A stretch of DNA of 64,000 bases from contig NZ_RYDL01000011.1 in assembly GCF_003968755.1 (NCBI RefSeq), positions 16,949-80,948 of the forward strand. The letters are read 5' to 3'. The notes beneath the pieces were generated by a model. The model made no database searches, was not told the DNA's origin, and saw only the letters and a program-made list of their open reading frames with translations. Positions within the stretch are counted from its first letter, which is position 1, and each line of letters begins with the position of its first letter. This document shows positions 1 through 64,000 of this stretch, one piece after another. This DNA is from Flavobacterium sp. RSP15 (GTDB taxonomy: Bacteria > Bacteroidota > Bacteroidia > Flavobacteriales > Flavobacteriaceae). The position numbers and the translations under genes are program-made.

Positions 1-130
1 AAAAAACAATAAAAAAGAGGAATGACTTGAGTGCGCGACAGCATGACTCCATTAAAAAACAATAAAAAAGAGGAATGACTTGAGTGCGCGACAGCATGAC
101 TCCATTAAAAAACAATAAAAAAGAGGAATG
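1..130 (+). repeat. 53-bp tandem duplication in the leuS leader
   Basis: Positions 1-53 and 54-106 are identical, and 107-130 repeats the first 24 bases of the unit, ending in the leuS start codon. Each unit carries AAAAAAGAGGA directly followed by ATG, so the leuS start context occurs three times (ATG at 22, 75 and 128). In the two upstream units the ATG is followed by ACT TGA, a two-codon reading frame. The unit is 53 bp, not a multiple of three. The left end of the array lies outside the window, so the true copy number is unknown. An assembly artefact at a contig edge cannot be excluded. Confidence 0.9.
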
Positions 131-3013
131 AAATACAATCCGAACGAAATAGAAGCCAAATGGCAGAAATATTGGTTAGAAAACCAAACATTTAAAGCCG
201 AAAATAATGCAACAAAACCTAAATATTACGTACTGGATATGTTTCCTTATCCATCTGGAGCAGGATTGCACGTAGGACATCCGCTGGGATACATTGCCTC
301 TGACGTGTATTCCAGATACAAAAGACACCAAGGTTTTAACGTGTTGCACCCTATGGGCTATGACAGTTTTGGTTTGCCTGCTGAGCAATATGCGATTCAA
401 ACTGGGCAGCGTCCTGAAGATACTACTTCGGTAAATATTGACGGCGGAACGGATAAAGAAGGAAATAAAATTGCAGGATACAGAAAGCAATTGGACAAAA
501 TTGGATTCTCTTTCGATTGGAGTCGAGAAGTGCGTACTTCAAATCCCGATTATTACAAACACACACAATGGATTTTCATTCAATTATTCAATTCATGGTA
601 CAATAAAAACAGCGATAAAGCCGAAGATATTTCGACTTTGGTTTCGATTTTCCAAAAAGAAGGAAATGCAAATGTCAATGCGGTTTGCGATGAAAATATT
701 AAAATTTTTTCAGCAAATGAATGGAACGCTTTCGCAAAAGAACAGCAGGAGAAATTGTTGTTGCAATACAGATTGACCTATTTGGCCGAGACTGAAGTAA
801 ACTGGTGTCCGGGATTGGGAACGGTTTTAGCAAATGACGAAATCGTAAATGGTGTTTCAGAGCGTGGTGGTTTTACAGTGGTGCGCAAGAAAATGACGCA
901 GTGGAGCATGCGAATTTCGGCTTATGCAGAACGTTTACTGCAAGGATTAAACGATATTGATTGGAGCGAAAGCATTAAGGAAAGTCAGAGAAACTGGATT
1001 GGGAAAAGTGTTGGGGCGACAGTTTCTTTTAAAGTCGAAAGTCAAAAGTCAAACGTTGAAAGCGAGCAGCAATTTATCGATGTGTTCACAACGCGTCCTG
1101 ATACCATTTTTGGAGTAACGTTTATGACCTTGGCGCCAGAACATGAATTGGTAGCTCAAATCACAACGGCAGAACAAAAAGCGGCAGTAAATGCATACAT
1201 CGAAAAAACATCAAAACGTTCCGAAAGAGAACGTATGGCCGATGTTAAAACTATTTCGGGAGTATTCACCGGAGCGTATGCCGAACATCCGTTCACGAAA
1301 GAACCAATTCCGGTTTGGATTGGGGATTATGTTTTGGCAGGTTACGGGACAGGCGCGGTTATGGCGGTTCCTTGTGGCGACGAAAGAGATTATGCTTTTG
1401 CTAATTTCTTCAAAGGGCAACAAGGCATGCAAGAAATCAAAAATATTTTTGCCAATGTAGATATTTCTGAAGCTGCATACGTTTCGAAAGACAATGTGAT
1501 TATCGCCAATTCTGATTTCCTAAACGGACTGACATACAAAGAAGCAACTAAAAAAGCGATAGAAGAATTAGAAAAACTAAACCAAGGAAAAGGAAAAATC
1601 AATTACCGTTTGCGTGATGCTGTTTTCTCTCGCCAGCGGTATTGGGGAGAGCCATTTCCAGTATATTATGTGAATGGCTTGCCGCAAATGATTGATGCGC
1701 AACATTTGCCAATCATCTTGCCGGAAGTAGAAAAATATTTGCCAACCGAAGACGGTTTGCCACCATTAGGAAACGCTGCGGTTTGGGCCTGGGATAGTGT
1801 TCAGTGTTCAGTGGTTAGTACTCAGTTAATAGATAATGTGACTATATTCCCATTAGAATTGAACACCATGCCAGGTTGGGCGGGAAGTTCTTGGTATTGG
1901 ATGCGGTATATGGATGCGCGCAATGAGAATGAATTTGCAAGCAAAGACGCTTTGGCGTATTGGGAAAGCGTTGATTTATACATTGGCGGAAGCGAACACG
2001 CCACCGGACATTTATTGTATTCCCGTTTTTGGAACAAATTCCTAAAAGACAAAGGTTTTGCACCCACCGAAGAACCATTCAAAAAACTGATTAATCAGGG
2101 AATGATTTTGGGAATGAGTGCGTTTGTTTATAGATTAGACGGAACAAATACGTATGTTTCTAAAAATAAAATCGGTGGACAAAACGTGCAGCCAATTCAT
2201 GTTGATGTTTCAATGGTTAATTCTTCTGATGAATTAGATATTGACAGCTTTAAAAGCTGGAGAGAAGATTATGCAGATGCAGAATTTATCACCGAAGAAA
2301 ACGGTAAATACATTGTTGGTCGCGAAATCGAAAAAATGTCGAAATCCAAATACAATGTGGTAACGCCGGATGATATTTGTAACGAATATGGAGCCGATAC
2401 ATTGCGTTTGTATGAAATGTTCTTAGGACCATTAGAACAAGCAAAACCTTGGAACACCGCAGGGATTTCGGGAGTTTTTGGGTTCTTGAAAAAACTGTGT
2501 CGTTTGTATTTTGATGATAATGGTTTGATTGTTACTAATGAAAAACCAACTAAAGACAACTTAAAATCATTGCACAAAACCATCAAGAAAGTGGCAGAAG
2601 ATATTGAAGGGTTCTCCTTTAATACATCGGTTTCACAATTTATGATTTGTGTGAATGAATTGTCCACGCAGAATTGCCATTCTCGTGCAATTTTAGAACC
2701 ATTGGCGATTGTGATTTCGCCTTATGCGCCACACATTGCCGAGGAATTATGGTCGTTGCTAGGAAATAAAGGTTCGATTGCAACAGTTGCTTTTCCTGTT
2801 TTTGAAGCGAAATATTTAGTAGAAAGTGAAAAGGAATATCCAGTTTCTTTCAATGGAAAAATGCGTTTCACGATGGTGTTGCCTTTGGATTTAACCAAGG
2901 AGCAAATCGAGGAAATCGTGATGAAAGATGACAGAACCATCAAACAATTAAAAGGAAGAACGCCAAATAAGGTGATAATTGTTCCGGGAAAAATTATTAA
3001 TTTAGTGGGGTAA
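128..3013 (+). CDS. leuS: leucyl-tRNA synthetase
   Basis: Charges tRNA-Leu with leucine in the cytoplasm. It is a class I synthetase: the HIGH-type motif HVGH is at residues 48-51 after PYPSGAGL, and KMSKS is at about 736-740. The CP1 editing domain lies between them (TTRPDTIFG, then GTGAVMAVP), so post-transfer editing is likely retained. The protein is 961 residues, about 100 longer than the E. coli enzyme. Part of the excess is a Bacteroidota-type insertion near residues 150-210. Two further short insertions near residues 302-316 and 556-572 look like translated intergenic repeats (see findings). The start is fixed by the conserved opening MKYNPNEIEAKWQKYW. It stands alone; the next gene is 160 bp away. 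Confidence 0.97.
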   Translation: MKYNPNEIEAKWQKYWLENQTFKAENNATKPKYYVLDMFPYPSGAGLHVGHPLGYIASDVYSRYKRHQGFNVLHPMGYDSFGLPAEQYAIQTGQRPEDTTSVNIDGGTDKEGNKIAGYRKQLDKIGFSFDWSREVRTSNPDYYKHTQWIFIQLFNSWYNKNSDKAEDISTLVSIFQKEGNANVNAVCDENIKIFSANEWNAFAKEQQEKLLLQYRLTYLAETEVNWCPGLGTVLANDEIVNGVSERGGFTVVRKKMTQWSMRISAYAERLLQGLNDIDWSESIKESQRNWIGKSVGATVSFKVESQKSNVESEQQFIDVFTTRPDTIFGVTFMTLAPEHELVAQITTAEQKAAVNAYIEKTSKRSERERMADVKTISGVFTGAYAEHPFTKEPIPVWIGDYVLAGYGTGAVMAVPCGDERDYAFANFFKGQQGMQEIKNIFANVDISEAAYVSKDNVIIANSDFLNGLTYKEATKKAIEELEKLNQGKGKINYRLRDAVFSRQRYWGEPFPVYYVNGLPQMIDAQHLPIILPEVEKYLPTEDGLPPLGNAAVWAWDSVQCSVVSTQLIDNVTIFPLELNTMPGWAGSSWYWMRYMDARNENEFASKDALAYWESVDLYIGGSEHATGHLLYSRFWNKFLKDKGFAPTEEPFKKLINQGMILGMSAFVYRLDGTNTYVSKNKIGGQNVQPIHVDVSMVNSSDELDIDSFKSWREDYADAEFITEENGKYIVGREIEKMSKSKYNVVTPDDICNEYGADTLRLYEMFLGPLEQAKPWNTAGISGVFGFLKKLCRLYFDDNGLIVTNEKPTKDNLKSLHKTIKKVAEDIEGFSFNTSVSQFMICVNELSTQNCHSRAILEPLAIVISPYAPHIAEELWSLLGNKGSIATVAFPVFEAKYLVESEKEYPVSFNGKMRFTMVLPLDLTKEQIEEIVMKDDRTIKQLKGRTPNKVIIVPGKIINLVG

Positions 3014-3031
3014 ATTTTTAACAAACATACT

Positions 3032-3077
3032 AATCCGTATAAATCTGCGCATATCCTTTTCATCCACGTAATCTGCG
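3032..3077 (+). repeat. degenerate direct repeat, intergenic
   Basis: Two related units, AATCCGTATAAATCTGCG at 3032-3049 and CATCCACGTAATCTGCG at 3061-3077, lie in the spacer after leuS. They share the ATCTGCG core and an ATCC start. No coding potential is seen. This looks like a dispersed intergenic repeat type rather than a regulatory site. Confidence 0.5.
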
Positions 3078-3173
3078 TTCCATTTTTAGGAATGCCAAAT
3101 TGACGCAATAAAAAAATGGTTCAGATTTTGATAATTCTTTTGTAACTTTAAATAATAAATTAAAAAACAAAAT

Positions 3174-3860
3174 ATGGGAATGGGTTATTTGATTCTTGCC
3201 GGAGCAATCATGCTTTTCAGCTGGTTAGTTAGTTCAAGACTAAAAAGCAAATTTGAACATTATTCTAAATTGCAATTGCAAAACGGAATGTCCGGTGCTG
3301 AAATCGCCGAGAAAATGCTTGCCGATAACGGGATTCGTGATGTACGAGTAATCTCTACACCGGGACGTTTGACGGATCATTATAATCCATCTGACAAAAC
3401 TGTGAATTTAAGCGAGGCCGTTTACAACCAAAGAAATGCGGCTGCGGCAGCTGTTGCGGCTCACGAATGTGGACATGCGGTGCAACACGCTGTAGGGTAT
3501 CAGTGGCTGACAATGCGATCTAAATTAGTGCCGGTGGTAAATGTAGCCTCTACGTATATGCAGTGGATCTTGCTAGGAGGAATCTTGATGATGAAGACTT
3601 TTCCGCAATTACTACTGGTGGGAATTATCATTTTTGCAGCAACTACTTTATTCTCTATAGTTACTTTGCCGGTCGAATATGATGCGAGTAATCGGGCGTT
3701 GGCTTGGTTAGAAAACAAAAGAATGCTGACACAGCAAGAACAAGCGGGAGCCAAAGATTCGCTTAAATGGGCTGCTAGAACGTATGTTGTGGCTGCTTTA
3801 GGATCCATCGCGACACTCTTGTATTATGTTTCGATTTATATGGGCGGAAGAAGGAATTAG
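3174..3860 (+). CDS. membrane-bound zinc metallopeptidase, YugP family
   Basis: Predicted integral membrane zinc protease of the YugP family (Zn_peptidase_2), 228 residues. The zinc-binding HExxH is HECGH at residues 97-101, in an alanine-rich helix followed by AVQH. Hydrophobic segments lie at about 4-20, 120-160 and near the C-terminus (about 203-222), so the active site probably faces the cytoplasm near the membrane. The natural substrate of this family is not established. The start ATG is preceded by an A-rich leader (AAACAAAAT). A strong terminator follows directly, so the gene appears monocistronic. Confidence 0.85.
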   Translation: MGMGYLILAGAIMLFSWLVSSRLKSKFEHYSKLQLQNGMSGAEIAEKMLADNGIRDVRVISTPGRLTDHYNPSDKTVNLSEAVYNQRNAAAAAVAAHECGHAVQHAVGYQWLTMRSKLVPVVNVASTYMQWILLGGILMMKTFPQLLLVGIIIFAATTLFSIVTLPVEYDASNRALAWLENKRMLTQQEQAGAKDSLKWAARTYVVAALGSIATLLYYVSIYMGGRRN

Positions 3861-3879
3861 ATGTTTGCTTAAAAAATAC

Positions 3880-3915
3880 AAATCCGTCTTGTGTAAGAAC
3901 AAGACGGATTTTTTT
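3880..3915 (+). terminator. Rho-independent terminator after the zinc peptidase gene
   Basis: A perfect 13-bp stem (AAATCCGTCTTGT at 3880-3892 with ACAAGACGGATTT at 3899-3911), a 6-base loop and a following T run. It starts 19 bp after the stop codon. Confidence 0.9.
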
Positions 3916-4027
3916 GCCTCTATTTCATCTTTACGGAGAAGAAATCTCATCAAGTTATTCGGAGTATGTGATTTCTCCTACGCAGAAATAACAAAGTTCA
4001 TGGAGTCACAAAGGGATAAAAGTGGTG

Positions 4028-4498
4028 CTACAATTGAATTTGTCTTTCAATTTGTTGGTCCAAAGAAATAAAGGTTTCTGTCCTGGAAACGCCTTCTATC
4101 GCTTGGATTTTGGTATTGAGTAATTGCATTAAATGTTCGTTATCCCGACAAATTATTTTAATAAGAATAGACCAGTTTCCTGTCGTATAATGGCATTCTA
4201 GTACTTCAGGAATTTTTTTTAGATCACGTACTGCCTCTGGATTTCTAGCCGCTTTGTCCAGATAAATTCCAACAAAAGCCATCGTGTTATAACCCAAAAT
4301 TTTATTGTTTACCGTAAATTTTGATCCCGAAATAACGCCGGATTGTTCCAGTTTTCGCAAACGTTGATGAATTGCTGCTCCTGAAATTCCAATTTTATTG
4401 GCGATTTGAAGAATTGGTTTTCGGGCATCTTCCATCAAGTCACGCAAAATTTCTTTGTCGATACCGTCAATTTCTACTATTTGGGAATTGATTTTCAT
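4028..4498 (-). CDS. Lrp/AsnC family transcriptional regulator
   Basis: DNA-binding regulator of 156 residues, the usual Lrp/AsnC length. The N-terminal winged helix-turn-helix covers about residues 12-60 (ILRDLMEDARKPI, then IANKIGISGAAIHQRLRKLE). The C-terminal RAM ligand-binding domain runs from about 70 to 150, with VLECHYTTGNWS in the expected place. Such proteins respond to amino acids; the ligand cannot be read from sequence. It is transcribed alone. An AAACTAAA/TTTAGTTT inverted repeat 14 bp upstream of its start is a candidate self-regulatory site. Confidence 0.93.
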   Translation of the reverse strand: MKINSQIVEIDGIDKEILRDLMEDARKPILQIANKIGISGAAIHQRLRKLEQSGVISGSKFTVNNKILGYNTMAFVGIYLDKAARNPEAVRDLKKIPEVLECHYTTGNWSILIKIICRDNEHLMQLLNTKIQAIEGVSRTETFISLDQQIERQIQL

Positions 4499-4511
4499 GA
4501 GTTGTTATTTT

Positions 4512-4535
4512 AAACTAAACTATTAAATTTAGTTT
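4512..4535. promoter_or_regulatory. inverted repeat upstream of the Lrp-like gene, candidate operator
   Basis: AAACTAAA at 4512-4519 and TTTAGTTT at 4528-4535 form an 8-bp inverted repeat with an 8-base AT-rich centre. Lrp/AsnC proteins often bind such sites at their own promoters; that use here is inference. Confidence 0.45.
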
Positions 4536-4733
4536 GAATTGAAAATCAAATTTAAAAAAAAAACGATTAAATTCAGTATTTAAGGTGTTTTAGTTGACTG
4601 TTTTTTGTCATATCAAGTGCAGTCTGGAAGCTAAAATGATTCTCTATTGCGTTCGATGTGGTAATAGGACTAATTTTTACGTAGTAATACTGCACGATAA
4701 AGAACCTAACGTAATTTTAGATTTTGTATCATC

Positions 4734-4766
4734 AAAAAAGCCATTCGGATCGCGAATGGCTTTTTT
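4734..4766. terminator. bidirectional terminator downstream of hemD
   Basis: AAAAAAGCCATTCG pairs with CGAATGGCTTTTTT around a 5-base loop, with T runs on both strands. It sits 25 bp beyond the hemD stop codon. The rest of 4536-4733 holds no gene I can support. Confidence 0.85.
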
Positions 4767-4790
4767 GATTTTATTACGAAAAGTAATTTT

Positions 4791-5540
4791 TTATTTTCCT
4801 TTGTTGGCTTCCGTGATATATTTCTCTAAAGCCATTGTCATCGAAGGCGTTTCTGGTGTTGGTGCAAGAATATCGATTCTTAAGCCATGATCTAAAGCTT
4901 CTTTTTGGGTGGTACTGCCAAAAACAGCAATTCGAGTATTGTTTTGCTCAAATTCTGGAAAATTCATGAACAATGATTTTATTCCAGTTGGACTAAAGAA
5001 GGCCAAAACATCATAATACACATCAGCTAAATCAGACAAATCGCTCATCACTGTTTTGTAAAAAATAGCGGGAGTCCAGTCTACTTTTAAGGCGTCCAAC
5101 GTTATTGGAGCATCGGCATTGAGTTGATCTGAAGCAGGTAATAAGAATTTTTCGTCTTTGTATTTTTTAATCAGTGGGGATAAATCGGCAAAGTCTTTTG
5201 GCCCTACGTAAATTTTCCGTTTTCGATATACCACATATTTCTGCAGATAAAAAGCGACCGCTTCTGATTGACAGAAATATTTTAATCCCTCAGGTACTTT
5301 AAATCGCATTTCTTCGGCCACTCTGAAAAAGTGGTCTACTGCATTTCTACTGGTTAAAATAATTGCGGTGTAATGATTAAGATCAATTTTTTGAAGTCGG
5401 ATCTCTTTTGCATTAACTCCTTCTACATGAATAAAAGGCCTGAAATCAATTTTTACTTTATGCTTTTGTTGAAGTTCAAAGTATGGGGAATTTTCCACTT
5501 TAGGCTCTGGCTGTGACACCAAAATTGTTTTCACTTTCAT
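4791..5540 (-). CDS. hemD: uroporphyrinogen-III synthase
   Basis: Cyclises hydroxymethylbilane to uroporphyrinogen III in haem and tetrapyrrole synthesis; cytosolic, 249 residues, normal family length. The HemD fold is recognised from the opening KTILVSQPEP, the ILTSRNAVDHFF segment near residues 62-73 and the C-terminal FFSPTGIKSLF. HemD is poorly conserved, so the call rests on overall pattern and on the adjoining DUF4271 gene, a usual partner in flavobacteria. It is the second gene of a two-gene unit, 13 bp after DUF4271, and ends at a terminator. Confidence 0.85.
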   Translation of the reverse strand: MKVKTILVSQPEPKVENSPYFELQQKHKVKIDFRPFIHVEGVNAKEIRLQKIDLNHYTAIILTSRNAVDHFFRVAEEMRFKVPEGLKYFCQSEAVAFYLQKYVVYRKRKIYVGPKDFADLSPLIKKYKDEKFLLPASDQLNADAPITLDALKVDWTPAIFYKTVMSDLSDLADVYYDVLAFFSPTGIKSLFMNFPEFEQNNTRIAVFGSTTQKEALDHGLRIDILAPTPETPSMTMALEKYITEANKGK

Positions 5541-5553
5541 ATTTTAACGTTTT

Positions 5554-6225
5554 CTAAGCACTCCCTTTTGTGAACCAATAATACATGAAATAATAGGGAG
5601 CTATTTCGAGAGCGCAAAGATATAAAATAAAATAAAACAACTTACCGATTATTAAATTTTGATAATTTTTTATTGAAATAAAATAAGTTATAATATTGGT
5701 TACCAATATAATGCCTATAATTAATAATGGAATATTTCTTGAGATTGTGTCGTTATAAAACAAAATAATATTGAATGGCAGTATGATTAATCCAATATAG
5801 GTTCTGTAAGTTACCTTTTGTAGGTTGAACTGCTCCATAAATTCTTCAATATTGAATGAGGTTGCAATTATTTTTTCGATTAAATACTTTGCTAAAACGA
5901 AGAAGATCAAGAACGTAAATATTTGAATATAAAGCAACCAGTCCGTTTTTGAAACGGGGCCAAAATAGCTCAATGCAATTTGGATAAAGAACGCAAGGGA
6001 GATGATTTGGACCAAAAATAAAGCAACAGTGAATCCGCTTTTGAGATGACTGCTGTCACGGTATACTTTTGTGTATTTATTGGAGAAAATAAGGTTCGCA
6101 AAATCACCAAAACGATTTTCGAAAATGGATCTAGTAATAGCAATAATAGCAAATGACAGCACAAAAAGTACGGTCGCCCAGTCTTTGTTCTCTGTTATTC
6201 TTGGATGAAGTATGGTTTCTATCAT
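5554..6225 (-). CDS. DUF4271 integral membrane protein
   Basis: Hydrophobic protein of 223 residues with about six predicted membrane spans (for example near 18-33, 68-88, 96-112, 140-160, 165-185 and 195-215). Sequence pattern and position directly upstream of hemD match the Bacteroidota family DUF4271, whose function is unknown. Sharing a transcript with hemD could suggest a role near tetrapyrrole metabolism, but the pairing may be only positional. It diverges from the glycosyltransferase gene across a 103-bp spacer. Confidence 0.8.
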   Translation of the reverse strand: MIETILHPRITENKDWATVLFVLSFAIIAITRSIFENRFGDFANLIFSNKYTKVYRDSSHLKSGFTVALFLVQIISLAFFIQIALSYFGPVSKTDWLLYIQIFTFLIFFVLAKYLIEKIIATSFNIEEFMEQFNLQKVTYRTYIGLIILPFNIILFYNDTISRNIPLLIIGIILVTNIITYFISIKNYQNLIIGKLFYFILYLCALEIAPYYFMYYWFTKGSA

Positions 6226-6301
6226 AACGGGGTAAAATTACTAATTTTTATACCATTCTTTTTATTATAATTTTATTAAGGATCAAATGGCATAAAAAGT
6301 T

Positions 6302-6309
6302 TACTTTTG
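6302..6309 (+). promoter_or_regulatory. -7 promoter element (TACTTTTG)
   Basis: Matches the Bacteroidota -7 consensus TAnnTTTG, 19 bp before the glycosyltransferase start. No clear -33 TTG is seen at the expected distance. Confidence 0.5.
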
Positions 6310-6328
6310 CGGTGAAATTAGCCTAAAT

Positions 6329-7054
6329 ATGAATGATTGTATTGTTATAATTCCTACCTATAACGAAATTGAAAATATTGAAAGTATTATCCGATCGGTG
6401 CTTTCGCAACACAAACCCTTTCATGTGCTTATTATTGATGATAATTCACCAGATCACACTGCTGATAAGGTTGTTTTGCTTCAGAGAGAATTTGGAGGCA
6501 GGTTGTTTTTAGAAAAAAGAAATAAGAAATCAGGTTTAGGTACAGCTTATGTGCATGGATTCAGATGGGCATTGGAGCACCGATATGAATATGTTTTTGA
6601 AATGGATGCTGACTTTTCTCACAATCCCAATGATTTAGAAAAATTGTACAGCGCCTGTCATTTTGGTAATGCTGATTTAGCAATTGGATCTAGATATGTA
6701 ACCGGTGTCAATGTAGTGAACTGGCCTTTAAGCCGGGTGCTAATGTCATATTTTGCCTCTGTTTATGTGCGCATGATTACCGGAATGAAAATTCATGATG
6801 CTACCGCTGGGTTTGTCTGTTACAAAAGAAAAGTTTTAGAAGAAATCCAGTTAAATTCTATTAAATTCGTTGGGTATGCCTTTCAAATTGAAATGAAATA
6901 CAGGGCATATTGTAAGAATTTTCAAATTGTAGAGGTTCCGATTATTTTCACTGATAGAACCAAGGGGCAGTCCAAAATGAGTAATTCAATAATTATTGAA
7001 GCCGTTTTTGGAGTTATTTCGCTTAGATTAAAAAGACTTTTCAATACATTATAA
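6329..7054 (+). CDS. polyprenol monophosphomannose synthase-like glycosyltransferase
   Basis: GT2-family enzyme of 241 residues, predicted to move a sugar from a nucleotide donor onto a lipid-phosphate carrier at the inner membrane face (dolichol-phosphate mannose synthase type). The N-terminus has the nucleotide-binding signature IIPTYNEIENIES (residues 6-18) and VLIIDDNSPD. The metal-binding DxD is FEMDADFSHNP near residue 93. There is no C-terminal membrane domain, so it resembles the short, soluble DPM1 form. It is the first gene of an apparent operon with the dihydroorotase and the DUF4296 lipoprotein (12-bp and 11-bp gaps). Confidence 0.88.
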   Translation: MNDCIVIIPTYNEIENIESIIRSVLSQHKPFHVLIIDDNSPDHTADKVVLLQREFGGRLFLEKRNKKSGLGTAYVHGFRWALEHRYEYVFEMDADFSHNPNDLEKLYSACHFGNADLAIGSRYVTGVNVVNWPLSRVLMSYFASVYVRMITGMKIHDATAGFVCYKRKVLEEIQLNSIKFVGYAFQIEMKYRAYCKNFQIVEVPIIFTDRTKGQSKMSNSIIIEAVFGVISLRLKRLFNTL

Positions 7055-7066
7055 GAAAAAAATACG

Positions 7067-8407
7067 ATGAACAGGGTTTTAATAAAGAATGCCAAAATAG
7101 TAAATGAAGGAGTCATTTTTGAAGGTGATTTGTTAATTGAGAATGACCTAATTGTTGAAATTGCAGAAAGCATCAGCGCTAAATTCTCTGAATGTAAAAT
7201 CATTGATGCCGAGGGAAATTATTTGATTCCCGGAGCCATTGATGATCAGGTGCATTTTAGAGAGCCAGGACTCACGCTTAAAGGCGATATCGAATCCGAA
7301 TCTAAAGCCGCAATTGCGGGGGGAATTACGTCTTTTATTGAACAGCCGAACACGGTTCCAAATGCGGTTACCCAAGAAATATTAGAACAAAAATACGAGT
7401 TGGCTGCCCAAAAATCGTACGCAAATTATTCGTTTATGATGGGTGCAACCAATGATAATTTAGAAGAGGTTCTAAAAACAAATCCAAAGAATGTTGCCGG
7501 AATCAAAATATTTTTAGGATCCTCAACCGGAAATATGCTGGTAGATAATGAAGCCACATTAGAAAAAATATTTTCCAGTACACCACTGCTTATCGCGGTA
7601 CATTGCGAGGATGAGACAACTATCCAAAATAATTTAGCAAAATACAAAGCAGAGTATGGAGAAGATGTCCCCATAACCGCACATCACCTGATCCGCAGTG
7701 AGGAAGCGTGTTATATTTCGTCTTCCAAAGCGGTTGCGCTGGCGAAGAAAACTGGAGCGCGTTTGCATGTTTTTCACCTTTCAACTGCTAAAGAAATGGA
7801 TTTGTTTAGCAATAAAATCCCATTGGAAGACAAGAAAATCACAGCTGAGGTTTGTATCCATCATTTGTGGTTTACCAATGATGATTATGCAACCAAGGGC
7901 AATCTGATCAAGTGGAATCCCGCGGTAAAAACAGCTAATGACCGGAATGTGCTTTGGGAAGCCTTGCTGGATGGTAGAATTGATGTGATTGCCACAGATC
8001 ATGCGCCACACACATTAGAAGAAAAAAAACAATCGTATTTGAATGCGCCCTCCGGTGGGCCTCTGGTTCAACACGCTGTTGTGGCTATGTTTGAAGCCTT
8101 TCATCAAGGTAAAATTAGCGTGGAGAAAATTGTGGAAAAAATGTGTCATAATCCGGCAAAGATTTTCAAAATAGAAAAACGTGGTTTCATTAAAGAAGGC
8201 TATTATGCGGATTTAGTGATCGTAAATTCAGGCTTGCCGTGGAGTGTTAAGAAAGAAAATATTATGGCTAAATGTGGGTGGTCACCATTTGAGGGTTTTA
8301 CTTTTAAGTCCAGAATTACTCATACTTTTGTAAATGGACAATTAGTATATAACGCATTTAAGGTAAAAGACATTCGTGTGGGCAAACGGTTGTTGTTTGA
8401 AAGATAA
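7067..8407 (+). CDS. pyrC: dihydroorotase (amidohydrolase family)
   Basis: Predicted to close carbamoyl-aspartate to dihydroorotate in pyrimidine synthesis; cytosolic, 446 residues, class I length. The amidohydrolase fold is clear: QVHFREPG at 61-68, GIKIFLGSSTGNM, AVHCEDE, LHVFHLSTAKE and IATDHAPHT. The usual HxH metal pair is Q61-V-H63 here, so one canonical zinc ligand is missing while the later histidines and aspartate are present. It lies between the polyprenol glycosyltransferase and the DUF4296 lipoprotein. Allantoinase or another cyclic amidohydrolase is possible but less likely. Confidence 0.85.
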   Translation: MNRVLIKNAKIVNEGVIFEGDLLIENDLIVEIAESISAKFSECKIIDAEGNYLIPGAIDDQVHFREPGLTLKGDIESESKAAIAGGITSFIEQPNTVPNAVTQEILEQKYELAAQKSYANYSFMMGATNDNLEEVLKTNPKNVAGIKIFLGSSTGNMLVDNEATLEKIFSSTPLLIAVHCEDETTIQNNLAKYKAEYGEDVPITAHHLIRSEEACYISSSKAVALAKKTGARLHVFHLSTAKEMDLFSNKIPLEDKKITAEVCIHHLWFTNDDYATKGNLIKWNPAVKTANDRNVLWEALLDGRIDVIATDHAPHTLEEKKQSYLNAPSGGPLVQHAVVAMFEAFHQGKISVEKIVEKMCHNPAKIFKIEKRGFIKEGYYADLVIVNSGLPWSVKKENIMAKCGWSPFEGFTFKSRITHTFVNGQLVYNAFKVKDIRVGKRLLFER

Positions 8408-8418
8408 ATTTTTGATAA

Positions 8419-8862
8419 ATGAAAAAAATTATAACATTTTTAGCGATCGGGACTCTCTTATTAGGTTGTAAAGAGGAATTAGTCGAAAAACCTGAACGGC
8501 TTATTGATAAAGACGTTATGATAAATGTGATGTATGATTTGTCCGTTTTAGAAGCGATAAAATACCAAAATCCAGCCTCCCTGGATACGTTCAAAATAAA
8601 TCCGACACAATATATCTATAAAAAATATAAAATTGACAGCCTGCAGTTTGCTAAAAGTAATATTTATTATGCGTCCGATTATGAGGGTTACAAAGTGATG
8701 TTTGAGCAAATGACCCAACAATTGGAGGATAACAAAAAACAAGTCGATTCTTTAATTACCATAGATAAAAAGAAAAAGAAACCCCTTCTTTTGAAAAAGA
8801 AAAAAACGCCCGAAATTGGTAAGGATACTTCGCAATTAAAACAGATTGAAGCACCCTTTTAA
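8419..8862 (+). CDS. DUF4296 lipoprotein
   Basis: Small exported protein of 147 residues with a lipoprotein signal peptide: MKK, a hydrophobic stretch, then the lipobox LLLGC with the acylated cysteine at residue 17. The mature part (DVMINVMYDLSVLEAIKY, then a lysine-rich C-terminus) matches the Bacteroidota family DUF4296, of unknown function, commonly encoded next to the dihydroorotase. It ends the operon; its last 4 bases overlap the convergent epimerase gene. Confidence 0.82.
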   Translation: MKKIITFLAIGTLLLGCKEELVEKPERLIDKDVMINVMYDLSVLEAIKYQNPASLDTFKINPTQYIYKKYKIDSLQFAKSNIYYASDYEGYKVMFEQMTQQLEDNKKQVDSLITIDKKKKKPLLLKKKKTPEIGKDTSQLKQIEAPF

Positions 8863-9848
8863 TGCGCTGAAATGTATTTTATGTAATCGGTAATATTTGT
8901 AAAATCAGTTTTTAATCTGTTTTTAATCTTCTCATTGGAATACCTGTTTTTTGAGTAGGAAGCCTTTGCGGTAGCGTGCGATAATTTTCTCTTTTGTTGA
9001 AAAATAGTCGAAACACACCAATCCAATCTCCAGAGAATTTTCATAAAAAGCGGTTTTGCATGAATGGTAGGTCGCCTCACGCCCAATGTATCAGCCATAG
9101 TATTCAGGATGTCTCGGAAAATATTATTTTCTGCAATCAATGTAAAGCGTTCATTCTTGATTTCGCTTTGCATCAATTGATGTGCAATTCGGACCACATC
9201 AGTAACGGCAACAAATCCTGTTGAGCCCAGCGTGTAAAATTTTAATCCGTTTTTTACTTTCGTAAAAAGTTGTCCGCTTCCTTGCGCTCTAAATCCTGGC
9301 CCAAGAATGACACCCGGATTTACAATAATCACATCTAAACCTTCTTGTTGTCCGCGCCAGATTTCCATTTCGGCACCATATTTAGAAATCGCATAATCAG
9401 TATGGTACTTTTCCGGATTCCATTCGGTTTCCTCAGTAATGAATTTTTCATGAGGTAGTAAGTCGCCCAGAGTGGCAATGGAACTTATAAAACAAAGTTT
9501 TTTTATTTGATAAGCGATACAAAAACTCACAATATTTGCGGTGCCTTCAATATTTGTTTTTCGCAATAGATTTTCATCTTTTGGATCAAAAGAAATCAAA
9601 GCGGCACAATGGTAGACGGTATCAATATTCTGGAAGGCGATTTCTAAAGAAGGAATTTCGGTGATATCTGCTTGAATCCATTCGATTTGGTCGTATAATA
9701 ATTCCTTTTTGTAGAGGGAGAATAGCGATTTGGTTTTATCTATCGAAGCAATACTTCGATAAATAGCGCGCACTTTTTCGCCATGATCAATTAAATGAAG
9801 CAATAAATGTGCGCCTACTAAACCAGTTCCTCCTGTGACTAAAATCAT
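8859..9848 (-). CDS. NAD-dependent epimerase/dehydratase family protein
   Basis: Extended short-chain dehydrogenase/reductase of 329 residues. The Rossmann glycine motif TGGTGLVG is at residues 5-12, and the catalytic tyrosine-lysine pair is in YAISKYGAE (near residues 151-155). The substrate is not evident; the family acts on nucleotide sugars or on dihydroflavonol- and sterol-like compounds. It is transcribed alone, convergent with the DUF4296 gene (4-bp overlap of the 3' ends) and divergent from tyrS. Confidence 0.85.
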   Translation of the reverse strand: MILVTGGTGLVGAHLLLHLIDHGEKVRAIYRSIASIDKTKSLFSLYKKELLYDQIEWIQADITEIPSLEIAFQNIDTVYHCAALISFDPKDENLLRKTNIEGTANIVSFCIAYQIKKLCFISSIATLGDLLPHEKFITEETEWNPEKYHTDYAISKYGAEMEIWRGQQEGLDVIIVNPGVILGPGFRAQGSGQLFTKVKNGLKFYTLGSTGFVAVTDVVRIAHQLMQSEIKNERFTLIAENNIFRDILNTMADTLGVRRPTIHAKPLFMKILWRLDWCVSTIFQQKRKLSHATAKASYSKNRYSNEKIKNRLKTDFTNITDYIKYISAH

Positions 9849-9913
9849 TTTGTAAAGATAATTAGATTGTTCGATTTTTAGACCGATAGATTTTCAAATT
9901 ATGCAATTAAAGC

Positions 9914-9921
9914 TATCTTTG
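9914..9921 (+). promoter_or_regulatory. -7 promoter element for tyrS (TATCTTTG)
   Basis: Perfect TAnnTTTG match. It covers the first base of an in-frame GTG at 9921, which argues that translation starts instead at ATG 9942, about 17 bases after the expected transcription start. Confidence 0.7.
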
Positions 9922-9941
9922 TGAAAATTGATTTTTATACA

Positions 9942-11240
9942 ATGAAAAATATTATTTCCGAATTACAATGGCGCGGCTTAGTTCACGACATCATGCCTGG
10001 AACTGAAGAGCAACTTTTAAAAGAAATGACAACTACATATATAGGATTTGATCCAACATCGGATTCCTTACATATTGGGAGTTTAGTACCTATAATTCTT
10101 TTGGTTCACTTGAAAAATTTTGGTCATAAACCGATTGCATTAGTGGGTGGAGCAACAGGAATGATAGGGGACCCATCTGGGAAATCTGATGAAAGAAATC
10201 TCCTAGATGAAGCGACTTTGAATCATAATGTAGAAGGAATAAAAAGTGTTTTATCTCGTTTTTTAGATTTTAATTCAAGCGAAATAAATGCGCCAGTTCT
10301 GGTAAATAATTACGATTGGATGAAGAATTTGTCGTTCATTAATTTCGCTCGTGACGTAGGCAAACGAATCACTGTGAATTACATGATGGCCAAAGATTCT
10401 GTAAAGAAAAGATTGTCAGGTGAGGGCGAAGGAATGTCTTTTACCGAGTTTACCTATCAATTAATTCAAGGATACGATTTTTATCATTTGCATAAAGAAT
10501 ACAATTGTTTGTTGCAAATGGGAGGTTCTGACCAATGGGGAAATATTACAACCGGAACTGAATTAGTGCGTCGTATGAATGTAGGTGAAGAGGCCAAAGC
10601 ATACGCGATGACTTGTCCGTTAATCACAAAAGCGGACGGTTCTAAATTTGGAAAATCCGAAGGAGGAAATGTTTGGTTGACGGCTGATAAAACGTCTGTT
10701 TATAAATTTTACCAGTTTTGGTTGAATACCACAGATTTGGACGCTGAAAAATATATTAAGATTTTTACTTTTTTAGATGCAGCAACAATAGACGCATTAA
10801 TAGTAGCGCATAAAACGGCACCGCATTTAAGAGTGTTACAGCGAAAATTGGCCGAAGAGCTTACTGTTTTTGTGCATTCCCAAGAAGACTTAGAAAACGC
10901 CATAAAAGCGTCGAATATTTTGTTCGGGAATTCTACTTCAGATGATTTGAAACAATTGGACGAAGCTACTTTCTTAGATGTTTTTGATGGTGTTCCTCAA
11001 GCAGAAATCAGCAGAGCCGAGATTGAGACTGGAATTAATATTGTTGACGTTCTAAACGAAAAAACAGGATTTCTAAAATCAAATGGCGAAGCAAGACGTG
11101 CTTTGACAGCTAATTCTATTTCGGTAAATAAAGAAAAAGTAACGGAAGATTTTGTGCTTTCGACCAAAGATTTAATCAACAATCAATTTATATTATTGCA
11201 AAGCGGTAAGAAAAATTATTTTGTGGTGAGAGTGGTTTAA
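9942..11240 (+). CDS. tyrS: tyrosyl-tRNA synthetase
   Basis: Charges tRNA-Tyr with tyrosine; cytosolic class I synthetase of 432 residues. HIGH-type motif: HIGS in [13 protein letters not shown]. The KMSKS loop is KFGKS, as in bacterial TyrRS. Tyrosine-recognition segments [21 protein letters not shown] and [13 protein letters not shown] are intact. An S4-like RNA-binding domain is at the C-terminus ([16 protein letters not shown]). I chose ATG 9942 because the upstream in-frame GTG falls inside the promoter element. Stand-alone gene. Confidence 0.96.
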
Positions 11241-11258
11241 CTGTTTATTCAAAACATC

Positions 11259-11295
11259 GGTTAACCGATGAAATAAATTAACGATTAACCTTTTT
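11259..11295 (+). terminator. possible terminator after tyrS
   Basis: GGTTAA at 11259-11264 can pair with TTAACC at 11285-11290, followed by TTTTT. A separate 16-bp palindrome, CATCGGTTAACCGATG, lies at 11255-11270. Both lie in the 53-bp spacer between the convergent tyrS and acyltransferase-like genes. Confidence 0.5.
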
Positions 11296-12316
11296 ACAAG
11301 ACCATCAAATTACAGCCTCGAATATCAGAATTATCAAAACGTCCCAACACCTCGAAAGAGTTGTTGGGATTTTTTTTGCCCAAATCCTGCGTGGCAATAA
11401 AGGAACAGGAATTAATGTTGGCCAAATCAATCACGTTGATTCCGCCTGTTTTTCCGTCTGGAATGTAAGTTAACGCATCTTCAGTATCACGAACTAGGAT
11501 TTGTATCCAAGAAGGGCATTCAAATACGCCGTTTCCTAACGAATAGGCTTGCGAAAGCAATTCGGTCATGCCGTATTCAGAATGTATGGCTGAAACTCCA
11601 AAACCTTGACACAATTGTTCGTGTAATTCTTCCCGAATCATTTCTTTGCGCCTGCCTTTCATGCCGCCGGTTTCCATGATGATGGTATGCTGCAATTGAA
11701 ACTGATGCCGCTCTATTAAGTCCAATAAAGCAAAAGTAACCCCAATTAGGATTACATTTTGACCGGCTAGATCTAAAGCGATAAGCTTGGCAATCAGTTC
11801 GTCGTGATTGTGCAGGTAAAAACCACTCATAGGATGATTGGAAAGTTCAATTAAATCCTTGACCATGTAAATTAAGGAAGATCCTTCCCGTTCCAGATAG
11901 GAAGGAAGCAAGGCCAAAATAACATAATCTTCGATATTGCCATAAAACTGGGAAAACCCTTTACGGTAACTTTCTTCATACAAAGTGACGTCCGTAACTA
12001 AATGTTTGCTGGTTATGGGAATTACTTTTTTATCCAAATTCCCCCCTTTAGGGGCTACGGGGCTTGTGGTTCCGCTGCTAGTAAAGGTTTCCTGAATGGG
12101 ATTAGTATTTGAAACTACTTCATGACTCTTAAAAAACTGAATCGGTAAAAAAGGAATCTGATGTAAGGATTTTACTTTATGAGGATCTGTTTTTAAAAAA
12201 TTACAAAATTCCTGATAGACTAAGTTGTTTTCGTATTGAAAACGAAATACTTTTAAGGCAGTTTTCTCAAACTGTTTTTGACTGGAAATGGCAAATATAT
12301 CGGAAGATGTGATCAA
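11294..12316 (-). CDS. LuxE/PaaK-like acyl-protein synthetase (acyl transferase)
   Basis: About 340 residues, resembling the LuxE acyl-protein synthetase branch of acyl-activating enzymes, which use ATP to activate a fatty acid. The ATP-binding loop TSSGTT is present, as are GGMKGRRKEMIREEL, SEYGMTELLSQAYS and a late segment ending FDNSDIRGCNLMVL. Directly after TSSGTT about 17 extra residues (SPVAPKGGNLDKK...) are encoded by GC-rich repeat-like DNA at 12014-12064. I place the start at TTG 12316 because a -7 element lies just upstream and the longer frame runs back through a terminator. The in vivo substrate is unknown. Confidence 0.75.
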   Translation of the reverse strand: MITSSDIFAISSQKQFEKTALKVFRFQYENNLVYQEFCNFLKTDPHKVKSLHQIPFLPIQFFKSHEVVSNTNPIQETFTSSGTTSPVAPKGGNLDKKVIPITSKHLVTDVTLYEESYRKGFSQFYGNIEDYVILALLPSYLEREGSSLIYMVKDLIELSNHPMSGFYLHNHDELIAKLIALDLAGQNVILIGVTFALLDLIERHQFQLQHTIIMETGGMKGRRKEMIREELHEQLCQGFGVSAIHSEYGMTELLSQAYSLGNGVFECPSWIQILVRDTEDALTYIPDGKTGGINVIDLANINSCSFIATQDLGKKNPNNSFEVLGRFDNSDIRGCNLMVL

Positions 12317-12327
12317 GAATTTTTTTG

Positions 12328-12359
12328 CAAAAGTAATCAAAAATTTAAAGGCAAACCAA
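12328..12359 (-). promoter_or_regulatory. promoter of the LuxE-like gene
   Basis: On the minus strand, TACTTTTG (12335-12328) matches TAnnTTTG, with a TTG (12359-12357) 21 bp upstream. It ends 11 bases before the TTG start at 12316. Confidence 0.6.
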
Positions 12360-12411
12360 TAACGGAATGGTATAAACAGGAATTTAGGGCTTGATTTGGT
12401 TTGATTATTAT

Positions 12412-12443
12412 ACAAAAAAAGCCCCAATAGGAATTGGAGCTTT
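12412..12443. terminator. terminator after the T9SS sorting-domain gene
   Basis: AGCCCCAAT pairs with ATTGGAGCT (one G-T pair) around a short loop, with A and T runs outside. It lies about 21 bp past the stop codon of the minus-strand gene at 12464-12802. Confidence 0.75.
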
Positions 12444-12463
12444 TGTGTTTTGTTTTTGAAGTA

Positions 12464-12802
12464 TTATCGTATAATTAGTTTTCGGGTAGCTGAAGCTTCT
12501 CTTTCATTGATCTTGATGATGTAAACACCGGAGGTTAGATTAGAGACATTTAGTTCTTTTGAGCTCAATATGGTTTGAAGCACTTTTTTTCCTAAAACAT
12601 CAAAGATGATAATTTCTTTATCAAAATCGTTTTTTGTCGAAATGTACACTCTACCATTACTCACAGGGTTTGGATACAGGCTTAATCCTTCAATTGAGGC
12701 GTTTTCTTGTGTCTTTGCTTGTTGCTTAGTTTCCTGAGCACTAATGCCAAGAGAAAATAAAAAAACCAATAAAGTAATAGTATAAAAGTAGTTTTTTGCC
12801 AT
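12464..12802 (-). CDS. small secreted protein made almost only of a T9SS sorting domain
   Basis: Secreted protein of 112 residues. A signal peptide covers about 1-22 (LLVFLFSLGISAQ). After a short linker the rest is a type A T9SS C-terminal sorting domain: LYPNPVSNGRVYI, IIIFDVLGKKVL, SNLTSGVYIIKIN, then RKLIIR. Such domains normally target a large N-terminal cargo to the cell surface, but there is no cargo here. It could be a degraded remnant, a decoy or a small surface protein. The reading frame is intact and it has its own terminator. Confidence 0.85.
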   Translation of the reverse strand: MAKNYFYTITLLVFLFSLGISAQETKQQAKTQENASIEGLSLYPNPVSNGRVYISTKNDFDKEIIIFDVLGKKVLQTILSSKELNVSNLTSGVYIIKINEREASATRKLIIR

Positions 12803-12855
12803 TAGATTAATTTGAATAGTAAATATACAAAATATATTTCAAAAAGCATACCAAA

Positions 12856-12887
12856 AAAAACCTATCCAAATGATTGAATAGGTTTTT
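12856..12887. terminator. terminator after the beta-helix lipoprotein gene
   Basis: AAAAACCTAT (12856-12865) pairs with ATAGGTTTTT (12878-12887), with A/T runs on both sides. It lies 43 bp beyond the lipoprotein stop codon. Confidence 0.8.
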
Positions 12888-12929
12888 AAATAAAAGTCCA
12901 TAATCGGACCTATATTGGATAACGGAATT

Positions 12930-14102
12930 TTATTTTTTTAGTAAATCCAATCCGTCAATAATTGACCATGATCCAGAAGTAAGTACAGCACCAGTTGTCG
13001 TTGTGCTTAAAGAATAATTTCCGGTTGGAAATGTAACGGAGAATCCCGTTCCTACTCCAGCAAACTGAGAAGTACCATCATTAATTTTTACATTTGATAA
13101 TTTTATCTTTCCACCTGAAACCTGATTGGTATTTGTAGCTGCATCTTGAATTCTAACAGCAGTTGAACCTGACGTTGTGTAACCAGAAATTAAAACATTA
13201 GAAAATTCTCCATTTCCTTCTTTTTTGAATTGAATAGCATCATATTCAGCAGCTGAGGATCCTCCTTCGGTAACAGTTCCAGCAGCTCTTGTTAAAGTAA
13301 TATTAGTAACTTTAGGTCCAAATGAATTATTTACTGATTTAGCTTCAATCTCCATACCATAATTCCCTGTTCCAACTTGGTAAGCGTACCAATTTGTGTT
13401 TTCTTGACCTCTCCAGCCATCTTGCCAGTCAAACGAGTCATCAAAATTACCATAAGAGACAAGGTTTTTGGCACTTACTGTACCTCCGTAAAATTCAAAT
13501 CCATCGTCAGCACCTTTGTAAGCAACTAAGTTTTCTAAAACAGTTGCAGATCCTACTGAGTAAAATGAAAATCCATTTAATTCACTAGTATTATCAGTAA
13601 GCTTTTTTCCAGCATATTCTACACGTACGTATTTTAATGAACCACCATTGTGTGTAGCATTTGTACCACCGTATGGCAAGTTGTTTCCATCTTCAGATGT
13701 TGCTGTAGTAACACCATTAGCACCTACTATAGGAGCATCTCCAAACATAATAATTCCACCCCATGAACCTGCAGTTTTAGAAGCTTCTGTAAATACAATT
13801 GGTAATGCAGCAGTACCATTTAAGAAAAGTTTCCCTCCGTTTTCCACTAATAAAGCATCAGCTGTTCCATCAGCAAGAGTTGCTGTAATAGTCGAGCCAG
13901 CATCTATGGTTAAAGAACCTCCGCTTTTAATTTTTACTGTTCCTTGTATGGTGTAATTTCCTAATGGATACGTTTTTGCTGTTGTTATATCACCTGAAAT
14001 AGTTCCTGTAGGTGTTGGTTGCGTTGCGATTTCCTCGTTGTCAGAAGAACAACTTCCTAAAGATAAAGCAACCATTGATAAGCTTAAGACTAATTTTTTC
14101 AT
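12930..14102 (-). CDS. surface lipoprotein, probable right-handed beta-helix
   Basis: Exported lipoprotein of 390 residues. Lipobox SLGSC with the modified cysteine at residue 18, followed by SSDNEE, an acidic start seen in surface-exposed Bacteroidota lipoproteins. The body is rich in G, S, T and N with short repeating strands (GNYTIQGTVKIKSGGSLTI, DGFEFYGGTVSAKNLVSYG), typical of a beta-helix. I do not recognise an enzyme motif. It is encoded next to a TonB-dependent receptor in the same direction, but a terminator separates them, so the pair is probably co-regulated rather than co-transcribed. Proximity to PhoB/PhoR-like and phosphate transporter genes suggests a role in acquiring phosphate compounds; that is inference. 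Confidence 0.7.
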   Translation of the reverse strand: MKKLVLSLSMVALSLGSCSSDNEEIATQPTPTGTISGDITTAKTYPLGNYTIQGTVKIKSGGSLTIDAGSTITATLADGTADALLVENGGKLFLNGTAALPIVFTEASKTAGSWGGIIMFGDAPIVGANGVTTATSEDGNNLPYGGTNATHNGGSLKYVRVEYAGKKLTDNTSELNGFSFYSVGSATVLENLVAYKGADDGFEFYGGTVSAKNLVSYGNFDDSFDWQDGWRGQENTNWYAYQVGTGNYGMEIEAKSVNNSFGPKVTNITLTRAAGTVTEGGSSAAEYDAIQFKKEGNGEFSNVLISGYTTSGSTAVRIQDAATNTNQVSGGKIKLSNVKINDGTSQFAGVGTGFSVTFPTGNYSLSTTTTGAVLTSGSWSIIDGLDLLKK

Positions 14103-14136
14103 TTTGTTACTGTTTGTTTGTTGTTATTATTTTTGA

Positions 14137-14144
14137 CAAATTTA
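14137..14144 (-). promoter_or_regulatory. -7 promoter element of the lipoprotein gene (TAAATTTG)
   Basis: Minus-strand TAnnTTTG match 35 bp before the start codon. It overlaps a TTACAT hexamer at 14142-14147 (read on the plus strand); another copy of the hexamer, as ATGTAA, is at 14219-14224. Confidence 0.5.
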
Positions 14145-14254
14145 CATTCATAGCTCGTAAAGGATGTTAAGTCAATATTATAAAACCATTGCTAAAATTT
14201 GAACTTAAAGTAAATTTTATGTAAAGAGTCTTAGGTTGTTGTGATTAATAAAAA

Positions 14255-14277
14255 AGGCTGTCATTTTTTGACAGCCT
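14255..14277 (-). terminator. terminator after the TonB-dependent receptor gene
   Basis: A 9-bp perfect stem AGGCTGTCA/TGACAGCCT with a 5-base loop. On the minus strand it is followed by a run of six T. It lies 7 bp beyond the receptor stop codon and separates this gene from the lipoprotein gene. Confidence 0.88.
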
Positions 14278-14283
14278 CGTTTA

Positions 14284-17064
14284 TTAAAAAGTATATGATA
14301 AATTAAGTGAGAATCCTCGCCCTCTTTTGAAACTCTCCAGTAATAAGGAACTTTCATTTATGATAAATTTATTATCGTTGCCCAATTCCATTTTATATAA
14401 TGGATTTAAAAGATTATCAACGACAAATTTAATATCAATATTTTTGCTGATTTTACTAGACCATACAAAGTCTAACTTGTGAAATGGTTTTTCATAAATA
14501 TTGTCCATACCCGCTGATCCTACAGCAAATATTCTAGGACCATATACCCCATATACTAATGAAATGGAGTTTTTCATAATTTCATTAAATTCAAAATCAT
14601 ATTTCAAATCTGAATTGATGATCCATTCAGAAGCTCCTTGTAATTTTCTAGTTGAGTTGTTCTCTAATGAACTACCTCCAAAATTTACTTTCACATCGGT
14701 TTTCATTAATGAAGTGTTCATTCCGAAAGAGAAATCTGATAAGACTGGAGATAAACGTTCTAATTGCAATAGCAATTCAATTTCTGCGCCATATAAAAAA
14801 GCTTCTTTAGAATTTTGATACGTCATCAATTGACCACTTCCACCTGCACCTGCAATAAAAACTCTTTCAATAGGATTTTGGATTTGTTTTGCAAATAATC
14901 CAGCCGCAATAATTTCATTGTTTTTTGGAAACAATTCATACTTCATATCGAAGTTAAAATTATCACTATTTTTTAAGTTTGGATTACCCAATATTGATTT
15001 TCCATCTGGACTTACATATTGAATAGGTAATAATTCCATTGTAACAGGTCTGGTAATTGTTTTAGAACCATTAAAACGCAAATTGCTGCTTTCTGTTAAA
15101 GCATATTTTGCATTAATCGAGGGTAATACATCTAATTTTTGGTCTTTAATCTTTAGGTATGGTCCATTGATAATTTGACCAATATTTCTGTAATGAATTA
15201 ATCGGTCTGAATTTTCGACTCTAAGTCCTCCATTGATTTCAAATTTGTCACCAATGTTGTAAAGTAAGCTAACGTAGCCTGCGTTAACTAATTGATTCAA
15301 TTTTACTTTATAATCAGCATTTGATTCTTCACGAACAGCTATGATTCCATTATTGATATCATCAACAATAAATTGATCAATGGTATTCAAGGGAGCTGTA
15401 TAGTTTTTGTTGACAGAACGTAATCCCGAGAAAATACGGTAAGTAGATCTTAAGTCATTCTCGAAAACATTATATCCTACAGTTATGCGATTGGATTTTC
15501 CGTTTTCTTTCTCATTAAACTTAAAGTTATACTCTAATAAACCTGAGAAGTAGTAATTTCCTTTGATGTCTAAATACTGTCTGTTCAGATGATTTCCTCC
15601 ATAAGAAGTATTAATTTCAGTTTCAGAAATTTTTTCGCCTATAATAAATTTACGATCCGGTTGCTCATAAGCAGTTTTTACAAAAGAACCACCTACTCTA
15701 AGCGAATGTTTTTCGTCCGCAGTTAATTTTACATTTCCTAAAAGTTGGGTGTTCAAATAATCAGATTGATCAAATTGGTTTGTTCTGATTAAAATGTTAG
15801 GATTAATAGATTGATTGTTGGTATACCCTAATTGATCCTGAATCTTGCTATCAGTGGAGCGTAGGTAAAAAGAGTTGAACCCAATGTCAAAACGTTTAGC
15901 TTTATAATTTATTCCAATTAAAGCGGAAGCTGTCGTTTGGTAACTATAGCTTTCTTTGTTCAAGTTGTTGTCATAATCTCCAGCTCCTAAAATAAAAGTA
16001 CGGTCTACACCCTTACGGATTATGTATTTATTATCTGCATTCAACGAAAGTGTGTAATTTAACTTTGCATCATTGTTTAAAGTAAATTTTTCGGCATGTA
16101 TAAAACCAATACTTGTATTTAATGGGCTTGAAGTTTTATCAACATTCCAAGTATTGTTCTTGTAAGCATCATTATATCCAGTAGGAGATAATTTTTTTCC
16201 GGTTGGAACATTTCCAAATTCAGGACTTAACTGACGGTCTTGACCATTCAGTCCCAAAGCGCCTCTACTATTGTTTGCATCGCTATGAATTAAAAAATCA
16301 GAACCGTTATTTGCAGTAGTAAAACCAGTACCAATGTTGATTTTAGTAATGCTTTTTGATTGTACAGTTTCAATGTTTACAGTAGCTCCGGCAAAATCTC
16401 CAGAAATATTAGGATTAAAAGTTTTGTAAACATTTAAAACTCCTACGATATCTGTTGGGAAAAGATCTAGTGGAATTATTTTGGTGAACGGACTATTTGA
16501 AGGTGCTTGCAGGTCATTTATTAAAAGATTATTGTACCTGTCCTCAAGTCCCCTTACGAATAAACCCCTAGATTCTACTTTAGAGATTCCGGTAATTTTC
16601 GTCAAACCTTCTTCAACATCACTTACTCCTTTACGAGCCATTTCTTGTGCTCCAATACTTTGTTTAAAAACAACTGCGTTTTTTTGGTCTAATAAAAGAG
16701 CGGTTTCCTTTTCTCTATTTACAGTAGATCGCACCACTACATCTTCTAGTTTGTAGCTTCCGGAACCTAAAGTTTTGTTTAATGTTACAGTTTGATTAGC
16801 AACTACTGTTACAGGAACTTCTACAGATTCATACCCTACAAAACTAAACTGTAAAGTATATTTTCCGGGAAGTATTGTTATGGCATATTTACCATCAATA
16901 TCAGTATTTGTTCCTATATTAGTTCCTTTAATGAGAACGTTAGCAAATGGTAATGATTGGTTGTTAGTATCCTTATCTGTCAAGACACCTGCTATAGTTC
17001 CTTTGCTCTGTGAAAAAGAAACAGCGGTTATAAATAACGTTAAAAATAATAATTTGAATTTCAT
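14284..17064 (-). CDS. TonB-dependent outer-membrane receptor
   Basis: Outer-membrane active transporter of 926 residues. Signal peptide about 1-18 (LLFLTLFITAVSFSQ); a carboxypeptidase regulatory-like beta-sandwich at about 22-105 (GTIAGVLTDKDTN, DGKYAITILPGKYTL); a plug domain at about 110-240 (LFVRGLEDRYNNLLINDL); then a 22-strand barrel ending in an aromatic residue (LSYTF). The substrate cannot be read from sequence. No SusD-like gene follows; the partner appears to be the beta-helix lipoprotein. The divergent PhoB-like regulator gene 175 bp away makes phosphate control plausible. Confidence 0.9.
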   Translation of the reverse strand: MKFKLLFLTLFITAVSFSQSKGTIAGVLTDKDTNNQSLPFANVLIKGTNIGTNTDIDGKYAITILPGKYTLQFSFVGYESVEVPVTVVANQTVTLNKTLGSGSYKLEDVVVRSTVNREKETALLLDQKNAVVFKQSIGAQEMARKGVSDVEEGLTKITGISKVESRGLFVRGLEDRYNNLLINDLQAPSNSPFTKIIPLDLFPTDIVGVLNVYKTFNPNISGDFAGATVNIETVQSKSITKINIGTGFTTANNGSDFLIHSDANNSRGALGLNGQDRQLSPEFGNVPTGKKLSPTGYNDAYKNNTWNVDKTSSPLNTSIGFIHAEKFTLNNDAKLNYTLSLNADNKYIIRKGVDRTFILGAGDYDNNLNKESYSYQTTASALIGINYKAKRFDIGFNSFYLRSTDSKIQDQLGYTNNQSINPNILIRTNQFDQSDYLNTQLLGNVKLTADEKHSLRVGGSFVKTAYEQPDRKFIIGEKISETEINTSYGGNHLNRQYLDIKGNYYFSGLLEYNFKFNEKENGKSNRITVGYNVFENDLRSTYRIFSGLRSVNKNYTAPLNTIDQFIVDDINNGIIAVREESNADYKVKLNQLVNAGYVSLLYNIGDKFEINGGLRVENSDRLIHYRNIGQIINGPYLKIKDQKLDVLPSINAKYALTESSNLRFNGSKTITRPVTMELLPIQYVSPDGKSILGNPNLKNSDNFNFDMKYELFPKNNEIIAAGLFAKQIQNPIERVFIAGAGGSGQLMTYQNSKEAFLYGAEIELLLQLERLSPVLSDFSFGMNTSLMKTDVKVNFGGSSLENNSTRKLQGASEWIINSDLKYDFEFNEIMKNSISLVYGVYGPRIFAVGSAGMDNIYEKPFHKLDFVWSSKISKNIDIKFVVDNLLNPLYKMELGNDNKFIINESSLLLESFKRGRGFSLNLSYTF

Positions 17065-17081
17065 CTGGTTTAAATTTTTTG

Positions 17082-17111
17082 CAAAGTAACAGTCGAAATG
17101 TAAAATGTAAG
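17082..17111 (-). promoter_or_regulatory. TonB receptor promoter region with a direct hexamer repeat
   Basis: On the minus strand TTACTTTG (17089-17082) is a one-mismatch -7 element. No TTG is seen at -33. Instead ATGTAA occurs twice, at 17098-17103 and 17105-17110, a 7-bp period. Poor -33 plus direct repeats suggests an activator site, possibly for the adjacent PhoB-like regulator. Confidence 0.4.
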
Positions 17112-17239
17112 TTACTGGTTTGTTATGATTATGTTTTATTTTACATCATAAAGTGGCCTCAATATTAAATTACCGTTAACAGCTTTTCAATAGCTCATTT
17201 ATGATTACATTTACAATTCAAAATAATTTTTGGTGCTTT

Positions 17240-17923
17240 ATGAAGAAAAAAAATACTAAAATTCTACTAGTAGACGATGAACCGGATATCTTAGAAATTG
17301 TAGGGTATAATCTCGCTCAAGAGGGATATCAAATCAGTACTGCCACAAATGGGAAAGAGGCTATAGCAATCGCTAAAAAAGAATTGCCGGACCTAATTAT
17401 AATGGATGTAATGATGCCGGAAATGGATGGCATGGAAGCTTGCGAGAACATCAGAAAAATACCGGAACTCAGTAATGTAATCATAACTTTTTTAACCGCC
17501 AGAAGCGAAGATTACTCTCAAGTTGCGGGCTTTGATGCCGGAGCTGATGATTACATCACTAAACCAATAAAGCCTAAATTATTAGTCAGTAAAGTAAAAG
17601 CCTTACTGCGCCGATTAAAAGAAAAAGAACAAAATAGCGAAACTCTGAATGTTGGTGGAATAGAAATCAACAGGGAGGAATACAAAATTGTAAAAGATAA
17701 TATCGAAATTGCCTTACCCAGAAAAGAATTTGAATTGTTTTATTTATTGGCTTCAAAACCGGGAAAAGTCTTCAAAAGAGATGAAATTTTGGATAAAGTG
17801 TGGGGCAATGAAGTAGTTGTTGGTGGTAGAACTATAGATGTTCACATCAGAAAATTACGCGAAAAAATTGGCGAAGAGTTGTTCAAAACAATAAAAGGAG
17901 TGGGGTATAAGTTTGAAGTATAA
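17240..17923 (+). CDS. PhoB-like OmpR-family response regulator
   Basis: Two-domain response regulator of 227 residues from ATG 17240. Receiver domain about 5-120: acidic pair DD at 12-13, phosphoacceptor Asp56 in LIIMDVMMPEMDG, conserved lysine in DDYITKPIKP. C-terminal winged-helix DNA-binding domain about 130-227 (LPRKEFELFYLLASKPGKVFKR, VDVHIRKLREKIG-like segment, IKGVGYKFE). An upstream in-frame ATG at 17201 would add 13 residues that do not fit the family. The stop codon abuts the start of the histidine kinase, so the pair is co-transcribed. Neighbouring phosphate transporter supports a PhoB role. Confidence 0.88.
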   Translation: MKKKNTKILLVDDEPDILEIVGYNLAQEGYQISTATNGKEAIAIAKKELPDLIIMDVMMPEMDGMEACENIRKIPELSNVIITFLTARSEDYSQVAGFDAGADDYITKPIKPKLLVSKVKALLRRLKEKEQNSETLNVGGIEINREEYKIVKDNIEIALPRKEFELFYLLASKPGKVFKRDEILDKVWGNEVVVGGRTIDVHIRKLREKIGEELFKTIKGVGYKFEV

Positions 17924-18976
17924 ATGACAATAAATTTTAAAAAAACATATCGTTTTGCCGTAAAGTCGGCCTTGTATATTACCCTTTTTTCTACTGCATT
18001 GGTAAATTTACTGATTTACCTTTTTTTTACTTTTTCCTACCAGTTTATCCTGATTTTTGCCATTTCAATTGCTACTTTTTCATTTATAGTGATTCAATAT
18101 CGGGTGGAGCGTTTTATTTATAAAAAGGTAAAAAAAATATACGATGACGTTTCTTTATTAGAATCTAGCACCTTCAGAAACCAGCCCATAACAACGGACA
18201 TGGCGACTCTTACAAGGGAAGTCAAGAAGTTTGCTACGGACAAAAAGCTGGAAATTGAAACCTTAAAAGTTCGGGAGGAATACCGGAGAGAATTTCTAGG
18301 AAACGTCTCTCACGAACTAAAAACACCTCTTTTTACGGTCCAAGGCTATCTGTCAACCTTACTAGATGGAGCCATGAATGACAAAACAATCCGAAAAAAA
18401 TACCTAGAACGCGCCGAAAAAGGAGTCGAAAGACTGATCTACATTGTACAGGATTTGGACATGATTACCAAACTCGAAATAGGGGATTTGCATCTGGAAA
18501 TTGTCGAGTTTGACATCGTCAAACTCGTTCAGAATGTATTTGATTTGCTCGAAATGAAAGCATCTAAAAAAGATATTTTGTTGATGTTTGATATGAAATA
18601 CAACAAACCCGTCATGGTCATTGGAGATCAGGAAAAAATACAACAAGTGGTGATGAACCTAATTGTAAACTCAATTAAATACGGAAAATTAAAGGGTTCT
18701 ACCGAAGTAAGTATTGAGGATTTGACAGCAGAAAAAGTCATCGTTCGTGTGACCGATAACGGAGAAGGAATTGAGAAAAAAAATATCCCAAGACTTTTTG
18801 AACGTTTTTATAGAGTAGATAAAAGTGGAGCAAGAACAGAGGGAGGCTCTGGGCTGGGATTGTCGATAGTAAAACATATTATCGAAGCACATGACGAGAA
18901 AATTTATGTAGACAGCACGTATCATGTTGGATCTGAGTTTTCATTTACCCTGGAAAAATCCAAGTCAAGGGAATAA
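17924..18976 (+). CDS. PhoR-like sensor histidine kinase
   Basis: Membrane histidine kinase of 350 residues, partner of the preceding regulator. Two membrane helices at about 13-35 and 38-58 leave almost no periplasmic loop, so no external ligand domain exists; signal input is likely from membrane or cytoplasmic partners, as in PhoR. The HisKA box FLGNVSHELKTPL carries phospho-accepting His130. ATPase motifs follow: N box NLIVNSIKYG, G1 DNGEGI, F box FERFYRVDKS, G2 GGSGLGLSIV. Predicted to phosphorylate and dephosphorylate the PhoB-like protein. Confidence 0.88.
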   Translation: MTINFKKTYRFAVKSALYITLFSTALVNLLIYLFFTFSYQFILIFAISIATFSFIVIQYRVERFIYKKVKKIYDDVSLLESSTFRNQPITTDMATLTREVKKFATDKKLEIETLKVREEYRREFLGNVSHELKTPLFTVQGYLSTLLDGAMNDKTIRKKYLERAEKGVERLIYIVQDLDMITKLEIGDLHLEIVEFDIVKLVQNVFDLLEMKASKKDILLMFDMKYNKPVMVIGDQEKIQQVVMNLIVNSIKYGKLKGSTEVSIEDLTAEKVIVRVTDNGEGIEKKNIPRLFERFYRVDKSGARTEGGSGLGLSIVKHIIEAHDEKIYVDSTYHVGSEFSFTLEKSKSRE

Positions 18977-19337
18977 GTACGGCCATCTAAGTTCCTTCAG
19001 GTCAAATAGAATTAATAATATCCTATACCTTATAAGCATAATTATTTTAGGATCAGTCACTTGTGTTGTTAGTGCTATTAAGTTGATGTCAAAATAATAA
19101 TTTAGTAACGACAGTCTTACTTTTGAGGGTCATATTTGCAGTAGACTCCAGAAGTTTGTTGGGGTAAATTTATAATGACGTCCAATTGTAACCGCACCAT
19201 CACGACGCTTTTTTGAACTGTAAAGCAACACTCAGGCATAAATCATCATGAGGTTGTCGTGCAATGAGACAGTTGTTTCGAAGGCCAACTAATTCCATCA
19301 GAGCAAACAAAATTTCACCTTTCACTTTAATACAGAT
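18977..19337. other. 361-bp intergenic region, no gene recognised
   Basis: Lies between the histidine kinase and the phosphate transporter. Longest open frames are tiny (for example a 14-codon frame from ATG 19248) and not convincing. TACTTTTG at 19118-19125 fits the -7 promoter consensus and could drive a leader of about 210 bases before the transporter. CACGAC at 19201-19206 can pair with GTCGTG at 19256-19261. An untranslated leader or small RNA is possible. Confidence 0.4.
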
Positions 19338-21599
19338 ATGGAACAAATATATATAGTAATGCTTGTGGTTTTAGGCATTTTGGCGATAATTGATCTAGTT
19401 GTCGGGGTTAGTAATGACGCAGTAAATTTCTTGAATTCGGCAATTGGTTCTAAAGCAGTGTCGTTTCGTACTATTATGATTGTGGCCAGTTTGGGTATTT
19501 TAGTAGGAGCGCTATTTTCCAGTGGTATGATGGAAATTGCCCGAAGTGGTATTTTTGTTCCCGCCATGTTTAGTTTTAATGATGTAATGATTATTTTCTT
19601 GGCCGTAATGATCTCAGATATTATATTATTAGATGTTTTTAACTCAATAGGATTACCAACTTCGACAACAGTATCCATTATTTTTGAACTTTTAGGGGCA
19701 GCGCTCTGCTTGGCAGTCTATAAAATTTATGTTTTGGACGATAGTTTTGATACTTTAAGTGATTATATCAACACTGAAAAAGCATCACAAATTGTTTTCA
19801 GTATTCTACTGTCTGTCATTCTTTCTTTCACTCTTGGAAGTTTTGTGCAATATGTTTCTCGATTAATTTTTACTTTTCAATATGAAAAAAGAGTCAAATA
19901 TATAGGTGCAATTTTTGGAGGATTAGCCATTACTGCGATTACTTTTTTTATCCTGATAAAAGGATTGAAAGGAGTTTCTTTTATCGATCAAGCTACTCAT
20001 GTCTGGATAAAAAGTAATCAATTACTGATAATAGGAGTAAATTTTGTTTTTTTCACACTGCTTTCTCAAGTGTTGATGACTTTCTTCAAAATAAATATTC
20101 TCCGCGTAATCATCATAGTGGGGACTTTTGCTTTGGCTTTAGCTTTTGCCGGGAATGATTTGGTTAACTTTATCGGGGTTCCCATTGCAGCCTATAACTC
20201 CTATGAAATTTTCAATGGTAGTGGAATTTCTGGAGATCAATTTATGATGGGTGCTTTGGCTAATGATACTATTGTGGCGCCATTTTATTTTTTAGTTTTT
20301 GCAGGAGTGGTTATGGTTATAACACTTTGGACTTCAAAAAAAGCCAAAACTGTCATCGAGACCGGACTTAATTTATCCAGACAAGGTGACGGTGTAGAGC
20401 GTTTTTCACCCAATATGTTATCCAGATACATTGTGCGATTTGGCGTTTTTATCGGACTGGGTATTAATTATTTTTTGCCAAAATCAATTCAAATTAAAAT
20501 TGATAAGCAATTTGAGAAACCGGAAGTCAAAGGAAAAAAACGAAAAGACGAACCTGCTTTTGATATGGTTCGTGCTGCTGTAAATTTAATGGTAGCCAGT
20601 ATTTTGATATCGATAGGGACTTCTTTAAAGTTGCCACTTTCTACAACTTATGTTACTTTTATGGTGGCCATGGGTACTTCATTTGCAGATCGCGCTTGGG
20701 ATCGCGAAAGCGCAGTGTATCGTATTGCAGGGGTTTTTAATGTGATTGGAGGATGGTTTGTAACAGCAATTGTCGCATTTGTTTCGGCCTTTATCTTTGC
20801 GTATTTCCTCAAAGTAGGTCAAGTATATGCTTTCATCGGATTGCTGGTTGGATTAGGAATTCTTTTGTATCGAAGTTCAAGAAAGCATACTAAAACCATT
20901 AAAGCCCAGCAAGAATTATTGCTCTTGAAAAGAGAAGATATTGTTACCATAAATGAAGTTATTAGGGAGTGTACCATTCAGATTTCCAGAGTAATCAGTG
21001 GTTCAAACACGATTTATCGAGAGGTTATCGAAAATCTTAGCCTTCAGGATCTAGGGAAGTTAAAGGAGAATAAAAAAGACCTCAAAAAACTCGAAAAAGA
21101 AGTCGATGAATTAAAGAGTAATGTATATTATTTTATAAAGAATCTGGATGAAACTTCGGCCGAGGGCAGTATGTTTTATGTCATGATTTTGGGTTATCTC
21201 CAAGACATGATTCAGTCTCTTGGATTCATCTCACAAAACAGCTATGCACATATCAATAACAATCACAAACAATTGAAATTCAATCAAATTAGGGATTTGA
21301 AAAGCTTAGACAATAAGCTTGAAAAATTATTTGAAGATATTATTGTTATTTTTCAAGAAGGTTCGTTTGACAAAATTGATGTTATTTTAGAAACCAAAAT
21401 TGAGATTTACGATCAAGTATCTAAATTAATTAAAAAACAAATTGAAAGAATTAGAACGGTAGAAACTAGTCCTAAAAACAGCAAGTTGTATTTCGCGTTA
21501 CTTTTAGAAACTAATGATTTGATAAAAGCAACGATGCACTTACTCGAATTATTTAAAGAATTCAATAGCCAGGCTAATTTAAAAGGTACAAATCTGTAA
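19338..21599 (+). CDS. Pit-family inorganic phosphate transporter with long cytoplasmic C-terminal domain
   Basis: Inner-membrane phosphate permease of 753 residues. Both PiT signature repeats are present: VSNDAVNFLNSAIGSKA near residue 25 and FAGNDLVNFIGVPIAAY near 270. About ten to twelve hydrophobic spans run to about residue 515. From about 520 to 753 follows a soluble, charged, helical region (KLKENKKDLKKLEKEVDELK) that resembles a PhoU-like helical bundle, so transport and sensing may be joined in one chain. It follows the PhoB/PhoR-like pair after a 361-bp gap with its own promoter candidate. Confidence 0.88.
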   Translation: MEQIYIVMLVVLGILAIIDLVVGVSNDAVNFLNSAIGSKAVSFRTIMIVASLGILVGALFSSGMMEIARSGIFVPAMFSFNDVMIIFLAVMISDIILLDVFNSIGLPTSTTVSIIFELLGAALCLAVYKIYVLDDSFDTLSDYINTEKASQIVFSILLSVILSFTLGSFVQYVSRLIFTFQYEKRVKYIGAIFGGLAITAITFFILIKGLKGVSFIDQATHVWIKSNQLLIIGVNFVFFTLLSQVLMTFFKINILRVIIIVGTFALALAFAGNDLVNFIGVPIAAYNSYEIFNGSGISGDQFMMGALANDTIVAPFYFLVFAGVVMVITLWTSKKAKTVIETGLNLSRQGDGVERFSPNMLSRYIVRFGVFIGLGINYFLPKSIQIKIDKQFEKPEVKGKKRKDEPAFDMVRAAVNLMVASILISIGTSLKLPLSTTYVTFMVAMGTSFADRAWDRESAVYRIAGVFNVIGGWFVTAIVAFVSAFIFAYFLKVGQVYAFIGLLVGLGILLYRSSRKHTKTIKAQQELLLLKREDIVTINEVIRECTIQISRVISGSNTIYREVIENLSLQDLGKLKENKKDLKKLEKEVDELKSNVYYFIKNLDETSAEGSMFYVMILGYLQDMIQSLGFISQNSYAHINNNHKQLKFNQIRDLKSLDNKLEKLFEDIIVIFQEGSFDKIDVILETKIEIYDQVSKLIKKQIERIRTVETSPKNSKLYFALLLETNDLIKATMHLLELFKEFNSQANLKGTNL

Positions 21600-21670
21600 T
21601 TCAGTAGTGCTTCTTTTTTTTATAACCATTCAAAACTAATCTTAAGAAATCCATTTGAGAGAATGGGTTT

Positions 21671-22762
21671 TTAGGGGTTAAGGATACTTATTTTTGTGTT
21701 TTGGAAAATATCAAAAAGCGATTTCCAGTCGATATTGCAATGCAAGGTTTGTAAACCACGGTAGGATGCGACTTCACTAAGATTTTCAATTTTGAAATCG
21801 TCTTGATTTGCATAGGGAACTAATCCTTCTTTTTTTAGCTTTCGGGCTAAATATTCCTGTTCGTATTGGCCCGGAGTTGGAATAAAAAAAGCCTTTTTAC
21901 GGAGTTGGGCTAGATCCATAATTGTGGTGTATCCGGAACGGCACAGCACCATTTCACTTTCGTTAAAAGCCTGCTCTAATTGGGAAGAATTCATGTAATT
22001 ATAATAGGTAACAGGATTGATTTGAGTTACTATTTGTTCGGTTTCAATCTTTCCTTCAATAAACACGACATTCCCGCGGTACCTTGCGATTTCTTTTTTC
22101 AGGTAATCCTCCAGCAAGCCGCGCTGAGGTTCTGGTCCGGAAAGAATAATCATTAAATCATATTTTTTTGGGACCAATTTTTTTTGCAATCGACTCAAAG
22201 GACCAATGTATCTAATTTTAAGATTTGGATCGTCAACATGTCCCATTTTTCCGGTTAGATTAATTGATCCGGCAAGATCTGGAACCCAACATTCCGTATA
22301 TTTTTTTATAATATGTTGGTGGATCTTACTGGTAATCCAAGTGGTATTGCCAGTCATTACATTCAATTGATGGGTAATAAACACCGAAGGAATTTTTTTG
22401 CTGAACACACCCAGTCTGTTGTCGGATATAATCCCGTCTATCCTATATTTTGAGATCCATTTTTTAATTATTTTTTTTTCTTCCCAGATTGCTTCAAGCA
22501 TTTTTGGGCTATTTTTTAATAATTTCCATTTAAAGTGAGCTCCATTTTTTGCATATTCTATCTGGTAGGATGGCAGTTCCAGCGTTTGTAAAGTAGGGAA
22601 TTCCTTTTTTAGCAAAGCCAATGCAATTCCATCAGAAGCAATTATAGGAATGTAGTTGTTCTCTAATAAGGCCTTAATGATTGGAATACAACGTGTAGCA
22701 TGGCCTAAGCCCCAGTTTAATGGCGCAATCAAAATAGTTTGTTGGTTGGCATTCAAATCCAT
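21671..22762 (-). CDS. glycosyltransferase, GT28/MurG-like
   Basis: Predicted glycosyltransferase of the GT-B fold, 363 residues. N-terminus LIAPLNWGLGHATRCIPIIKAL (residues 11-32) is the typical acceptor-side loop. The C-terminal donor-binding half includes LMIILSGPEPQR and MVLCRSGYTTIMDLAQLRKKAFFIPTPGQ-type sequence around residues 270-300 (RSGYTT as in GT28). Donor and acceptor are unknown; cell-envelope glycan or glycolipid work is likely. It runs in the same direction as the upstream outer-membrane protein gene, 94 bp away. Confidence 0.8.
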   Translation of the reverse strand: MDLNANQQTILIAPLNWGLGHATRCIPIIKALLENNYIPIIASDGIALALLKKEFPTLQTLELPSYQIEYAKNGAHFKWKLLKNSPKMLEAIWEEKKIIKKWISKYRIDGIISDNRLGVFSKKIPSVFITHQLNVMTGNTTWITSKIHQHIIKKYTECWVPDLAGSINLTGKMGHVDDPNLKIRYIGPLSRLQKKLVPKKYDLMIILSGPEPQRGLLEDYLKKEIARYRGNVVFIEGKIETEQIVTQINPVTYYNYMNSSQLEQAFNESEMVLCRSGYTTIMDLAQLRKKAFFIPTPGQYEQEYLARKLKKEGLVPYANQDDFKIENLSEVASYRGLQTLHCNIDWKSLFDIFQNTKISILNP

Positions 22763-22856
22763 GTGGCTCTGTAGTTTAGTGGTTTAAATTTGAAAGATAG
22801 ACAATGAACGTGTATTTAATATTGCGAGGGCATTACCAAACTATTAAATTGTGGTA

Positions 22857-25800
22857 TTAAAAATAGGCTCTCAATTGAATATTTCCAGTATGTATGGCCT
22901 GGGTTGTTTCACTTTTCCGACCCTGATAATTAAAATTAACATCTAAAAACTGGGTGATATTTTTTTGTAAAAGAAGCCTCCAAGTGATGTTTTGTCCGGT
23001 TTGTAGCCCTTCCAGCATTTGAAATCCAACCGAAGAGAATTCATTTCCTTCGAATTTATTTTGGTAAAAAGAGACTTCGCCGTTCATCGTGAATTTTTTT
23101 GTGCCTGCATACGAAAAGGCAGTTCCAAAACGGTTTTGCAGCAGCGTTTCTGAAACCCCAATTTGGTTTTTTTTATTCTGTAATTCATAAAAGAGGTCCC
23201 AGCTCGTGCTTTTAGAAAACAGATAACTGATTTTAGGAGCTAATTGATAACCGTTTATAGCATAGTTTTTCTCCGGGAAATTTTCTGATTCAATGGTTGT
23301 TTGTATCGTTTTGGCAAAAAAACCAAGTAGCCAGCTTTTCTGGTACAAATGATTGTACTGCAATTGATGCGAATTGTTGGTAGCCTCTTGAGAGCCTATA
23401 GACAACAAGTTTTTAGTTTTATTTTGCAGATATGAATACGTGGCGGAGTGGTTTTGTTTTCCTCTATTGTAAAACAAACTGTTCCTTAAACTCGAGTTTA
23501 ATCCCAACACATTTTCAGTAGAACTGCTGAACGGATTTAATTCGAAATTATCACCCTCACTTCTAGTTTTTCGGTCGATGATGAAAGCAGTTTGATTGTA
23601 GAAATACGAAAGTATTTTCTTAAAACCTTTTTCGTTCTGCCATTGATTGGGATTCAGGGTCACAGATTGCGAGAATTTGTTTTGATGTGTTTTTATGTAA
23701 ACCCTGTTGGGAAGAAAGATGCGGATGAATTTTGCCTGGTCAATAAACGTGGCGACTTCAAACTCCTGTAATTCCTGAATTCCATTGCCGTTATAGTCGT
23801 TCCAGGTGTAAATTCCCTGGCCCGCAGGAACTTCCAGATACGTGAATTCCTGTTGGGGAATGGTCCCGGAATTCGTTTCATAAACCGTTGTGCTTTGTAT
23901 CAATTGATTGAAAAAACGATCCGTATAAATTATTCTGGAATTTAACGTAGGTTCTCTTTTTCTTGTTGCATCCACAAAATCCAAGATTCTGTAATTAGCA
24001 TATAGGGATAAATCGCTTTTATTAGTTTGAATCAATTTTGATTTCAAAAGGAAAGTCTGAGACGAATTGACCCTTTGGATCAGTCCATTTTGTAAACTGT
24101 CATTGGATCTTCTTAGGTATCCCAATTCTACAAAAACTTTGGTGCTGTCTCCGCGACCGGTAAAAAATCCGTACTCTGTAAATTTTTGACTCAAAGCCGA
24201 AAATTCATTTGAAATTTTATTTTTCTCCTGATTGTCCTCTAAGCGCAAGCGAGAGCCAATCCAGTTTTTGTCAAAATGAAAACGGATTTGGGATTGGTTT
24301 CTTAAAAATTCAGAGGATGAAATCGTTCCGTCACTTTTTAGGGAACTGCCTTGATTTTGAAAAGTCCAGTTTTTTATTTGAAACAAGCCATTTAAAACAT
24401 GTCGATTTCCCGAAAAATTTCCCGAAAAATCCAGTTTTTCAAACTGATACATCAATAGTCCTTTGTTTGTTGAGTTGGGTTTAGGGTTTAAATCCAATTG
24501 CAGTCCGGAAATTAACAAGCTTTGATTTCCTATAGCCGCAGTTCCTAAGTTCCAATCCCGGTCAAATTCGATGTTGTACAGCCGTTCTACAGCCCTGAAA
24601 TTTCGCTGAATAAATTGATAATTCGCAAAAGCATCTACGTGCCATTTTTTTGAAAAAAGCCGTTGCTTGGCATTGATTTTTGCAGCCAGGCCCTGATTGT
24701 TTGCATCGTCAACGGGCGAAAATAAATTGCTGTCGTTATTGCTGAGACCAATTTCAAAATCGAGAACTGTTTTCTCAGTGGGATTGTATTTTCCTAAAAA
24801 GGTAGTCACTTGGATTTTTGTAGGAGCAATCAATTGTATGATGGGTGCATAATTTCCTTGCGGAACGCCGTTAATGGGAGCTATATACTCATAAACCCGG
24901 GTGATCGTGGCTGAATTTGTCAAAATATAATTTCCATTATTCAGTCCTACTAAAGTAAATCGTACATTGAATAATTCCTGCTGTGCTTCATTTGAGTACT
25001 CAAAAATTTCCACAGCATTGAGGATTGTTTTTCGGTACAGCACCTTGTTTTCAGAATAGGAATCTGCAAATGCTGACGGGGCAACCATTAAATCAGGATT
25101 ATCTCCCGCATTAACTAATATCTGGGCTTGTTCTTGGGATAAATTTTGTTGTAAAGGTTGGTTTTTGAGGTCGTTTTCCGAATATAAATAGCCTCCAAAA
25201 CTCCAGTTTTTATTCTCGTGTGTGGCGCCTGCATAGGTTATAAATCGAGTGTAATTTCGATCTGAATATTGGTATTCTATGGCAATTCGCATTTCGGAGG
25301 TAATCGTGAAAAGCGGGGTAAACACGATTTCACCCGCATTATAATCAATCGTGTAATCATTGTTTTCGCCTCGTTTTAATAAAACACCATTTACATACAC
25401 CCGCTCTGAACCTGAAATAACGAGTACATACAACTCTCCATTTTGCCCTTTTAATTTATAGGGACCCTGATTGCCTTCTTGGCCCACGATATCGCTTTTT
25501 GCATATTGTCCTCGGACCAGCGCTGCTGAGGCAAATACATTTGTTTTGTTTTCTTCGGTTCCAAAGGTGAAGGTGGTGGCGAGTCCCTGCACTTTTTTAT
25601 TGAAATTCAGGAATTGGGATTTCTTGTTCTCCAGAAAAATATCACCCGCTCGAATATTCCAATCGGCACTGAATAATTCCATGAATACATTATCGAACTG
25701 GTCTAATTTTTGGGAATAACCGCCATCCTGCAGCGGAATGTTACTGTCTTGAATGGAGGCTCTTAAGCTTACTTTTTCAGAGATTTTTCCTGTGATTTGT

Positions 25801-26288
25801 AAGTCTAAATTGGAATTCAAAACGGCATTTTGATTGTTTCCTATGGTAATGCCACGGGTAATACTTCCGGATGTGTTCAAGCCGTCAAAAGGTACATTTT
25901 TATTTGGTTTTTTATTTTTTAGGGTATATAAATCACCTGATCCGGCTTCGTTGCTTACTACTTTGGCAGAATCATAAATGCGGTATTCTTTAGTAAGGAT
26001 CTCCGGAAATTTCAAATAGTGTACCGTTATTGAATCGTTGTATTGGGCGCTGTTTTCTTTTAAAAGTAAAGTCCCTTCGCTGAAATTTACCGTATAAAAA
26101 GTGATTTCGATGGGTTTGCCATTGGCGTCAAGCAATTTGAAAAAACTGGAATTAATGCTTTCTTTTTCAAGATGAATGGTGTCGCGGGAAAAAGGGATTT
26201 TTTTGGTTTTGTACAACGAATTTATTTCCTGTGCGTGGAGCCCAGAAATACAGCTTATTACAGTCCAAAAAAGTAATTTTTTCAACAT
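22857..26288 (-). CDS. large outer-membrane beta-barrel protein, function unknown
   Basis: Exported protein of 1143 residues with a signal peptide at about 1-19 (LLFWTVISCISGLHAQ). The sequence alternates polar and aromatic residues through most of its length, ends in an aromatic residue (LRAYF) and is rich in N, Q, F and Y, all pointing to a beta-barrel. Segments such as GSITRGITIGNNQNAVLNS (about 140-160) and SGSERVYVNGVLLKRG (about 290-305) resemble parts of SprA-type giant outer-membrane proteins, so a distant link to T9SS or gliding is possible. I do not recognise a defined family. No cargo or lipoprotein motif seen. Confidence 0.6.
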   Translation of the reverse strand: MLKKLLFWTVISCISGLHAQEINSLYKTKKIPFSRDTIHLEKESINSSFFKLLDANGKPIEITFYTVNFSEGTLLLKENSAQYNDSITVHYLKFPEILTKEYRIYDSAKVVSNEAGSGDLYTLKNKKPNKNVPFDGLNTSGSITRGITIGNNQNAVLNSNLDLQITGKISEKVSLRASIQDSNIPLQDGGYSQKLDQFDNVFMELFSADWNIRAGDIFLENKKSQFLNFNKKVQGLATTFTFGTEENKTNVFASAALVRGQYAKSDIVGQEGNQGPYKLKGQNGELYVLVISGSERVYVNGVLLKRGENNDYTIDYNAGEIVFTPLFTITSEMRIAIEYQYSDRNYTRFITYAGATHENKNWSFGGYLYSENDLKNQPLQQNLSQEQAQILVNAGDNPDLMVAPSAFADSYSENKVLYRKTILNAVEIFEYSNEAQQELFNVRFTLVGLNNGNYILTNSATITRVYEYIAPINGVPQGNYAPIIQLIAPTKIQVTTFLGKYNPTEKTVLDFEIGLSNNDSNLFSPVDDANNQGLAAKINAKQRLFSKKWHVDAFANYQFIQRNFRAVERLYNIEFDRDWNLGTAAIGNQSLLISGLQLDLNPKPNSTNKGLLMYQFEKLDFSGNFSGNRHVLNGLFQIKNWTFQNQGSSLKSDGTISSSEFLRNQSQIRFHFDKNWIGSRLRLEDNQEKNKISNEFSALSQKFTEYGFFTGRGDSTKVFVELGYLRRSNDSLQNGLIQRVNSSQTFLLKSKLIQTNKSDLSLYANYRILDFVDATRKREPTLNSRIIYTDRFFNQLIQSTTVYETNSGTIPQQEFTYLEVPAGQGIYTWNDYNGNGIQELQEFEVATFIDQAKFIRIFLPNRVYIKTHQNKFSQSVTLNPNQWQNEKGFKKILSYFYNQTAFIIDRKTRSEGDNFELNPFSSSTENVLGLNSSLRNSLFYNRGKQNHSATYSYLQNKTKNLLSIGSQEATNNSHQLQYNHLYQKSWLLGFFAKTIQTTIESENFPEKNYAINGYQLAPKISYLFSKSTSWDLFYELQNKKNQIGVSETLLQNRFGTAFSYAGTKKFTMNGEVSFYQNKFEGNEFSSVGFQMLEGLQTGQNITWRLLLQKNITQFLDVNFNYQGRKSETTQAIHTGNIQLRAYF

Positions 26289-26383
26289 AAATACTATAAC
26301 TCGAAAGTGTCAAAAGTAGTATTTATAATTTGATAATTATAAAAGGTTTCGAATTTAGCGTTTGGGTTTTAAAGTATTAAAGG

Positions 26384-26416
26384 AATGGAGATCAGAATTT
26401 GATTCTGATCTCCATT
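26384..26416. terminator. 15-bp perfect hairpin after lysC
   Basis: AATGGAGATCAGAAT pairs exactly with ATTCTGATCTCCATT around a TTG loop. It lies about 30 bp beyond the lysC stop codon. There is no clear T run on either strand, so it may be a terminator or an mRNA 3' stabiliser. Confidence 0.65.
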
Positions 26417-26446
26417 TATACTTTGGGTTGCGCATGTTTTTTAGGG

Positions 26447-27703
26447 TTACACTTCCTTTGTGATCACTTGTATGGTTTCCCGACTGACTTGTTTCAACAA
26501 TACAACTTTGTTTTTTTCAACGGTTTCGGCTGCTGTTTCGTTAAAATGTCGGATGGTGTATAAGGTGACATTTTCATTAAACTCTACTTTAAACTTTTTA
26601 GACAAGATAGCATTCAGGGCTTTGAAATTTTCAAATTTATCTTCTACACATACGGAGAAACTAATTGCTGAATTCTGAATCAAGTTCACTTTTATTTTGA
26701 ATTGATGGAATAATGCAAAAATTTCGCTGATGTTTTCTTCCATGATAAAAGAGAAATCGATAGAGGAAAGCGAAATCAAAAGCTGGTTTCTTTTGACGAT
26801 GAAACACGGTAAATAAGGTTCTAAGTCGACTCCTTTGGAAACGCTCGTTCCTTTTAGTAACGGATTTATAAAGGATTTTACATACAACGGAATTTCCTTT
26901 TTTTGCAAGGGTTGTAGTGTTTTTGGGTGAATAACCGTTGCTCCATAAAAAGCGAGTTCTATGGCTTCACGGTACGAAATCTGATTCAATAAACTCGCGT
27001 TTTCAAAATATCGTGGATCGGCATTCATTACTCCGGGAACATCTTTCCAGATGGTCACGCTTTCGGCATTTAAGCAATACGCAAAAATTGCAGCCGTATA
27101 ATCAGATCCTTCTCGGCCTAAAGTGGTGGTAAAGTTATTTTCGTCAGAACCTAAGAATCCTTGTGTAATGTTTAGTGTTTTACGTTTTACGTTTTTGGCA
27201 ATGTTCTTCTGTGTCAATTCCCAATCTACTTCCGCATCCCTGTATGTAGCATCAGTTTTTATGAAATTCCGAACATCCAGCCATTGTGTTTTTATGCCCA
27301 TGAAATTCATGAAATGACTTAGGATTGTGGTCGAAATTAATTCGCCATAACTGACAATTTGATCATAGACAAAATTATAGTTGGGCGATTTATTGTGAGT
27401 CAGGAAATATTCTAAATCTGAAAATTGAGTGTTGACAGCTTTGAAAACTTCGTTTTTCTCGTCCTCAAATAAATCTATCAAAATTTGATTGTGGTATTTT
27501 TTTACTTCTTGAACAGATGAATTTAATTCAGCGGATTTATCGAAATAATTTTTTATGACAACCTCGAGCGCGTTTGTGGTTTTTCCCATTGCAGAAACAA
27601 CCAACAATACGTCTTCATAACCCACTTTTTGTAAAACGTCGTACACGTTTTTAATTCCTGCAGCATCTTTTACAGAAGCTCCTCCAAATTTGAATACTCT
27701 CAT
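26447..27703 (-). CDS. lysC: aspartate kinase
   Basis: Phosphorylates aspartate, the first step towards lysine, threonine and methionine; cytosolic, 418 residues. The kinase signature is VFKFGGASVKDAAG at the N-terminus (KFGGAS in place of the common KFGGTS). TTLGREGSDYTAAIFA marks the catalytic half, and WKDVPGVMNADPR the aspartate/ATP site. A C-terminal ACT-type region (about 300-400) suggests feedback control by an amino acid. It is monofunctional, without a homoserine dehydrogenase domain. The acetyltransferase gene lies 26 bp upstream in the same direction. Confidence 0.92.
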   Translation of the reverse strand: MRVFKFGGASVKDAAGIKNVYDVLQKVGYEDVLLVVSAMGKTTNALEVVIKNYFDKSAELNSSVQEVKKYHNQILIDLFEDEKNEVFKAVNTQFSDLEYFLTHNKSPNYNFVYDQIVSYGELISTTILSHFMNFMGIKTQWLDVRNFIKTDATYRDAEVDWELTQKNIAKNVKRKTLNITQGFLGSDENNFTTTLGREGSDYTAAIFAYCLNAESVTIWKDVPGVMNADPRYFENASLLNQISYREAIELAFYGATVIHPKTLQPLQKKEIPLYVKSFINPLLKGTSVSKGVDLEPYLPCFIVKRNQLLISLSSIDFSFIMEENISEIFALFHQFKIKVNLIQNSAISFSVCVEDKFENFKALNAILSKKFKVEFNENVTLYTIRHFNETAAETVEKNKVVLLKQVSRETIQVITKEV

Positions 27704-27729
27704 ATTTTAAACAAAAATTGTTCTTTATT

Positions 27730-28236
27730 TTATTTCAATTTATTCTCCACAAAATTGGTGATTCCCAATTCGTCCATTTGTACTACATACCAGTCACGAA
27801 GCACTTTTGCGCCTGATTTTTCATAAAATTCTATTGCCGGAGTATTCCAGTCCAATACATTCCATTCTACTCTTCGAACCTGATCTTTTTTACCCTGTTT
27901 TATAATTTCAGAATATAAAGCATATCCTAATCCGGTTCCACGCATTGTCTCTTTTACCACTAAATCTTCTAGGTGAATTGTTTTTCCTTTCCAAGTAGAA
28001 AATCGGTAGTAGTACAAGGCGATACCTACAATTTGCTTTGCCTGTTCACTATTGCTCGGGTCCGCTTGAACCTCGGCAACAAAAACATGAAATAGTGGCA
28101 CTGGGCCAAAACCATCTCGAATTAAATCGGCGACAGTTACAAGGACGGCATCGGGTTCTTTCTCAAATGTTGCTAATTCTTTGATGAGCCCTAAAACAGC
28201 TTCCATATCTTCAGGATTTCCTTTTCTGATCGTCAT
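27730..28236 (-). CDS. GNAT family N-acetyltransferase
   Basis: Acetyl-CoA-dependent acetyltransferase of 168 residues. The acetyl-CoA loop is in VVKETMRGTGLGYALYSEI (R-G-T-G-L-G), and VLDWNTPAIEFYEKSGAKVL is the usual C-terminal GNAT segment. Its overall pattern resembles diamine or thialysine acetyltransferases, but the substrate is not determined. I take ATG 28236 (MTIRKGNPED) as the start; an in-frame extension to 28311 adds 25 residues that do not match the family. It is followed closely by lysC. Confidence 0.85.
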   Translation of the reverse strand: MTIRKGNPEDMEAVLGLIKELATFEKEPDAVLVTVADLIRDGFGPVPLFHVFVAEVQADPSNSEQAKQIVGIALYYYRFSTWKGKTIHLEDLVVKETMRGTGLGYALYSEIIKQGKKDQVRRVEWNVLDWNTPAIEFYEKSGAKVLRDWYVVQMDELGITNFVENKLK

Positions 28237-28496
28237 GTGCGGGATGTATTTGTGTTTTTTTGTTTGAATAAGAAATGTACATTTTTCATTGGCGATTGGA
28301 TCAATCTCCAAATTGGCTCATTTCATAATTTTTTATTTTAATGCTTCAAAATCGCAATAAAATTAGATTTTTACGTATTAATTTTATGTTTTAATCAGCA
28401 AATATACAATACGGTTAAACTAAGTAACTATTTTTCAAATCAATTTCACAAAAAAAACGATATTTGTGACTTCAAAACAACTACAACGATTTCTTA

Positions 28497-29516
28497 ATGG
28501 AAGCACGCAACAAAACACTTGGAGAATTTATCATTGAAAACCAGAATGCTTTTCAATATTCGTCCGGCGAATTATCTCGAATTATCAATTCTATCCGATT
28601 GGCTGCCAAGGTAGTCAATTATAAAGTAAACAAAGCTGGACTGGTGGATATTGTGGGTGCTGCCGGAGAGCAAAACATACAGGGGGAAGACCAGCAAAAA
28701 TTGGATGTATATGCAAATGAAGTTTTTATTCAAACATTAATTAATCGCGAGATCGTATGCGGAATCGCTTCTGAAGAAAATGATGATTTCATTACTGTGG
28801 AAGGAAGTGACAACAGCCACAATAATAAATATGTAGTATTGATGGATCCCCTTGACGGCTCGTCTAATATTGATGTTAATGTTTCTGTAGGGACAATATT
28901 TTCGGTTTACAGGAGAATTACCCCGATAGGGACTCCAGTTACGTTGGAAGATTTTTTACAGCCGGGAATCAATCAGGTTGCTGCAGGCTATGTAATTTAC
29001 GGGACTTCGACAATGTTAGTTTATACAACTGGACATGGTGTGAATGGATTTACGTTGAATCCTGCTATAGGTACTTTTTACTTGTCTCATCCAAAAATGA
29101 AATTCCCAACCGATGGTCATATTTATTCCATCAATGAAGGTAATTATGTCCATTTTCCGCAAGGAGTAAAGGATTATATCAAATATTGTCAGCTGGAAGA
29201 AGGAGACAGGCCTTACACTTCTCGATACATCGGAAGTTTAGTTTCTGATTTTCATCGCAATATGATTAAAGGAGGGATTTATTTATATCCTACAAGTTCA
29301 AAAGCATCCAAAGGGAAATTACGATTGTTGTATGAATGCAACCCATTAGCTTTTATCGCAGAACAGGCGGGAGGAAAAGCATCGGATGGATTTGATCGTG
29401 TGATGGAAATTGAACCAACTGAACTGCATCAGCGCGTTCCTTTTTTCTGTGGAAGTTACAATATGGTTGAAAAATCGGAAGAATTTATGCTTAAAGCAAA
29501 ACTAAGCAAGTACTAA
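28497..29516 (+). CDS. fbp: fructose-1,6-bisphosphatase, class 1
   Basis: Removes the 1-phosphate of fructose 1,6-bisphosphate in gluconeogenesis; cytosolic, 339 residues, normal length. The metal-binding class I motif [19 protein letters not shown] lies near residues 116-134, and the upstream EEN (about 97-99) supplies another metal ligand. Further conserved blocks are [12 protein letters not shown] and [16 protein letters not shown]. The gene is monocistronic and ends at a strong terminator. GATATTTG at 28459-28466 is a one-mismatch -7 element. Confidence 0.96.
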
Positions 29517-29520
29517 AAAC

Positions 29521-29552
29521 AAAAAAGCTTCCGTCTTGGCGGAAGCTTTTTT
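29521..29552. terminator. bidirectional terminator between fbp and the TerB-like gene
   Basis: AAAAAAGCTTCCG pairs exactly with CGGAAGCTTTTTT around a 6-base loop. It serves both convergent genes. Confidence 0.92.
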
Positions 29553-29563
29553 ATAGGTATAAT

Positions 29564-29995
29564 CTACGTATTGATGTTTTGTATTTCAGTAATAAACGCA
29601 TCCAAATCTACTTCTCTCTCTACAAGCAGAAGAGCATTTTCTACAATTTGATTTATTTTTTCAGGGTCAAATCCTAATCCAATGCCAATTTTTCGTAACA
29701 TCAGCTCTTGTTTGTCTCCTAAATGGTGGTCAACATGAACGATTCTAGCTAGATCATATAGTCGCTCTATCCTTTGTTCATATAAATAAGGAGGATTGAT
29801 AGGGTATTTTAGCGGATCCTGTAAAATTTCTTCATATTCTGCTGGAGAAATTTCTAATCGAACGGCTAATTTATCGACAAATGCTTTTTCTTCTGGAGAA
29901 ATCTTCTCGTCAGTTAGTGCTACACGGACAATAGATGAAAAATGACCTCTATTTCTTTGTTTGAATTCGCTATCAAATAAATCTGAAAATGACAT
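29564..29995 (-). CDS. TerB-family (tellurite resistance-like) protein
   Basis: Small cytosolic helical protein of 143 residues. The TerB-like pattern is seen in ALTDEKISPEEKAFVDKLAVRL and DHHLGDKQELMLRKIGIGLGF, where acidic residues could bind metal. Its cellular role is unknown; tellurite resistance is a family name only. The start is ATG 29995, since an in-frame ATG at 30019 overlaps the -7 promoter element. No ter operon genes are nearby. Confidence 0.8.
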   Translation of the reverse strand: MSFSDLFDSEFKQRNRGHFSSIVRVALTDEKISPEEKAFVDKLAVRLEISPAEYEEILQDPLKYPINPPYLYEQRIERLYDLARIVHVDHHLGDKQELMLRKIGIGLGFDPEKINQIVENALLLVEREVDLDAFITEIQNINT

Positions 29996-30016
29996 AATTA
30001 TGGTTTTTGTATCGTA

Positions 30017-30024
30017 CAAAGATA
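30017..30024 (-). promoter_or_regulatory. -7 promoter element of the TerB-like gene (TATCTTTG)
   Basis: Perfect minus-strand TAnnTTTG, 21 bases before ATG 29995. It decides the start codon, because a longer frame would begin inside it. Confidence 0.65.
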
Positions 30025-30175
30025 TATCTATTTTTAAATTATTAATTTTTATTTTTTCTATATTTTTTCTTTGAACATACCCGCTTTTGATTTGTATTTA
30101 TTTGAATATTCAATTGGATCATTTTCAAAATTAATCGTAAGTTTACAGCCCCTTTATCAACTTAATACTTTGCTG

Positions 30176-30769
30176 ATGTCAGAATTTTGGGTTTACTTTC
30201 AAATAGGATTAAAACACGTTTTAGATATCCATGCGTATGATCATGTTTTATTTTTAATCACCTTAGCTGTACCATTCTCTTTTAAGGATTGGAAACGAGT
30301 TGTGCTTCTGGCGACCCTTTTTACCATAGGGCACACCATGGCTTTACTGCTTTCCGTTTTTGGAATAGTTGCGATTAAAGTGAATGTGGTCGAATTATTA
30401 ATTCCAATAACAATTTTGGTAACCGCATTGTTTAATCTTTTTGCAGCAGGAAAATCGAGCAAGAAAGAAAGCCTCAATTCGGTGTTTTTTATCACGCTTT
30501 TCTTTGGGATAATTCATGGGTTGGGTTTTTCAAATTATTTCAAATCGATTCTTGGAGGAAATGCTATGTCTAAAGTCTTGCCACTGTCAGAATTTGCACT
30601 AGGTATAGAAGCCGCCCAGATTGTAGTGGTTTTTATGGTTTTGATTTTAGCCTACATTGTTCAGACTGTTTTTAGATTTTCAAAACGCGACTGGACATTA
30701 GTAATGTCAGCGTTTATAATAGGAGTAGTGATACCAATGATTGTGGAAAGTGAAATCTGGATAAGATAA
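30176..30769 (+). CDS. HupE/UreJ-like membrane protein
   Basis: Inner-membrane protein of 197 residues with about six spans. The family motif is in the first part, FQIGLKHVLDIHAYDHVLFLI, with histidines that could bind metal, and GIIHGLGFSNY further on. HupE and UreJ proteins are linked to nickel transport, but many Bacteroidota copies occur without hydrogenase or urease genes, as here. I start at ATG 30176; an in-frame TTG at 30071 would add a non-conserved extension. The deaminase gene starts 1 bp after its stop. Confidence 0.78.
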   Translation: MSEFWVYFQIGLKHVLDIHAYDHVLFLITLAVPFSFKDWKRVVLLATLFTIGHTMALLLSVFGIVAIKVNVVELLIPITILVTALFNLFAAGKSSKKESLNSVFFITLFFGIIHGLGFSNYFKSILGGNAMSKVLPLSEFALGIEAAQIVVVFMVLILAYIVQTVFRFSKRDWTLVMSAFIIGVVIPMIVESEIWIR

Positions 30770-30770
30770 A

Positions 30771-31202
30771 ATGAACGAAAAAAAATTAAATAAATACGAC
30801 AAAGCATACCTCAGAATTGCCAAAGAATGGAGCTTGCTGTCCTATTGTAAACGAAAACAAGTTGGTGCAATTATTGTGCGTGACAGAATGATAATCTCAG
30901 ATGGGTATAACGGAACGCCCTCGGGTTTTGAAAACTGTTGTGAAGATGAGCAAGGATTAACCCGCTGGGATGTTTTACATGCTGAGGCAAATGCGATCCT
31001 CAAGGTAGCACGATCAACACAATCCTGCGAAGGAGCCACCCTGTATATCACACTTTCACCTTGTAAAGAGTGCAGTAAATTGATTCACCAGTCGGGAATA
31101 AAAAGAGTGGTCTATCACAATGGCTATCGGGATGATTCCGGCATTCAGTTTTTGATAAAAGCCGGAGTAGAGGTGGAGCATATTCCAGTTTTGGAGGAAT
31201 AA
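30771..31202 (+). CDS. dCMP deaminase-family protein
   Basis: Cytosolic zinc deaminase of 143 residues, predicted to turn dCMP into dUMP for thymidylate synthesis. The zinc and catalytic signature LHAEANAIL (His and Glu) and the cysteine pair SPCKEC are intact. The GYNGTPSGFENC segment is typical of dCMP deaminases of the ComEB type. It is coupled to the HupE-like gene (1-bp gap) and followed by the S41 peptidase gene after 69 bp. Confidence 0.9.
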   Translation: MNEKKLNKYDKAYLRIAKEWSLLSYCKRKQVGAIIVRDRMIISDGYNGTPSGFENCCEDEQGLTRWDVLHAEANAILKVARSTQSCEGATLYITLSPCKECSKLIHQSGIKRVVYHNGYRDDSGIQFLIKAGVEVEHIPVLEE

Positions 31203-31271
31203 AAGAACGCGCAATAAATTCAAAACGATGATGCACGTCAGGTTATATTAATTTTTTAATGATAACTTTAT

Positions 31272-32843
31272 ATGAAATTTAATACAAAATATTTACCACT
31301 ACTCCTTTTCTCAACACTTGTTTTTGGAGTTGTGTTGGGGGGAATGTTGCATTTTCCCGGTAGAGCTGATTTCACAGCTAAAAATAATTCTAAAACCAAG
31401 CTGAATACACTCATTGATTTTATTGATGCTGAATACGTTGATGCGGTTGATACGGATTCTATTGTAAATCTCACCGTTGATAATATTCTTGCGCAACTTG
31501 ATCCGCATTCCGTATATATTCCCGCTAGTGAGCAGCAACAAGTAATGGAAAGCATGAAGGGTAATTTTGTGGGAATAGGAGTGAGTTTTTATATGTATAA
31601 AGATTCTGTAGCGGTCATAAAACCTGTAGAGAACGGCCCTTCGGCAAAGGCAGGAATAAAAGCAGGCGACCGGATCCTATATGCTGATAAAACTAAATTG
31701 TTTGGGCGTAAGTTGCCCACAGACAGTTTGTTTTCTAAATTAAAAGGGGCAGTAGGTTCTAATATTGAGCTTACAATATACAGAAAATCAGAACGTAAAA
31801 AACTCAAGCTAAAACTAAAACGCGATGTTATTCCCTTAAAAAGTGTTGATGCCGCTTTGCTCCTGAGTAATACGACAGGATACATAAAAATAAATCGTTT
31901 TGCCGAAACTACTTACAAGGAGTTTATGCAAAATTTGTCTGCACTTAAGCAACGAGGTGCAAAGTCACTTATTATTGATGTTCGAGATAACGGTGGCGGT
32001 TATATGGAAGAAGCAATTGCTATCGCGGATGAATTGTTGCCAAACAAACAACTGATTGTTTTTACCAAAAACAAAAAAGGTACTATAGACAAGACATTTG
32101 CAACCCAAAAAGGCAGTTTTGAAAAAGGAAATGTTTTTATTCTAATTAATGAAAACAGCGCTTCAGCAAGTGAAATTCTTGCAGGAGCCGTTCAGGATAA
32201 TGATAGGGGGACTATTGTAGGCCGCCGTTCTTTTGGAAAGGGATTGGTGCAACGAGAAATGGATTTTGCTGACGGTTCAGCAGTTCGCTTGACTGTTGCC
32301 AGATATTATACGCCAACAGGCCGGTCGATTCAAAAACCCTATTCAAAAGGGAATGAAGCGTATTTTAAAGAATCAGAAACGCGTTTTGAAAATGGGGAAC
32401 TATATCAAAAAGACAGTATAAAAGTTTCAGACACCTTGCAATTCAAAACTAAAAAAGGTAAAATTGTATATGGCGGTGGCGGTATTGTTCCTGATGTTTT
32501 TGTACCGCTTGAGGTGGAACATGGAAATGAAAGTACCGCTTATTTATTGCAATCGGGAATCGTAGGGAATTTTGTTTTCGAACAATTGGATAAAAATCGG
32601 AGCGCCTTTAAAGGACTCACTTTTGCTCAGTTCCAATCTAAAATGAATCAAACAGAGGCATATTTCAATTCATTTCAGAAATTTATTTTTGGCAACAGAT
32701 TGGATTTGAAATTTGGAAAAAGCAAATCATTGGTAAAACGATACCTGGCTGCTGAATTTGCTCGGCAATTGTATGGGGAACGGTCTTATTATGAGATTAT
32801 ATTGAAAGAGGATGCCATGATTAAGGCAATTTTGAAAAAATAA
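31272..32843 (+). CDS. S41 family C-terminal processing peptidase
   Basis: Periplasmic or membrane-anchored serine protease of 523 residues. An N-terminal hydrophobic segment (about 8-25, LLLFSTLVFGVVLGGML) acts as signal anchor. A PDZ domain spans about 90-180 (GIGVSFYMYKDSVAV, AGIKAGDRILYAD). The S41 core has the catalytic serine in NENSASASEILAGA (about residue 297) and the lysine in RRSFGKGLVQ (about 322). An extra C-terminal region of about 120 residues follows. Substrates of Bacteroidota homologues include periplasmic and lipoprotein tails; here it is unknown. Confidence 0.9.
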   Translation: MKFNTKYLPLLLFSTLVFGVVLGGMLHFPGRADFTAKNNSKTKLNTLIDFIDAEYVDAVDTDSIVNLTVDNILAQLDPHSVYIPASEQQQVMESMKGNFVGIGVSFYMYKDSVAVIKPVENGPSAKAGIKAGDRILYADKTKLFGRKLPTDSLFSKLKGAVGSNIELTIYRKSERKKLKLKLKRDVIPLKSVDAALLLSNTTGYIKINRFAETTYKEFMQNLSALKQRGAKSLIIDVRDNGGGYMEEAIAIADELLPNKQLIVFTKNKKGTIDKTFATQKGSFEKGNVFILINENSASASEILAGAVQDNDRGTIVGRRSFGKGLVQREMDFADGSAVRLTVARYYTPTGRSIQKPYSKGNEAYFKESETRFENGELYQKDSIKVSDTLQFKTKKGKIVYGGGGIVPDVFVPLEVEHGNESTAYLLQSGIVGNFVFEQLDKNRSAFKGLTFAQFQSKMNQTEAYFNSFQKFIFGNRLDLKFGKSKSLVKRYLAAEFARQLYGERSYYEIILKEDAMIKAILKK

Positions 32844-32863
32844 TAATCACTATATTTCACAGT

Positions 32864-33043
32864 ATGGAAAGTAAGTTTTCTGGAATGACAGTTAATGAGC
32901 GTTTGTATGTTGGAGGTCTTATAAATGACTTTGATAATGCTCTGGAACAAAAAAATGTAGAAGGAATTAAAACTGTTTTAAAGAAAGTGGCACTAAATGA
33001 AGCTATTGTTGAGATGCTTATCAGCTTAGGAATTGATGCTTAA
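32864..33043 (+). CDS. small conserved hypothetical protein (59 residues)
   Basis: An intact frame of 59 codons starting 20 bp after the S41 peptidase stop. The product begins MESKFSGMTVNERLYVGG and continues as a charged amphipathic helix pair (FDNALEQKNVEGIKTVLKKV, then EMLISLGIDA). The MTVNERLYxxGL opening is one I associate with short, widespread bacterial proteins of unknown function. There is no signal peptide or membrane span. The function is unknown; it is too short for most gene callers. Confidence 0.7.
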   Translation: MESKFSGMTVNERLYVGGLINDFDNALEQKNVEGIKTVLKKVALNEAIVEMLISLGIDA

Positions 33044-33087
33044 TTAGAAAATTTCACTCTTGATTTTGTTTGTCCTTAAAAGGAAAA

Positions 33088-33837
33088 TTAATTTTGATTG
33101 TCCCAATCTTTTCTATATCGAATGAGTTCGTTATCTATCATTTTCTTTGACGTACTTAATAAACAGGCTGCATCTTCAGAATAAATAGGCGGAAAATAAG
33201 TTATTTTAATTTCAGTGGTCCGTTTTCCAAAGCATTTTAAAAAATGAGGAATGAAAGTGTCGTCACCAATAAAAGCGTCTGTTTTTTCTTTATAATCTAT
33301 TGCAATAGGAATTACGGCGGCTTTAATCTTAGTAGCCATTACAAAAGAGCCGTAATTGAAATCAAGAGTTGTTGGCAAATCCGCTGTTGTTCCCTCTGGA
33401 AAATTAATGATCGAATATCCTTTGGCAAGAACTTCTCGGATATTTTCGGCGGTTTCTTGTCGGCTTTTTGGACACTTTCTATCTACAAATAAAACGCCGG
33501 ATATTTTGCAGATGTAGCCAATCATAGGCCATGAGGCAACTTCTTTTTTCCCTACCGGAAAAGCATGTATTTGATTTACGATAACAATTGGGTCAAAATA
33601 AGAACGGTGATTGGCTACGATTAGTCCTTGAACTTTCGGCTTGTCGCCATAGATGATAGTGCGTATGCCTAAAAGAGTGTTTGAGGTGCGAATTATAAAA
33701 TCCCGCAGTACAAGAGCTTTTTTGGCGTTAATTTCGTTGCTTCTAAAAAAAGACGAAAGATAAAACACAATCGAAAAAAAAGAAACAAATCCGATAAAAA
33801 TCAGGAGTCTTGCTAGTCCCAAAAAAAATGATCCCAT
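33088..33837 (-). CDS. lysophospholipid acyltransferase, PlsC-like
   Basis: Membrane acyltransferase of 249 residues, predicted to add the second acyl chain to lysophosphatidic acid or another lysolipid. The catalytic HxxxxD is NHRSYFD (His77, Asp82). The glycerol-phosphate binding motif is FPEGTT near residue 147. A hydrophobic N-terminal helix (about 8-30) anchors it. Convergent with the 59-residue gene; not obviously in an operon with the FAD protein gene 67 bp upstream. Confidence 0.87.
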   Translation of the reverse strand: MGSFFLGLARLLIFIGFVSFFSIVFYLSSFFRSNEINAKKALVLRDFIIRTSNTLLGIRTIIYGDKPKVQGLIVANHRSYFDPIVIVNQIHAFPVGKKEVASWPMIGYICKISGVLFVDRKCPKSRQETAENIREVLAKGYSIINFPEGTTADLPTTLDFNYGSFVMATKIKAAVIPIAIDYKEKTDAFIGDDTFIPHFLKCFGKRTTEIKITYFPPIYSEDAACLLSTSKKMIDNELIRYRKDWDNQN

Positions 33838-33904
33838 AAAACAGTGAATTGAAGGTGTAAACCTAACACTATTTTTTGAGAGATTTTCCAGAATGAAATT
33901 CTAT

Positions 33905-34513
33905 TTATCTAATGCTATCGTGAGCATGAGTCTGAATTCCGCCATTCCATAAAGTTAGAATATCTGTTGCTACAGAGGCGCCGCTGCCTGCAGCAATAGC
34001 CAGTTGGCTTCTCCATCCGGCTAAAGTGCCAATCACGTAAATGCCTTCCTTCACTTTGTGATCACTGCTTTTGAGTTGGATTCGTTGTTTTTCGGGAAGG
34101 GATTTTTGATGTGGTTCGACAAATTGCATTAAACCTTCAATAGCAAAAGTATTTGCAGATCCGACACCTACAACAACTATGCGGGCCTTGTACGTTTTTT
34201 TATTTGTAGTGACAGCAAACTCAGGAGCGGCGTCCTCAATTTTTAGTACTTTTTCGTTGGGAATTTGTGTAATGTGCGGATATTTTTCTAAAAGATGTCC
34301 TGTACTTTCTTTCAATAAATCAGTGCCTAATGTGCCTGCAGGGATTCCGTAGACATTATTGAATAGCGCTTCCTTAAGGGCTGAGGTTTTTTGATGGGTA
34401 AATACCCCGATTTTTTTATTAGACACAAAGGGTTTATTGTTTGCAGAACCCAAAATTAGAGCGCATGACATGCTAGATACGCCACCGCCAAGGATAAGTA
34501 CATCAAAGATCAA
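33905..34513 (-). CDS. small FAD/NAD(P)-binding oxidoreductase, thioredoxin-reductase-like
   Basis: About 202 residues from TTG 34513. The dinucleotide-binding glycine loop is at the very N-terminus (FDVLILGGGVSSMSCALIL), and the C-terminal FAD motif is GIYVIGTLAGWRSQLAIAAGSGASVA. It lacks the separate NADPH domain and the CxxC of thioredoxin reductase, so it is a minimal form. Electron donor and substrate are unknown. The start is chosen 2 bp after the stop of the upstream 66-residue membrane protein, which implies translational coupling; a longer frame would overlap that gene. Confidence 0.75.
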   Translation of the reverse strand: MIFDVLILGGGVSSMSCALILGSANNKPFVSNKKIGVFTHQKTSALKEALFNNVYGIPAGTLGTDLLKESTGHLLEKYPHITQIPNEKVLKIEDAAPEFAVTTNKKTYKARIVVVGVGSANTFAIEGLMQFVEPHQKSLPEKQRIQLKSSDHKVKEGIYVIGTLAGWRSQLAIAAGSGASVATDILTLWNGGIQTHAHDSIR

Positions 34514-34515
34514 GG

Positions 34516-34716
34516 CTATTTTTCGTTTGTTTTTTCTTCTATTTTCTTTGACATTCTGAATATTAGAAGAATCAATACAGCACAAAAAGAGGCTGCCATT
34601 CCGATAAATGCAACTACGCTATCTCCTTGAAATGGATTTTTGAAATCCAGTAAAGTAACATTAAATAGGATTAGCGCTATTGCTAAAAATACCAAGATGT
34701 TAGTGAAAATTTTCAT
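34516..34716 (-). CDS. small two-span membrane protein (66 residues)
   Basis: Predicted inner-membrane protein with two hydrophobic helices (about 5-22 and 35-53) and a charged tail (SKKIEEKTNEK). No family recognised. It sits immediately upstream of the FAD oxidoreductase gene, which starts 2 bp after it, so the two are probably functionally linked, perhaps as a membrane anchor. Spacing and clean start support it as real. Confidence 0.65.
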   Translation of the reverse strand: MKIFTNILVFLAIALILFNVTLLDFKNPFQGDSVVAFIGMAASFCAVLILLIFRMSKKIEEKTNEK

Positions 34717-34843
34717 AAAATGTTTTTGTTTTTGGTAAAAAATGCAGATGTTAGGGGGTGTTTTTTATTTAGAATAAAATGTTCCAAAAAAATCAAATTT
34801 TTTATTTTACTATAAATTTATAGCAAATTTAAGAAATTATATT

Positions 34844-35419
34844 TTAGAGAAACAAACCTTTAACATTCGCAGCGAATAATTTAACAGCAATAGCCAAAAG
34901 TACTACGCCAAAAGTCTTTCTGATTACACCAAGTCCGTTTTCGCCTAATAATTTTTCTATTTTTGAGGATGATTTTAAAACGATATAGACCAAAATAATA
35001 TTTAATAAAATGGCAATTACAATATTTATGGTATAAAATTGGGAGCGTAAAGAAAGTAAGGTGGTCATTGTTCCGGCGCCGGCAATCAAAGGGAAGGCAA
35101 GGGGAACAATAGAGGCAGAACTGGCTTCTTCGTCTCGGTAAATCCGAATTCCTAAAATCATCTCTAATGCCAAGAAAAACAATACAAAAGATCCTGCAAC
35201 AGCAAAAGAATTGACATCAATTCCAATTAGTTTTAAGAGTTCTTCTCCGGCAAAAAGAAAAACAATCATGATGACGGCCGCTACAATGGATGCTTTTTCG
35301 GATTCAATATGTCCGTGTTTTGCTCTTAAATCAATGATAATCGGGATGGATCCCACGATGTCAATTACGGCAAAAAGTACCATTCCTACGGTGATTATTT
35401 CTCGAATATCGAATTCCAT
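34844..35419 (-). CDS. MarC family integral membrane protein
   Basis: Membrane protein of 191 residues with six hydrophobic spans, matching MarC/UPF0056: VGSIPIIIDLRAKHG early, then PLAFPLIAGAGTMTTLLSLR in the middle, a family hallmark. Once thought to affect antibiotic resistance, the family has no proven transport substrate. Monocistronic. Confidence 0.88.
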   Translation of the reverse strand: MEFDIREIITVGMVLFAVIDIVGSIPIIIDLRAKHGHIESEKASIVAAVIMIVFLFAGEELLKLIGIDVNSFAVAGSFVLFFLALEMILGIRIYRDEEASSASIVPLAFPLIAGAGTMTTLLSLRSQFYTINIVIAILLNIILVYIVLKSSSKIEKLLGENGLGVIRKTFGVVLLAIAVKLFAANVKGLFL

Positions 35420-35548
35420 AACAGACTTTTTTTATTTATGGTAAAAGTAGATAATTTCCTTGATTATTTCAGGAATAGCTTTTTAATTTTATTTGGTTTT
35501 GTTTTCGAATTTATGAGTTGCTGAGGTGCTTTTTTCAAATTTCTTGAA

Positions 35549-35556
35549 TATCTTTG
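35549..35556 (+). promoter_or_regulatory. -7 promoter element 4 bp before the DUF3109 start (TATCTTTG)
   Basis: Perfect TAnnTTTG whose last base is 4 bp before ATG 35561. If transcription starts at the usual distance, the mRNA begins at or beside the start codon, giving a leaderless or near-leaderless message. Confidence 0.55.
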
Positions 35557-35560
35557 CGAA

Positions 35561-36127
35561 ATGTTTCAACTAGGAAAAACCATAGTCTCAGAAGACTTGC
35601 TCGAAAAAGATTTTGTTTGTAATTTGACTGCTTGTAAAGGCGCTTGTTGCGTTGATGGTGATGCTGGCGCACCATTGAGTTTTGAGGAGACTCAAATCCT
35701 CGAATCTATTTATCCAAAGATCAAGCCTTTTTTACGCAAACAAGGAATTGCTGCAATTGAAGCGCAAGGAACTTGGGTAAAAGGTACCGATGGTGATCTT
35801 GAAACGCCATTGATTGACGACAAAGATTGTGCCTACACAATCTTTGATGGTAAGACCGCTCTATGTGGTATTGAGCAAGCCTATAATCAAGGAGCAATTA
35901 GTTGGAAAAAACCAGTTTCTTGTCATCTGTATCCAGTTCGGGTGAAAGATTTTACGGAGTTTGCCGCTGTTAATTATGACAAATGGGATATTTGTGATCC
36001 GGCCTGCTCTTTAGGTCAGGAACTTGAAGTTCCGGTATACAAATTTGTCAAAGAAGCCCTGATTCGTAAATTTGGCGAAGACTGGTATGCTGAACTTGAA
36101 AAGGTGGCGCAAGACATGAAAAAATAA
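35561..36127 (+). CDS. DUF3109 cysteine-rich protein
   Basis: Cytosolic protein of 188 residues of the DUF3109 family, function unknown. It has about ten cysteines, several in a pattern suited to binding an Fe-S cluster or zinc: VCNLTACKGACCVDGD (residues 19-34), then CAYTIFDGKTALCGI, SCHLYPVR and CDPACSLG. The starting residues MFQLGKTIVSEDLLEKDFVC agree with relatives I know, which supports ATG 35561 although a promoter element sits just 4 bp upstream. Monocistronic. Confidence 0.85.
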   Translation: MFQLGKTIVSEDLLEKDFVCNLTACKGACCVDGDAGAPLSFEETQILESIYPKIKPFLRKQGIAAIEAQGTWVKGTDGDLETPLIDDKDCAYTIFDGKTALCGIEQAYNQGAISWKKPVSCHLYPVRVKDFTEFAAVNYDKWDICDPACSLGQELEVPVYKFVKEALIRKFGEDWYAELEKVAQDMKK

Positions 36128-36388
36128 GTAAATAAGAATTCTGTTTTTCTTGTTTAATTATTTAAAAAAACTATATTTTACGGTGCACCATCCCTTTAAT
36201 TATTGTTTAAAATACTGAATTTAAGTGTTTTAAAATTTGTATGAAAAATGTCTTAATTTTTCTATTTGTTAAAAACTATAGGCGATTGTGAATAAGTTTG
36301 GCTTTTATTAACCGCAATATTTTACAACCTTTGTATCTCTCAAAAAGCTTAAAAATTTGTTAAAACCTCAAAAAAACAAACAATTATA

Positions 36389-37366
36389 ATGACGCAAATT
36401 GAACCAATTTTACAAGAAAATAAAAATCGTTTCGTAATTTTTCCGATAAAACACCATGATATTTGGGAATGGTATAAGAAAATGGAAGCCAGTTTCTGGA
36501 CGGCTGAAGAAATCGATTTGTCACAAGATTTAAATGACTGGAATAATAAACTTTCTGATGATGAACGTTATTTTGTCAAGCATATTTTAGCATTTTTTGC
36601 AGCTTCAGATGGTATTGTAAATGAAAATCTGGCTGAAAATTTTGTAAACGAAGTGCAATATGCGGAAGCGAAATTCTTTTATGGGTTTCAAATCATGATG
36701 GAAAACATTCACAGCGAAACCTATTCGTTATTGATTGATACCTATGTAAAAGATGAAGTGGAGAAAGATGAATTATTCAATGCTTTAGAAGTTTTTCCTG
36801 CAATTAAGAAAAAAGCGGACTGGGCTTTAAAATGGATTGAATCGGATTCATTTGCTGAAAGGTTAATCGCTTTTGCAGCAGTGGAAGGAATTTTCTTTTC
36901 GGGAGCATTTTGTTCTATTTATTGGTTGAAAAAACGTGGATTAATGCCAGGATTGACGTTTTCTAACGAATTGATTTCTCGTGACGAAGGAGTTCACTGT
37001 GATTTTGCCGTGCATTTGCACAACCATCACTTGGTGAATAAAGTGCCAAAAGAAAGAATCAGAAGCATTATTGTAGATGCTTTAAATATAGAGAGAGAAT
37101 TTATCACGGAATCACTTCCGGTGAGTTTAATAGGAATGAATGCAGTGTTAATGACACAGTATTTAGAATTTGTTGCCGACAGATTGTTAGTCGAATTAGG
37201 TTGCGACAGAGAATATAACACTACAAACCCATTTGATTTTATGGATATGATTTCGCTTCAAGGAAAAACAAATTTCTTTGAAAAGAAAGTGGCTGAATAT
37301 CAAAAAGCAGGTGTAATGAACACAGATGGTGATGCTCAAAAAATATCTTTTGACGCCGATTTTTAG
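36389..37366 (+). CDS. nrdB: ribonucleotide reductase class I, small subunit (beta)
   Basis: Holds the di-iron/tyrosyl-radical cofactor that starts reduction of ribonucleotides to deoxyribonucleotides; cytosolic, 325 residues. Metal and radical motifs: [43 protein letters not shown] (ExxH and probable radical tyrosine), [16 protein letters not shown] and [11 protein letters not shown]. The pattern is the eukaryote-like NrdB type common in Bacteroidota. It is 334 bp upstream of nrdA, an unusually wide gap occupied by a palindromic repeat. I found no clear NrdR box in the 261-bp upstream spacer. Confidence 0.95.
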
Positions 37367-37503
37367 ATTTTTATCAAACCATGAAGGAATTAAGATCGAT
37401 TAAGTTTTGTCTTAATTTTTCTAAATATTTTAATGTTAAAGAAATATTTTGATTTTTTAAATCTTAAATGATTTACTGATTTCTTTTTGTTTCTAATACT
37501 GAT

Positions 37504-37645
37504 TAGCCCAGATAGTAATGGAAATCCTTTCTAGTCCTGAACTTTTTTCAGGACTAGAAAGATTGCAATGGATAGCTGGATATGGCTCCAAAAAAAATTG
37601 AGCAAATGAAACAATAATTGAGATTGTTTCGTTCCTCGCAATGAC
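37504..37645 (+). repeat. composite palindromic repeat, copy 1 (nrdB-nrdA spacer)
   Basis: Module A is 37504-37589: it opens TAGCCCAGATAG, includes GGAAATCC, a perfect 14-bp hairpin (37528-37541 with 37547-37560), GATTGCAATGGATAGCTGGA, and ends GGCTCC. Module B is 37621-37645, AGATTGTTTCGTTCC then TCGCAATGAC. Two relatives occur at 40116-40331 (inverted) and 52253-52356. The rest of 37367-37700 holds no gene. Confidence 0.85.
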
Positions 37646-37700
37646 TAACAAATAACGAAAAACAGCAAAGGGATTTTCTGTTTTAAAAACCAACAAAAGT

Positions 37701-40115
37701 ATGTACGTAGTAAAAAGAGACGGGCACAAAGAGCCTGTAATGTTCGACAAAATCACAGATAGAATTAAAAAACTATGTTATGGTTTGAATGATTTGGTTG
37801 ATGCCGTAAAAGTCGCAATGCGAGTAATTGAAGGGCTTTATGATGGAGTTTCTACGTCAGAGTTAGATAATTTAGCAGCCGAAACTGCGGCGTCAATGAC
37901 TATTGCGCATCCTGATTATGCACAGTTGGCAGCGAGAATTGCAATTTCGAATTTGCATTCCAATACAAAAAAATCATTTTCGGAAACAATGAACGATATG
38001 TTTCATTATGTAAACCCTAGAAATGGACAAAATGCACCTTTGTTATCAGAGGAAGTGCATCAAGTGATTATGAAAAATGCGGAGTTTTTAGATTCCCATA
38101 TTATATACAATAGAGATTTTAACTACGATTATTTTGGTTTTAAAACCTTGGAAAGATCATATTTGCTTAAAATAAATGGCAAAATAGTGGAGCGTCCGCA
38201 ACACATGTTAATGCGTGTTTCGGTTGGGATCCACTTAGATGATTTAGATTCGGTGATTGAGACATACGACTTAATGTCGAAAAAATTCTTTACGCATGCA
38301 ACGCCTACATTATTCAATGCGGGTACTCCAAAACCTCAGATGTCTTCTTGTTTCCTTCTGGCGATGCAAGACGATAGTATTGACGGGATCTACGATACGT
38401 TGAAACAAACGGCAAAAATCTCGCAATCAGCTGGCGGTGTTGGACTTTCTATTCACAATGTAAGAGCAACAGGTTCTTACATTCGAGGCACAAACGGTAC
38501 GTCAAACGGAATTGTTCCGATGTTGCGTGTTTTTAATGATACGGCACGTTATGTAGATCAAGGTGGTGGAAAACGTAAAGGAAGTTTTGCAATATACATC
38601 GAAACGTGGCATGCAGATATTTTCGATTTCCTAGACTTAAAAAAGAATACCGGAAAAGAAGAAATGCGCGCCAGAGATTTGTTCTTTGCCATGTGGACGT
38701 CTGATTTATTTATGAAACGAGTTCAAGAAGATAGTTACTGGACGTTGATGTGTCCTAATGAATGTCCGGGATTGTATGATGTGTATGGTGAAGAATTTGA
38801 AGCCATGTACATTGATTACGAGAAACGTGGAAAAGGTAGAAAAACCATTAAAGCGCATGAACTTTGGGAGAAAATTCTAGAATCGCAAATCGAAACCGGA
38901 ACGCCTTACATGTTGTATAAAGATGCCGTCAATAGAAAATCAAACCAGAAAAATTTGGGGACGATTCGTTCTTCGAATTTGTGTACCGAGATTATGGAAT
39001 TTACATCCAAAGATGAAATTGCAGTTTGTAATCTAGCTTCTCTTTCCTTGCCGATGTTTGTTTCTAATGGAAAGTTTGACCATGAATTGATGTATACCGT
39101 TACAAAACGGGTAACTAGAAACTTAAATAAAGTAATCGATAGGAATTATTATCCGGTAATAGAAGGGGAAAATTCTAATAAACGCCACAGGCCAATTGGT
39201 CTTGGAGTGCAAGGATTAGCCGATGCTTTCATTATGTTGCGTATGCCGTTTACGAGCGATGAGGCTAAAAAACTGAATCAGGAAATTTTTGAAACATTAT
39301 ACTTTGCTGCGGTAACCGCATCGATGGAAATGGCCAAAGAAGAAGGGCCTTATTCGACATTTAAAGGCTCTCCAATTTCTCAAGGAGAATTCCAATACAA
39401 TTTGTGGGGAATGAAAGATGAGGAATTATCTGGTCGTTGGGACTGGGCTTCCTTGCGAAAAGAAGTGATGGAACACGGAGTGAGAAACTCGTTGTTAGTG
39501 GCGCCAATGCCAACGGCTTCTACATCACAAATTTTGGGTAACAACGAAGCATTCGAACCCTATACTTCTAATATTTACACCAGAAGAGTCCTTTCGGGAG
39601 AATTTATTGTGGTAAACAAACACTTGTTGCACGATTTAGTGGAGCGTGGTTTGTGGAACGAAACATTGAAACAAGAATTAATGCGAAATAACGGTTCGGT
39701 TCAAGACCTGAATATTCCGCAAGACTTGAAAGAATTGTACAAAACAGTTTGGGAAATGTCGATGAAAGACATTATCGATATGTCCCGTCAGCGTGGATAT
39801 TTTGTGGATCAATCCCAATCATTGAACTTGTTTATGCAAAATGCCAATTATTCTAAATTGACATCAATGCATTTCTATGCATGGCAATCCGGATTGAAAA
39901 CGGGAATGTACTATTTAAGAACAAAAGCTGCGGTGGATGCGATTAAATTTACATTAAACAATGATAAAAAAGCAGAGCCAATCGAAATCAAAGAGCAATC
40001 AATCGCTGTTCCTGCAGTCGCTGAAGCAGTAGAAATGACTTCGGATGAATACAGAGCCATGCTCGAATTGTCTAAAAATGCAGGTCCGGATGAGTGTGAA
40101 ATGTGTGGTTCTTAA
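37701..40115 (+). CDS. nrdA: ribonucleotide reductase class I, large subunit (alpha)
   Basis: Catalytic subunit that reduces ribonucleoside diphosphates; cytosolic, 804 residues. An ATP-cone regulatory domain is at about 1-90 ([17 protein letters not shown]). Active-site residues: the first redox cysteine in SSCFLLAM, the N-x-C-x-E triad NLCTEI, and the [11 protein letters not shown] loop. Redox-active cysteines end the protein (DECEMCGS). The stop codon TAA is followed with no gap by repeat module B. The gene is bracketed by inverted copies of the composite repeat. Confidence 0.96.
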
Positions 40116-40331
40116 GTCATTGCGAGGAACGAAGCAATCTCCTAATCAGACCATATTGTTGATGTCAACAAAGAAGTTTTAAAACAAAAAGGCAGTTATT
40201 GTAATGATAACTGCTTTTTTTGGAGCTATCTACTTCGTCAGTTCGCTTCGCTCGTGTCCCGCTTTCCGTTGCAATCTTTTTATTCACCAAAAAAAGGTGA
40301 ATAAAAAGGATTTTCACTTTAATCGGGGCTA
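40116..40331 (-). repeat. composite palindromic repeat, copy 2 (after nrdA, inverted)
   Basis: Read on the minus strand. Module A is 40331-40222: it begins TAGCCCCGATTAAAGTG, contains AAATCC, a perfect 13-bp hairpin (40276-40288 with 40296-40308), GATTGCAACGGAAAGC and ends AGCTCC. Module B is 40140-40116, AGATTGCTTCGTTCC then TCGCAATGAC. The nrdA terminator lies between the modules. Order and orientation of A and B are the same as in copies 1 and 3. Confidence 0.85.
40190..40220 (+). terminator. terminator after nrdA
   Basis: GGCAGTTAT pairs with ATAACTGC-type bases across a short loop, followed by a T run at 40214-40221. It lies between the two repeat modules. Confidence 0.75.
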
Positions 40332-40371
40332 AAACACCAAGATTTAACAGTAATATTTGTAAATAATTCAC

Positions 40372-40379
40372 TATATTTG
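40372..40379 (+). promoter_or_regulatory. -7 promoter element of the RDD gene (TATATTTG)
   Basis: Perfect TAnnTTTG 51 bp before the start of the RDD protein gene. No TTG at 17-23 bp upstream. Confidence 0.5.
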
Positions 40380-40430
40380 AGATAGTTATTAGCCTTGAAG
40401 ACTTTTTTATAATAATCAAAACGATAAAAA

Positions 40431-40925
40431 ATGGAAAATAAAAAATTTACTGTTACAGATGATTTATTAGCTTCCAAAAGCCAGCGTCTCCTGAATCTAC
40501 TTATCGATATATTGATTATTTATATTATAGCAATAAGTATTGTCGCTACCATTAATATAATTGGAGATACAACAAACAGTTATGGGGCATCGAATTGGGT
40601 TTCATCATTAAGTTTGATTGAAAATTTATTCTTTGGACTTATTATTTTGTTTTTTTACTATGTATTTACGGAGATGTACTTTTTCAGAACCTTCGCTAAG
40701 TATTTTACCAAAACGATTGTAGTACGAGTTGATGGTTCCAAACCTAATACCAAAAACTTTATGATACGAGCAGTATCCCGTCTAAATCCGATGGACCCTT
40801 TTTCATTTCTTGGTAAGACAGAAAGGGGTTTGCACGATACTTTATCAGCAACTTATGTGGTAAAAAAACACGAGTTTGCCGCGAAAATTAAAATGTTTGT
40901 TCCATCGGATCAAATTGGAGTATAA
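40431..40925 (+). CDS. RDD family membrane protein
   Basis: Small inner-membrane protein of 164 residues. The RDD domain has the first span with RLLNLLIDILIIYIIAISIV (residues about 19-38) and a second near 65-85 (FFGLIILFFYYVF). The motif continues with GKTERGLHDTLSATYVV towards the C-terminus. Role unknown; some family members have been linked to ion exchange. Single gene with its own promoter. Confidence 0.82.
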   Translation: MENKKFTVTDDLLASKSQRLLNLLIDILIIYIIAISIVATINIIGDTTNSYGASNWVSSLSLIENLFFGLIILFFYYVFTEMYFFRTFAKYFTKTIVVRVDGSKPNTKNFMIRAVSRLNPMDPFSFLGKTERGLHDTLSATYVVKKHEFAAKIKMFVPSDQIGV

Positions 40926-40951
40926 TTCTAGTTCTGAAAGTAATGATTCAT

Positions 40952-40959
40952 TAGTTTTG
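40952..40959 (+). promoter_or_regulatory. -7 promoter element of the amidotransferase gene (TAGTTTTG)
   Basis: TAnnTTTG match 20 bp before ATG 40980. It gives a leader of roughly 15 bases. Confidence 0.5.
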
Positions 40960-40979
40960 TAGAATCTGGACGAGACAGT

Positions 40980-41675
40980 ATGAGTAAAAAATTAAATATC
41001 CATTGCTTACAGCACGTTCCTTTTGAAGGTCTGGGTTGTATAGAGAATTGGATTCATGAGCACGGGCATTCCCTTTCATATTCCACATTATACCATAATC
41101 CGAAATTTCCAAATCTTGATACGATAGACGCCTTGATTATCTTAGGCGGACCCATGAGTATTCATGACGAAGCCAAATTCCCTTGGCTAAAAGACGAAAA
41201 AGTATTCATCAAATCCGCAATTGACCGGCGAAAAAAAATAATTGGAATCTGTTTGGGAGCACAATTAATTTCAAATGTGTTGGGAGGAAATATTACGGAC
41301 AATGAGCAAAAAGAAATTGGCTGGTTTCCGGTTTCAATTTTAGATTCAAATGTTGCAATACTTAATGGTTATCCAAAATCATTTTCTGTTTTTCACTGGC
41401 ATGGAGAAACGTTTTCAATTCCTGAAAATGCTATTCGCTTAATGGAATCAGAAGCCTGCGCAAATCAAGCTTTTTTATATAATGATCAAGTAGTGGGACT
41501 TCAATTCCATTTAGAAGTAACGGATGCCGCTATGAAAAAAATGGCTTTTCATGAGCAATCAGAATTAGTAAAAGACACTTATGTTCAAACCTATGATGAG
41601 ATCGTAAGTAATACTACATTTATAAAAGAAAATAATCAACTTATGTTTTCGCTTTTAGATAATTTGTTTAAATAG
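40980..41675 (+). CDS. class I glutamine amidotransferase-like protein
   Basis: Cytosolic protein of 231 residues with the GATase-1 fold, as in the glutaminase half of GMP synthase, but free-standing. The nucleophile Cys91 is in IIGICLGAQLIS; the remaining triad His and Glu are in GLQFHLEVT (near residues 176-178). An early motif ALIILGGPMSIHDE forms the oxyanion region. It probably hydrolyses glutamine or a gamma-glutamyl compound; the partner or substrate is unknown. Ends at a terminator. Confidence 0.87.
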   Translation: MSKKLNIHCLQHVPFEGLGCIENWIHEHGHSLSYSTLYHNPKFPNLDTIDALIILGGPMSIHDEAKFPWLKDEKVFIKSAIDRRKKIIGICLGAQLISNVLGGNITDNEQKEIGWFPVSILDSNVAILNGYPKSFSVFHWHGETFSIPENAIRLMESEACANQAFLYNDQVVGLQFHLEVTDAAMKKMAFHEQSELVKDTYVQTYDEIVSNTTFIKENNQLMFSLLDNLFK

Positions 41676-41696
41676 AAGCAGATTCTTTTTTAAAAC

Positions 41697-41729
41697 AAAA
41701 CCTAGTAAATTGCGGATCTACTAGGTTTT
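41697..41729. terminator. terminator between the amidotransferase gene and metE
   Basis: AAAACCTAGTA pairs with TACTAGGTTTT around an 11-base loop, with T runs both ways. It serves two convergent genes. Confidence 0.85.
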
Positions 41730-41758
41730 TATTTTAGTGCTAACCTGAATTCAGGTTG

Positions 41759-44083
41759 TTAAACGATTGCAATGTTTGCTACAGCAATTCTCATCTTTTG
41801 AGCTGCGGCTACCATTTCGATTAAAGCCTTTTTAGTTTCGTCCCAATGACGGGTTTTTAAACCACAATCTGGATTGACCCAAAGTTGGTCAACAGGAATC
41901 ACTGCTGAAGCTTTTTCTAATAGCTTCACCATTTCGGAACTGGCAGGAACACGAGGCGAGTGAATGTCATACACGCCAGGTCCTATTTCGTTTGGATAAT
42001 TGAAATCGGCGAAAGCATCCAGTAATTCCATTTGCGAACGCGAGCATTCTATAGTGATCACATCGGCATCCATATCGGCAATATTCTGTATGATGTCATT
42101 GAATTCGCTGTAGCACATGTGGGTATGGATTTGGGTATCATCTTGTACACCACTTGCGGCAATTCTAAACGCTTTTACAGCCCAATCCAAATAGGTTGCC
42201 CATTCTTCTTTACGTAAAGGCAATCCTTCTCGAATGGCCGGTTCGTCAATTTGAATAATCTTTATTCCTGCCTTTTCTAAGTCGACTACTTCATCTCTAA
42301 TCGCCAATGCAATTTGGGTACAGGTTTCCGCGCGCGACTGATCGTTACGGACAAAGGACCACTGCAAAATAGTCACGGGACCGGTTAGCATTCCTTTTAC
42401 CCATTTTGGCGTAAGCGATTGTGCAAAGGCTGACCATTTCACAGTCATTGGGTTTGGACGTGAGACATCGCCATAAATAACTGGAGGTTTCACACAACGG
42501 CTGCCGTAACTTTGTACCCAGCCGTTTTTGGTAAACGTAAATCCGTCTAATTGCTCTCCAAAATATTCCACCATGTCATTGCGTTCAAATTCTCCGTGAA
42601 CCAATACGTCAATGCCAGTTTCTTCTTGAAAGCGAATCGTTTCTTCGGTTTCTTTTTGGAGTAAATCATCATATTGTTGTGGGCTTAATTCGCCTTTTTT
42701 GAACTTTGCTCTCCAGCTGCGGACTTCGGTAGTTTGTGGAAAAGAACCAATAGTAGTAGTTGGGAATAACGGAAGATTCAACACGTCTATTTGTTTTTTT
42801 CTTCTAATTTGAAACGGATTTTCTCTTTGATCATCACCAATTGCAATGCTGGCAACCCGATTTTTCACCGCATTATTATGGATTAATTTTGATGTTTTTC
42901 TGTTTTCGTTGGCAATAGTATTTTCTTCAAAACGGATAGAATTATTGATGTCTATTTCATTCAAAGCAAAATATTTTAGTAAAACGATCTCTTCTGTTTT
43001 TTGTTTGGCAAAAGCCAGCCATTGCTTGACCTCAGGAGTTAGTGTTGCGTTGTTCGTTTCTAAATCTAAATCACATGGCGAGTGAATCAGGGAGCACGAT
43101 GGTGCAATTAAGATTCTGTTTTCGCCAAGTGCGTCAGTTGCTTTCTGAATAAGGGCTAACGATTTTTTGAAATCATTTTTCCAAATATTTCTACCATCTA
43201 CAACACCAAGGGAAAGACTGACAGTATTAGACAATTGTCCCGATTCTAAGATGTCATCCAATTGCGAGTGACAACGGACTAAATCCAAATGTAAAGTATG
43301 AACAGGTAGCGCAAGAACGGTTTCAAGATTTTCGCCAAAGCAATCGAAATAGTTTGCCAGAATTAATTTGATTTTAGGGAAACGTTTGTTTATTTCGGAG
43401 TAAACATAAGTTATAGCATTTCTTTCTTTGTCAGTTAGATTCAAAGCCAAAAACGGTTCGTCAAATTGGATCCATTCCACATTTTCATTTTCCAGTTTTT
43501 GAAGGATTTCAAAATATACCGGTAGCAATTTATCGATAAGTTCTATTCTATGAAAACCTTCTTCTTTTTCTTTTCCAAGAAGTAAATAAGTAACAGGCCC
43601 TATAAGTACCGGTTTTGTTGTAATTCCTAAAGCATTAGCTTCTTTGAATTCATCTATTATTTTTTCGGAGAATAATTTGAATTCTTGATCTTTTGTGAAT
43701 TCTGGTACGATGTAATGGTAGTTGGTGTCAAACCATTTTGTCATTTCCATGGCGACCACATCTTGTCCTTCTTTCTGCGAACCTCTAGCCATGGCAAAAT
43801 ACAAATCGATATTGGAGTTTGTTTTGGCTAATTCTTGATAGCGCTTAGGAATAACACCCAAGGTAAGTGATAAGTCCAGTACTTGATCGTAAAACGAAAA
43901 GTCATTTGAAGGGATTAAATCGATTCCGAACTCCGCTTGTAATTGCCAGTTTTCTTTTCGGATAGTAGTACCTACAGCCAAAAGTTCGTCTACTGAAATT
44001 TTTCCTGCCCAATACGATTCACAGGCTTTTTTTAATTCTCTGTTGCTACCAATTCGCGGGTAGCCAAGATTGTTTGTTAGCAT
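41759..44083 (-). CDS. metE: cobalamin-independent methionine synthase
   Basis: Transfers a methyl group from methyl-tetrahydrofolate to homocysteine without vitamin B12; cytosolic zinc enzyme of 774 residues. Both barrels are complete: N-terminal NLGYPRIGSNRELKKA and C-terminal catalytic half from about 440 (FPTTTIGSFPQTTEVR). Zinc ligands are in HTHMCYSEF and in WVNPDCGLKTR. It is preceded by a cobalamin riboswitch on the same strand, so it is expected to be shut off when B12 is available. Confidence 0.96.
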   Translation of the reverse strand: MLTNNLGYPRIGSNRELKKACESYWAGKISVDELLAVGTTIRKENWQLQAEFGIDLIPSNDFSFYDQVLDLSLTLGVIPKRYQELAKTNSNIDLYFAMARGSQKEGQDVVAMEMTKWFDTNYHYIVPEFTKDQEFKLFSEKIIDEFKEANALGITTKPVLIGPVTYLLLGKEKEEGFHRIELIDKLLPVYFEILQKLENENVEWIQFDEPFLALNLTDKERNAITYVYSEINKRFPKIKLILANYFDCFGENLETVLALPVHTLHLDLVRCHSQLDDILESGQLSNTVSLSLGVVDGRNIWKNDFKKSLALIQKATDALGENRILIAPSCSLIHSPCDLDLETNNATLTPEVKQWLAFAKQKTEEIVLLKYFALNEIDINNSIRFEENTIANENRKTSKLIHNNAVKNRVASIAIGDDQRENPFQIRRKKQIDVLNLPLFPTTTIGSFPQTTEVRSWRAKFKKGELSPQQYDDLLQKETEETIRFQEETGIDVLVHGEFERNDMVEYFGEQLDGFTFTKNGWVQSYGSRCVKPPVIYGDVSRPNPMTVKWSAFAQSLTPKWVKGMLTGPVTILQWSFVRNDQSRAETCTQIALAIRDEVVDLEKAGIKIIQIDEPAIREGLPLRKEEWATYLDWAVKAFRIAASGVQDDTQIHTHMCYSEFNDIIQNIADMDADVITIECSRSQMELLDAFADFNYPNEIGPGVYDIHSPRVPASSEMVKLLEKASAVIPVDQLWVNPDCGLKTRHWDETKKALIEMVAAAQKMRIAVANIAIV

Positions 44084-44192
44084 TTTGTTGCTTTTTAAAT
44101 GATGAATAAATCAATTAAAAGCTCTTGATGCATTTCAGAATGCTTGTTAGAGATGAAAAGTAGAAAGGAAAATACGTTGCAAAAGAGAAATG

Positions 44193-44225
44193 CACAATAA
44201 AGCATAAAGAGTCATGCTTATTGTG
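44193..44225 (-). promoter_or_regulatory. hairpin in the metE leader, candidate expression platform
   Basis: CACAATAAAGCAT (44193-44205) pairs with ATGCTTATTGTG (44214-44225), with one bulge. It lies between the cobalamin aptamer and the metE start. It has no strong T run, so control may act on translation or through an alternative pairing. Confidence 0.45.
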
Positions 44226-44279
44226 TTCAGAACGCACCATACCTGACTGTTGCTTCAAATCGCGAAAGCATTGTCAATT

Positions 44280-44453
44280 CGATAAAAGGCAGGTCTCCTG
44301 ACTTGTAACATTTTTATCATCCTTCCCATTTGCCATTGGCATACAGTGGATCGTATTTCAGATAAAAACTTTTTGTGTTACTTACAGTTGCGCGACAGTT
44401 CGTGATTTACACACGATTCCCTATTAATCTACAGTTAAGTAAAACCCTTATCG
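44280..44453 (-). ncRNA. cobalamin riboswitch aptamer upstream of metE
   Basis: On the minus strand the conserved pieces occur in order: P1 arm CGATAA (44453-44448), TAGGGAATC, GCGCAACTGTAAGT, CCACTGT followed by AAATGGGAAGG, and the B12 box AAGTCAGGAGACCTGCC (about 44304-44288), closed by TTATCG (44285-44280). These match the cobalamin riboswitch consensus. It is read before metE and should lower metE expression when adenosyl- or methylcobalamin is bound. Confidence 0.93.
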
Positions 44454-44490
44454 GTTGATGAAGAAATAAATTAAGAACTTAAATTAGATG

Positions 44491-44498
44491 CAAAAGTA
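44491..44498 (-). promoter_or_regulatory. -7 promoter element for the riboswitch-metE transcript (TACTTTTG)
   Basis: Minus-strand TAnnTTTG located 37 bp before the aptamer P1 arm. It predicts a leader of about 400 bases in front of metE. Confidence 0.55.
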
Positions 44499-44622
44499 AC
44501 ACTAATCCTTTAAATATTTTTTCGATAGGTTTATTAATTTGTTATATTTAGGATATTGCACTAATAGGATCCGACACTTTAGATTTTTTATATAAACTAA
44601 ATCATACCTGACTTTATTTCAC

Positions 44623-44652
44623 TTGTTAATAATTCTATTTCTGCTATCTTTG
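44623..44652 (+). promoter_or_regulatory. promoter of dgt, full consensus
   Basis: TTG at 44623-44625, exactly 19 bp, then TATCTTTG at 44645-44652: the Bacteroidota housekeeping promoter form. The start codon is 20 bp further on. Confidence 0.85.
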
Positions 44653-44672
44653 GAAATAAATTTTAAAAAGGA

Positions 44673-46019
44673 ATGATGCACTGGGAACAACTTTTATCAC
44701 TAAAACGACAAGGAGACAAAGGCAAAAGATTACGGATAGAACAAGATGACACCCGATTGGGTTTTGAGGTGGATTACGACCGTATTATCTTCTCGGCTGC
44801 TTTCAGGAGTTTACAAGATAAAACACAAGTTATTCCGTTGTCAAAAACTGATTTTGTACACACCAGATTGACGCACAGTTTAGAAGTTTCTGTAGTGGGA
44901 CGTTCATTAGGGCGATTGGTGGGTAAGAAAATCATCGAGAAATATCCGCATTTACAAGAAGTGCATGGCTATCACATGAATGATTTTGGGGCTATAGTTG
45001 CCGCTGCATCATTGGCTCATGATATTGGGAATCCGCCTTTTGGGCATTCCGGTGAGAAAGCAATTGGAGAATATTTTTCCATTGGAAAAGGACAACAATA
45101 CAAAGACCAGCTCACTGCAAAAGAATGGCAGGATTTAATTGATTTTGAAGGGAATGCGAATGGTTTTTCGGTGCTGACGGCTAGTCGTCCTGGTATTGAA
45201 GGCGGACTTCGAATATCCTACGCAACTCTTGGGGCTTTTATGAAGTATCCTAAAGAAAGTTTACCCAAAAAACCAACCAAAGACATTGCCGACAAAAAAT
45301 ATGGTTTCTTTCAAACGGATAAAGCTTTTTTTCAAGATGTGGCTTTAGATATGGGATTGATTCCAAATAAAATAGGAAGCGATATTGGTTTTGAAAGACA
45401 TCCCTTGGCGTATTTAGTCGAAGCGGCAGATGACATTTGTTATACCATTATTGATTTTGAAGACGGAATCAATTTAGGATTAGTTTCCGAAGATTTTGCC
45501 TTGGAATATTTAATAAAATTGGTGAAAGACAGCATTGATACTTCAAAATACAAGACTTTAGAAACCAAAGAAGATAGAATAAGTTATTTGCGCGCTCTGG
45601 CAATTGGAAGTTTAATCAATGATGCCGTAAAAGTATTTGTCGAAAATGAAGTGCTGATCCTGAATGGCAAATTCCCGTATGCCATAATGGATAAAAGCAA
45701 ATACAAAGCGCAGATGGGCGATATTATCAAAATAAGTGTGGATAATATTTACCAAAGTCGGGAAGTCATTGAGAAAGAAATCGTAGGCTACCAGATTATT
45801 CAAACCTTGTTGGATAAATTTATAACGGCTTTCAATAATAAATTTGATGGAAATGCATCTAATTACGACTCTTTAATTCTGAAAATGTTGCCTGAAAAGC
45901 ATCATTTGGAAAAAGAAAATTTATACGGAAGATTATTACATATTTGTCATTTTATTTCTTTACTGACAGATGGAAATGCGTTATTGTTTTATAAAACAAT
46001 TACTGCTGTTAAAGATTAA
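44673..46019 (+). CDS. dgt: deoxyguanosinetriphosphate triphosphohydrolase (dGTPase)
   Basis: HD-domain enzyme of 448 residues that releases triphosphate from dGTP or other dNTPs, balancing the nucleotide pool. Metal ligands: RLTHSLEVS (His near 69) and the HD pair in AASLAHDIGNPPFGHSGEKA, with the final Asp in LVEAADDICYTI. The start context AAAGGAATGATG allows ATG 44673 or 44676; the first is used. It has its own clear promoter and is divergent from the riboswitch-metE unit. With nrdA/nrdB nearby, several dNTP-pool genes cluster here. Confidence 0.92.
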   Translation: MMHWEQLLSLKRQGDKGKRLRIEQDDTRLGFEVDYDRIIFSAAFRSLQDKTQVIPLSKTDFVHTRLTHSLEVSVVGRSLGRLVGKKIIEKYPHLQEVHGYHMNDFGAIVAAASLAHDIGNPPFGHSGEKAIGEYFSIGKGQQYKDQLTAKEWQDLIDFEGNANGFSVLTASRPGIEGGLRISYATLGAFMKYPKESLPKKPTKDIADKKYGFFQTDKAFFQDVALDMGLIPNKIGSDIGFERHPLAYLVEAADDICYTIIDFEDGINLGLVSEDFALEYLIKLVKDSIDTSKYKTLETKEDRISYLRALAIGSLINDAVKVFVENEVLILNGKFPYAIMDKSKYKAQMGDIIKISVDNIYQSREVIEKEIVGYQIIQTLLDKFITAFNNKFDGNASNYDSLILKMLPEKHHLEKENLYGRLLHICHFISLLTDGNALLFYKTITAVKD

Positions 46020-46041
46020 CAATTGTCTACTAATCATTAAT

Positions 46042-46072
46042 TTGTTATTGTAGATTAAAAAAATTAGATTTG
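46042..46072 (+). promoter_or_regulatory. promoter of the M36 protease gene
   Basis: TTG at 46042-46044, a 20-bp spacer and TAGATTTG at 46065-46072. This fits the Bacteroidota promoter form. Confidence 0.7.
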
Positions 46073-46109
46073 TTTTCAGATTTTATCATTGATGAATTAA
46101 TAGATTTTT

Positions 46110-48767
46110 ATGAAAAAAATTATATTTTTTTTAGTTTTTTTAACGAATTTTTTTGCTTTAGCGCAATCGAATCCTTTAATTATTCAACGTTATTTAAATA
46201 CTCCGAATGCTAAAATTAATGTTTCGAAAAGCGATTTTCAGGATTGGGTAATACAAAGCGATGGTGGAGCGACCAGCTCCGGAATACAAAATTGTTATGT
46301 AGTGCAACGTTATAAAGGTATTGAAATCTTTAGGGCAGTTTCTAATTTTTCAATACAGAATAGTGAAGTTATTGATGTTCAAAAACGAATAGTTGATGGT
46401 GTTTCTAAAAAAGTAAATACAACCAAGCCTTCATTATCGGCAGTAAATGCTCTGACTAAAGCGTATTCGCTCTTAGGCATGAAAGCCGATGAAATTTTCA
46501 CTGTTATAGAAAATAAAGAAGCTCATAAATTTAAAATAAGCAATGGGTTAGGCATTCATGAGCCAGTCACTGCTAATTTAGTTTTTCATCAATCCAGTAA
46601 TGGTAAGTTAATTTTGGCGTGGGATTTTACCATTTATACACGCACTCATGACCATATTTGGAGCGTGAGAATTGACGCCACCGATGGGGGACTGTTAGAA
46701 AAAAATGATTTTGTTATTTCTTGCAGCTTTGATCATAATAAAGCAATCACTCATTCCCATGAGTCTTGGGCAAATTCATTTGACTCCAGTTACAAACAAA
46801 TTTTTTCGGCCTCTCCAATGCAGACAGCAAGTGGTTCCTACCGAGTGATACCATTCAATTTTGAAAGTCCCAGCCATTCTGCTTTTCAACTTGTTTCGAA
46901 TCCAGCGAACAGCAATGCATCTCCATTTGGCTGGCATGATGTTGATGGTGTGGCGGGACATGAATTTACGATAACCAGAGGAAATAATGTATGGGCTAAA
47001 GAGGATTTTGGCAGCACTAATTCAACTTCAGGTTATAGCCCTTCAGGTGGAGCATCGCTACTTTTTGATTTTCCCTATGGCGGTACAAATGTACAGGCAT
47101 CAACCTATATAGACGCGGCAATTACGAACCTTTTTTATATGAATAATGTCATGCATGATGTTTGGTATCAATATGGTTTTGATGAAGCAAATGGAAATTT
47201 TCAAGCGAATAATTACAGTCGTGGCGGAAAAGAGACGGATCAAGTTAATGCTGATGCACAAGATGGCTCATTAGTGGTACCCATGAGTTTAAATAATGCT
47301 AATTTTTCAACTCCGGTGGATGGGAATAGCGGAAGAATGCAGATGTTTCTATGGGACCGAGGTCCAGAAATTAAGCCAATTATTGTAAATTCACCATCAA
47401 GTATTGCTGGAAGTTATGTAGCAAGACAAAACTCCTTTAACCCAGGACGTGTTGATTTGCCTGTCGCTCCCAATTTCCTGCAATCTGATGTAGTGCTCTA
47501 CTTAGATAGTACGGGCGGCACCTCCCAAGGGTGTGTAGCACCTTCTAATGCTGCGGCAATGAGTGGGAAAATTGTCATTTTAAGAAGAGGAAATTGTACG
47601 TTTGCAGTAAAAGTAAAAGCGGCCCAAAATGCAGGGGCTGTTGCTGTAATTGTTGTTAATAATGTTACTGGAGATTTAATTATGTCAGGAGCTGATGAAT
47701 CAATTACCATACCTGCCATAAGTGTTACTCAGTTCATTGGGGAGAATATTATAACCCAGATGCAGACTCAAACCGTGAATATAAAAATTCAATTAGAGGC
47801 TTCTTCTTTCATAAATTCAGATGGTGATTTCGATAATGGGATTATTGCACACGAATATGGTCATGGAATTTCTACTCGTCTGGCCGGTGGGAGCAATAAC
47901 TCCAGTTGTTTGAATAATACGGATCAAATGGGAGAAGGCTGGTCTGATTGGTTTGCATTAATGATGCAAATTAAACCGGGTGATGTTAGTGGAGCAAGAA
48001 GAGGAATAGGGACTTTTGTTTCTTCACAAGCCACAGACGGCAGGGGAATACGAGATTTTCAGTATTCTACGGACAGAACGATTAATCCAATGACATACGC
48101 CAGTACCAATAATTATCAGTTTATTGACGCAGATAATGTATCAAAAACCTCCGTACACGGGGTAGGTTCCGTTTGGGCTACGATGCTGTGGGATTTAACG
48201 TGGGCTTATGTCAGTAAATATGGTTTTGATAATAATAAATATACAGGATCAGGCGGGAATAATAGAATTATGCGAATTGTATTAGATGGAATCAAATTAC
48301 AAGCTTGCAGTCCTACTTTTGTGGATGCAAGAAATGCTATTATAGCCGCAGATCAGGCAATAACAGGCGGTAAGGATTACTGCTTAATTTGGGAAGTTTT
48401 TGCTGCCAGAGGTCTTGGGGTTAATGCATCTGCCGGAGATAGAAATATAGGCAATGATCAATCGGAGGATTTTACAAGACCCGCATCAGGACCAAATTGC
48501 GCCTTAGCGGTAGACAACTTTGAGAGTGATGTGATGCGTGTATTTCCAAACCCATCCAAAGGGCCAATAACAATTAAAATTGATCAATACTCAGGGAGGG
48601 TAAATATCCAAGTAATAGATCTTAACGGACGAGTGGTTTATGATGTTAAAAACCAAGAATTCAGTAGAGCAAAATCAATTGATTTAAGTGCATTGGCAAC
48701 CGGGATTTATATATTGGATATAAAAGGGGAAAATTTACATTACGTTGAAAAAATAATTAAAAAATGA
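46110..48767 (+). CDS. secreted M36 (fungalysin) metalloprotease with T9SS sorting domain
   Basis: Secreted zinc protease of 885 residues. Order: signal peptide about 1-18 (FFLVFLTNFFALAQ); FTP-like propeptide to about 230; M36 catalytic region with an inserted PA domain (IVILRRGNCTFAVKVKAAQ, about 490-510) and the zinc motif IAHEYGHGISTR (about 580-590) with a glutamate in MGEGWSDW as third ligand; and a T9SS type A sorting domain at about 805-885 (VFPNPSKGPITIKI, ATGIYILDIKG, KIIKK). It is expected to be exported through T9SS and anchored at the surface or released to degrade proteins. Confidence 0.93.
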   Translation: MKKIIFFLVFLTNFFALAQSNPLIIQRYLNTPNAKINVSKSDFQDWVIQSDGGATSSGIQNCYVVQRYKGIEIFRAVSNFSIQNSEVIDVQKRIVDGVSKKVNTTKPSLSAVNALTKAYSLLGMKADEIFTVIENKEAHKFKISNGLGIHEPVTANLVFHQSSNGKLILAWDFTIYTRTHDHIWSVRIDATDGGLLEKNDFVISCSFDHNKAITHSHESWANSFDSSYKQIFSASPMQTASGSYRVIPFNFESPSHSAFQLVSNPANSNASPFGWHDVDGVAGHEFTITRGNNVWAKEDFGSTNSTSGYSPSGGASLLFDFPYGGTNVQASTYIDAAITNLFYMNNVMHDVWYQYGFDEANGNFQANNYSRGGKETDQVNADAQDGSLVVPMSLNNANFSTPVDGNSGRMQMFLWDRGPEIKPIIVNSPSSIAGSYVARQNSFNPGRVDLPVAPNFLQSDVVLYLDSTGGTSQGCVAPSNAAAMSGKIVILRRGNCTFAVKVKAAQNAGAVAVIVVNNVTGDLIMSGADESITIPAISVTQFIGENIITQMQTQTVNIKIQLEASSFINSDGDFDNGIIAHEYGHGISTRLAGGSNNSSCLNNTDQMGEGWSDWFALMMQIKPGDVSGARRGIGTFVSSQATDGRGIRDFQYSTDRTINPMTYASTNNYQFIDADNVSKTSVHGVGSVWATMLWDLTWAYVSKYGFDNNKYTGSGGNNRIMRIVLDGIKLQACSPTFVDARNAIIAADQAITGGKDYCLIWEVFAARGLGVNASAGDRNIGNDQSEDFTRPASGPNCALAVDNFESDVMRVFPNPSKGPITIKIDQYSGRVNIQVIDLNGRVVYDVKNQEFSRAKSIDLSALATGIYILDIKGENLHYVEKIIKK

Positions 48768-48786
48768 TCGTACAAATTTTAAAGCC

Positions 48787-48812
48787 CTGAAAAAATTTTT
48801 CAGAATTTTTTT
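48787..48812. terminator. terminator between the convergent M36 protease and DUF3078 genes
   Basis: CTGAAAAA pairs with TTTTTCAG, followed by a T run at 48806-48812. The stem is AT-rich and weak. Confidence 0.5.
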
Positions 48813-49845
48813 AGAACAAATATTGTATTCCAACACCTATAGCTTGCCGTACTTGTACTTTTGGGCCTTCAGTGACTTGAATTCCCGCTATTTCTCTTTT
48901 TGATTTAATGTCATCATCATAAATAATATGTGCGCCAATATTCGCTTTTACGTACTGGTTTACCACTAATTCAAATTGGAGGTCGTAATCGATATCTATG
49001 TTGCCAAAATGATTCACATAATCAGAATATAAACTGAGGCGATTTTCTAAATGAATATTTTTAAAAATTTCTTTTTTCAGATGCCCCGTAAATAAAAATC
49101 CGAGCTCTGTTCTGGATTTTTCTCCTTTTTCGATCAAATTTCCGTTCAGATCGTAAATGGCTTTAGTGACACCAAAAGCACCTTGATTCGCTAATCTTTG
49201 ATCTAAAACCAAGGTTGTTTTAAATGTAAATGGGGAAATATAAAACGTTCTTTTTTTCTCTTTATTTATATTCTCAGCTCCTATTCCCATGAAGGCATAA
49301 GCGGGTGCAAAGGGCTTTGATATTGCAGTTTGAGTATTTGGATAAGAATAACCATTAGTGAACTGCGTATTGAAATTTAATTTTGCGGAATGGTACCAAT
49401 TCGAAAGGGTGTCTTTTCGATAACCAAATGTTGAGTTTAATAAAAAGGCATCATCCGTTTTTCTTACTTCGATGCGGTCTTGTTTGTTTAAACCATATCG
49501 GATTAAAAGTTCATTAGTCCAATTGTAATTGCTTCGGTTGTACGTTCTCAGAAATTTTCCGTTGAACAACCCGGAAACGGAGCTTGTTCCTCCGGGACTC
49601 CAGTTGATAAAAGCGACTTCGGATATGTCAAATCCTAAACTATTTTTTTTTGTCCAATAGGATAAAGGAACATATGGTTTCTTAGTTCGTATATTGACTA
49701 CTACGGTCAGCGGTCTCTTTACTTTTGTGAGTGTTGTTACAGGTTCAAGTGCAGTTTTCATACTACTGACTGTTGCTTCTTGGGAAAAACTATTTATAGA
49801 AATCAAAAATAAAAAAAGTAAAAATGCAGTAGGGAGTAATTTCAT
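48811..49845 (-). CDS. DUF3078 secreted/outer-membrane protein
   Basis: Exported protein of 344 residues with a signal peptide (about 1-21, LFLFLISINSFSQ). The body (YWTKKNSLGFDISEVAFINWSPGGTSSVSG) is the DUF3078 signature, a Bacteroidota family of unknown function. Alternating strands and the aromatic end IGVGIQYLF suggest a small outer-membrane barrel. It lies 39 bp downstream of dxs in the same direction and could share its transcript, although the two roles are unrelated. Confidence 0.82.
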   Translation of the reverse strand: MKLLPTAFLLFLFLISINSFSQEATVSSMKTALEPVTTLTKVKRPLTVVVNIRTKKPYVPLSYWTKKNSLGFDISEVAFINWSPGGTSSVSGLFNGKFLRTYNRSNYNWTNELLIRYGLNKQDRIEVRKTDDAFLLNSTFGYRKDTLSNWYHSAKLNFNTQFTNGYSYPNTQTAISKPFAPAYAFMGIGAENINKEKKRTFYISPFTFKTTLVLDQRLANQGAFGVTKAIYDLNGNLIEKGEKSRTELGFLFTGHLKKEIFKNIHLENRLSLYSDYVNHFGNIDIDYDLQFELVVNQYVKANIGAHIIYDDDIKSKREIAGIQVTEGPKVQVRQAIGVGIQYLF

Positions 49846-49884
49846 TACGGGGGAGATTAAATTTAAACGTGCAAAATAATTATT

Positions 49885-51666
49885 TTAATAGCTTGAAAAA
49901 AGGATTTCAAGACTTTTAACGTCAATTTTGCAATATTGTTGTAATTCAGCCACTGTTCCCTGTTCAATAAATTCGTCAGGAATGCCTAATATTTTTATTT
50001 TTGAAGTGTAATTATTTTGGGAAGCAAATTCAAGTATAGCACTCCCAAAACCGCCATTTACAACGCCGTCTTCTAGCGTGATTATAGTTGAAAATTCAGT
50101 AAAAATGGTATGTAGTGCTTTTTCGTCTAATGGTTTGACAAATGAAAAATCATAATGGGCAATGGTTTCCTGATGGTCTGTCTTGGCTATAGCCAAAGTG
50201 ACATTGTGACCAATAGTTCCATTTGATAATACTGCGATATGTGTTCCTTTTTTAATACAAATGCTTTCTCCAATTGCTATTTTTTTATACTTTCCCAGAT
50301 GTTGATCTTGCCAATTCTGAATCACACCGCGACCTCTTGGATAACGGATAGCGATGGGCTGATTCAATCCCAGTTGTGCAGTATAGAGAATGTTTTGAAG
50401 CGCTATTTCGTTCATGGGGGAATAGATAATCATATTAGGAATACAGCGCAAATAAGCAAGATCAAAAACACCGTGATGCGTTGCGCCGTCTTCTCCCACT
50501 AATCCCGCTCTGTCCAAACAGAAAATTACCGGTAAGTTTTGCAGTGCTACGTCATGAATGACTTGGTCGTATGCTCTTTGCAAAAAAGTAGAATAAATAT
50601 TGCAAAATACGATCATTCCTTGTGCCGCCATTCCGGCCGCTAAGGTAACGGCATGTTGCTCGGCGATTCCTACATCAAAGGCGCGTTTTGGGAAAGCTTC
50701 CATCATGAATTTGAGGGAACTTCCCGAAGGCATTGCAGGTGTAATTCCTATTATTTTTTCGTTTTTTCGGGCCAAATCCAATACGGTCAAGCCAAAAACA
50801 TCCTGGTATTTCGGCGGTAAATTCTCTTCTGATTTGATGTGAATTTCCCCAGTTGTAGCGTCAAATTTCCCCGGCGCATGGTATTTAACCTGATTTTCTT
50901 CGGCTTGTTGCAGTCCTTTACCTTTGGTGGTGATGATATGGAGAAATTTTGGTCCTTTTACTTTTTGCAAGCGTTTGAGTTCCTTGATAACCGCAAAAAG
51001 ATTATGCCCGTCAATAGGACCCGAATAATCAAAATTCAATGATTTAATCATGTTGTTCTGCCTCGGATTTTTCCCTTCTTTTACGGCAGTAAGATACTTT
51101 TTTAACGCACCAACGCTCGGGTCAATGCCGATGGCATTATCATTAAGGATCACCAGTAAATTAGCATCAGTAACTCCGGCGTGATTTAATCCTTCAAAAG
51201 CCATTCCTGATGCGATGGAGGCATCTCCAATCACTGCAATATGTTGTTTATCGTATTCGCCTTTCAAATTAGAAGCGATCGCCATTCCTAATGCTGCTGA
51301 AATGGAAGTCGAAGAATGTCCTACGCCAAAAGCATCGTAAATACTTTCACTTCTTTTTGGGAAACCGGAAATACCGCCGAGTTGCCTGTTGGTATGAAAA
51401 TTTTCTCTTCGGCCGGTGAGTATTTTATGTCCGTATGCCTGATGGCCTACATCCCAAACTAACAAATCATTTGGTGTGTCAAACACATAATGCAAAGCGA
51501 TGGTGAGTTCAACAACACCCAAACTGGCCCCAAGATGGCCTTCTTTTGCGGCTACAATATCAATTATGAAATTGCGTAATTCTTGAGCGACCTGAGGAAG
51601 TTGAGCTTCGTCGAGCTGGCGTAAATCGGTTGGATTGTTTATGTTTGAAAGTAAATTATCTGACAT
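49885..51666 (-). CDS. dxs: 1-deoxy-D-xylulose-5-phosphate synthase
   Basis: Thiamine-diphosphate enzyme that condenses pyruvate with glyceraldehyde 3-phosphate, the first step of the MEP isoprenoid route; cytosolic, 593 residues. Conserved blocks: WDVGHQAYGHKILTGR, HSSTSISAALGMA, the ThDP/metal motif GDASIASGMAFEGLNHAG ... NDN, and EQHAVTLAAGMA with the general-base glutamate. It is a little shorter than the E. coli form (620). A -7 promoter element sits only 4 bp before the start codon. Confidence 0.95.
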   Translation of the reverse strand: MSDNLLSNINNPTDLRQLDEAQLPQVAQELRNFIIDIVAAKEGHLGASLGVVELTIALHYVFDTPNDLLVWDVGHQAYGHKILTGRRENFHTNRQLGGISGFPKRSESIYDAFGVGHSSTSISAALGMAIASNLKGEYDKQHIAVIGDASIASGMAFEGLNHAGVTDANLLVILNDNAIGIDPSVGALKKYLTAVKEGKNPRQNNMIKSLNFDYSGPIDGHNLFAVIKELKRLQKVKGPKFLHIITTKGKGLQQAEENQVKYHAPGKFDATTGEIHIKSEENLPPKYQDVFGLTVLDLARKNEKIIGITPAMPSGSSLKFMMEAFPKRAFDVGIAEQHAVTLAAGMAAQGMIVFCNIYSTFLQRAYDQVIHDVALQNLPVIFCLDRAGLVGEDGATHHGVFDLAYLRCIPNMIIYSPMNEIALQNILYTAQLGLNQPIAIRYPRGRGVIQNWQDQHLGKYKKIAIGESICIKKGTHIAVLSNGTIGHNVTLAIAKTDHQETIAHYDFSFVKPLDEKALHTIFTEFSTIITLEDGVVNGGFGSAILEFASQNNYTSKIKILGIPDEFIEQGTVAELQQYCKIDVKSLEILFSSY

Positions 51667-51670
51667 AAAG

Positions 51671-51678
51671 CAAAGGTA
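51671..51678 (-). promoter_or_regulatory. -7 promoter element 4 bp before the dxs start (TACCTTTG)
   Basis: Minus-strand TAnnTTTG whose last base is at 51671, with the dxs ATG at 51666-51664. This predicts a leaderless or nearly leaderless dxs mRNA. Confidence 0.55.
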
Positions 51679-51789
51679 CGATTTGAAATTGTATTTTTAC
51701 ATTTGATAAAAAACTTGTTTTATAAAGAATCACAAAATAAAGCGAAGATTTGCAAAGAACTTAAATATGCGAATTCGCGGACTTATACT

Positions 51790-52233
51790 ATGATAAATCC
51801 TTTCACCGATGAATATTTCATGAAAAAAGCGTTGCAGGAAGCCGAAATGGCTTTTGACAAAGACGAAATTCCTGTTGGCGCTCTAATTGTAATTGATAAT
51901 AAAGTCATTGCTCGAGGTCATAATTTAACCGAATTACTCCATGATGTTACGGCTCATGCCGAAATGCAATCCATAACTGCCGCAGCTAATTATCTTGGCG
52001 GAAAATATTTAATAGGATGCACACTTTATGTTACACTGGAACCTTGCCAGATGTGCGCCGGCGCTTTGTACTGGAGTCAGATTTCGAGAATTGTGTATGG
52101 AGCCACTGATGAAAATAGGGGTTTTGTGAAAATGGGAACACAATTGCATCCTAAAACAACTGTTGTAAAAGGAGTTTTGGCAAATGAAGCTTCGGAGTTG
52201 ATGAAGCGGTTTTTTGTGGAGAGAAGAAAATAA
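51790..52233 (+). CDS. tadA: tRNA-specific adenosine deaminase-like protein
   Basis: Zinc deaminase of 147 residues. The zinc and catalytic motif is THAEMQSI (His, Glu), and the two cysteines are in TLEPCQMCAGALYW. Overall pattern, with MKKALQEAEMAFDKDEIPVGALIV at the start, matches TadA, which converts A34 to inosine in tRNA-Arg. The start ATG 51790 fits the family; a longer in-frame start at 51703 adds an unconserved stretch. Guanine deaminase is a less likely alternative. Divergent from dxs. Confidence 0.88.
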   Translation: MINPFTDEYFMKKALQEAEMAFDKDEIPVGALIVIDNKVIARGHNLTELLHDVTAHAEMQSITAAANYLGGKYLIGCTLYVTLEPCQMCAGALYWSQISRIVYGATDENRGFVKMGTQLHPKTTVVKGVLANEASELMKRFFVERRK

Positions 52234-52252
52234 TTCTATTTACACAAATCTC

Positions 52253-52384
52253 TAGCCCAGATAGCAGTGGAAATCCTTTTCTTTTTTTCTTTAAAAAAGA
52301 AAAGATTGTAACGTATAGCTGGATTAGCTCCAGATTGCTTCGTCCCTCGCAATGACCGCTTGCTTCGAAAAATCTCGCAATGAC
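52253..52384 (+). repeat. composite palindromic repeat, copy 3 (after tadA)
   Basis: Module A 52253-52331: starts TAGCCCAGATAGCAGTGG, then AAATCC, a perfect 12-bp stem (52276-52287 with 52293-52304), GATTGTAACGTATAGCTGGA and ends AGCTCC. Module B follows with no gap at 52332-52356 (AGATTGCTTCGTCCC, then TCGCAATGAC). A second, degraded module B is at about 52358-52384. Confidence 0.85.
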
Positions 52385-52392
52385 CCACAAAA

Positions 52393-52420
52393 AAACCGCC
52401 AATCTTACGAAAGGCGGTTT
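52393..52420. terminator. hairpin between the repeat and rng
   Basis: AAACCGCC pairs with GGCGGTTT around a 12-base loop, with A runs upstream. It lies just downstream of the minus-strand RNase G gene and probably ends it. Confidence 0.7.
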
Positions 52421-52425
52421 ATAAT

Positions 52426-53979
52426 TTATTCTATGACAGCATTTTCTTTTTTGTCGTAGAAATGATATTCTAAATACGTGTAAGCATCACGAGGTATGAT
52501 TTTCACCCACTTTTTATGTTCAAGAAACCATTTTGAACGTAATGATGGAAAACCTTTGGTAAGGTATGCGGCCACAAACGGATGTACATTAAGCACAACA
52601 TCTTTGTGGTTTTTTAATACTCTTTCCAGATCAAAAGCGATTTTATCAATGATTTGAATCGGCGCTTCAATTTCGCCACTTTCATTGTTTGGATCTTCTT
52701 CTCTGGTCTTAATATTTACTTCTGGTCGTACTCTTTGTCTTGTAATTTGAACTAGTCCAAATTTGCTAGGGGGTAAGATCTTATGTTTTGCTTTATCATC
52801 GCTCATTTCTTCCCTGAGGAAGTCGAACAACACTTTGCGATTTTCAGGATTCGACATGTCGATAAAATCAACCACAATGATTCCGCCCATATCACGAAGA
52901 CGCAGTTGTCTCGCAATTTCGGCTGCTGCTATCATGTTGACTTCCATGGCTGTATCTTCCTGGTTGGTAGCTTTATTAGAACGGTTTCCGCTGTTTACGT
53001 CTATAACGTGCAAGGCTTCAGTATGTTCGATAATAAGATACGCCCCTTTACTCATGGATACTGTTTTTCCAAAAGAAGTTTTGATTTGTCTCTCTATGTT
53101 GTATTTCTCAAAAATAGGTGTGTCATTTGATTGATAAAACTTCACTATTGATTGTTTCGAAGGGGCAATTTCTTGCAAATAATCCTTCGTTTGGTTGTAC
53201 AACTCTTCATCATCAATTTGAATACCACTAAAGGTATCATTAAATACATCTCTTAATATCGAAGAGGCTCTATTGAGTTCTCCTAATACTTTTGAAGGAT
53301 GATGAGCAGTTGGTAATTTTTTACACATTGCAGTCCATCTGCTGAGCAGGTTCTGCAAATCTTTTTCTAATTCGGCTGTATTTTTGCCTTCGGCTACTGT
53401 GCGAACAATAACACCAAATCCTTTTGGTTTGATGGATTGTACTAATCGTTTCAAGCGTTCTTTTTCTTTTTTGTCTTCTATTTTTTGAGAAATAGAAACA
53501 CGATCAGAAAACGGAACCAAAACTATAAATCTTCCGGCAAGAGAAAGCTCAGCGCTAATCCTTGGTCCTTTGGTAGATATAGGTTCTTTAACAACTTGTA
53601 CTAAAACAGATTGATTGGCGCTCAAAACATCAGTAATGGTACCATCTTTGTCTATTTCTTTTTCAAACTGAAAGTTTTTTAGGGAGAAATCTTTTAATTT
53701 ACCTGCGCTTACAAGTTTTATGAATTTCAGTTGGGAAGCTAAATTGGGTCCTAAATCATGATAATGTAAAAAGGCATCTTTTTCAAAGCCAACATTTACA
53801 AAAGCAGCATTTAGTCCGGCAACGGGTTTCCTGATTTTGGCAATAAAAATATCGCCAACTTGGAAGTTGCTTTTTTCTTCTTCTTTGTGTAATTCAATTA
53901 GTTTTCCATCTTTTAATAAGGCAAAATCTACGGCTTCGGAACTAGATCGGATGATTAATTCTTTATTCACGCTGTACAT
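52426..53979 (-). CDS. rng: ribonuclease E/G family endonuclease
   Basis: Single-strand RNA endonuclease of 517 residues, for rRNA maturation and mRNA decay. An S1 RNA-binding domain is at about 35-120 (VGDIFIAKIRKPVAGLNAAFVNVGFEKDAFL). The catalytic magnesium site has both aspartates, in VIDVNSGNRS and VVDFIDM. After SKFGLVQITRQRVRPE the usual CPxC zinc-link is absent, so tetramer assembly must differ from E. coli RNase E. It has the short RNase G-like length without a long C-terminal scaffold. The 30-residue basic protein and HU genes lie upstream on the same strand. Confidence 0.9.
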   Translation of the reverse strand: MYSVNKELIIRSSSEAVDFALLKDGKLIELHKEEEKSNFQVGDIFIAKIRKPVAGLNAAFVNVGFEKDAFLHYHDLGPNLASQLKFIKLVSAGKLKDFSLKNFQFEKEIDKDGTITDVLSANQSVLVQVVKEPISTKGPRISAELSLAGRFIVLVPFSDRVSISQKIEDKKEKERLKRLVQSIKPKGFGVIVRTVAEGKNTAELEKDLQNLLSRWTAMCKKLPTAHHPSKVLGELNRASSILRDVFNDTFSGIQIDDEELYNQTKDYLQEIAPSKQSIVKFYQSNDTPIFEKYNIERQIKTSFGKTVSMSKGAYLIIEHTEALHVIDVNSGNRSNKATNQEDTAMEVNMIAAAEIARQLRLRDMGGIIVVDFIDMSNPENRKVLFDFLREEMSDDKAKHKILPPSKFGLVQITRQRVRPEVNIKTREEDPNNESGEIEAPIQIIDKIAFDLERVLKNHKDVVLNVHPFVAAYLTKGFPSLRSKWFLEHKKWVKIIPRDAYTYLEYHFYDKKENAVIE

Positions 53980-54059
53980 TTTTATCTATTCGCTGTGGCG
54001 AACAAATGGATTAAACAATATTTTTAACAGGTATTGAACCCGGGGAAAATTAGCTGGCA

Positions 54060-54122
54060 GTTTGCAGTGTTAAGTTCGCAGTTGACTGACTACTAAAAAC
54101 TGAATACTGATTACTAACTTTC
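54060..54122. repeat. intergenic CAGTnnTnAG-type repeat tract
   Basis: A tract of loosely repeated GCAGT, TGACTGACTAC, CTGAATACTGA and TTACTAAC units between RNase G and the small basic protein gene. The same flavour of sequence occurs in-frame inside leuS at about 1795-1837. It has no coding potential. Confidence 0.45.
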
Positions 54123-54142
54123 AATTTCAATGAACATTTAAA

Positions 54143-54171
54143 AAGAAAAAAGTAGTTTAAAACTACTTTTT
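54143..54171 (-). terminator. terminator overlapping the stop of the 30-residue gene
   Basis: Near-perfect palindrome of AAAAGTAGTTT and AAACTACTTTT. On the minus strand the left arm contains the TAG stop codon of the small gene and the right arm is followed by a T run. Confidence 0.75.
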
Positions 54172-54255
54172 CTTTTTGTGACGATTAGCTCTCGCTCTTT
54201 TTTTACGTTTGTGAGTTGCTACCTTATGTCTCTTTCTTTTTTTACCACTTGGCAT
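54163..54255 (-). CDS. 30-residue, extremely basic conserved protein
   Basis: An intact 30-codon gene. The product starts MPSGKKRKRHKVATHKRKK and continues RARANRHKKKK; 19 of its 30 residues are lysine, arginine or histidine. No membrane or signal segment. The composition is that of a ribosomal or other RNA-binding protein. I recall near-identical short proteins next to HU in other Bacteroidota, but cannot check this here. It starts 31 bp after the HU gene on the same strand, and a terminator covers its stop codon. Probable role: structural component of the ribosome or nucleoprotein; unproven. Confidence 0.72.
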   Translation of the reverse strand: MPSGKKRKRHKVATHKRKKRARANRHKKKK

Positions 54256-54285
54256 ATCTTATGATTTTATGATTAATTAATATTA

Positions 54286-54576
54286 TTATTTTGCTTCGTT
54301 ATTTATTTTCACCCCTTCAACAAAAACTTTTGCAGGTTTGAATGCAGGAATGTTGTGTGCAGGAATTTTTATTGTAGTATTTTTAGAAATGTTTCTTCCA
54401 GTTTTCTCTGCTCTGGTTTTCACTATAAAGCTTCCAAAACCTCTTAAATAAACATTGTCTCCAGTTTCTAATGAATTTTTTACTTCATTCATAAAAGTCT
54501 CTACAGTTGCCTGTACATCTCCCTTTTCAAGACCTAATTTTTCTGAAATTTTTGCTACGATATCTGCTTTCGTCAT
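54286..54576 (-). CDS. HU-type histone-like DNA-binding protein
   Basis: Nucleoid protein of 96 residues that bends and compacts DNA as a dimer. The N-terminal helices (MTKADIVAKISEKLGLEKGDVQATVETFM) and the beta-arm (GRNISKNTTIKIPAHNIPAFKP) match the HU/IHF family. Family members are near 90 residues, so it is slightly long at the C-terminus. Promoter with both elements lies upstream. It may share a transcript with the 30-residue gene 30 bp downstream. Confidence 0.94.
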   Translation of the reverse strand: MTKADIVAKISEKLGLEKGDVQATVETFMNEVKNSLETGDNVYLRGFGSFIVKTRAEKTGRNISKNTTIKIPAHNIPAFKPAKVFVEGVKINNEAK

Positions 54577-54618
54577 TTTCTTTCCTATTTATAATGTTGT
54601 ACTATTTTTTTGAGTTTG

Positions 54619-54650
54619 CAAATATAGGAATTTAAAAAACAATTATTCAA
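54619..54650 (-). promoter_or_regulatory. promoter of the HU gene
   Basis: On the minus strand TTG (54650-54648), 21-bp spacer, then TATATTTG (54626-54619). This fits the Bacteroidota promoter form. The start codon is 43 bp downstream. Confidence 0.75.
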
Positions 54651-54683
54651 GCTAATTCATTAAATTTTAATCACATAAACTTT

Positions 54684-54691
54684 TACTTTTG
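54684..54691 (+). promoter_or_regulatory. -7 promoter element of mutY (TACTTTTG)
   Basis: TAnnTTTG match 17 bp before ATG 54709. Confidence 0.55.
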
Positions 54692-54708
54692 TAGTCTAAT
54701 ATTTAAAA

Positions 54709-55746
54709 ATGAATTTTTATAACCTGCTGATAAAATGGTATTTACAAAATAAACGGGATTTGCCATGGCGAAACACTACGGATCCGTATCCTATTTGGCT
54801 CTCCGAAATCATGTTGCAGCAGACACGCGTTGCCCAAGGAATGCCTTATTTTATGTCTTTTACTACCGCTTTTCCTACTGTTTTTGATTTAGCAAAAGCT
54901 AATGAAGAGCATGTTTTGAAACTTTGGCAGGGATTAGGATATTATTCCAGAGCGCGAAATTTGCATAAAACGGCTCAATATGTGGCCTCAGATTTAGGGG
55001 GAAGTTTTCCGGATAACTATGCGGATTTACTAAAATTAAAAGGTATTGGGGAATATACCGCTGCGGCCATCGCTTCTTTTTCTTATAACGAAGCCGTTCC
55101 GGTTGTTGATGGAAATGTATTCCGAGTTTTATCGCGTTATTTCGATATAGATACAGATATTGCTCAGGCTTCTGCCAAAAAAAAATTCGCCGCTTTGGCA
55201 TTTGAACTGATGCCAAAAGATAACCCGGCAACCTTCAATCAAGCCATTATGGAATTTGGGGCTTTGCAATGTGTTCCTAAAAGTCCAAATTGCGGTATTT
55301 GTGTTTTTAACGAAAGTTGCGCTGCTTTGCAAAAAAACAAAGTTAATCAGTTGCCTGTTAAGACTAAAAAACTAAAAGTGAGAAGCCGTTACTTTAATTA
55401 TCTGGTTGTTGCAGATGAAAATGACAACACCATAATTCAAAAACGAACAGACAAAGGAATTTGGCACAATCTCTATGAATTTCCTTTGATAGAAACCGAA
55501 AAAGAGGAAGATTTTGATTGTGTTAGCGAAGCTATTCAAGCGGATTATTTTAAAGAAAATACTGTCGTAAGTATGTTAGAATACAACGAAAAAAGTATCC
55601 TTCATAAATTGTCACACCAGCATTTACATATTAAGTTTTGGAAAGTGAAAATTGAAGGAACAATTGAAAACGGAATTGACGTTGAAACTTTGAGAACTTT
55701 TCCTTTTCCAATTGTGATTCATAATTTTATTGAAAAGGATTTATAG
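54709..55746 (+). CDS. mutY: A/G-specific adenine DNA glycosylase
   Basis: Base-excision repair enzyme that removes adenine mispaired with 8-oxoguanine; 345 residues. Conserved: WLSEIMLQQTRVAQG with the catalytic glutamate, the helix-hairpin-helix LLKLKGIGEYTAAAI, the aspartate in PVVDGNVFRV, and the [4Fe-4S] cysteine set C..C..C..C in QCVPKSPNCGICVFNESC. The C-terminal NUDIX-like domain (about 225-345) checks for 8-oxoG. First of the series mutY-ssb-gldE-gldD, conserved in gliding flavobacteria. Confidence 0.95.
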   Translation: MNFYNLLIKWYLQNKRDLPWRNTTDPYPIWLSEIMLQQTRVAQGMPYFMSFTTAFPTVFDLAKANEEHVLKLWQGLGYYSRARNLHKTAQYVASDLGGSFPDNYADLLKLKGIGEYTAAAIASFSYNEAVPVVDGNVFRVLSRYFDIDTDIAQASAKKKFAALAFELMPKDNPATFNQAIMEFGALQCVPKSPNCGICVFNESCAALQKNKVNQLPVKTKKLKVRSRYFNYLVVADENDNTIIQKRTDKGIWHNLYEFPLIETEKEEDFDCVSEAIQADYFKENTVVSMLEYNEKSILHKLSHQHLHIKFWKVKIEGTIENGIDVETLRTFPFPIVIHNFIEKDL

Positions 55747-55762
55747 AGTTTCTAAAAAACTG

Positions 55763-55770
55763 TATCTTTG
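55763..55770 (+). promoter_or_regulatory. -7 promoter element of ssb (TATCTTTG)
   Basis: Perfect TAnnTTTG in the 44-bp spacer, 20 bp before ATG 55791. Suggests ssb can be transcribed apart from mutY. Confidence 0.6.
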
Positions 55771-55790
55771 ATTAAACACTAGATTCTAAA

Positions 55791-56231
55791 ATGAACGGAA
55801 CATTAAATAAGGTTATGCTAATTGGTTTTCTTGGCGACGACATCAAAATGCATTATTTTGATGGAGGCAATTGTATTGGAAGATTTCAGTTGGCCACAAA
55901 CGAGGTGTATATCAACAAAACCACTAATGAAAAAATCACTTCTACGGAGTGGCACAATTTAGTTGTTCGCAACAAAGCGGCAGAACTTTGTGAAAAATAC
56001 CTTTCTAAAGGCGATAAAATTTACGTGGAAGGACGCATTAAATCCCGTCAATGGCAGTCAGAGGATGGGAGTACTAAACACACCACTGAAATTCAGGTAA
56101 CCGAATTTACTTTTCTTTCAACTAAGAAAGACACTGGAAGTAATAAACAAATTCCTGTACCTGATGTCCCGAAAAACACTAATTTTGACACCGATAAGAA
56201 TGTCTTGCCTATAAACGACTTGCCATTTTGA
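55791..56231 (+). CDS. ssb: single-stranded DNA-binding protein
   Basis: Binds single-stranded DNA in replication and repair; 146 residues. The OB fold fills about 1-110 (NKVMLIGFLGDDIKMHYF, WHNLVVRNKAAELCEKYLSKGDKIYVEGRI, TEIQVTEFTFL). A disordered linker leads to the acidic protein-interaction tip ending INDLPF, the conserved SSB tail. Part of the mutY-ssb-gldE-gldD series. Confidence 0.94.
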   Translation: MNGTLNKVMLIGFLGDDIKMHYFDGGNCIGRFQLATNEVYINKTTNEKITSTEWHNLVVRNKAAELCEKYLSKGDKIYVEGRIKSRQWQSEDGSTKHTTEIQVTEFTFLSTKKDTGSNKQIPVPDVPKNTNFDTDKNVLPINDLPF

Positions 56232-56254
56232 GTGTTTAACTAATCCTTACCAAT

Positions 56255-57550
56255 TTGGACTCAGAGCCCAGTTTGCTTTTTGCTTACGCAATAGATACTA
56301 ATTTAGCATTTGGTTTTACAGTAATAATCATATTGCTGTTTTGTTCCGCATTAATTTCAGGTGCCGAAGTTGCCTTGTTTTCGTTGTCACAAAAAGAGAT
56401 TGATGAAACCATTCAGGAGAATGATGCTAAAGGAAAAATCATTGCCGCGCTTTTAGAAAAACCCAAAAAACTGCTGGCCACGCTTCTGGTTGCTAATAAT
56501 TTTGTCAACATAGCGATAGTAATATTGTTTTCATACGCTGGAAAAAGCATGTTTGCAGCGATAACCCAACCGGTATTGAAATTCATCTTGGAAGTATTGG
56601 TAGTTACTTTTTTGATTTTGCTCTTTGGAGAAGTCTTGCCTAAAGTATATGCCAGTCGAAATAATACCAAGTTTGCCAAACTTATTGCTTACCCTATTTT
56701 CTTTTTAGATAAGCTTTTGACGCCTATTAGTTTACCAATGCGTGCAGCAACGATTTATTTGCATAACAAATTAGGAAAACAAAAAACAAATTTTTCTGTT
56801 GATCAATTATCACAGGCTTTAGAGCTTACGGCTTCGGATGAAACATCTTCCGAAGAGCAAAAAATATTAGAAGGAATTGTGAGTTTTGGAAATACGGATA
56901 CCAGACAAGTAATGAGTCCGCGAATCGATATTTTTGCTTTAGAAATAGAAGAATCTTTTGCTGCTATTTGTCCCAAAATTATAGAAAAAGGATATTCCAG
57001 AATTCCGGTATATCGAGACAATATAGACCAGATAGAAGGCGTTTTGTTTGTCAAAGACTTGCTTCCGCATATTAATACAAATGAATTTGACTGGAAAACA
57101 TTGGTGCGAGAACCTTTTTTTGTCCCTGAAAACAAAAAGCTGGATAATTTGCTGAAAGATTTTCAGAACAAGAAAAGTCATTTAGCGATCGTGGTAGATG
57201 AATATGGAGGAACCTCAGGGTTAGTTTCTCTTGAGGATGTTATTGAAGAAATTGTTGGGGATATCAGCGATGAATTTGATGATGAACAGATTGTATTTTC
57301 TCAAATTGATGAAAAAAATTACCTTTTTGAAGGAAAAATAAACCTGAGAGATTTTTATCGGATTATTGATGTTGACGAAGAATTATTCGAAATTAAAAAA
57401 GGAGAAGCCGAAACATTAGCCGGATTTATTCTGGAAATTTTAGGCAATTTCCCTAAAAAAGATCAAAAAATTGTATTCGAAAACTGTCTGTTTACTATAG
57501 AAGCAGTGGATAAAAAACGAGTTAAACAGATAAAAGTAACGATTGAATAA
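56255..57550 (+). CDS. gldE: gliding motility-associated protein GldE
   Basis: Membrane protein of 431 residues related to CorC/HlyC transporters. Order: DUF21 membrane domain with about three spans (about 15-160; FTVIIILLFCSALISGAEVALFSL), paired CBS domains (about 210-335; MSPRIDIFALE, LAIVVDEYGGTSGLVSLEDVIEEIVG), and a C-terminal CorC_HlyC domain. In F. johnsoniae GldE works with GldD, whose gene follows. Translation starts at a TTG (56255) in the fit to family; no ATG is near. Spacing of 23 bp after ssb suggests shared transcription. Confidence 0.88.
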   Translation: MDSEPSLLFAYAIDTNLAFGFTVIIILLFCSALISGAEVALFSLSQKEIDETIQENDAKGKIIAALLEKPKKLLATLLVANNFVNIAIVILFSYAGKSMFAAITQPVLKFILEVLVVTFLILLFGEVLPKVYASRNNTKFAKLIAYPIFFLDKLLTPISLPMRAATIYLHNKLGKQKTNFSVDQLSQALELTASDETSSEEQKILEGIVSFGNTDTRQVMSPRIDIFALEIEESFAAICPKIIEKGYSRIPVYRDNIDQIEGVLFVKDLLPHINTNEFDWKTLVREPFFVPENKKLDNLLKDFQNKKSHLAIVVDEYGGTSGLVSLEDVIEEIVGDISDEFDDEQIVFSQIDEKNYLFEGKINLRDFYRIIDVDEELFEIKKGEAETLAGFILEILGNFPKKDQKIVFENCLFTIEAVDKKRVKQIKVTIE

Positions 57551-57630
57551 TCCTTCCATGGTCCTCTGCGAAGGAAAGAGAGCCATTGGAATACGTTTTC
57601 TTAAAATTTGTAAGATTAAAAAAAATAGAA

Positions 57631-58194
57631 ATGTTTAAAAAAACAATCCCTTTTCTGGTAATAGCACTAACGTCATTGTTGAGTTTTAGTTGCAAAGACG
57701 CCGTGATCCCAAAACCATCCGCTTATTTGCGGTTGGATTATCCGCAAGCCAGTTATATGAATTTTGAAAACGAATGTCCTTTTGTTTTCGATATGAATTC
57801 AGAGGCCGTTATCCAGAAAGAGCCCAATTGTGGTTTCACGATTACCTATCCAAAAATGAAAGCGACTATTTATCTCACCTATAAACCAGTCACTAAAAAC
57901 ATTAATGAACTGTTGCGGGATGCACAAAAATTGACTTATGAACACGTGATAAAAGCAGATGATATTCTGGAACAACCGTATTTGAATCCCGATAAAAAAG
58001 TGTACGGTATGTTTTATCAGGTAGAAGGAAATGCAGCAACGAATTCCCAGTTTTATGCTACGGACAGTACTAGTCATTTTTTGACGGGATCCGTTTATTT
58101 TTATGCGAAACCCAATTATGACTCGATTATGCCAGCGGCAAGTTATATCAAAAATGATATGCAGCGGCTAATGGAAACCTTGAAATGGAAATAA
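57631..58194 (+). CDS. gldD: gliding motility lipoprotein GldD
   Basis: Lipoprotein of 187 residues needed for gliding and T9SS stability in F. johnsoniae. The signal peptide ends in the lipobox LLSFSC with the lipidated cysteine at residue 21. Mature region PSAYLRLDYPQASYMNFENECPFVFDMN and VEGNAATNSQFYATDSTSHFLTGSVYF match GldD. I start at ATG 57631, which gives a normal lipoprotein signal; an in-frame ATG-less extension to 57586 does not fit. It follows gldE by 80 bp in the same direction. Confidence 0.92.
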   Translation: MFKKTIPFLVIALTSLLSFSCKDAVIPKPSAYLRLDYPQASYMNFENECPFVFDMNSEAVIQKEPNCGFTITYPKMKATIYLTYKPVTKNINELLRDAQKLTYEHVIKADDILEQPYLNPDKKVYGMFYQVEGNAATNSQFYATDSTSHFLTGSVYFYAKPNYDSIMPAASYIKNDMQRLMETLKWK

Positions 58195-58336
58195 CAACAA
58201 TAGTCATTTACCGGAATAGTACAAAATAAGCAAAACTCTTTTTAGAATAAATAAGGCTTTTAAGTTTAAATTAGCCTGTTAACACTAACTGTACGCTTTT
58301 TTTAATGACCTTCAACATCCTTGTGTGGTTCAAAAA

Positions 58337-58368
58337 AAACATCCCCGTAAAGAGAATGTTTTGTTGCG
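58337..58368 (-). terminator. possible terminator of the metal-binding lipoprotein gene
   Basis: AAAACAT and ATGTTTT arms around a 14-base loop downstream of the minus-strand gene, with T run on the minus strand. The stem is weak. The remaining spacer 58195-58386 shows nothing else. Confidence 0.4.
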
Positions 58369-58386
58369 ATAAAGGTAAAGTTTTAT

Positions 58387-58764
58387 TTAGGACTTCATTT
58401 TAGAAACCTTGTATGTTTTGCCATCAGCAGCGGCTTCAACGACTGTTGTCAATTTTTCTGGTGTTTGAACTGTTTTGTCAAAAGTTACAGTGGCCATTTT
58501 AGTATCAAAATCTACTGTTGCTTTTTGAACACCATCCTGTGCGGTTAGATCTTCTTGAATCGTTTTGGCGCAGCCTACAGCGCACGTCATTCCTTCTACA
58601 GAGAAACTCGCTGTTTGAAGATTAGCAGCTGCAATTTCCTTTTTAACTTTTGGAGCAGTTGTTTCAGCCGTTTCTTTTGAAGCTATGTCTGTTTCTTTTT
58701 CTTTGCAACCTACAAATAAAAGACTTGTAAGTACCAGTGTTGCGATTGATCTTTTGAAATTCAT
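58387..58764 (-). CDS. heavy-metal-associated domain lipoprotein
   Basis: Exported lipoprotein of 125 residues. Lipobox SLLFVGC with cysteine at residue 20, then a charged linker, then an HMA-type ferredoxin fold at about 50-120 (SFSVEGMTCAVGCAKTIQEDL, VQKATVDFDTKMATVTF). The metal loop reads MTCAVGC, so the cysteines are spaced C-x3-C rather than the usual C-x2-C. It could bind copper or another soft metal at the outer or inner membrane. No copper ATPase gene is adjacent. Confidence 0.82.
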   Translation of the reverse strand: MNFKRSIATLVLTSLLFVGCKEKETDIASKETAETTAPKVKKEIAAANLQTASFSVEGMTCAVGCAKTIQEDLTAQDGVQKATVDFDTKMATVTFDKTVQTPEKLTTVVEAAADGKTYKVSKMKS

Positions 58765-58872
58765 TATAATGTATATTTTGAAGATTAACTACTTTTTTAT
58801 GAATTACAAAATTAATTAAAAAAAGAAGGACTAATTCATAAAATAATTACAATTTTGGGCAAAATTATTTTT

Positions 58873-59739
58873 ATGGAATCGAAGCAGTTAAAATGGGTGT
58901 ATTTGTTGGTTCTTGCCTTGGTTTGGGGAAGTTCCTTTATACTGATAAAAAAAGGATTAATAGGTTTGACAGCGTTACAATTGGGATCGTTGCGAATTAT
59001 TTTTGCAGCTGTTTTTTTAATATTAATAGGGTTCAAAAGTTTGTCTAAAATCCCAGTATTTAAATGGAAATACATTGCTTTAACATCTTTATTCGGAACA
59101 TTTATACCCGCTTACTTGTTTGCAATTGCACAGACTGAAATTGATAGTTCCGTGAGTTCTATTTTGAATTCCCTGACCCCTTTGAATACGCTGATTCTTG
59201 GCGCTTTGGTTTTTGGATTGCAATTCAAAAGAAATCAGATTTTTGGAATTCTAATTGGTTTATTAGGAAGCGCCTTGTTGATTTTGAACGGCGCCATGCA
59301 TCATCCGGAACAAAATTATTATTATGCTATTTTGGTTTTAATAGCATCTATATGTTATGCGGTCAATGTCAATTTAATCAAAAAATATTTGCATGATTTG
59401 AGTCCGCTGAGTATTACTACCGGGAATTTTATGGTGCTGTTTGTTCCGGCATTCATTATCTTGTTTTTCTCCGGTTTTTTTGAAGTGGTACATGATGTGA
59501 AAGTGCAGGAATCAATTTTGTTTATAATGGTTTTAGGTGTGGTAGGAACTGGAATTGCGAATATTCTGTTCTTTAAATTGATCCAAATGTCATCGCCGGT
59601 TTTTGCTACTTCGGTAACGTATTTGATTCCCGTAGTTGCTTTTTGCTGGGGATTATTGGATAATGAAATGCTTACGCCAGTTCAGTTTTTTGGTGCGTTT
59701 ATTGTTTTAATCGGCGTGTATTTGTCGGCTAAGAAGTAG
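58873..59739 (+). CDS. EamA/DMT family transporter
   Basis: Inner-membrane transporter of 288 residues with ten predicted spans in two repeated halves (EamA domains at about 10-140 and 150-285). Typical motifs are LVWGSSFILIKKGL at the start and FKLIQMSSPVFATSVTYLIPVVAFCWG near the end. Probably exports small metabolites; the substrate is unknown. The start is ATG 58873, because the longer frame begins at a TTG without support. Ends at a strong terminator. Confidence 0.88.
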   Translation: MESKQLKWVYLLVLALVWGSSFILIKKGLIGLTALQLGSLRIIFAAVFLILIGFKSLSKIPVFKWKYIALTSLFGTFIPAYLFAIAQTEIDSSVSSILNSLTPLNTLILGALVFGLQFKRNQIFGILIGLLGSALLILNGAMHHPEQNYYYAILVLIASICYAVNVNLIKKYLHDLSPLSITTGNFMVLFVPAFIILFFSGFFEVVHDVKVQESILFIMVLGVVGTGIANILFFKLIQMSSPVFATSVTYLIPVVAFCWGLLDNEMLTPVQFFGAFIVLIGVYLSAKK

Positions 59740-59782
59740 TAGCTGTTCTTGATCAATTTGTGTTTAGGATCTTATTAAAAAC

Positions 59783-59820
59783 AATAAAGGCTGTCTAAAA
59801 ATAGACAGCCTTTATTTATT
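59783..59820. terminator. bidirectional terminator between the DMT transporter and M16 genes
   Basis: Perfect 15-bp stem AATAAAGGCTGTCTA/TAGACAGCCTTTATT with a 4-base loop, flanked by A and T runs. Serves the convergent genes. Confidence 0.9.
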
Positions 59821-59834
59821 TATTCAAGATTTGA

Positions 59835-61883
59835 TTATAAAAAATCAGCATCGGTAACACCTTCATTGATTTTTACATCAGACATTTTTATGTCTAATTC
59901 AAAACCTACATTCTGGATGATGTTAAAAGGAACTTTAACTCCTTTTACTTCTTTGTAATCTCCATAATTTGTAGTTTGAGTGATGCTTTGCCCACCTTGT
60001 TCAACAATTTTAGATTCGGCTAATTTTAAACCAGTAGTTACATCATAGAATAGTGTAGTTTTCCCGTTTTTAACAGCGTAAGCATCTTTTCCATTGATGG
60101 ACTCGATAGTTTCCAGCGTTAAACCTTGGTTTTTAGCAAGAGACAATTCTTCAAATGGTGTTGCAGTTGCTTTCATGTCCGCTAGCATTGTTCCTTCAAT
60201 ATTCTGACGTTGCCCTTGTTGCATTACGTAAGCTCCTTTTTCATTTACCACTTGTTTCATGATACTCATTGTGCCCATTGCTAGTTCAACCATCAATTTT
60301 CCTTTGGCATCAATTTTTGAGGTGAAGCTTAATGGAGAAGGCGCTTGCGGAATAGTTGTTGTCCCGTTCATTACAATTGTTTTTACAGCCAATGCTGCTT
60401 TTTCTCCGCCGATAGCTTTGATGTAATTATCAATAACGCTTTTTGCAGTAACTCCTGCTGGAACTGGTTTTTTTAATTCTGGTTTAGCTGTTGCATTTCC
60501 GTATTTATCGAAGTATGATACTGGAAACTTTAATTTTTCTAATCCAGAAGCTACATCCGCTGCTTTTCCTACAATAACAATTCTGCTATTATCAGCCAAG
60601 AAGTATTTATTAGCCACTCTCAAAATATCGTCAGCAGTTACAGCACTGATATTTTTAATGTAATTTTCATAAAAATCAGCTGGCAAGCTTTGCGTTTGGA
60701 TTCTTAAAGCGTAACCTGCTACCGTTTGTGGTTTTTCAATTTGCATTACAAATCGTCCAATGTATCCTGCTTTTACGCTAGCTAACATTTCATCAGTCAC
60801 TTTCTCAGTTCTGATTTTTTTGAATTCTTTGAAAATCTCAACAACAGTGCTGTCAGTTACTGCGTTACGAACTTGCGTAGAAGCATTAAACGTAGAAACG
60901 CGTTTGTCACCGTAAATGCTAGTTCTGGCACCATACGTCCATCCATGAGCTTCTCTTAAGTTCATATTAATGTAACTATTAAAGTCACCACCTAAAATTT
61001 GGTTCGCAACTAAGACAGCAAAATAATCCGGATCAGTCATTTTAAGATTTGACATATTTACCACAGCAACCTCTGATTGAACCGCATTTGGCATGTCAAT
61101 AAAGTTGATCTGTGTGGCGGAAACATCTATTGGATCGTTATAAGAGATCGATGGAGCAGCTGCTTTTTTCCATGAGCCAAAGAATTTCTCTACCATTTTT
61201 TTTGTTTCGCTGAATTTTACATCACCCACAATAATTAGGTAAGCGTTGCTTGGCACAAAATATGTTGTGTAGTTTGCTTTTACATCTGAAAGAGTTACGT
61301 TTTTCAAGGTAGCTTCGCTAACATATTCGCCTGCAGGATGGTTTTTTCCATAAGTCAAAACATCTACAACTCTTGCTGCTACTGCTGAAACGCTTTTTTC
61401 ATTGGCTTTCAAGCCTTCAATAAGTTTCGCTTTTTCTTTGTCAAATTCCTCTTGGGTGAAGTTTGGGTTTAATGCACCATCTGCCATTAGCTCTAAAACT
61501 CTCCCCGAATATTTAGATAAGGAACTTGCTGAAGCGCCATTAGAACTAAAATTGATGTTAGCGCCTAAGAAATCTACTTCTTCATTGAAAGCTGTTTTCG
61601 AAATTTTAGTGGTGCCGCTTCCGATTAATGTACTGGTCATGTCGGCAACCCCTTTTTTGTCGCCTTCAGCATACGGATCATTGTCTAAGGTAAGACTGAA
61701 TGCTACTCTAGGTAGTTTATGGTTTTCGACAACCATAACTTTTAATCCATTTTTTAATTCAAAAGTTAACGGTTTTCCGATTTTTATTGATGGAGCTGCC
61801 CCTGGTTTTGGCTGAGGTATGATTTGTCCTTGCATAATTAGGGTTACGAACAAGCTTGATAAAATTAATATTGATTTTTTCAT
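59835..61883 (-). CDS. M16-family protease-like subunit, no zinc motif, extra C-terminal domain
   Basis: Exported protein of 682 residues with signal peptide (about 1-20, ILSSLFVTLIMQGQ). Two M16 halves span about 35-460 (FELKNGLKVMVVENHKLPRVAFSL). At the place where the HxxEH zinc motif should be the sequence reads GVADMTSTLIGSGT, so it cannot bind catalytic zinc. The R/Y-type docking residues of the second half are largely kept. A further domain of about 220 residues (from about 480, VIDNYIKAIGGEKAALAVKTI) resembles LolA-like outer-membrane carrier folds. It probably forms a heterodimer with the active M16 protein encoded 11 bp upstream. Confidence 0.85.
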   Translation of the reverse strand: MKKSILILSSLFVTLIMQGQIIPQPKPGAAPSIKIGKPLTFELKNGLKVMVVENHKLPRVAFSLTLDNDPYAEGDKKGVADMTSTLIGSGTTKISKTAFNEEVDFLGANINFSSNGASASSLSKYSGRVLELMADGALNPNFTQEEFDKEKAKLIEGLKANEKSVSAVAARVVDVLTYGKNHPAGEYVSEATLKNVTLSDVKANYTTYFVPSNAYLIIVGDVKFSETKKMVEKFFGSWKKAAAPSISYNDPIDVSATQINFIDMPNAVQSEVAVVNMSNLKMTDPDYFAVLVANQILGGDFNSYINMNLREAHGWTYGARTSIYGDKRVSTFNASTQVRNAVTDSTVVEIFKEFKKIRTEKVTDEMLASVKAGYIGRFVMQIEKPQTVAGYALRIQTQSLPADFYENYIKNISAVTADDILRVANKYFLADNSRIVIVGKAADVASGLEKLKFPVSYFDKYGNATAKPELKKPVPAGVTAKSVIDNYIKAIGGEKAALAVKTIVMNGTTTIPQAPSPLSFTSKIDAKGKLMVELAMGTMSIMKQVVNEKGAYVMQQGQRQNIEGTMLADMKATATPFEELSLAKNQGLTLETIESINGKDAYAVKNGKTTLFYDVTTGLKLAESKIVEQGGQSITQTTNYGDYKEVKGVKVPFNIIQNVGFELDIKMSDVKINEGVTDADFL

Positions 61884-61894
61884 AATGATGTATC

Positions 61895-63220
61895 TTAGTT
61901 TTGAGCTTTGTCTTTAGATGGAACATAATCCAAAACTAATCGTTGGTTTGGATTTAAATATTTCTTAGCAATATCTCTGATTTCTTCCCGAGTGATAGAA
62001 TGATAGATTTCAATTTCGGTATTGATTAAGTTTACATCACCGTATAACAAATGATAGGAAGCCAGATTGTCTGCAATACCGTCAATGGTAGAATTGCTGT
62101 TTACATATTGGTTTTCGAATTTGTTTTGTAGTTTTTGTAAATCTCTTTCAGAAATCAATTCCGTTTGTAATTTTACAATTTCAGAGTCAATTTCGGCAAG
62201 AATATTTTCGGTTGTGTTTGGCGCTTGAGGCAAACCGTAAATGATATAGCTACCGTAGTCTTCTTGGCTGTTACTAAAAGCGCCAATTTGCAAGGCCATC
62301 TTTTTGTCATCAACTATTTTTTTGTATAGTCTAGAACTTTTTCCATCACTTAAGATGGATGAAATCATATCCAGTACTCTTGCGTCTCTGGTTTTCATAG
62401 ATGGCGTTCTGTAGGCTGCTACAATTGCAGGGATTTGGATATTAGCATCTTGAAATTCTGCTTTTATAGTTTGAGTAATCGGTTCTTCAACAAATGTTTC
62501 TCTTTGTATGGGAGCTCCTTTTTTGATCGGTCCAAAATATTTTTGAATCCATTCTTTTGCTTGCTCTTTTTTGAAATCACCAGCGACAATTAAAACAGCA
62601 TTGTTCGGAATGTAAAATTTCTTGTTGAAAGCTTGGAATTCTTCTAATGTTGCAGCGTCTAAATGGTTCATAGAACCTATAGTTGCCCAACGGTATGGGT
62701 GTTTTGTGAAAATATTCTTTTTTACTTCCGCCAAAAAGTTTCCGTAAGGCTGATTGTCAACGCGCAATCTCTTTTCTTCTTTCACCACTTCGTTTTGAGT
62801 ATCAACACCAATTTGATTGATCACTGGGTGCAGCATTCTTTCTGCTTCCATCCATAAACCTAATTCTAAGTTGTTAGATGGGAAAACCTCATAATAATAG
62901 GTTCGGTCATCCGTTGTGTTGGCATTATTTACACCACCGTTTCCAGTTACAATCTTAAACCACTCACCGCGTTTGATATTTTCGGTTCCTTCAAACAATA
63001 AATGTTCAAAAAAGTGAGCAAAACCAGTTCTTTCTGGATTTTCATCTTTAGCGCCTACATGGTACATTACTGAGGTAATAACAGTAGGGGCAGAAGGATC
63101 GTTGTGTAAAATCACATGCAATCCATTGTCTAGTTTGTATTCTTCAAAAGCTACTTTCTGAGCAGAAGCTACTCCTCCTAGCATAAACAAAGCACCTAAA
63201 GCCATTAATGAATTTTTCAT
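61895..63220 (-). CDS. M16-family zinc protease, catalytic subunit
   Basis: Exported metalloprotease of 441 residues. Signal peptide about 1-21 (LMALGALFMLGGVASAQ). The inverted zinc motif HxxEH is HFFEH in GFAHFFEHLLFEGT, near residues 69-73, with the third ligand glutamate further on (EVVKEEKRLR region). It is predicted to degrade peptides in the periplasm together with the zinc-less partner downstream; such active/inactive pairs are known in this family. I use ATG 63220, which starts the signal peptide; an in-frame ATG at 63247 adds nine residues. Confidence 0.9.
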   Translation of the reverse strand: MKNSLMALGALFMLGGVASAQKVAFEEYKLDNGLHVILHNDPSAPTVITSVMYHVGAKDENPERTGFAHFFEHLLFEGTENIKRGEWFKIVTGNGGVNNANTTDDRTYYYEVFPSNNLELGLWMEAERMLHPVINQIGVDTQNEVVKEEKRLRVDNQPYGNFLAEVKKNIFTKHPYRWATIGSMNHLDAATLEEFQAFNKKFYIPNNAVLIVAGDFKKEQAKEWIQKYFGPIKKGAPIQRETFVEEPITQTIKAEFQDANIQIPAIVAAYRTPSMKTRDARVLDMISSILSDGKSSRLYKKIVDDKKMALQIGAFSNSQEDYGSYIIYGLPQAPNTTENILAEIDSEIVKLQTELISERDLQKLQNKFENQYVNSNSTIDGIADNLASYHLLYGDVNLINTEIEIYHSITREEIRDIAKKYLNPNQRLVLDYVPSKDKAQN

Positions 63221-63398
63221 AAGGTTAATAATTTTGTTAATATGCATAATTAGTAGTGGTTTTTAATTTTTGTTACATAAAAAGCGTTTCGCTGTGAGAA
63301 ATTTAACACTAGTTAAGCGTTTTATTTTGTAAAATTATTTCAAAAGTCTATTTAATAAGTAATTATGATGTATTGGGTATTTTTTTTTCTTCAACAAA

Positions 63399-63428
63399 TT
63401 GCGAGGTAATTATTTAATTGTATATTTG
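63399..63428 (+). promoter_or_regulatory. promoter of the rplU-rpmA operon, full consensus
   Basis: TTG at 63399-63401, exactly 19 bp, then TATATTTG at 63421-63428. The start codon is 30 bp downstream. Confidence 0.85.
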
Positions 63429-63458
63429 CAACCTTAAAAATTTATAAAACAATTTGTT

Positions 63459-63881
63459 ATGTATGCAATCGTAGAGATAGCAGGGCAACAGTTTAAAGTT
63501 AGCAAAGACCTAAAGGTTTACGTTCACCGTTTAGCAAATGAAGAAGGAACTCAAGTTTCTTTCGACAAAGTTTATTTGTTAGATGATAACGGTACAATCA
63601 CAATAGGCGCCCCAGCTATAGAAGGTGCTTCAGTAGAAGCCAAAGTGTTACAACACTTAAAAGGAGATAAAGTTATCATTTTCAAAAAGAAAAGAAGAAA
63701 AGGATACAAAAAGAGAAACGGACACCGTCAGTATCTTACTCAAATTGTAATCGAAGGTATTACTGCAGCAGGTGCTAAAAAAGCGGCTCCCAAAAAAGCA
63801 GCAGTTGAAGCAACTACAGAAGAAGTTGAAGCTCCTAAGAAAAAGGTAGCTAAAGCTAAAAAAGAAGATACTCAAGAATAA
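63459..63881 (+). CDS. rplU: 50S ribosomal protein L21 (bL21)
   Basis: Ribosomal large-subunit protein of 140 residues. The first about 100 residues match bL21 (MYAIVEIAGQQFKVSKDLKVYV, KRRKGYKKRNGHRQYLTQIVIEGI). A C-terminal tail of about 40 residues rich in alanine, lysine and glutamate (KKAAPKKAAVEA) is extra compared with E. coli (103 residues); such tails are common in Bacteroidota. First gene of the operon with rpmA, 23 bp apart. Confidence 0.96.
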   Translation: MYAIVEIAGQQFKVSKDLKVYVHRLANEEGTQVSFDKVYLLDDNGTITIGAPAIEGASVEAKVLQHLKGDKVIIFKKKRRKGYKKRNGHRQYLTQIVIEGITAAGAKKAAPKKAAVEATTEEVEAPKKKVAKAKKEDTQE

Positions 63882-63904
63882 TAACAAAATAAAACTAATA
63901 CGTC

Positions 63905-64000
63905 ATGGCTCACAAGAAAGGTGTCGGTAGTTCTAAGAATGGTAGAGAATCAGAATCAAAACGTTTAGGTGTTAAGATTTTTGGTGGTCAAGCTGCTATT
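63905..64000 (+). CDS. rpmA: 50S ribosomal protein L27 (bL27), partial
   Basis: The first 32 codons are visible ([32 protein letters not shown]) and match bL27, which reaches the peptidyl-transferase centre. The gene runs off the window. It begins directly with MAHKKG, without the longer N-terminal peptide that some bacteria cleave. Co-transcribed with rplU. Confidence 0.95.

Follow-up and report, generated by a model that had tools for sequence, protein, structure and literature searches.

Paired hairpin tips are replaced at fixed Flavo-1 sites in two related Flavobacterium species, probably by copying between dispersed elements

The window analyzed here, by which we mean the whole stretch of 64,000 nucleotides taken from the genome of Flavobacterium sp. 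RSP15, carries three copies of a repeat that runs from TAGCCC to GCTCC, and a preliminary description made from the sequence alone had correctly placed all three and their conserved flanks. Scored with a covariance model, as that description proposed, each of them is identified by cmscan as a member of the Rfam family Flavo-1 (RF01705) at 77-81 bits, against a gathering cut-off of 42. The copies and their parts are as follows.

37504..37589, + strand: Flavo-1 copy 1 (TAGCCC...GCTCC); cmscan 77.2 bits; outer pair A-T (CCCA / GCTGG), loop type a
37527..37561, + strand: exchangeable tip hairpin of copy 1, TAGTCCTGAA type, from the fold; other genomes have different tips here
37622..37645, + strand: module B, a probable CGTC-type REP and separate repeat; pattern match G000:C2:54570-54593
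40222..40331, - strand: Flavo-1 copy 2, its third arm being longer (GGGACACGAGCG...GATAGCTCC); cmscan 77.3 bits; outer pair C-G
40276..40308, - strand: exchangeable tip hairpin of copy 2 (TTTTTATTCACC/GGTGAATAAAAA), from the fold; another tip here in F. xueshanense
40116..40139, - strand: module B, probable CGTC-type REP; pattern match G000:C2:57064-57087
52253..52331, + strand: Flavo-1 copy 3; cmscan 80.7 bits; outer pair A-T
52276..52304, + strand: exchangeable tip hairpin of copy 3 (T-tract, CTTT loop, A-tract), from the fold; the F. xueshanense site holds a 52-base TAGTCC palindrome
52333..52356, + strand: module B, probable CGTC-type REP, one base past GCTCC; pattern match G000:C2:69281-69304; missing there in F. 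xueshanense

Flavo-1 is a branched hairpin with four parts, namely an outer helix, an internal loop that comes in two co-inherited types, a central tip and a variable third arm. There are 89 matches in the RSP15 genome, 76 of them above the cut-off, and 110 in that of Flavobacterium xueshanense (G251), of which the 100 above the cut-off were used; the family thus amounts to about 90-110 dispersed intergenic elements per genome in these two genomes. One pair of the outer helix occurs as all four Watson-Crick types and is paired in 60 of 62 readable RSP15 copies, and the helix itself appears in only about half of nine single-copy minimum-energy folds.

The cores of the three window copies are unrelated in sequence and each is paired, as the preliminary description had recognized when it reported perfect stems of 14, 13 and 12 bp; our folds give 15, 16 and 15 bp when, for copies 2 and 3, pairing beneath a bulged C is counted. 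As a statement about the family, however, "perfectly paired" is too strong: an uninterrupted stem of at least 11 bp is present in 35 of 89 RSP15 and 58 of 100 F. xueshanense copies, the others being mismatched or shorter. Core pairing nevertheless exceeds chance. In the 74 of 89 RSP15 copies that could be parsed, mean core energy is -11.3 kcal/mol, compared with -3.9 kcal/mol when the two halves come from different copies (the parser over-extends some cores, and the energy contrast alone is used); the corresponding contrast in stem length, 12.1 versus 5.3 bp, covers only the 51 of 89 RSP15 copies with a stem of at least 8 bp and is biased upward. The preliminary description had named a family of three copies only, or one with mostly unpaired cores, as outcomes that would speak against it; the genome holds the 89 matches given above, and in 129 of 165 parsed tips from the two species at least 80% of the mirrored positions are paired.

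Module B (xGTCATTGCGAGGAACGAAGCAATC), which had been taken as a constituent of the composite, is indeed present beside all three copies, but it begins 32, 82 and 1 bases past GCTCC in copies 1, 2 and 3 and is no fixed part of Flavo-1. Its pattern has 40 matches in the genome, 12 of which form one array (C2:1-1130), and only 9 of the 28 outside the array lie closely behind a Flavo-1 match. Module B is a repeat in its own right, probably a CGTC-type REP, that neighbors Flavo-1. It resembles the CGTC-tagged REPs, as these are worded in the available part of PMC3733652, in that it is a short palindrome ending in a GTC-type sequence and occurs as an inverted pair (in L035) and in an array; according to the same part of that paper, CGTC REPs have no dedicated transposase.

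That the edges are fixed while a paired core is swapped, which the preliminary description had deduced from the three copies and ascribed to selection or copying that acts on structure, is directly visible at the same sites in the two species. For 67 of 89 RSP15 copies one or both flanks identified a counterpart in F. xueshanense, both flanks agreeing for 52 and a single flank serving for 15, with two F. xueshanense copies each paired with two RSP15 copies; 54 of the 65 distinct site pairs were parsed (the parser failed on 19 of 89 RSP15 and 5 of 100 F. xueshanense copies). Within this one species pair, whose flanks have diverged by about 12%, tip similarity is bimodal, such that 23 tips are replaced (below 0.75), 27 are kept (0.83 or above) and 4 fall between. 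Pairs matched by both flanks (n=45) comprise 17 replaced and 24 kept tips, and the strictest cut, with the tip within the random 95% and the base above it, retains 17 of the 54. Flank identity is nearly equal in replaced and kept pairs (88.1% and 88.5%), and the base of the hairpin is as conserved as the flanks (0.88 for both, versus 0.71 for the base in random pairs). The co-varying outer pair, which could not be read for 5 of the 23 pairs with a replaced tip and 9 of the 27 with a kept one, is the same in 18/18 readable replaced pairs and in 40/45 of all readable pairs, with 0.26 expected at random. On reading the replaced pairs, the former tip is gone and not interrupted by the new one. The elements remain in place, and a different paired tip takes over from the former one, either by itself or along with the two sides of the internal loop. 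No exchange in progress was seen in this comparison.

The internal loop also bears on where the exchanged piece ends. Its type agrees on both sides in 68/70 RSP15 and 93/95 F. xueshanense parsed copies, and among the 23 replaced pairs 15 keep the type, 7 switch both sides together and 1 is odd. The edges of the exchanged piece therefore vary, as expected for copying and arguing against one fixed cut site. At the site of window copy 1, the Flavo-1 pattern is present in 21 of 30 loci (RSP15 included) in more than one base version, and one base, TAGCCCAGATAGTAATG, is combined with four tip types across six genomes; the pattern truncates some tips, and those rows were judged by eye.

Particular tips recur within the family. 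One scan of GTDB genomes returned 33 stretches with the TAGTCC palindromic tip, all from Flavobacterium (7 from F. xueshanense and 26 from 12 other genomes), 24 of them with a perfect 44-base palindrome, and in 33/33 the tip lies inside Flavo-1; likewise, the exact matches in F. xueshanense are Flavo-1 tips at 7/7 sites. As for donors, the best match of a replaced tip was better in its own genome in 19 comparisons, worse in 12 and equal in 15 (n=46), and exact matches numbered 7 within and 4 between genomes. Donors were often not found, some new tips having no match in RSP15 or F. xueshanense.

We consider the best explanation, with moderate confidence, to be a copying process that exchanges whole hairpins between dispersed Flavo-1 copies by way of short conserved anchors. 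It would act on DNA, either as ectopic gene conversion or as template switching at replication forks on single-stranded DNA that forms hairpins. One contiguous hairpin would be copied, mostly from another Flavo-1 copy, the anchors being either the short conserved blocks that flank it (ATCCTTT / AAAGATTG) or sequences further out, and pairing would survive each exchange because the hairpin is copied as one piece. Tips may afterwards be tuned by local template switching and ordinary compensatory change. RecA usually needs a minimum length of homology, and the anchors look, by eye, shorter than this requirement, which, like the often missing donors, counts against this explanation. Replacement by template switching, which the preliminary description had listed, is possible. 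A local event of this kind is expected to leave one old arm in the new stem, and it would suit window copy 1, where the F. xueshanense site has one arm doubled into a perfect palindrome. As judged by reading, it does not fit replaced tips that share no arm, and since the majority of replacing tips bear no relation to the tips they replaced, they must have been copied from elsewhere and not only by local fold-back. The idea shared with the template-switch RNA hairpins of PMC8794818 is that a replication error makes or keeps a perfect stem in one step; the available part of that paper is focused on local events within one hairpin, whereas new Flavo-1 stems are mostly unrelated to the old and one is common to many copies. 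REPs themselves have reportedly evolved by gene conversion between dispersed palindromes, going by the title of the 1988 work of Higgins; in Flavo-1 the converted piece would differ in being a hairpin within a larger element.

Could selection alone maintain the pairing of a functional RNA while its stem drifts by compensatory mutation? We regard this as unlikely, even though Rfam lists Flavo-1 as an sRNA gene, the outer pair takes all four Watson-Crick forms and mirrored double changes in kept tips number 9 against 1.0 expected. Drift of this kind does not sit well with a bimodal distribution in which 23/54 tips are replaced at 88% flank identity, nor with an identical 52-base tip at unrelated sites. 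Moreover, the orientation of Flavo-1 to neighboring genes (54/31/22/17, counted for the 128 of 189 copies with sufficient flank) does not differ from that of control gaps (92/70/44/34; chi-square p 0.78), and such absence of bias argues against a strand-specific RNA. The available passages of PMC9723704 do record several 5' transcribed regions that coincide with Flavo-1 matches, but they also describe matches sense and antisense to transcribed regions, many outside any, and no consistent transcription. The earlier suggestion of an RNA processing signal is not supported either, on the same two lines of evidence.

Movement of Flavo-1 or its tip by a RAYT or another Y1 enzyme of the IS200/IS605 kind, also proposed in the preliminary description, strikes us as more doubtful still. 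A hairpin between short conserved sequences is the kind of substrate used by RAYT/Y1 enzymes, and the Flavo-1 tip has this form. The search for such genes that had been suggested did yield eight Y1 matches in the RSP15 genome (two below the Pfam cut-off) and three RAYTs above the NCBIfam cut-off, and three of the eight Y1 genes have a Flavo-1 copy at a distance of 1.3-1.7 kb (chance P 0.03 for at least three within 1.8 kb, a limit chosen after the distances were known). Yet each RAYT is flanked by its own, different REP, which is neither Flavo-1 nor module B; a form-2 copy is located some 1.1 kb from gene L062. In addition, three relatives (G004, G011 and G012) carry 88, 44 and 12 Flavo-1 matches with no match to the RAYT model at E<=0.001, although RAYT may have been lost earlier, G030 shows the reverse with RAYTs present and Flavo-1 absent, and the edges of the exchanged piece vary. 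On these grounds we rejected RAYT as the mover, the proximity of the Y1 genes counting against the rejection. Flavo-1 is like RAYT-moved REPs and REPINs in consisting of dispersed, high-copy hairpins, but it differs in that no cognate RAYT was found, in its branched and modular build, in exchanging tips instead of moving as a whole, and in having no GTAG-type tag beside the hairpin, where by reading the neighbors are ATCC and GATT or GATA. RAYT seems not to be needed for tip exchange.

About equally doubtful is a dedicated exchange of hairpin cassettes, in which Flavo-1 would serve as a scaffold for interchangeable cassettes, namely the tip, the D arm and the third arm, which would be swapped by the cutting of extruded hairpins and copying from another element, with small stand-alone GIY-YIG nucleases as partner enzymes; the genes for these nucleases are often flanked by CGTC-like REPs, an observation that covers 34 loci out of 36, with each of 29 genomes across the phylum represented by its best match alone. 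It is very unlikely that each tip is an independent REP inserted into the loop of Flavo-1. Among four CAGGGTT palindromes one lies outside Flavo-1, as do two relatives of the TAGTCC tip that differ from it by 3 mismatches, and a CGTC-type REP was found within a tip (G251 C10:128342), but old tips are gone and not interrupted, and the confinement of the TAGTCC tip to Flavo-1 (33/33 stretches, 7/7 exact sites) disfavors insertion. Finally, turnover at a hot spot, where whole copies are lost and others bearing different tips insert, might be read from window site 1, at which 21/30 loci have an element, in more than one base version, but is highly improbable given the same outer pair in 18/18 readable replaced pairs against 0.26 expected and a base identity on average well above that of random pairs. 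A MITE would be expected to leave clean empty sites and target duplication; no clean empty site was found among the four candidates aligned, one of which shows a copy that had lost its 3' half.

Since 2010 Flavo-1 has been carried in listings as an RNA of unknown function, and the portion of PMC2864571 available to us tabulates it as a candidate structured RNA of Bacteroidetes. Neither tip exchange nor the two loop types, the two outer-helix forms or the D arm appear in the Flavo-1 passages of PMC2864571, PMC9723704, PMC9029176, PMC7682815 and PMC3765529, and in the accessible parts of the open-licence literature we found no description of hairpin tips moving between fixed Flavo-1 sites. Because 23/54 sites bear different tips in two related species, the exchange can be tested with strain collections.

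Taken together, our data favor a DNA-level repeat with tips that move between fixed sites. Tip exchange, if true, would explain how a long stem can change completely with its pairing kept, a question posed for structured RNAs in the available part of PMC8794818. It also calls for caution, as the covariation seen in such families may stem from copying and not from selection on RNA.

The three repeat copies that the preliminary description had reported in the window were all found where it placed them, and a covariance-model scan returned each as a full-length match to the Rfam family Flavo-1 (RF01705), at 77-81 bits with the family cut-off at 42 bits. The family itself is already known; in the open-licence literature searched, we found no description of hairpin exchange within it. 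The genome-wide search that the description had called for yielded not just three copies in the RSP15 genome but 89 matches at E≤0.001, 76 of them above the cut-off. Flavobacterium xueshanense CGMCC 1.9227 (G251), the closest genome judged by the ORF at 37701, holds 110 matches (100 above the cut-off), and copies above the cut-off occur in 25 of the 40 relatives searched, RSP15 counted, where scoring took in no more than 89 candidates from any one genome.

Features in the window
37504-37589, forward strand: Flavo-1, copy 1
37622-37645: module B, a probable CGTC-type REP
40116-40139: module B
40222-40331, reverse strand: Flavo-1, copy 2
44271-44464, reverse strand: Cobalamin riboswitch, 91.6 bits
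52253-52331, forward strand: Flavo-1, copy 3
52333-52356: module B

Parts of Flavo-1
Outer helix, first form: TAGCCCxGAT ... AGCyGGA ... GCTCC, x and y co-varying
Outer helix, second form: GCGTGAGGGAT ... AGCCCGACC ... GGTCACGCCC
Internal loop, type a: RAAATCC/GATTG
Internal loop, type b: RCATCC/GATA
Central hairpin: here named the tip, its foot the base
Third arm, variable: between AGCyGGA and GCTCC
Extra arm, D: in some copies

The outer helix thus exists in two forms, and the x-y pair is Watson-Crick in 60 of 62 readable copies of RSP15 (T-A 21, C-G 19, A-T 16, G-C 4) and in 64 of 73 in G251. The two sides of the internal loop agree in type in 68/70 and 93/95 parsed copies, respectively. 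Folded singly, all three window copies form the tip; copies 2 and 3 also form the outer helix, which is absent from the minimum-energy fold of copy 1.

Flavo-1 sites stay in place while their tips are exchanged. When the 89 copies of RSP15 were matched by their flanks only to the 100 above-cut-off copies of G251, 67 had a counterpart (65 distinct), 52 of them by both flanks. Tip identity in the 54 parsed pairs is bimodal, with 23 below 0.75 (replaced), 27 at 0.83 or above (kept) and 4 between; pairs matched by both flanks (n=45) divide into 17, 24 and 4. Mean identity in same-site pairs is 0.88 for both base and flanks, against random-pair values of 0.71 (base) and 0.60 (tip), which bears out the earlier claim of a core swapped between conserved edges. 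Under a stricter rule, 17/54 pairs have a tip at or below the random 95% level and a base above it. Flank similarity is alike in replaced and kept pairs (88.1% and 88.5%), and the outer pair is unchanged in 18/18 readable replaced, 16/18 readable kept and 40/45 of all readable pairs, where 0.26 is expected. Because the loop type was kept in 15 of the 23 replaced pairs and switched on both sides together with the tip in 7 (one is odd), the exchanged piece is best described as one contiguous hairpin whose edges vary inside the conserved blocks.

The paired cores of the preliminary description are real, although not as perfect across the family as it had them in its three copies: the mean core fold is -11.3 kcal/mol in 74 parsed RSP15 copies and -3.9 when halves come from different copies, and at least 80% of mirrored positions pair in 129 of 165 parsed tips of both genomes, with imperfect pairing in many. 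Among 20 kept, equal-length tip pairs, mirrored positions changed on both sides in 9 cases (1.0 expected under independence) and on one side in 13. Set against copy 1, the G251 tip at this site looks as if one arm had been doubled to give a perfect palindrome, a change that a local template switch could produce (compare the template-switch hairpins of PMC8794818). Around the ORF at 37701, a pattern search of 30 loci, RSP15 among them, detected Flavo-1 in 21 at site 1 and in 11 at site 2. The base TAGCCCAGATAGTAATG recurs in six genomes with tips of four kinds: one a short TAGTCCTGAA, one the long and perfect version of it, one T-tract/CTTT/A-tract and one CACGC/GCGTG.

Module B, which had been counted as part of the repeat, is a separate repeat. 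It is absent from G251 at copy 3, and at copy 1 G251 has a different palindrome in its place. Outside the array on contig C2, 9 of its 28 matches lie within 112 bases 3' of Flavo-1, all in the same orientation. In G251 it also occurs within a Flavo-1 tip (contig C10:128342, L221), and at L035 of RSP15 an inverted module B pair sits in what look like remains of the same element. Of 12 pattern matches to the D hairpin (about 47 bases, ACTTCACT...GGAGTTCAGTGAATTTCATTT; RSP15 loci L364-L373, L375 and L145), 11, one a degenerate copy, fall by eye inside Flavo-1, in either arm, and seven of these follow an exact GATT. The hairpin is missing from G251 at L145, L146, L147 and L153.

Small stand-alone GIY-YIG nuclease genes often have palindromic repeats on their flanks. 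CGTC-like tags, chosen after looking, lie within 300 bases at 14/34 GIY-YIG loci (L322, L323, L336-L339, L341, L346, L351, L353, L354, L356, L360, L362), at 6/143 and 12/241 control genes, and near 5/21 other genes of the same GIY-YIG loci; at L321, L324 and L155:1-1130 repeats were judged by eye. Inverted shared words of 12 or more bases join the flanks in 13/32 GIY-YIG cases (one low-complexity, a few related to each other), 7/211 control genes and 17/992 shuffled pairs. In the open-licence literature searched, no paper contained both GIY-YIG and 'repetitive extragenic palindromic', and of 29 containing GIY-YIG, 'palindromic repeats' and 'mobile', the 10 whose titles were listed concern other matters; according to PMC3733652, CGTC REPs have no dedicated transposase.

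That a RAYT (REP-associated tyrosine transposase), as first suggested, or another Y1 enzyme moves Flavo-1 or its tip is unlikely. Three of eight Y1 genes do have a Flavo-1 copy 1.3-1.7 kb away (p ~0.03, with the distance limit set afterwards), which raises the odds a little, but the three RAYTs of RSP15 (L062, L063, L064) each carry a different REP of their own on both sides, and three Flavo-1-bearing genomes have no RAYT match; a RAYT is probably not the agent.

Slightly less credible still is the insertion of each tip into Flavo-1 as an independent REP. The best-studied tip, one that spreads, is a 52-base palindrome of TAGTCC type around TAGTCCTGAACTTGTTTCAGGA. All seven G251 sites with an exact half-match are Flavo-1 tips, and at the six that can be compared RSP15 carries either a different tip or a shorter version of this one; two relatives with 3 mismatches are located outside Flavo-1. 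One exact search of GTDB with 25 bases of the palindrome gave 33 stretches, 7 from F. xueshanense itself and 26 from 12 other genomes, all Flavobacterium; 24 hold a perfect 44-base palindrome, and each outer form and each loop type is represented among the 33. A scripted check placed all 33 in Flavo-1 tips, which argues against independent insertion. Nor does Flavo-1 look like a simple strand-specific RNA: around the 124 copies flanked by genes on both sides, gene orientations (54/31/22/17) resemble those of other gaps (92/70/44/34; p 0.78), and an ORF encloses 3 of 128 copies.

Since this tip is confined to Flavo-1, we favor copying between Flavo-1 copies over the other readings. A hairpin would be copied from one copy to another on hairpin-forming single strands, with the short conserved blocks serving as anchors. 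The copying mechanism of the preliminary description is supported by tips replaced at fixed sites and by the restriction of the best-studied one to Flavo-1, less so by donors, which are clear for some replaced tips only.
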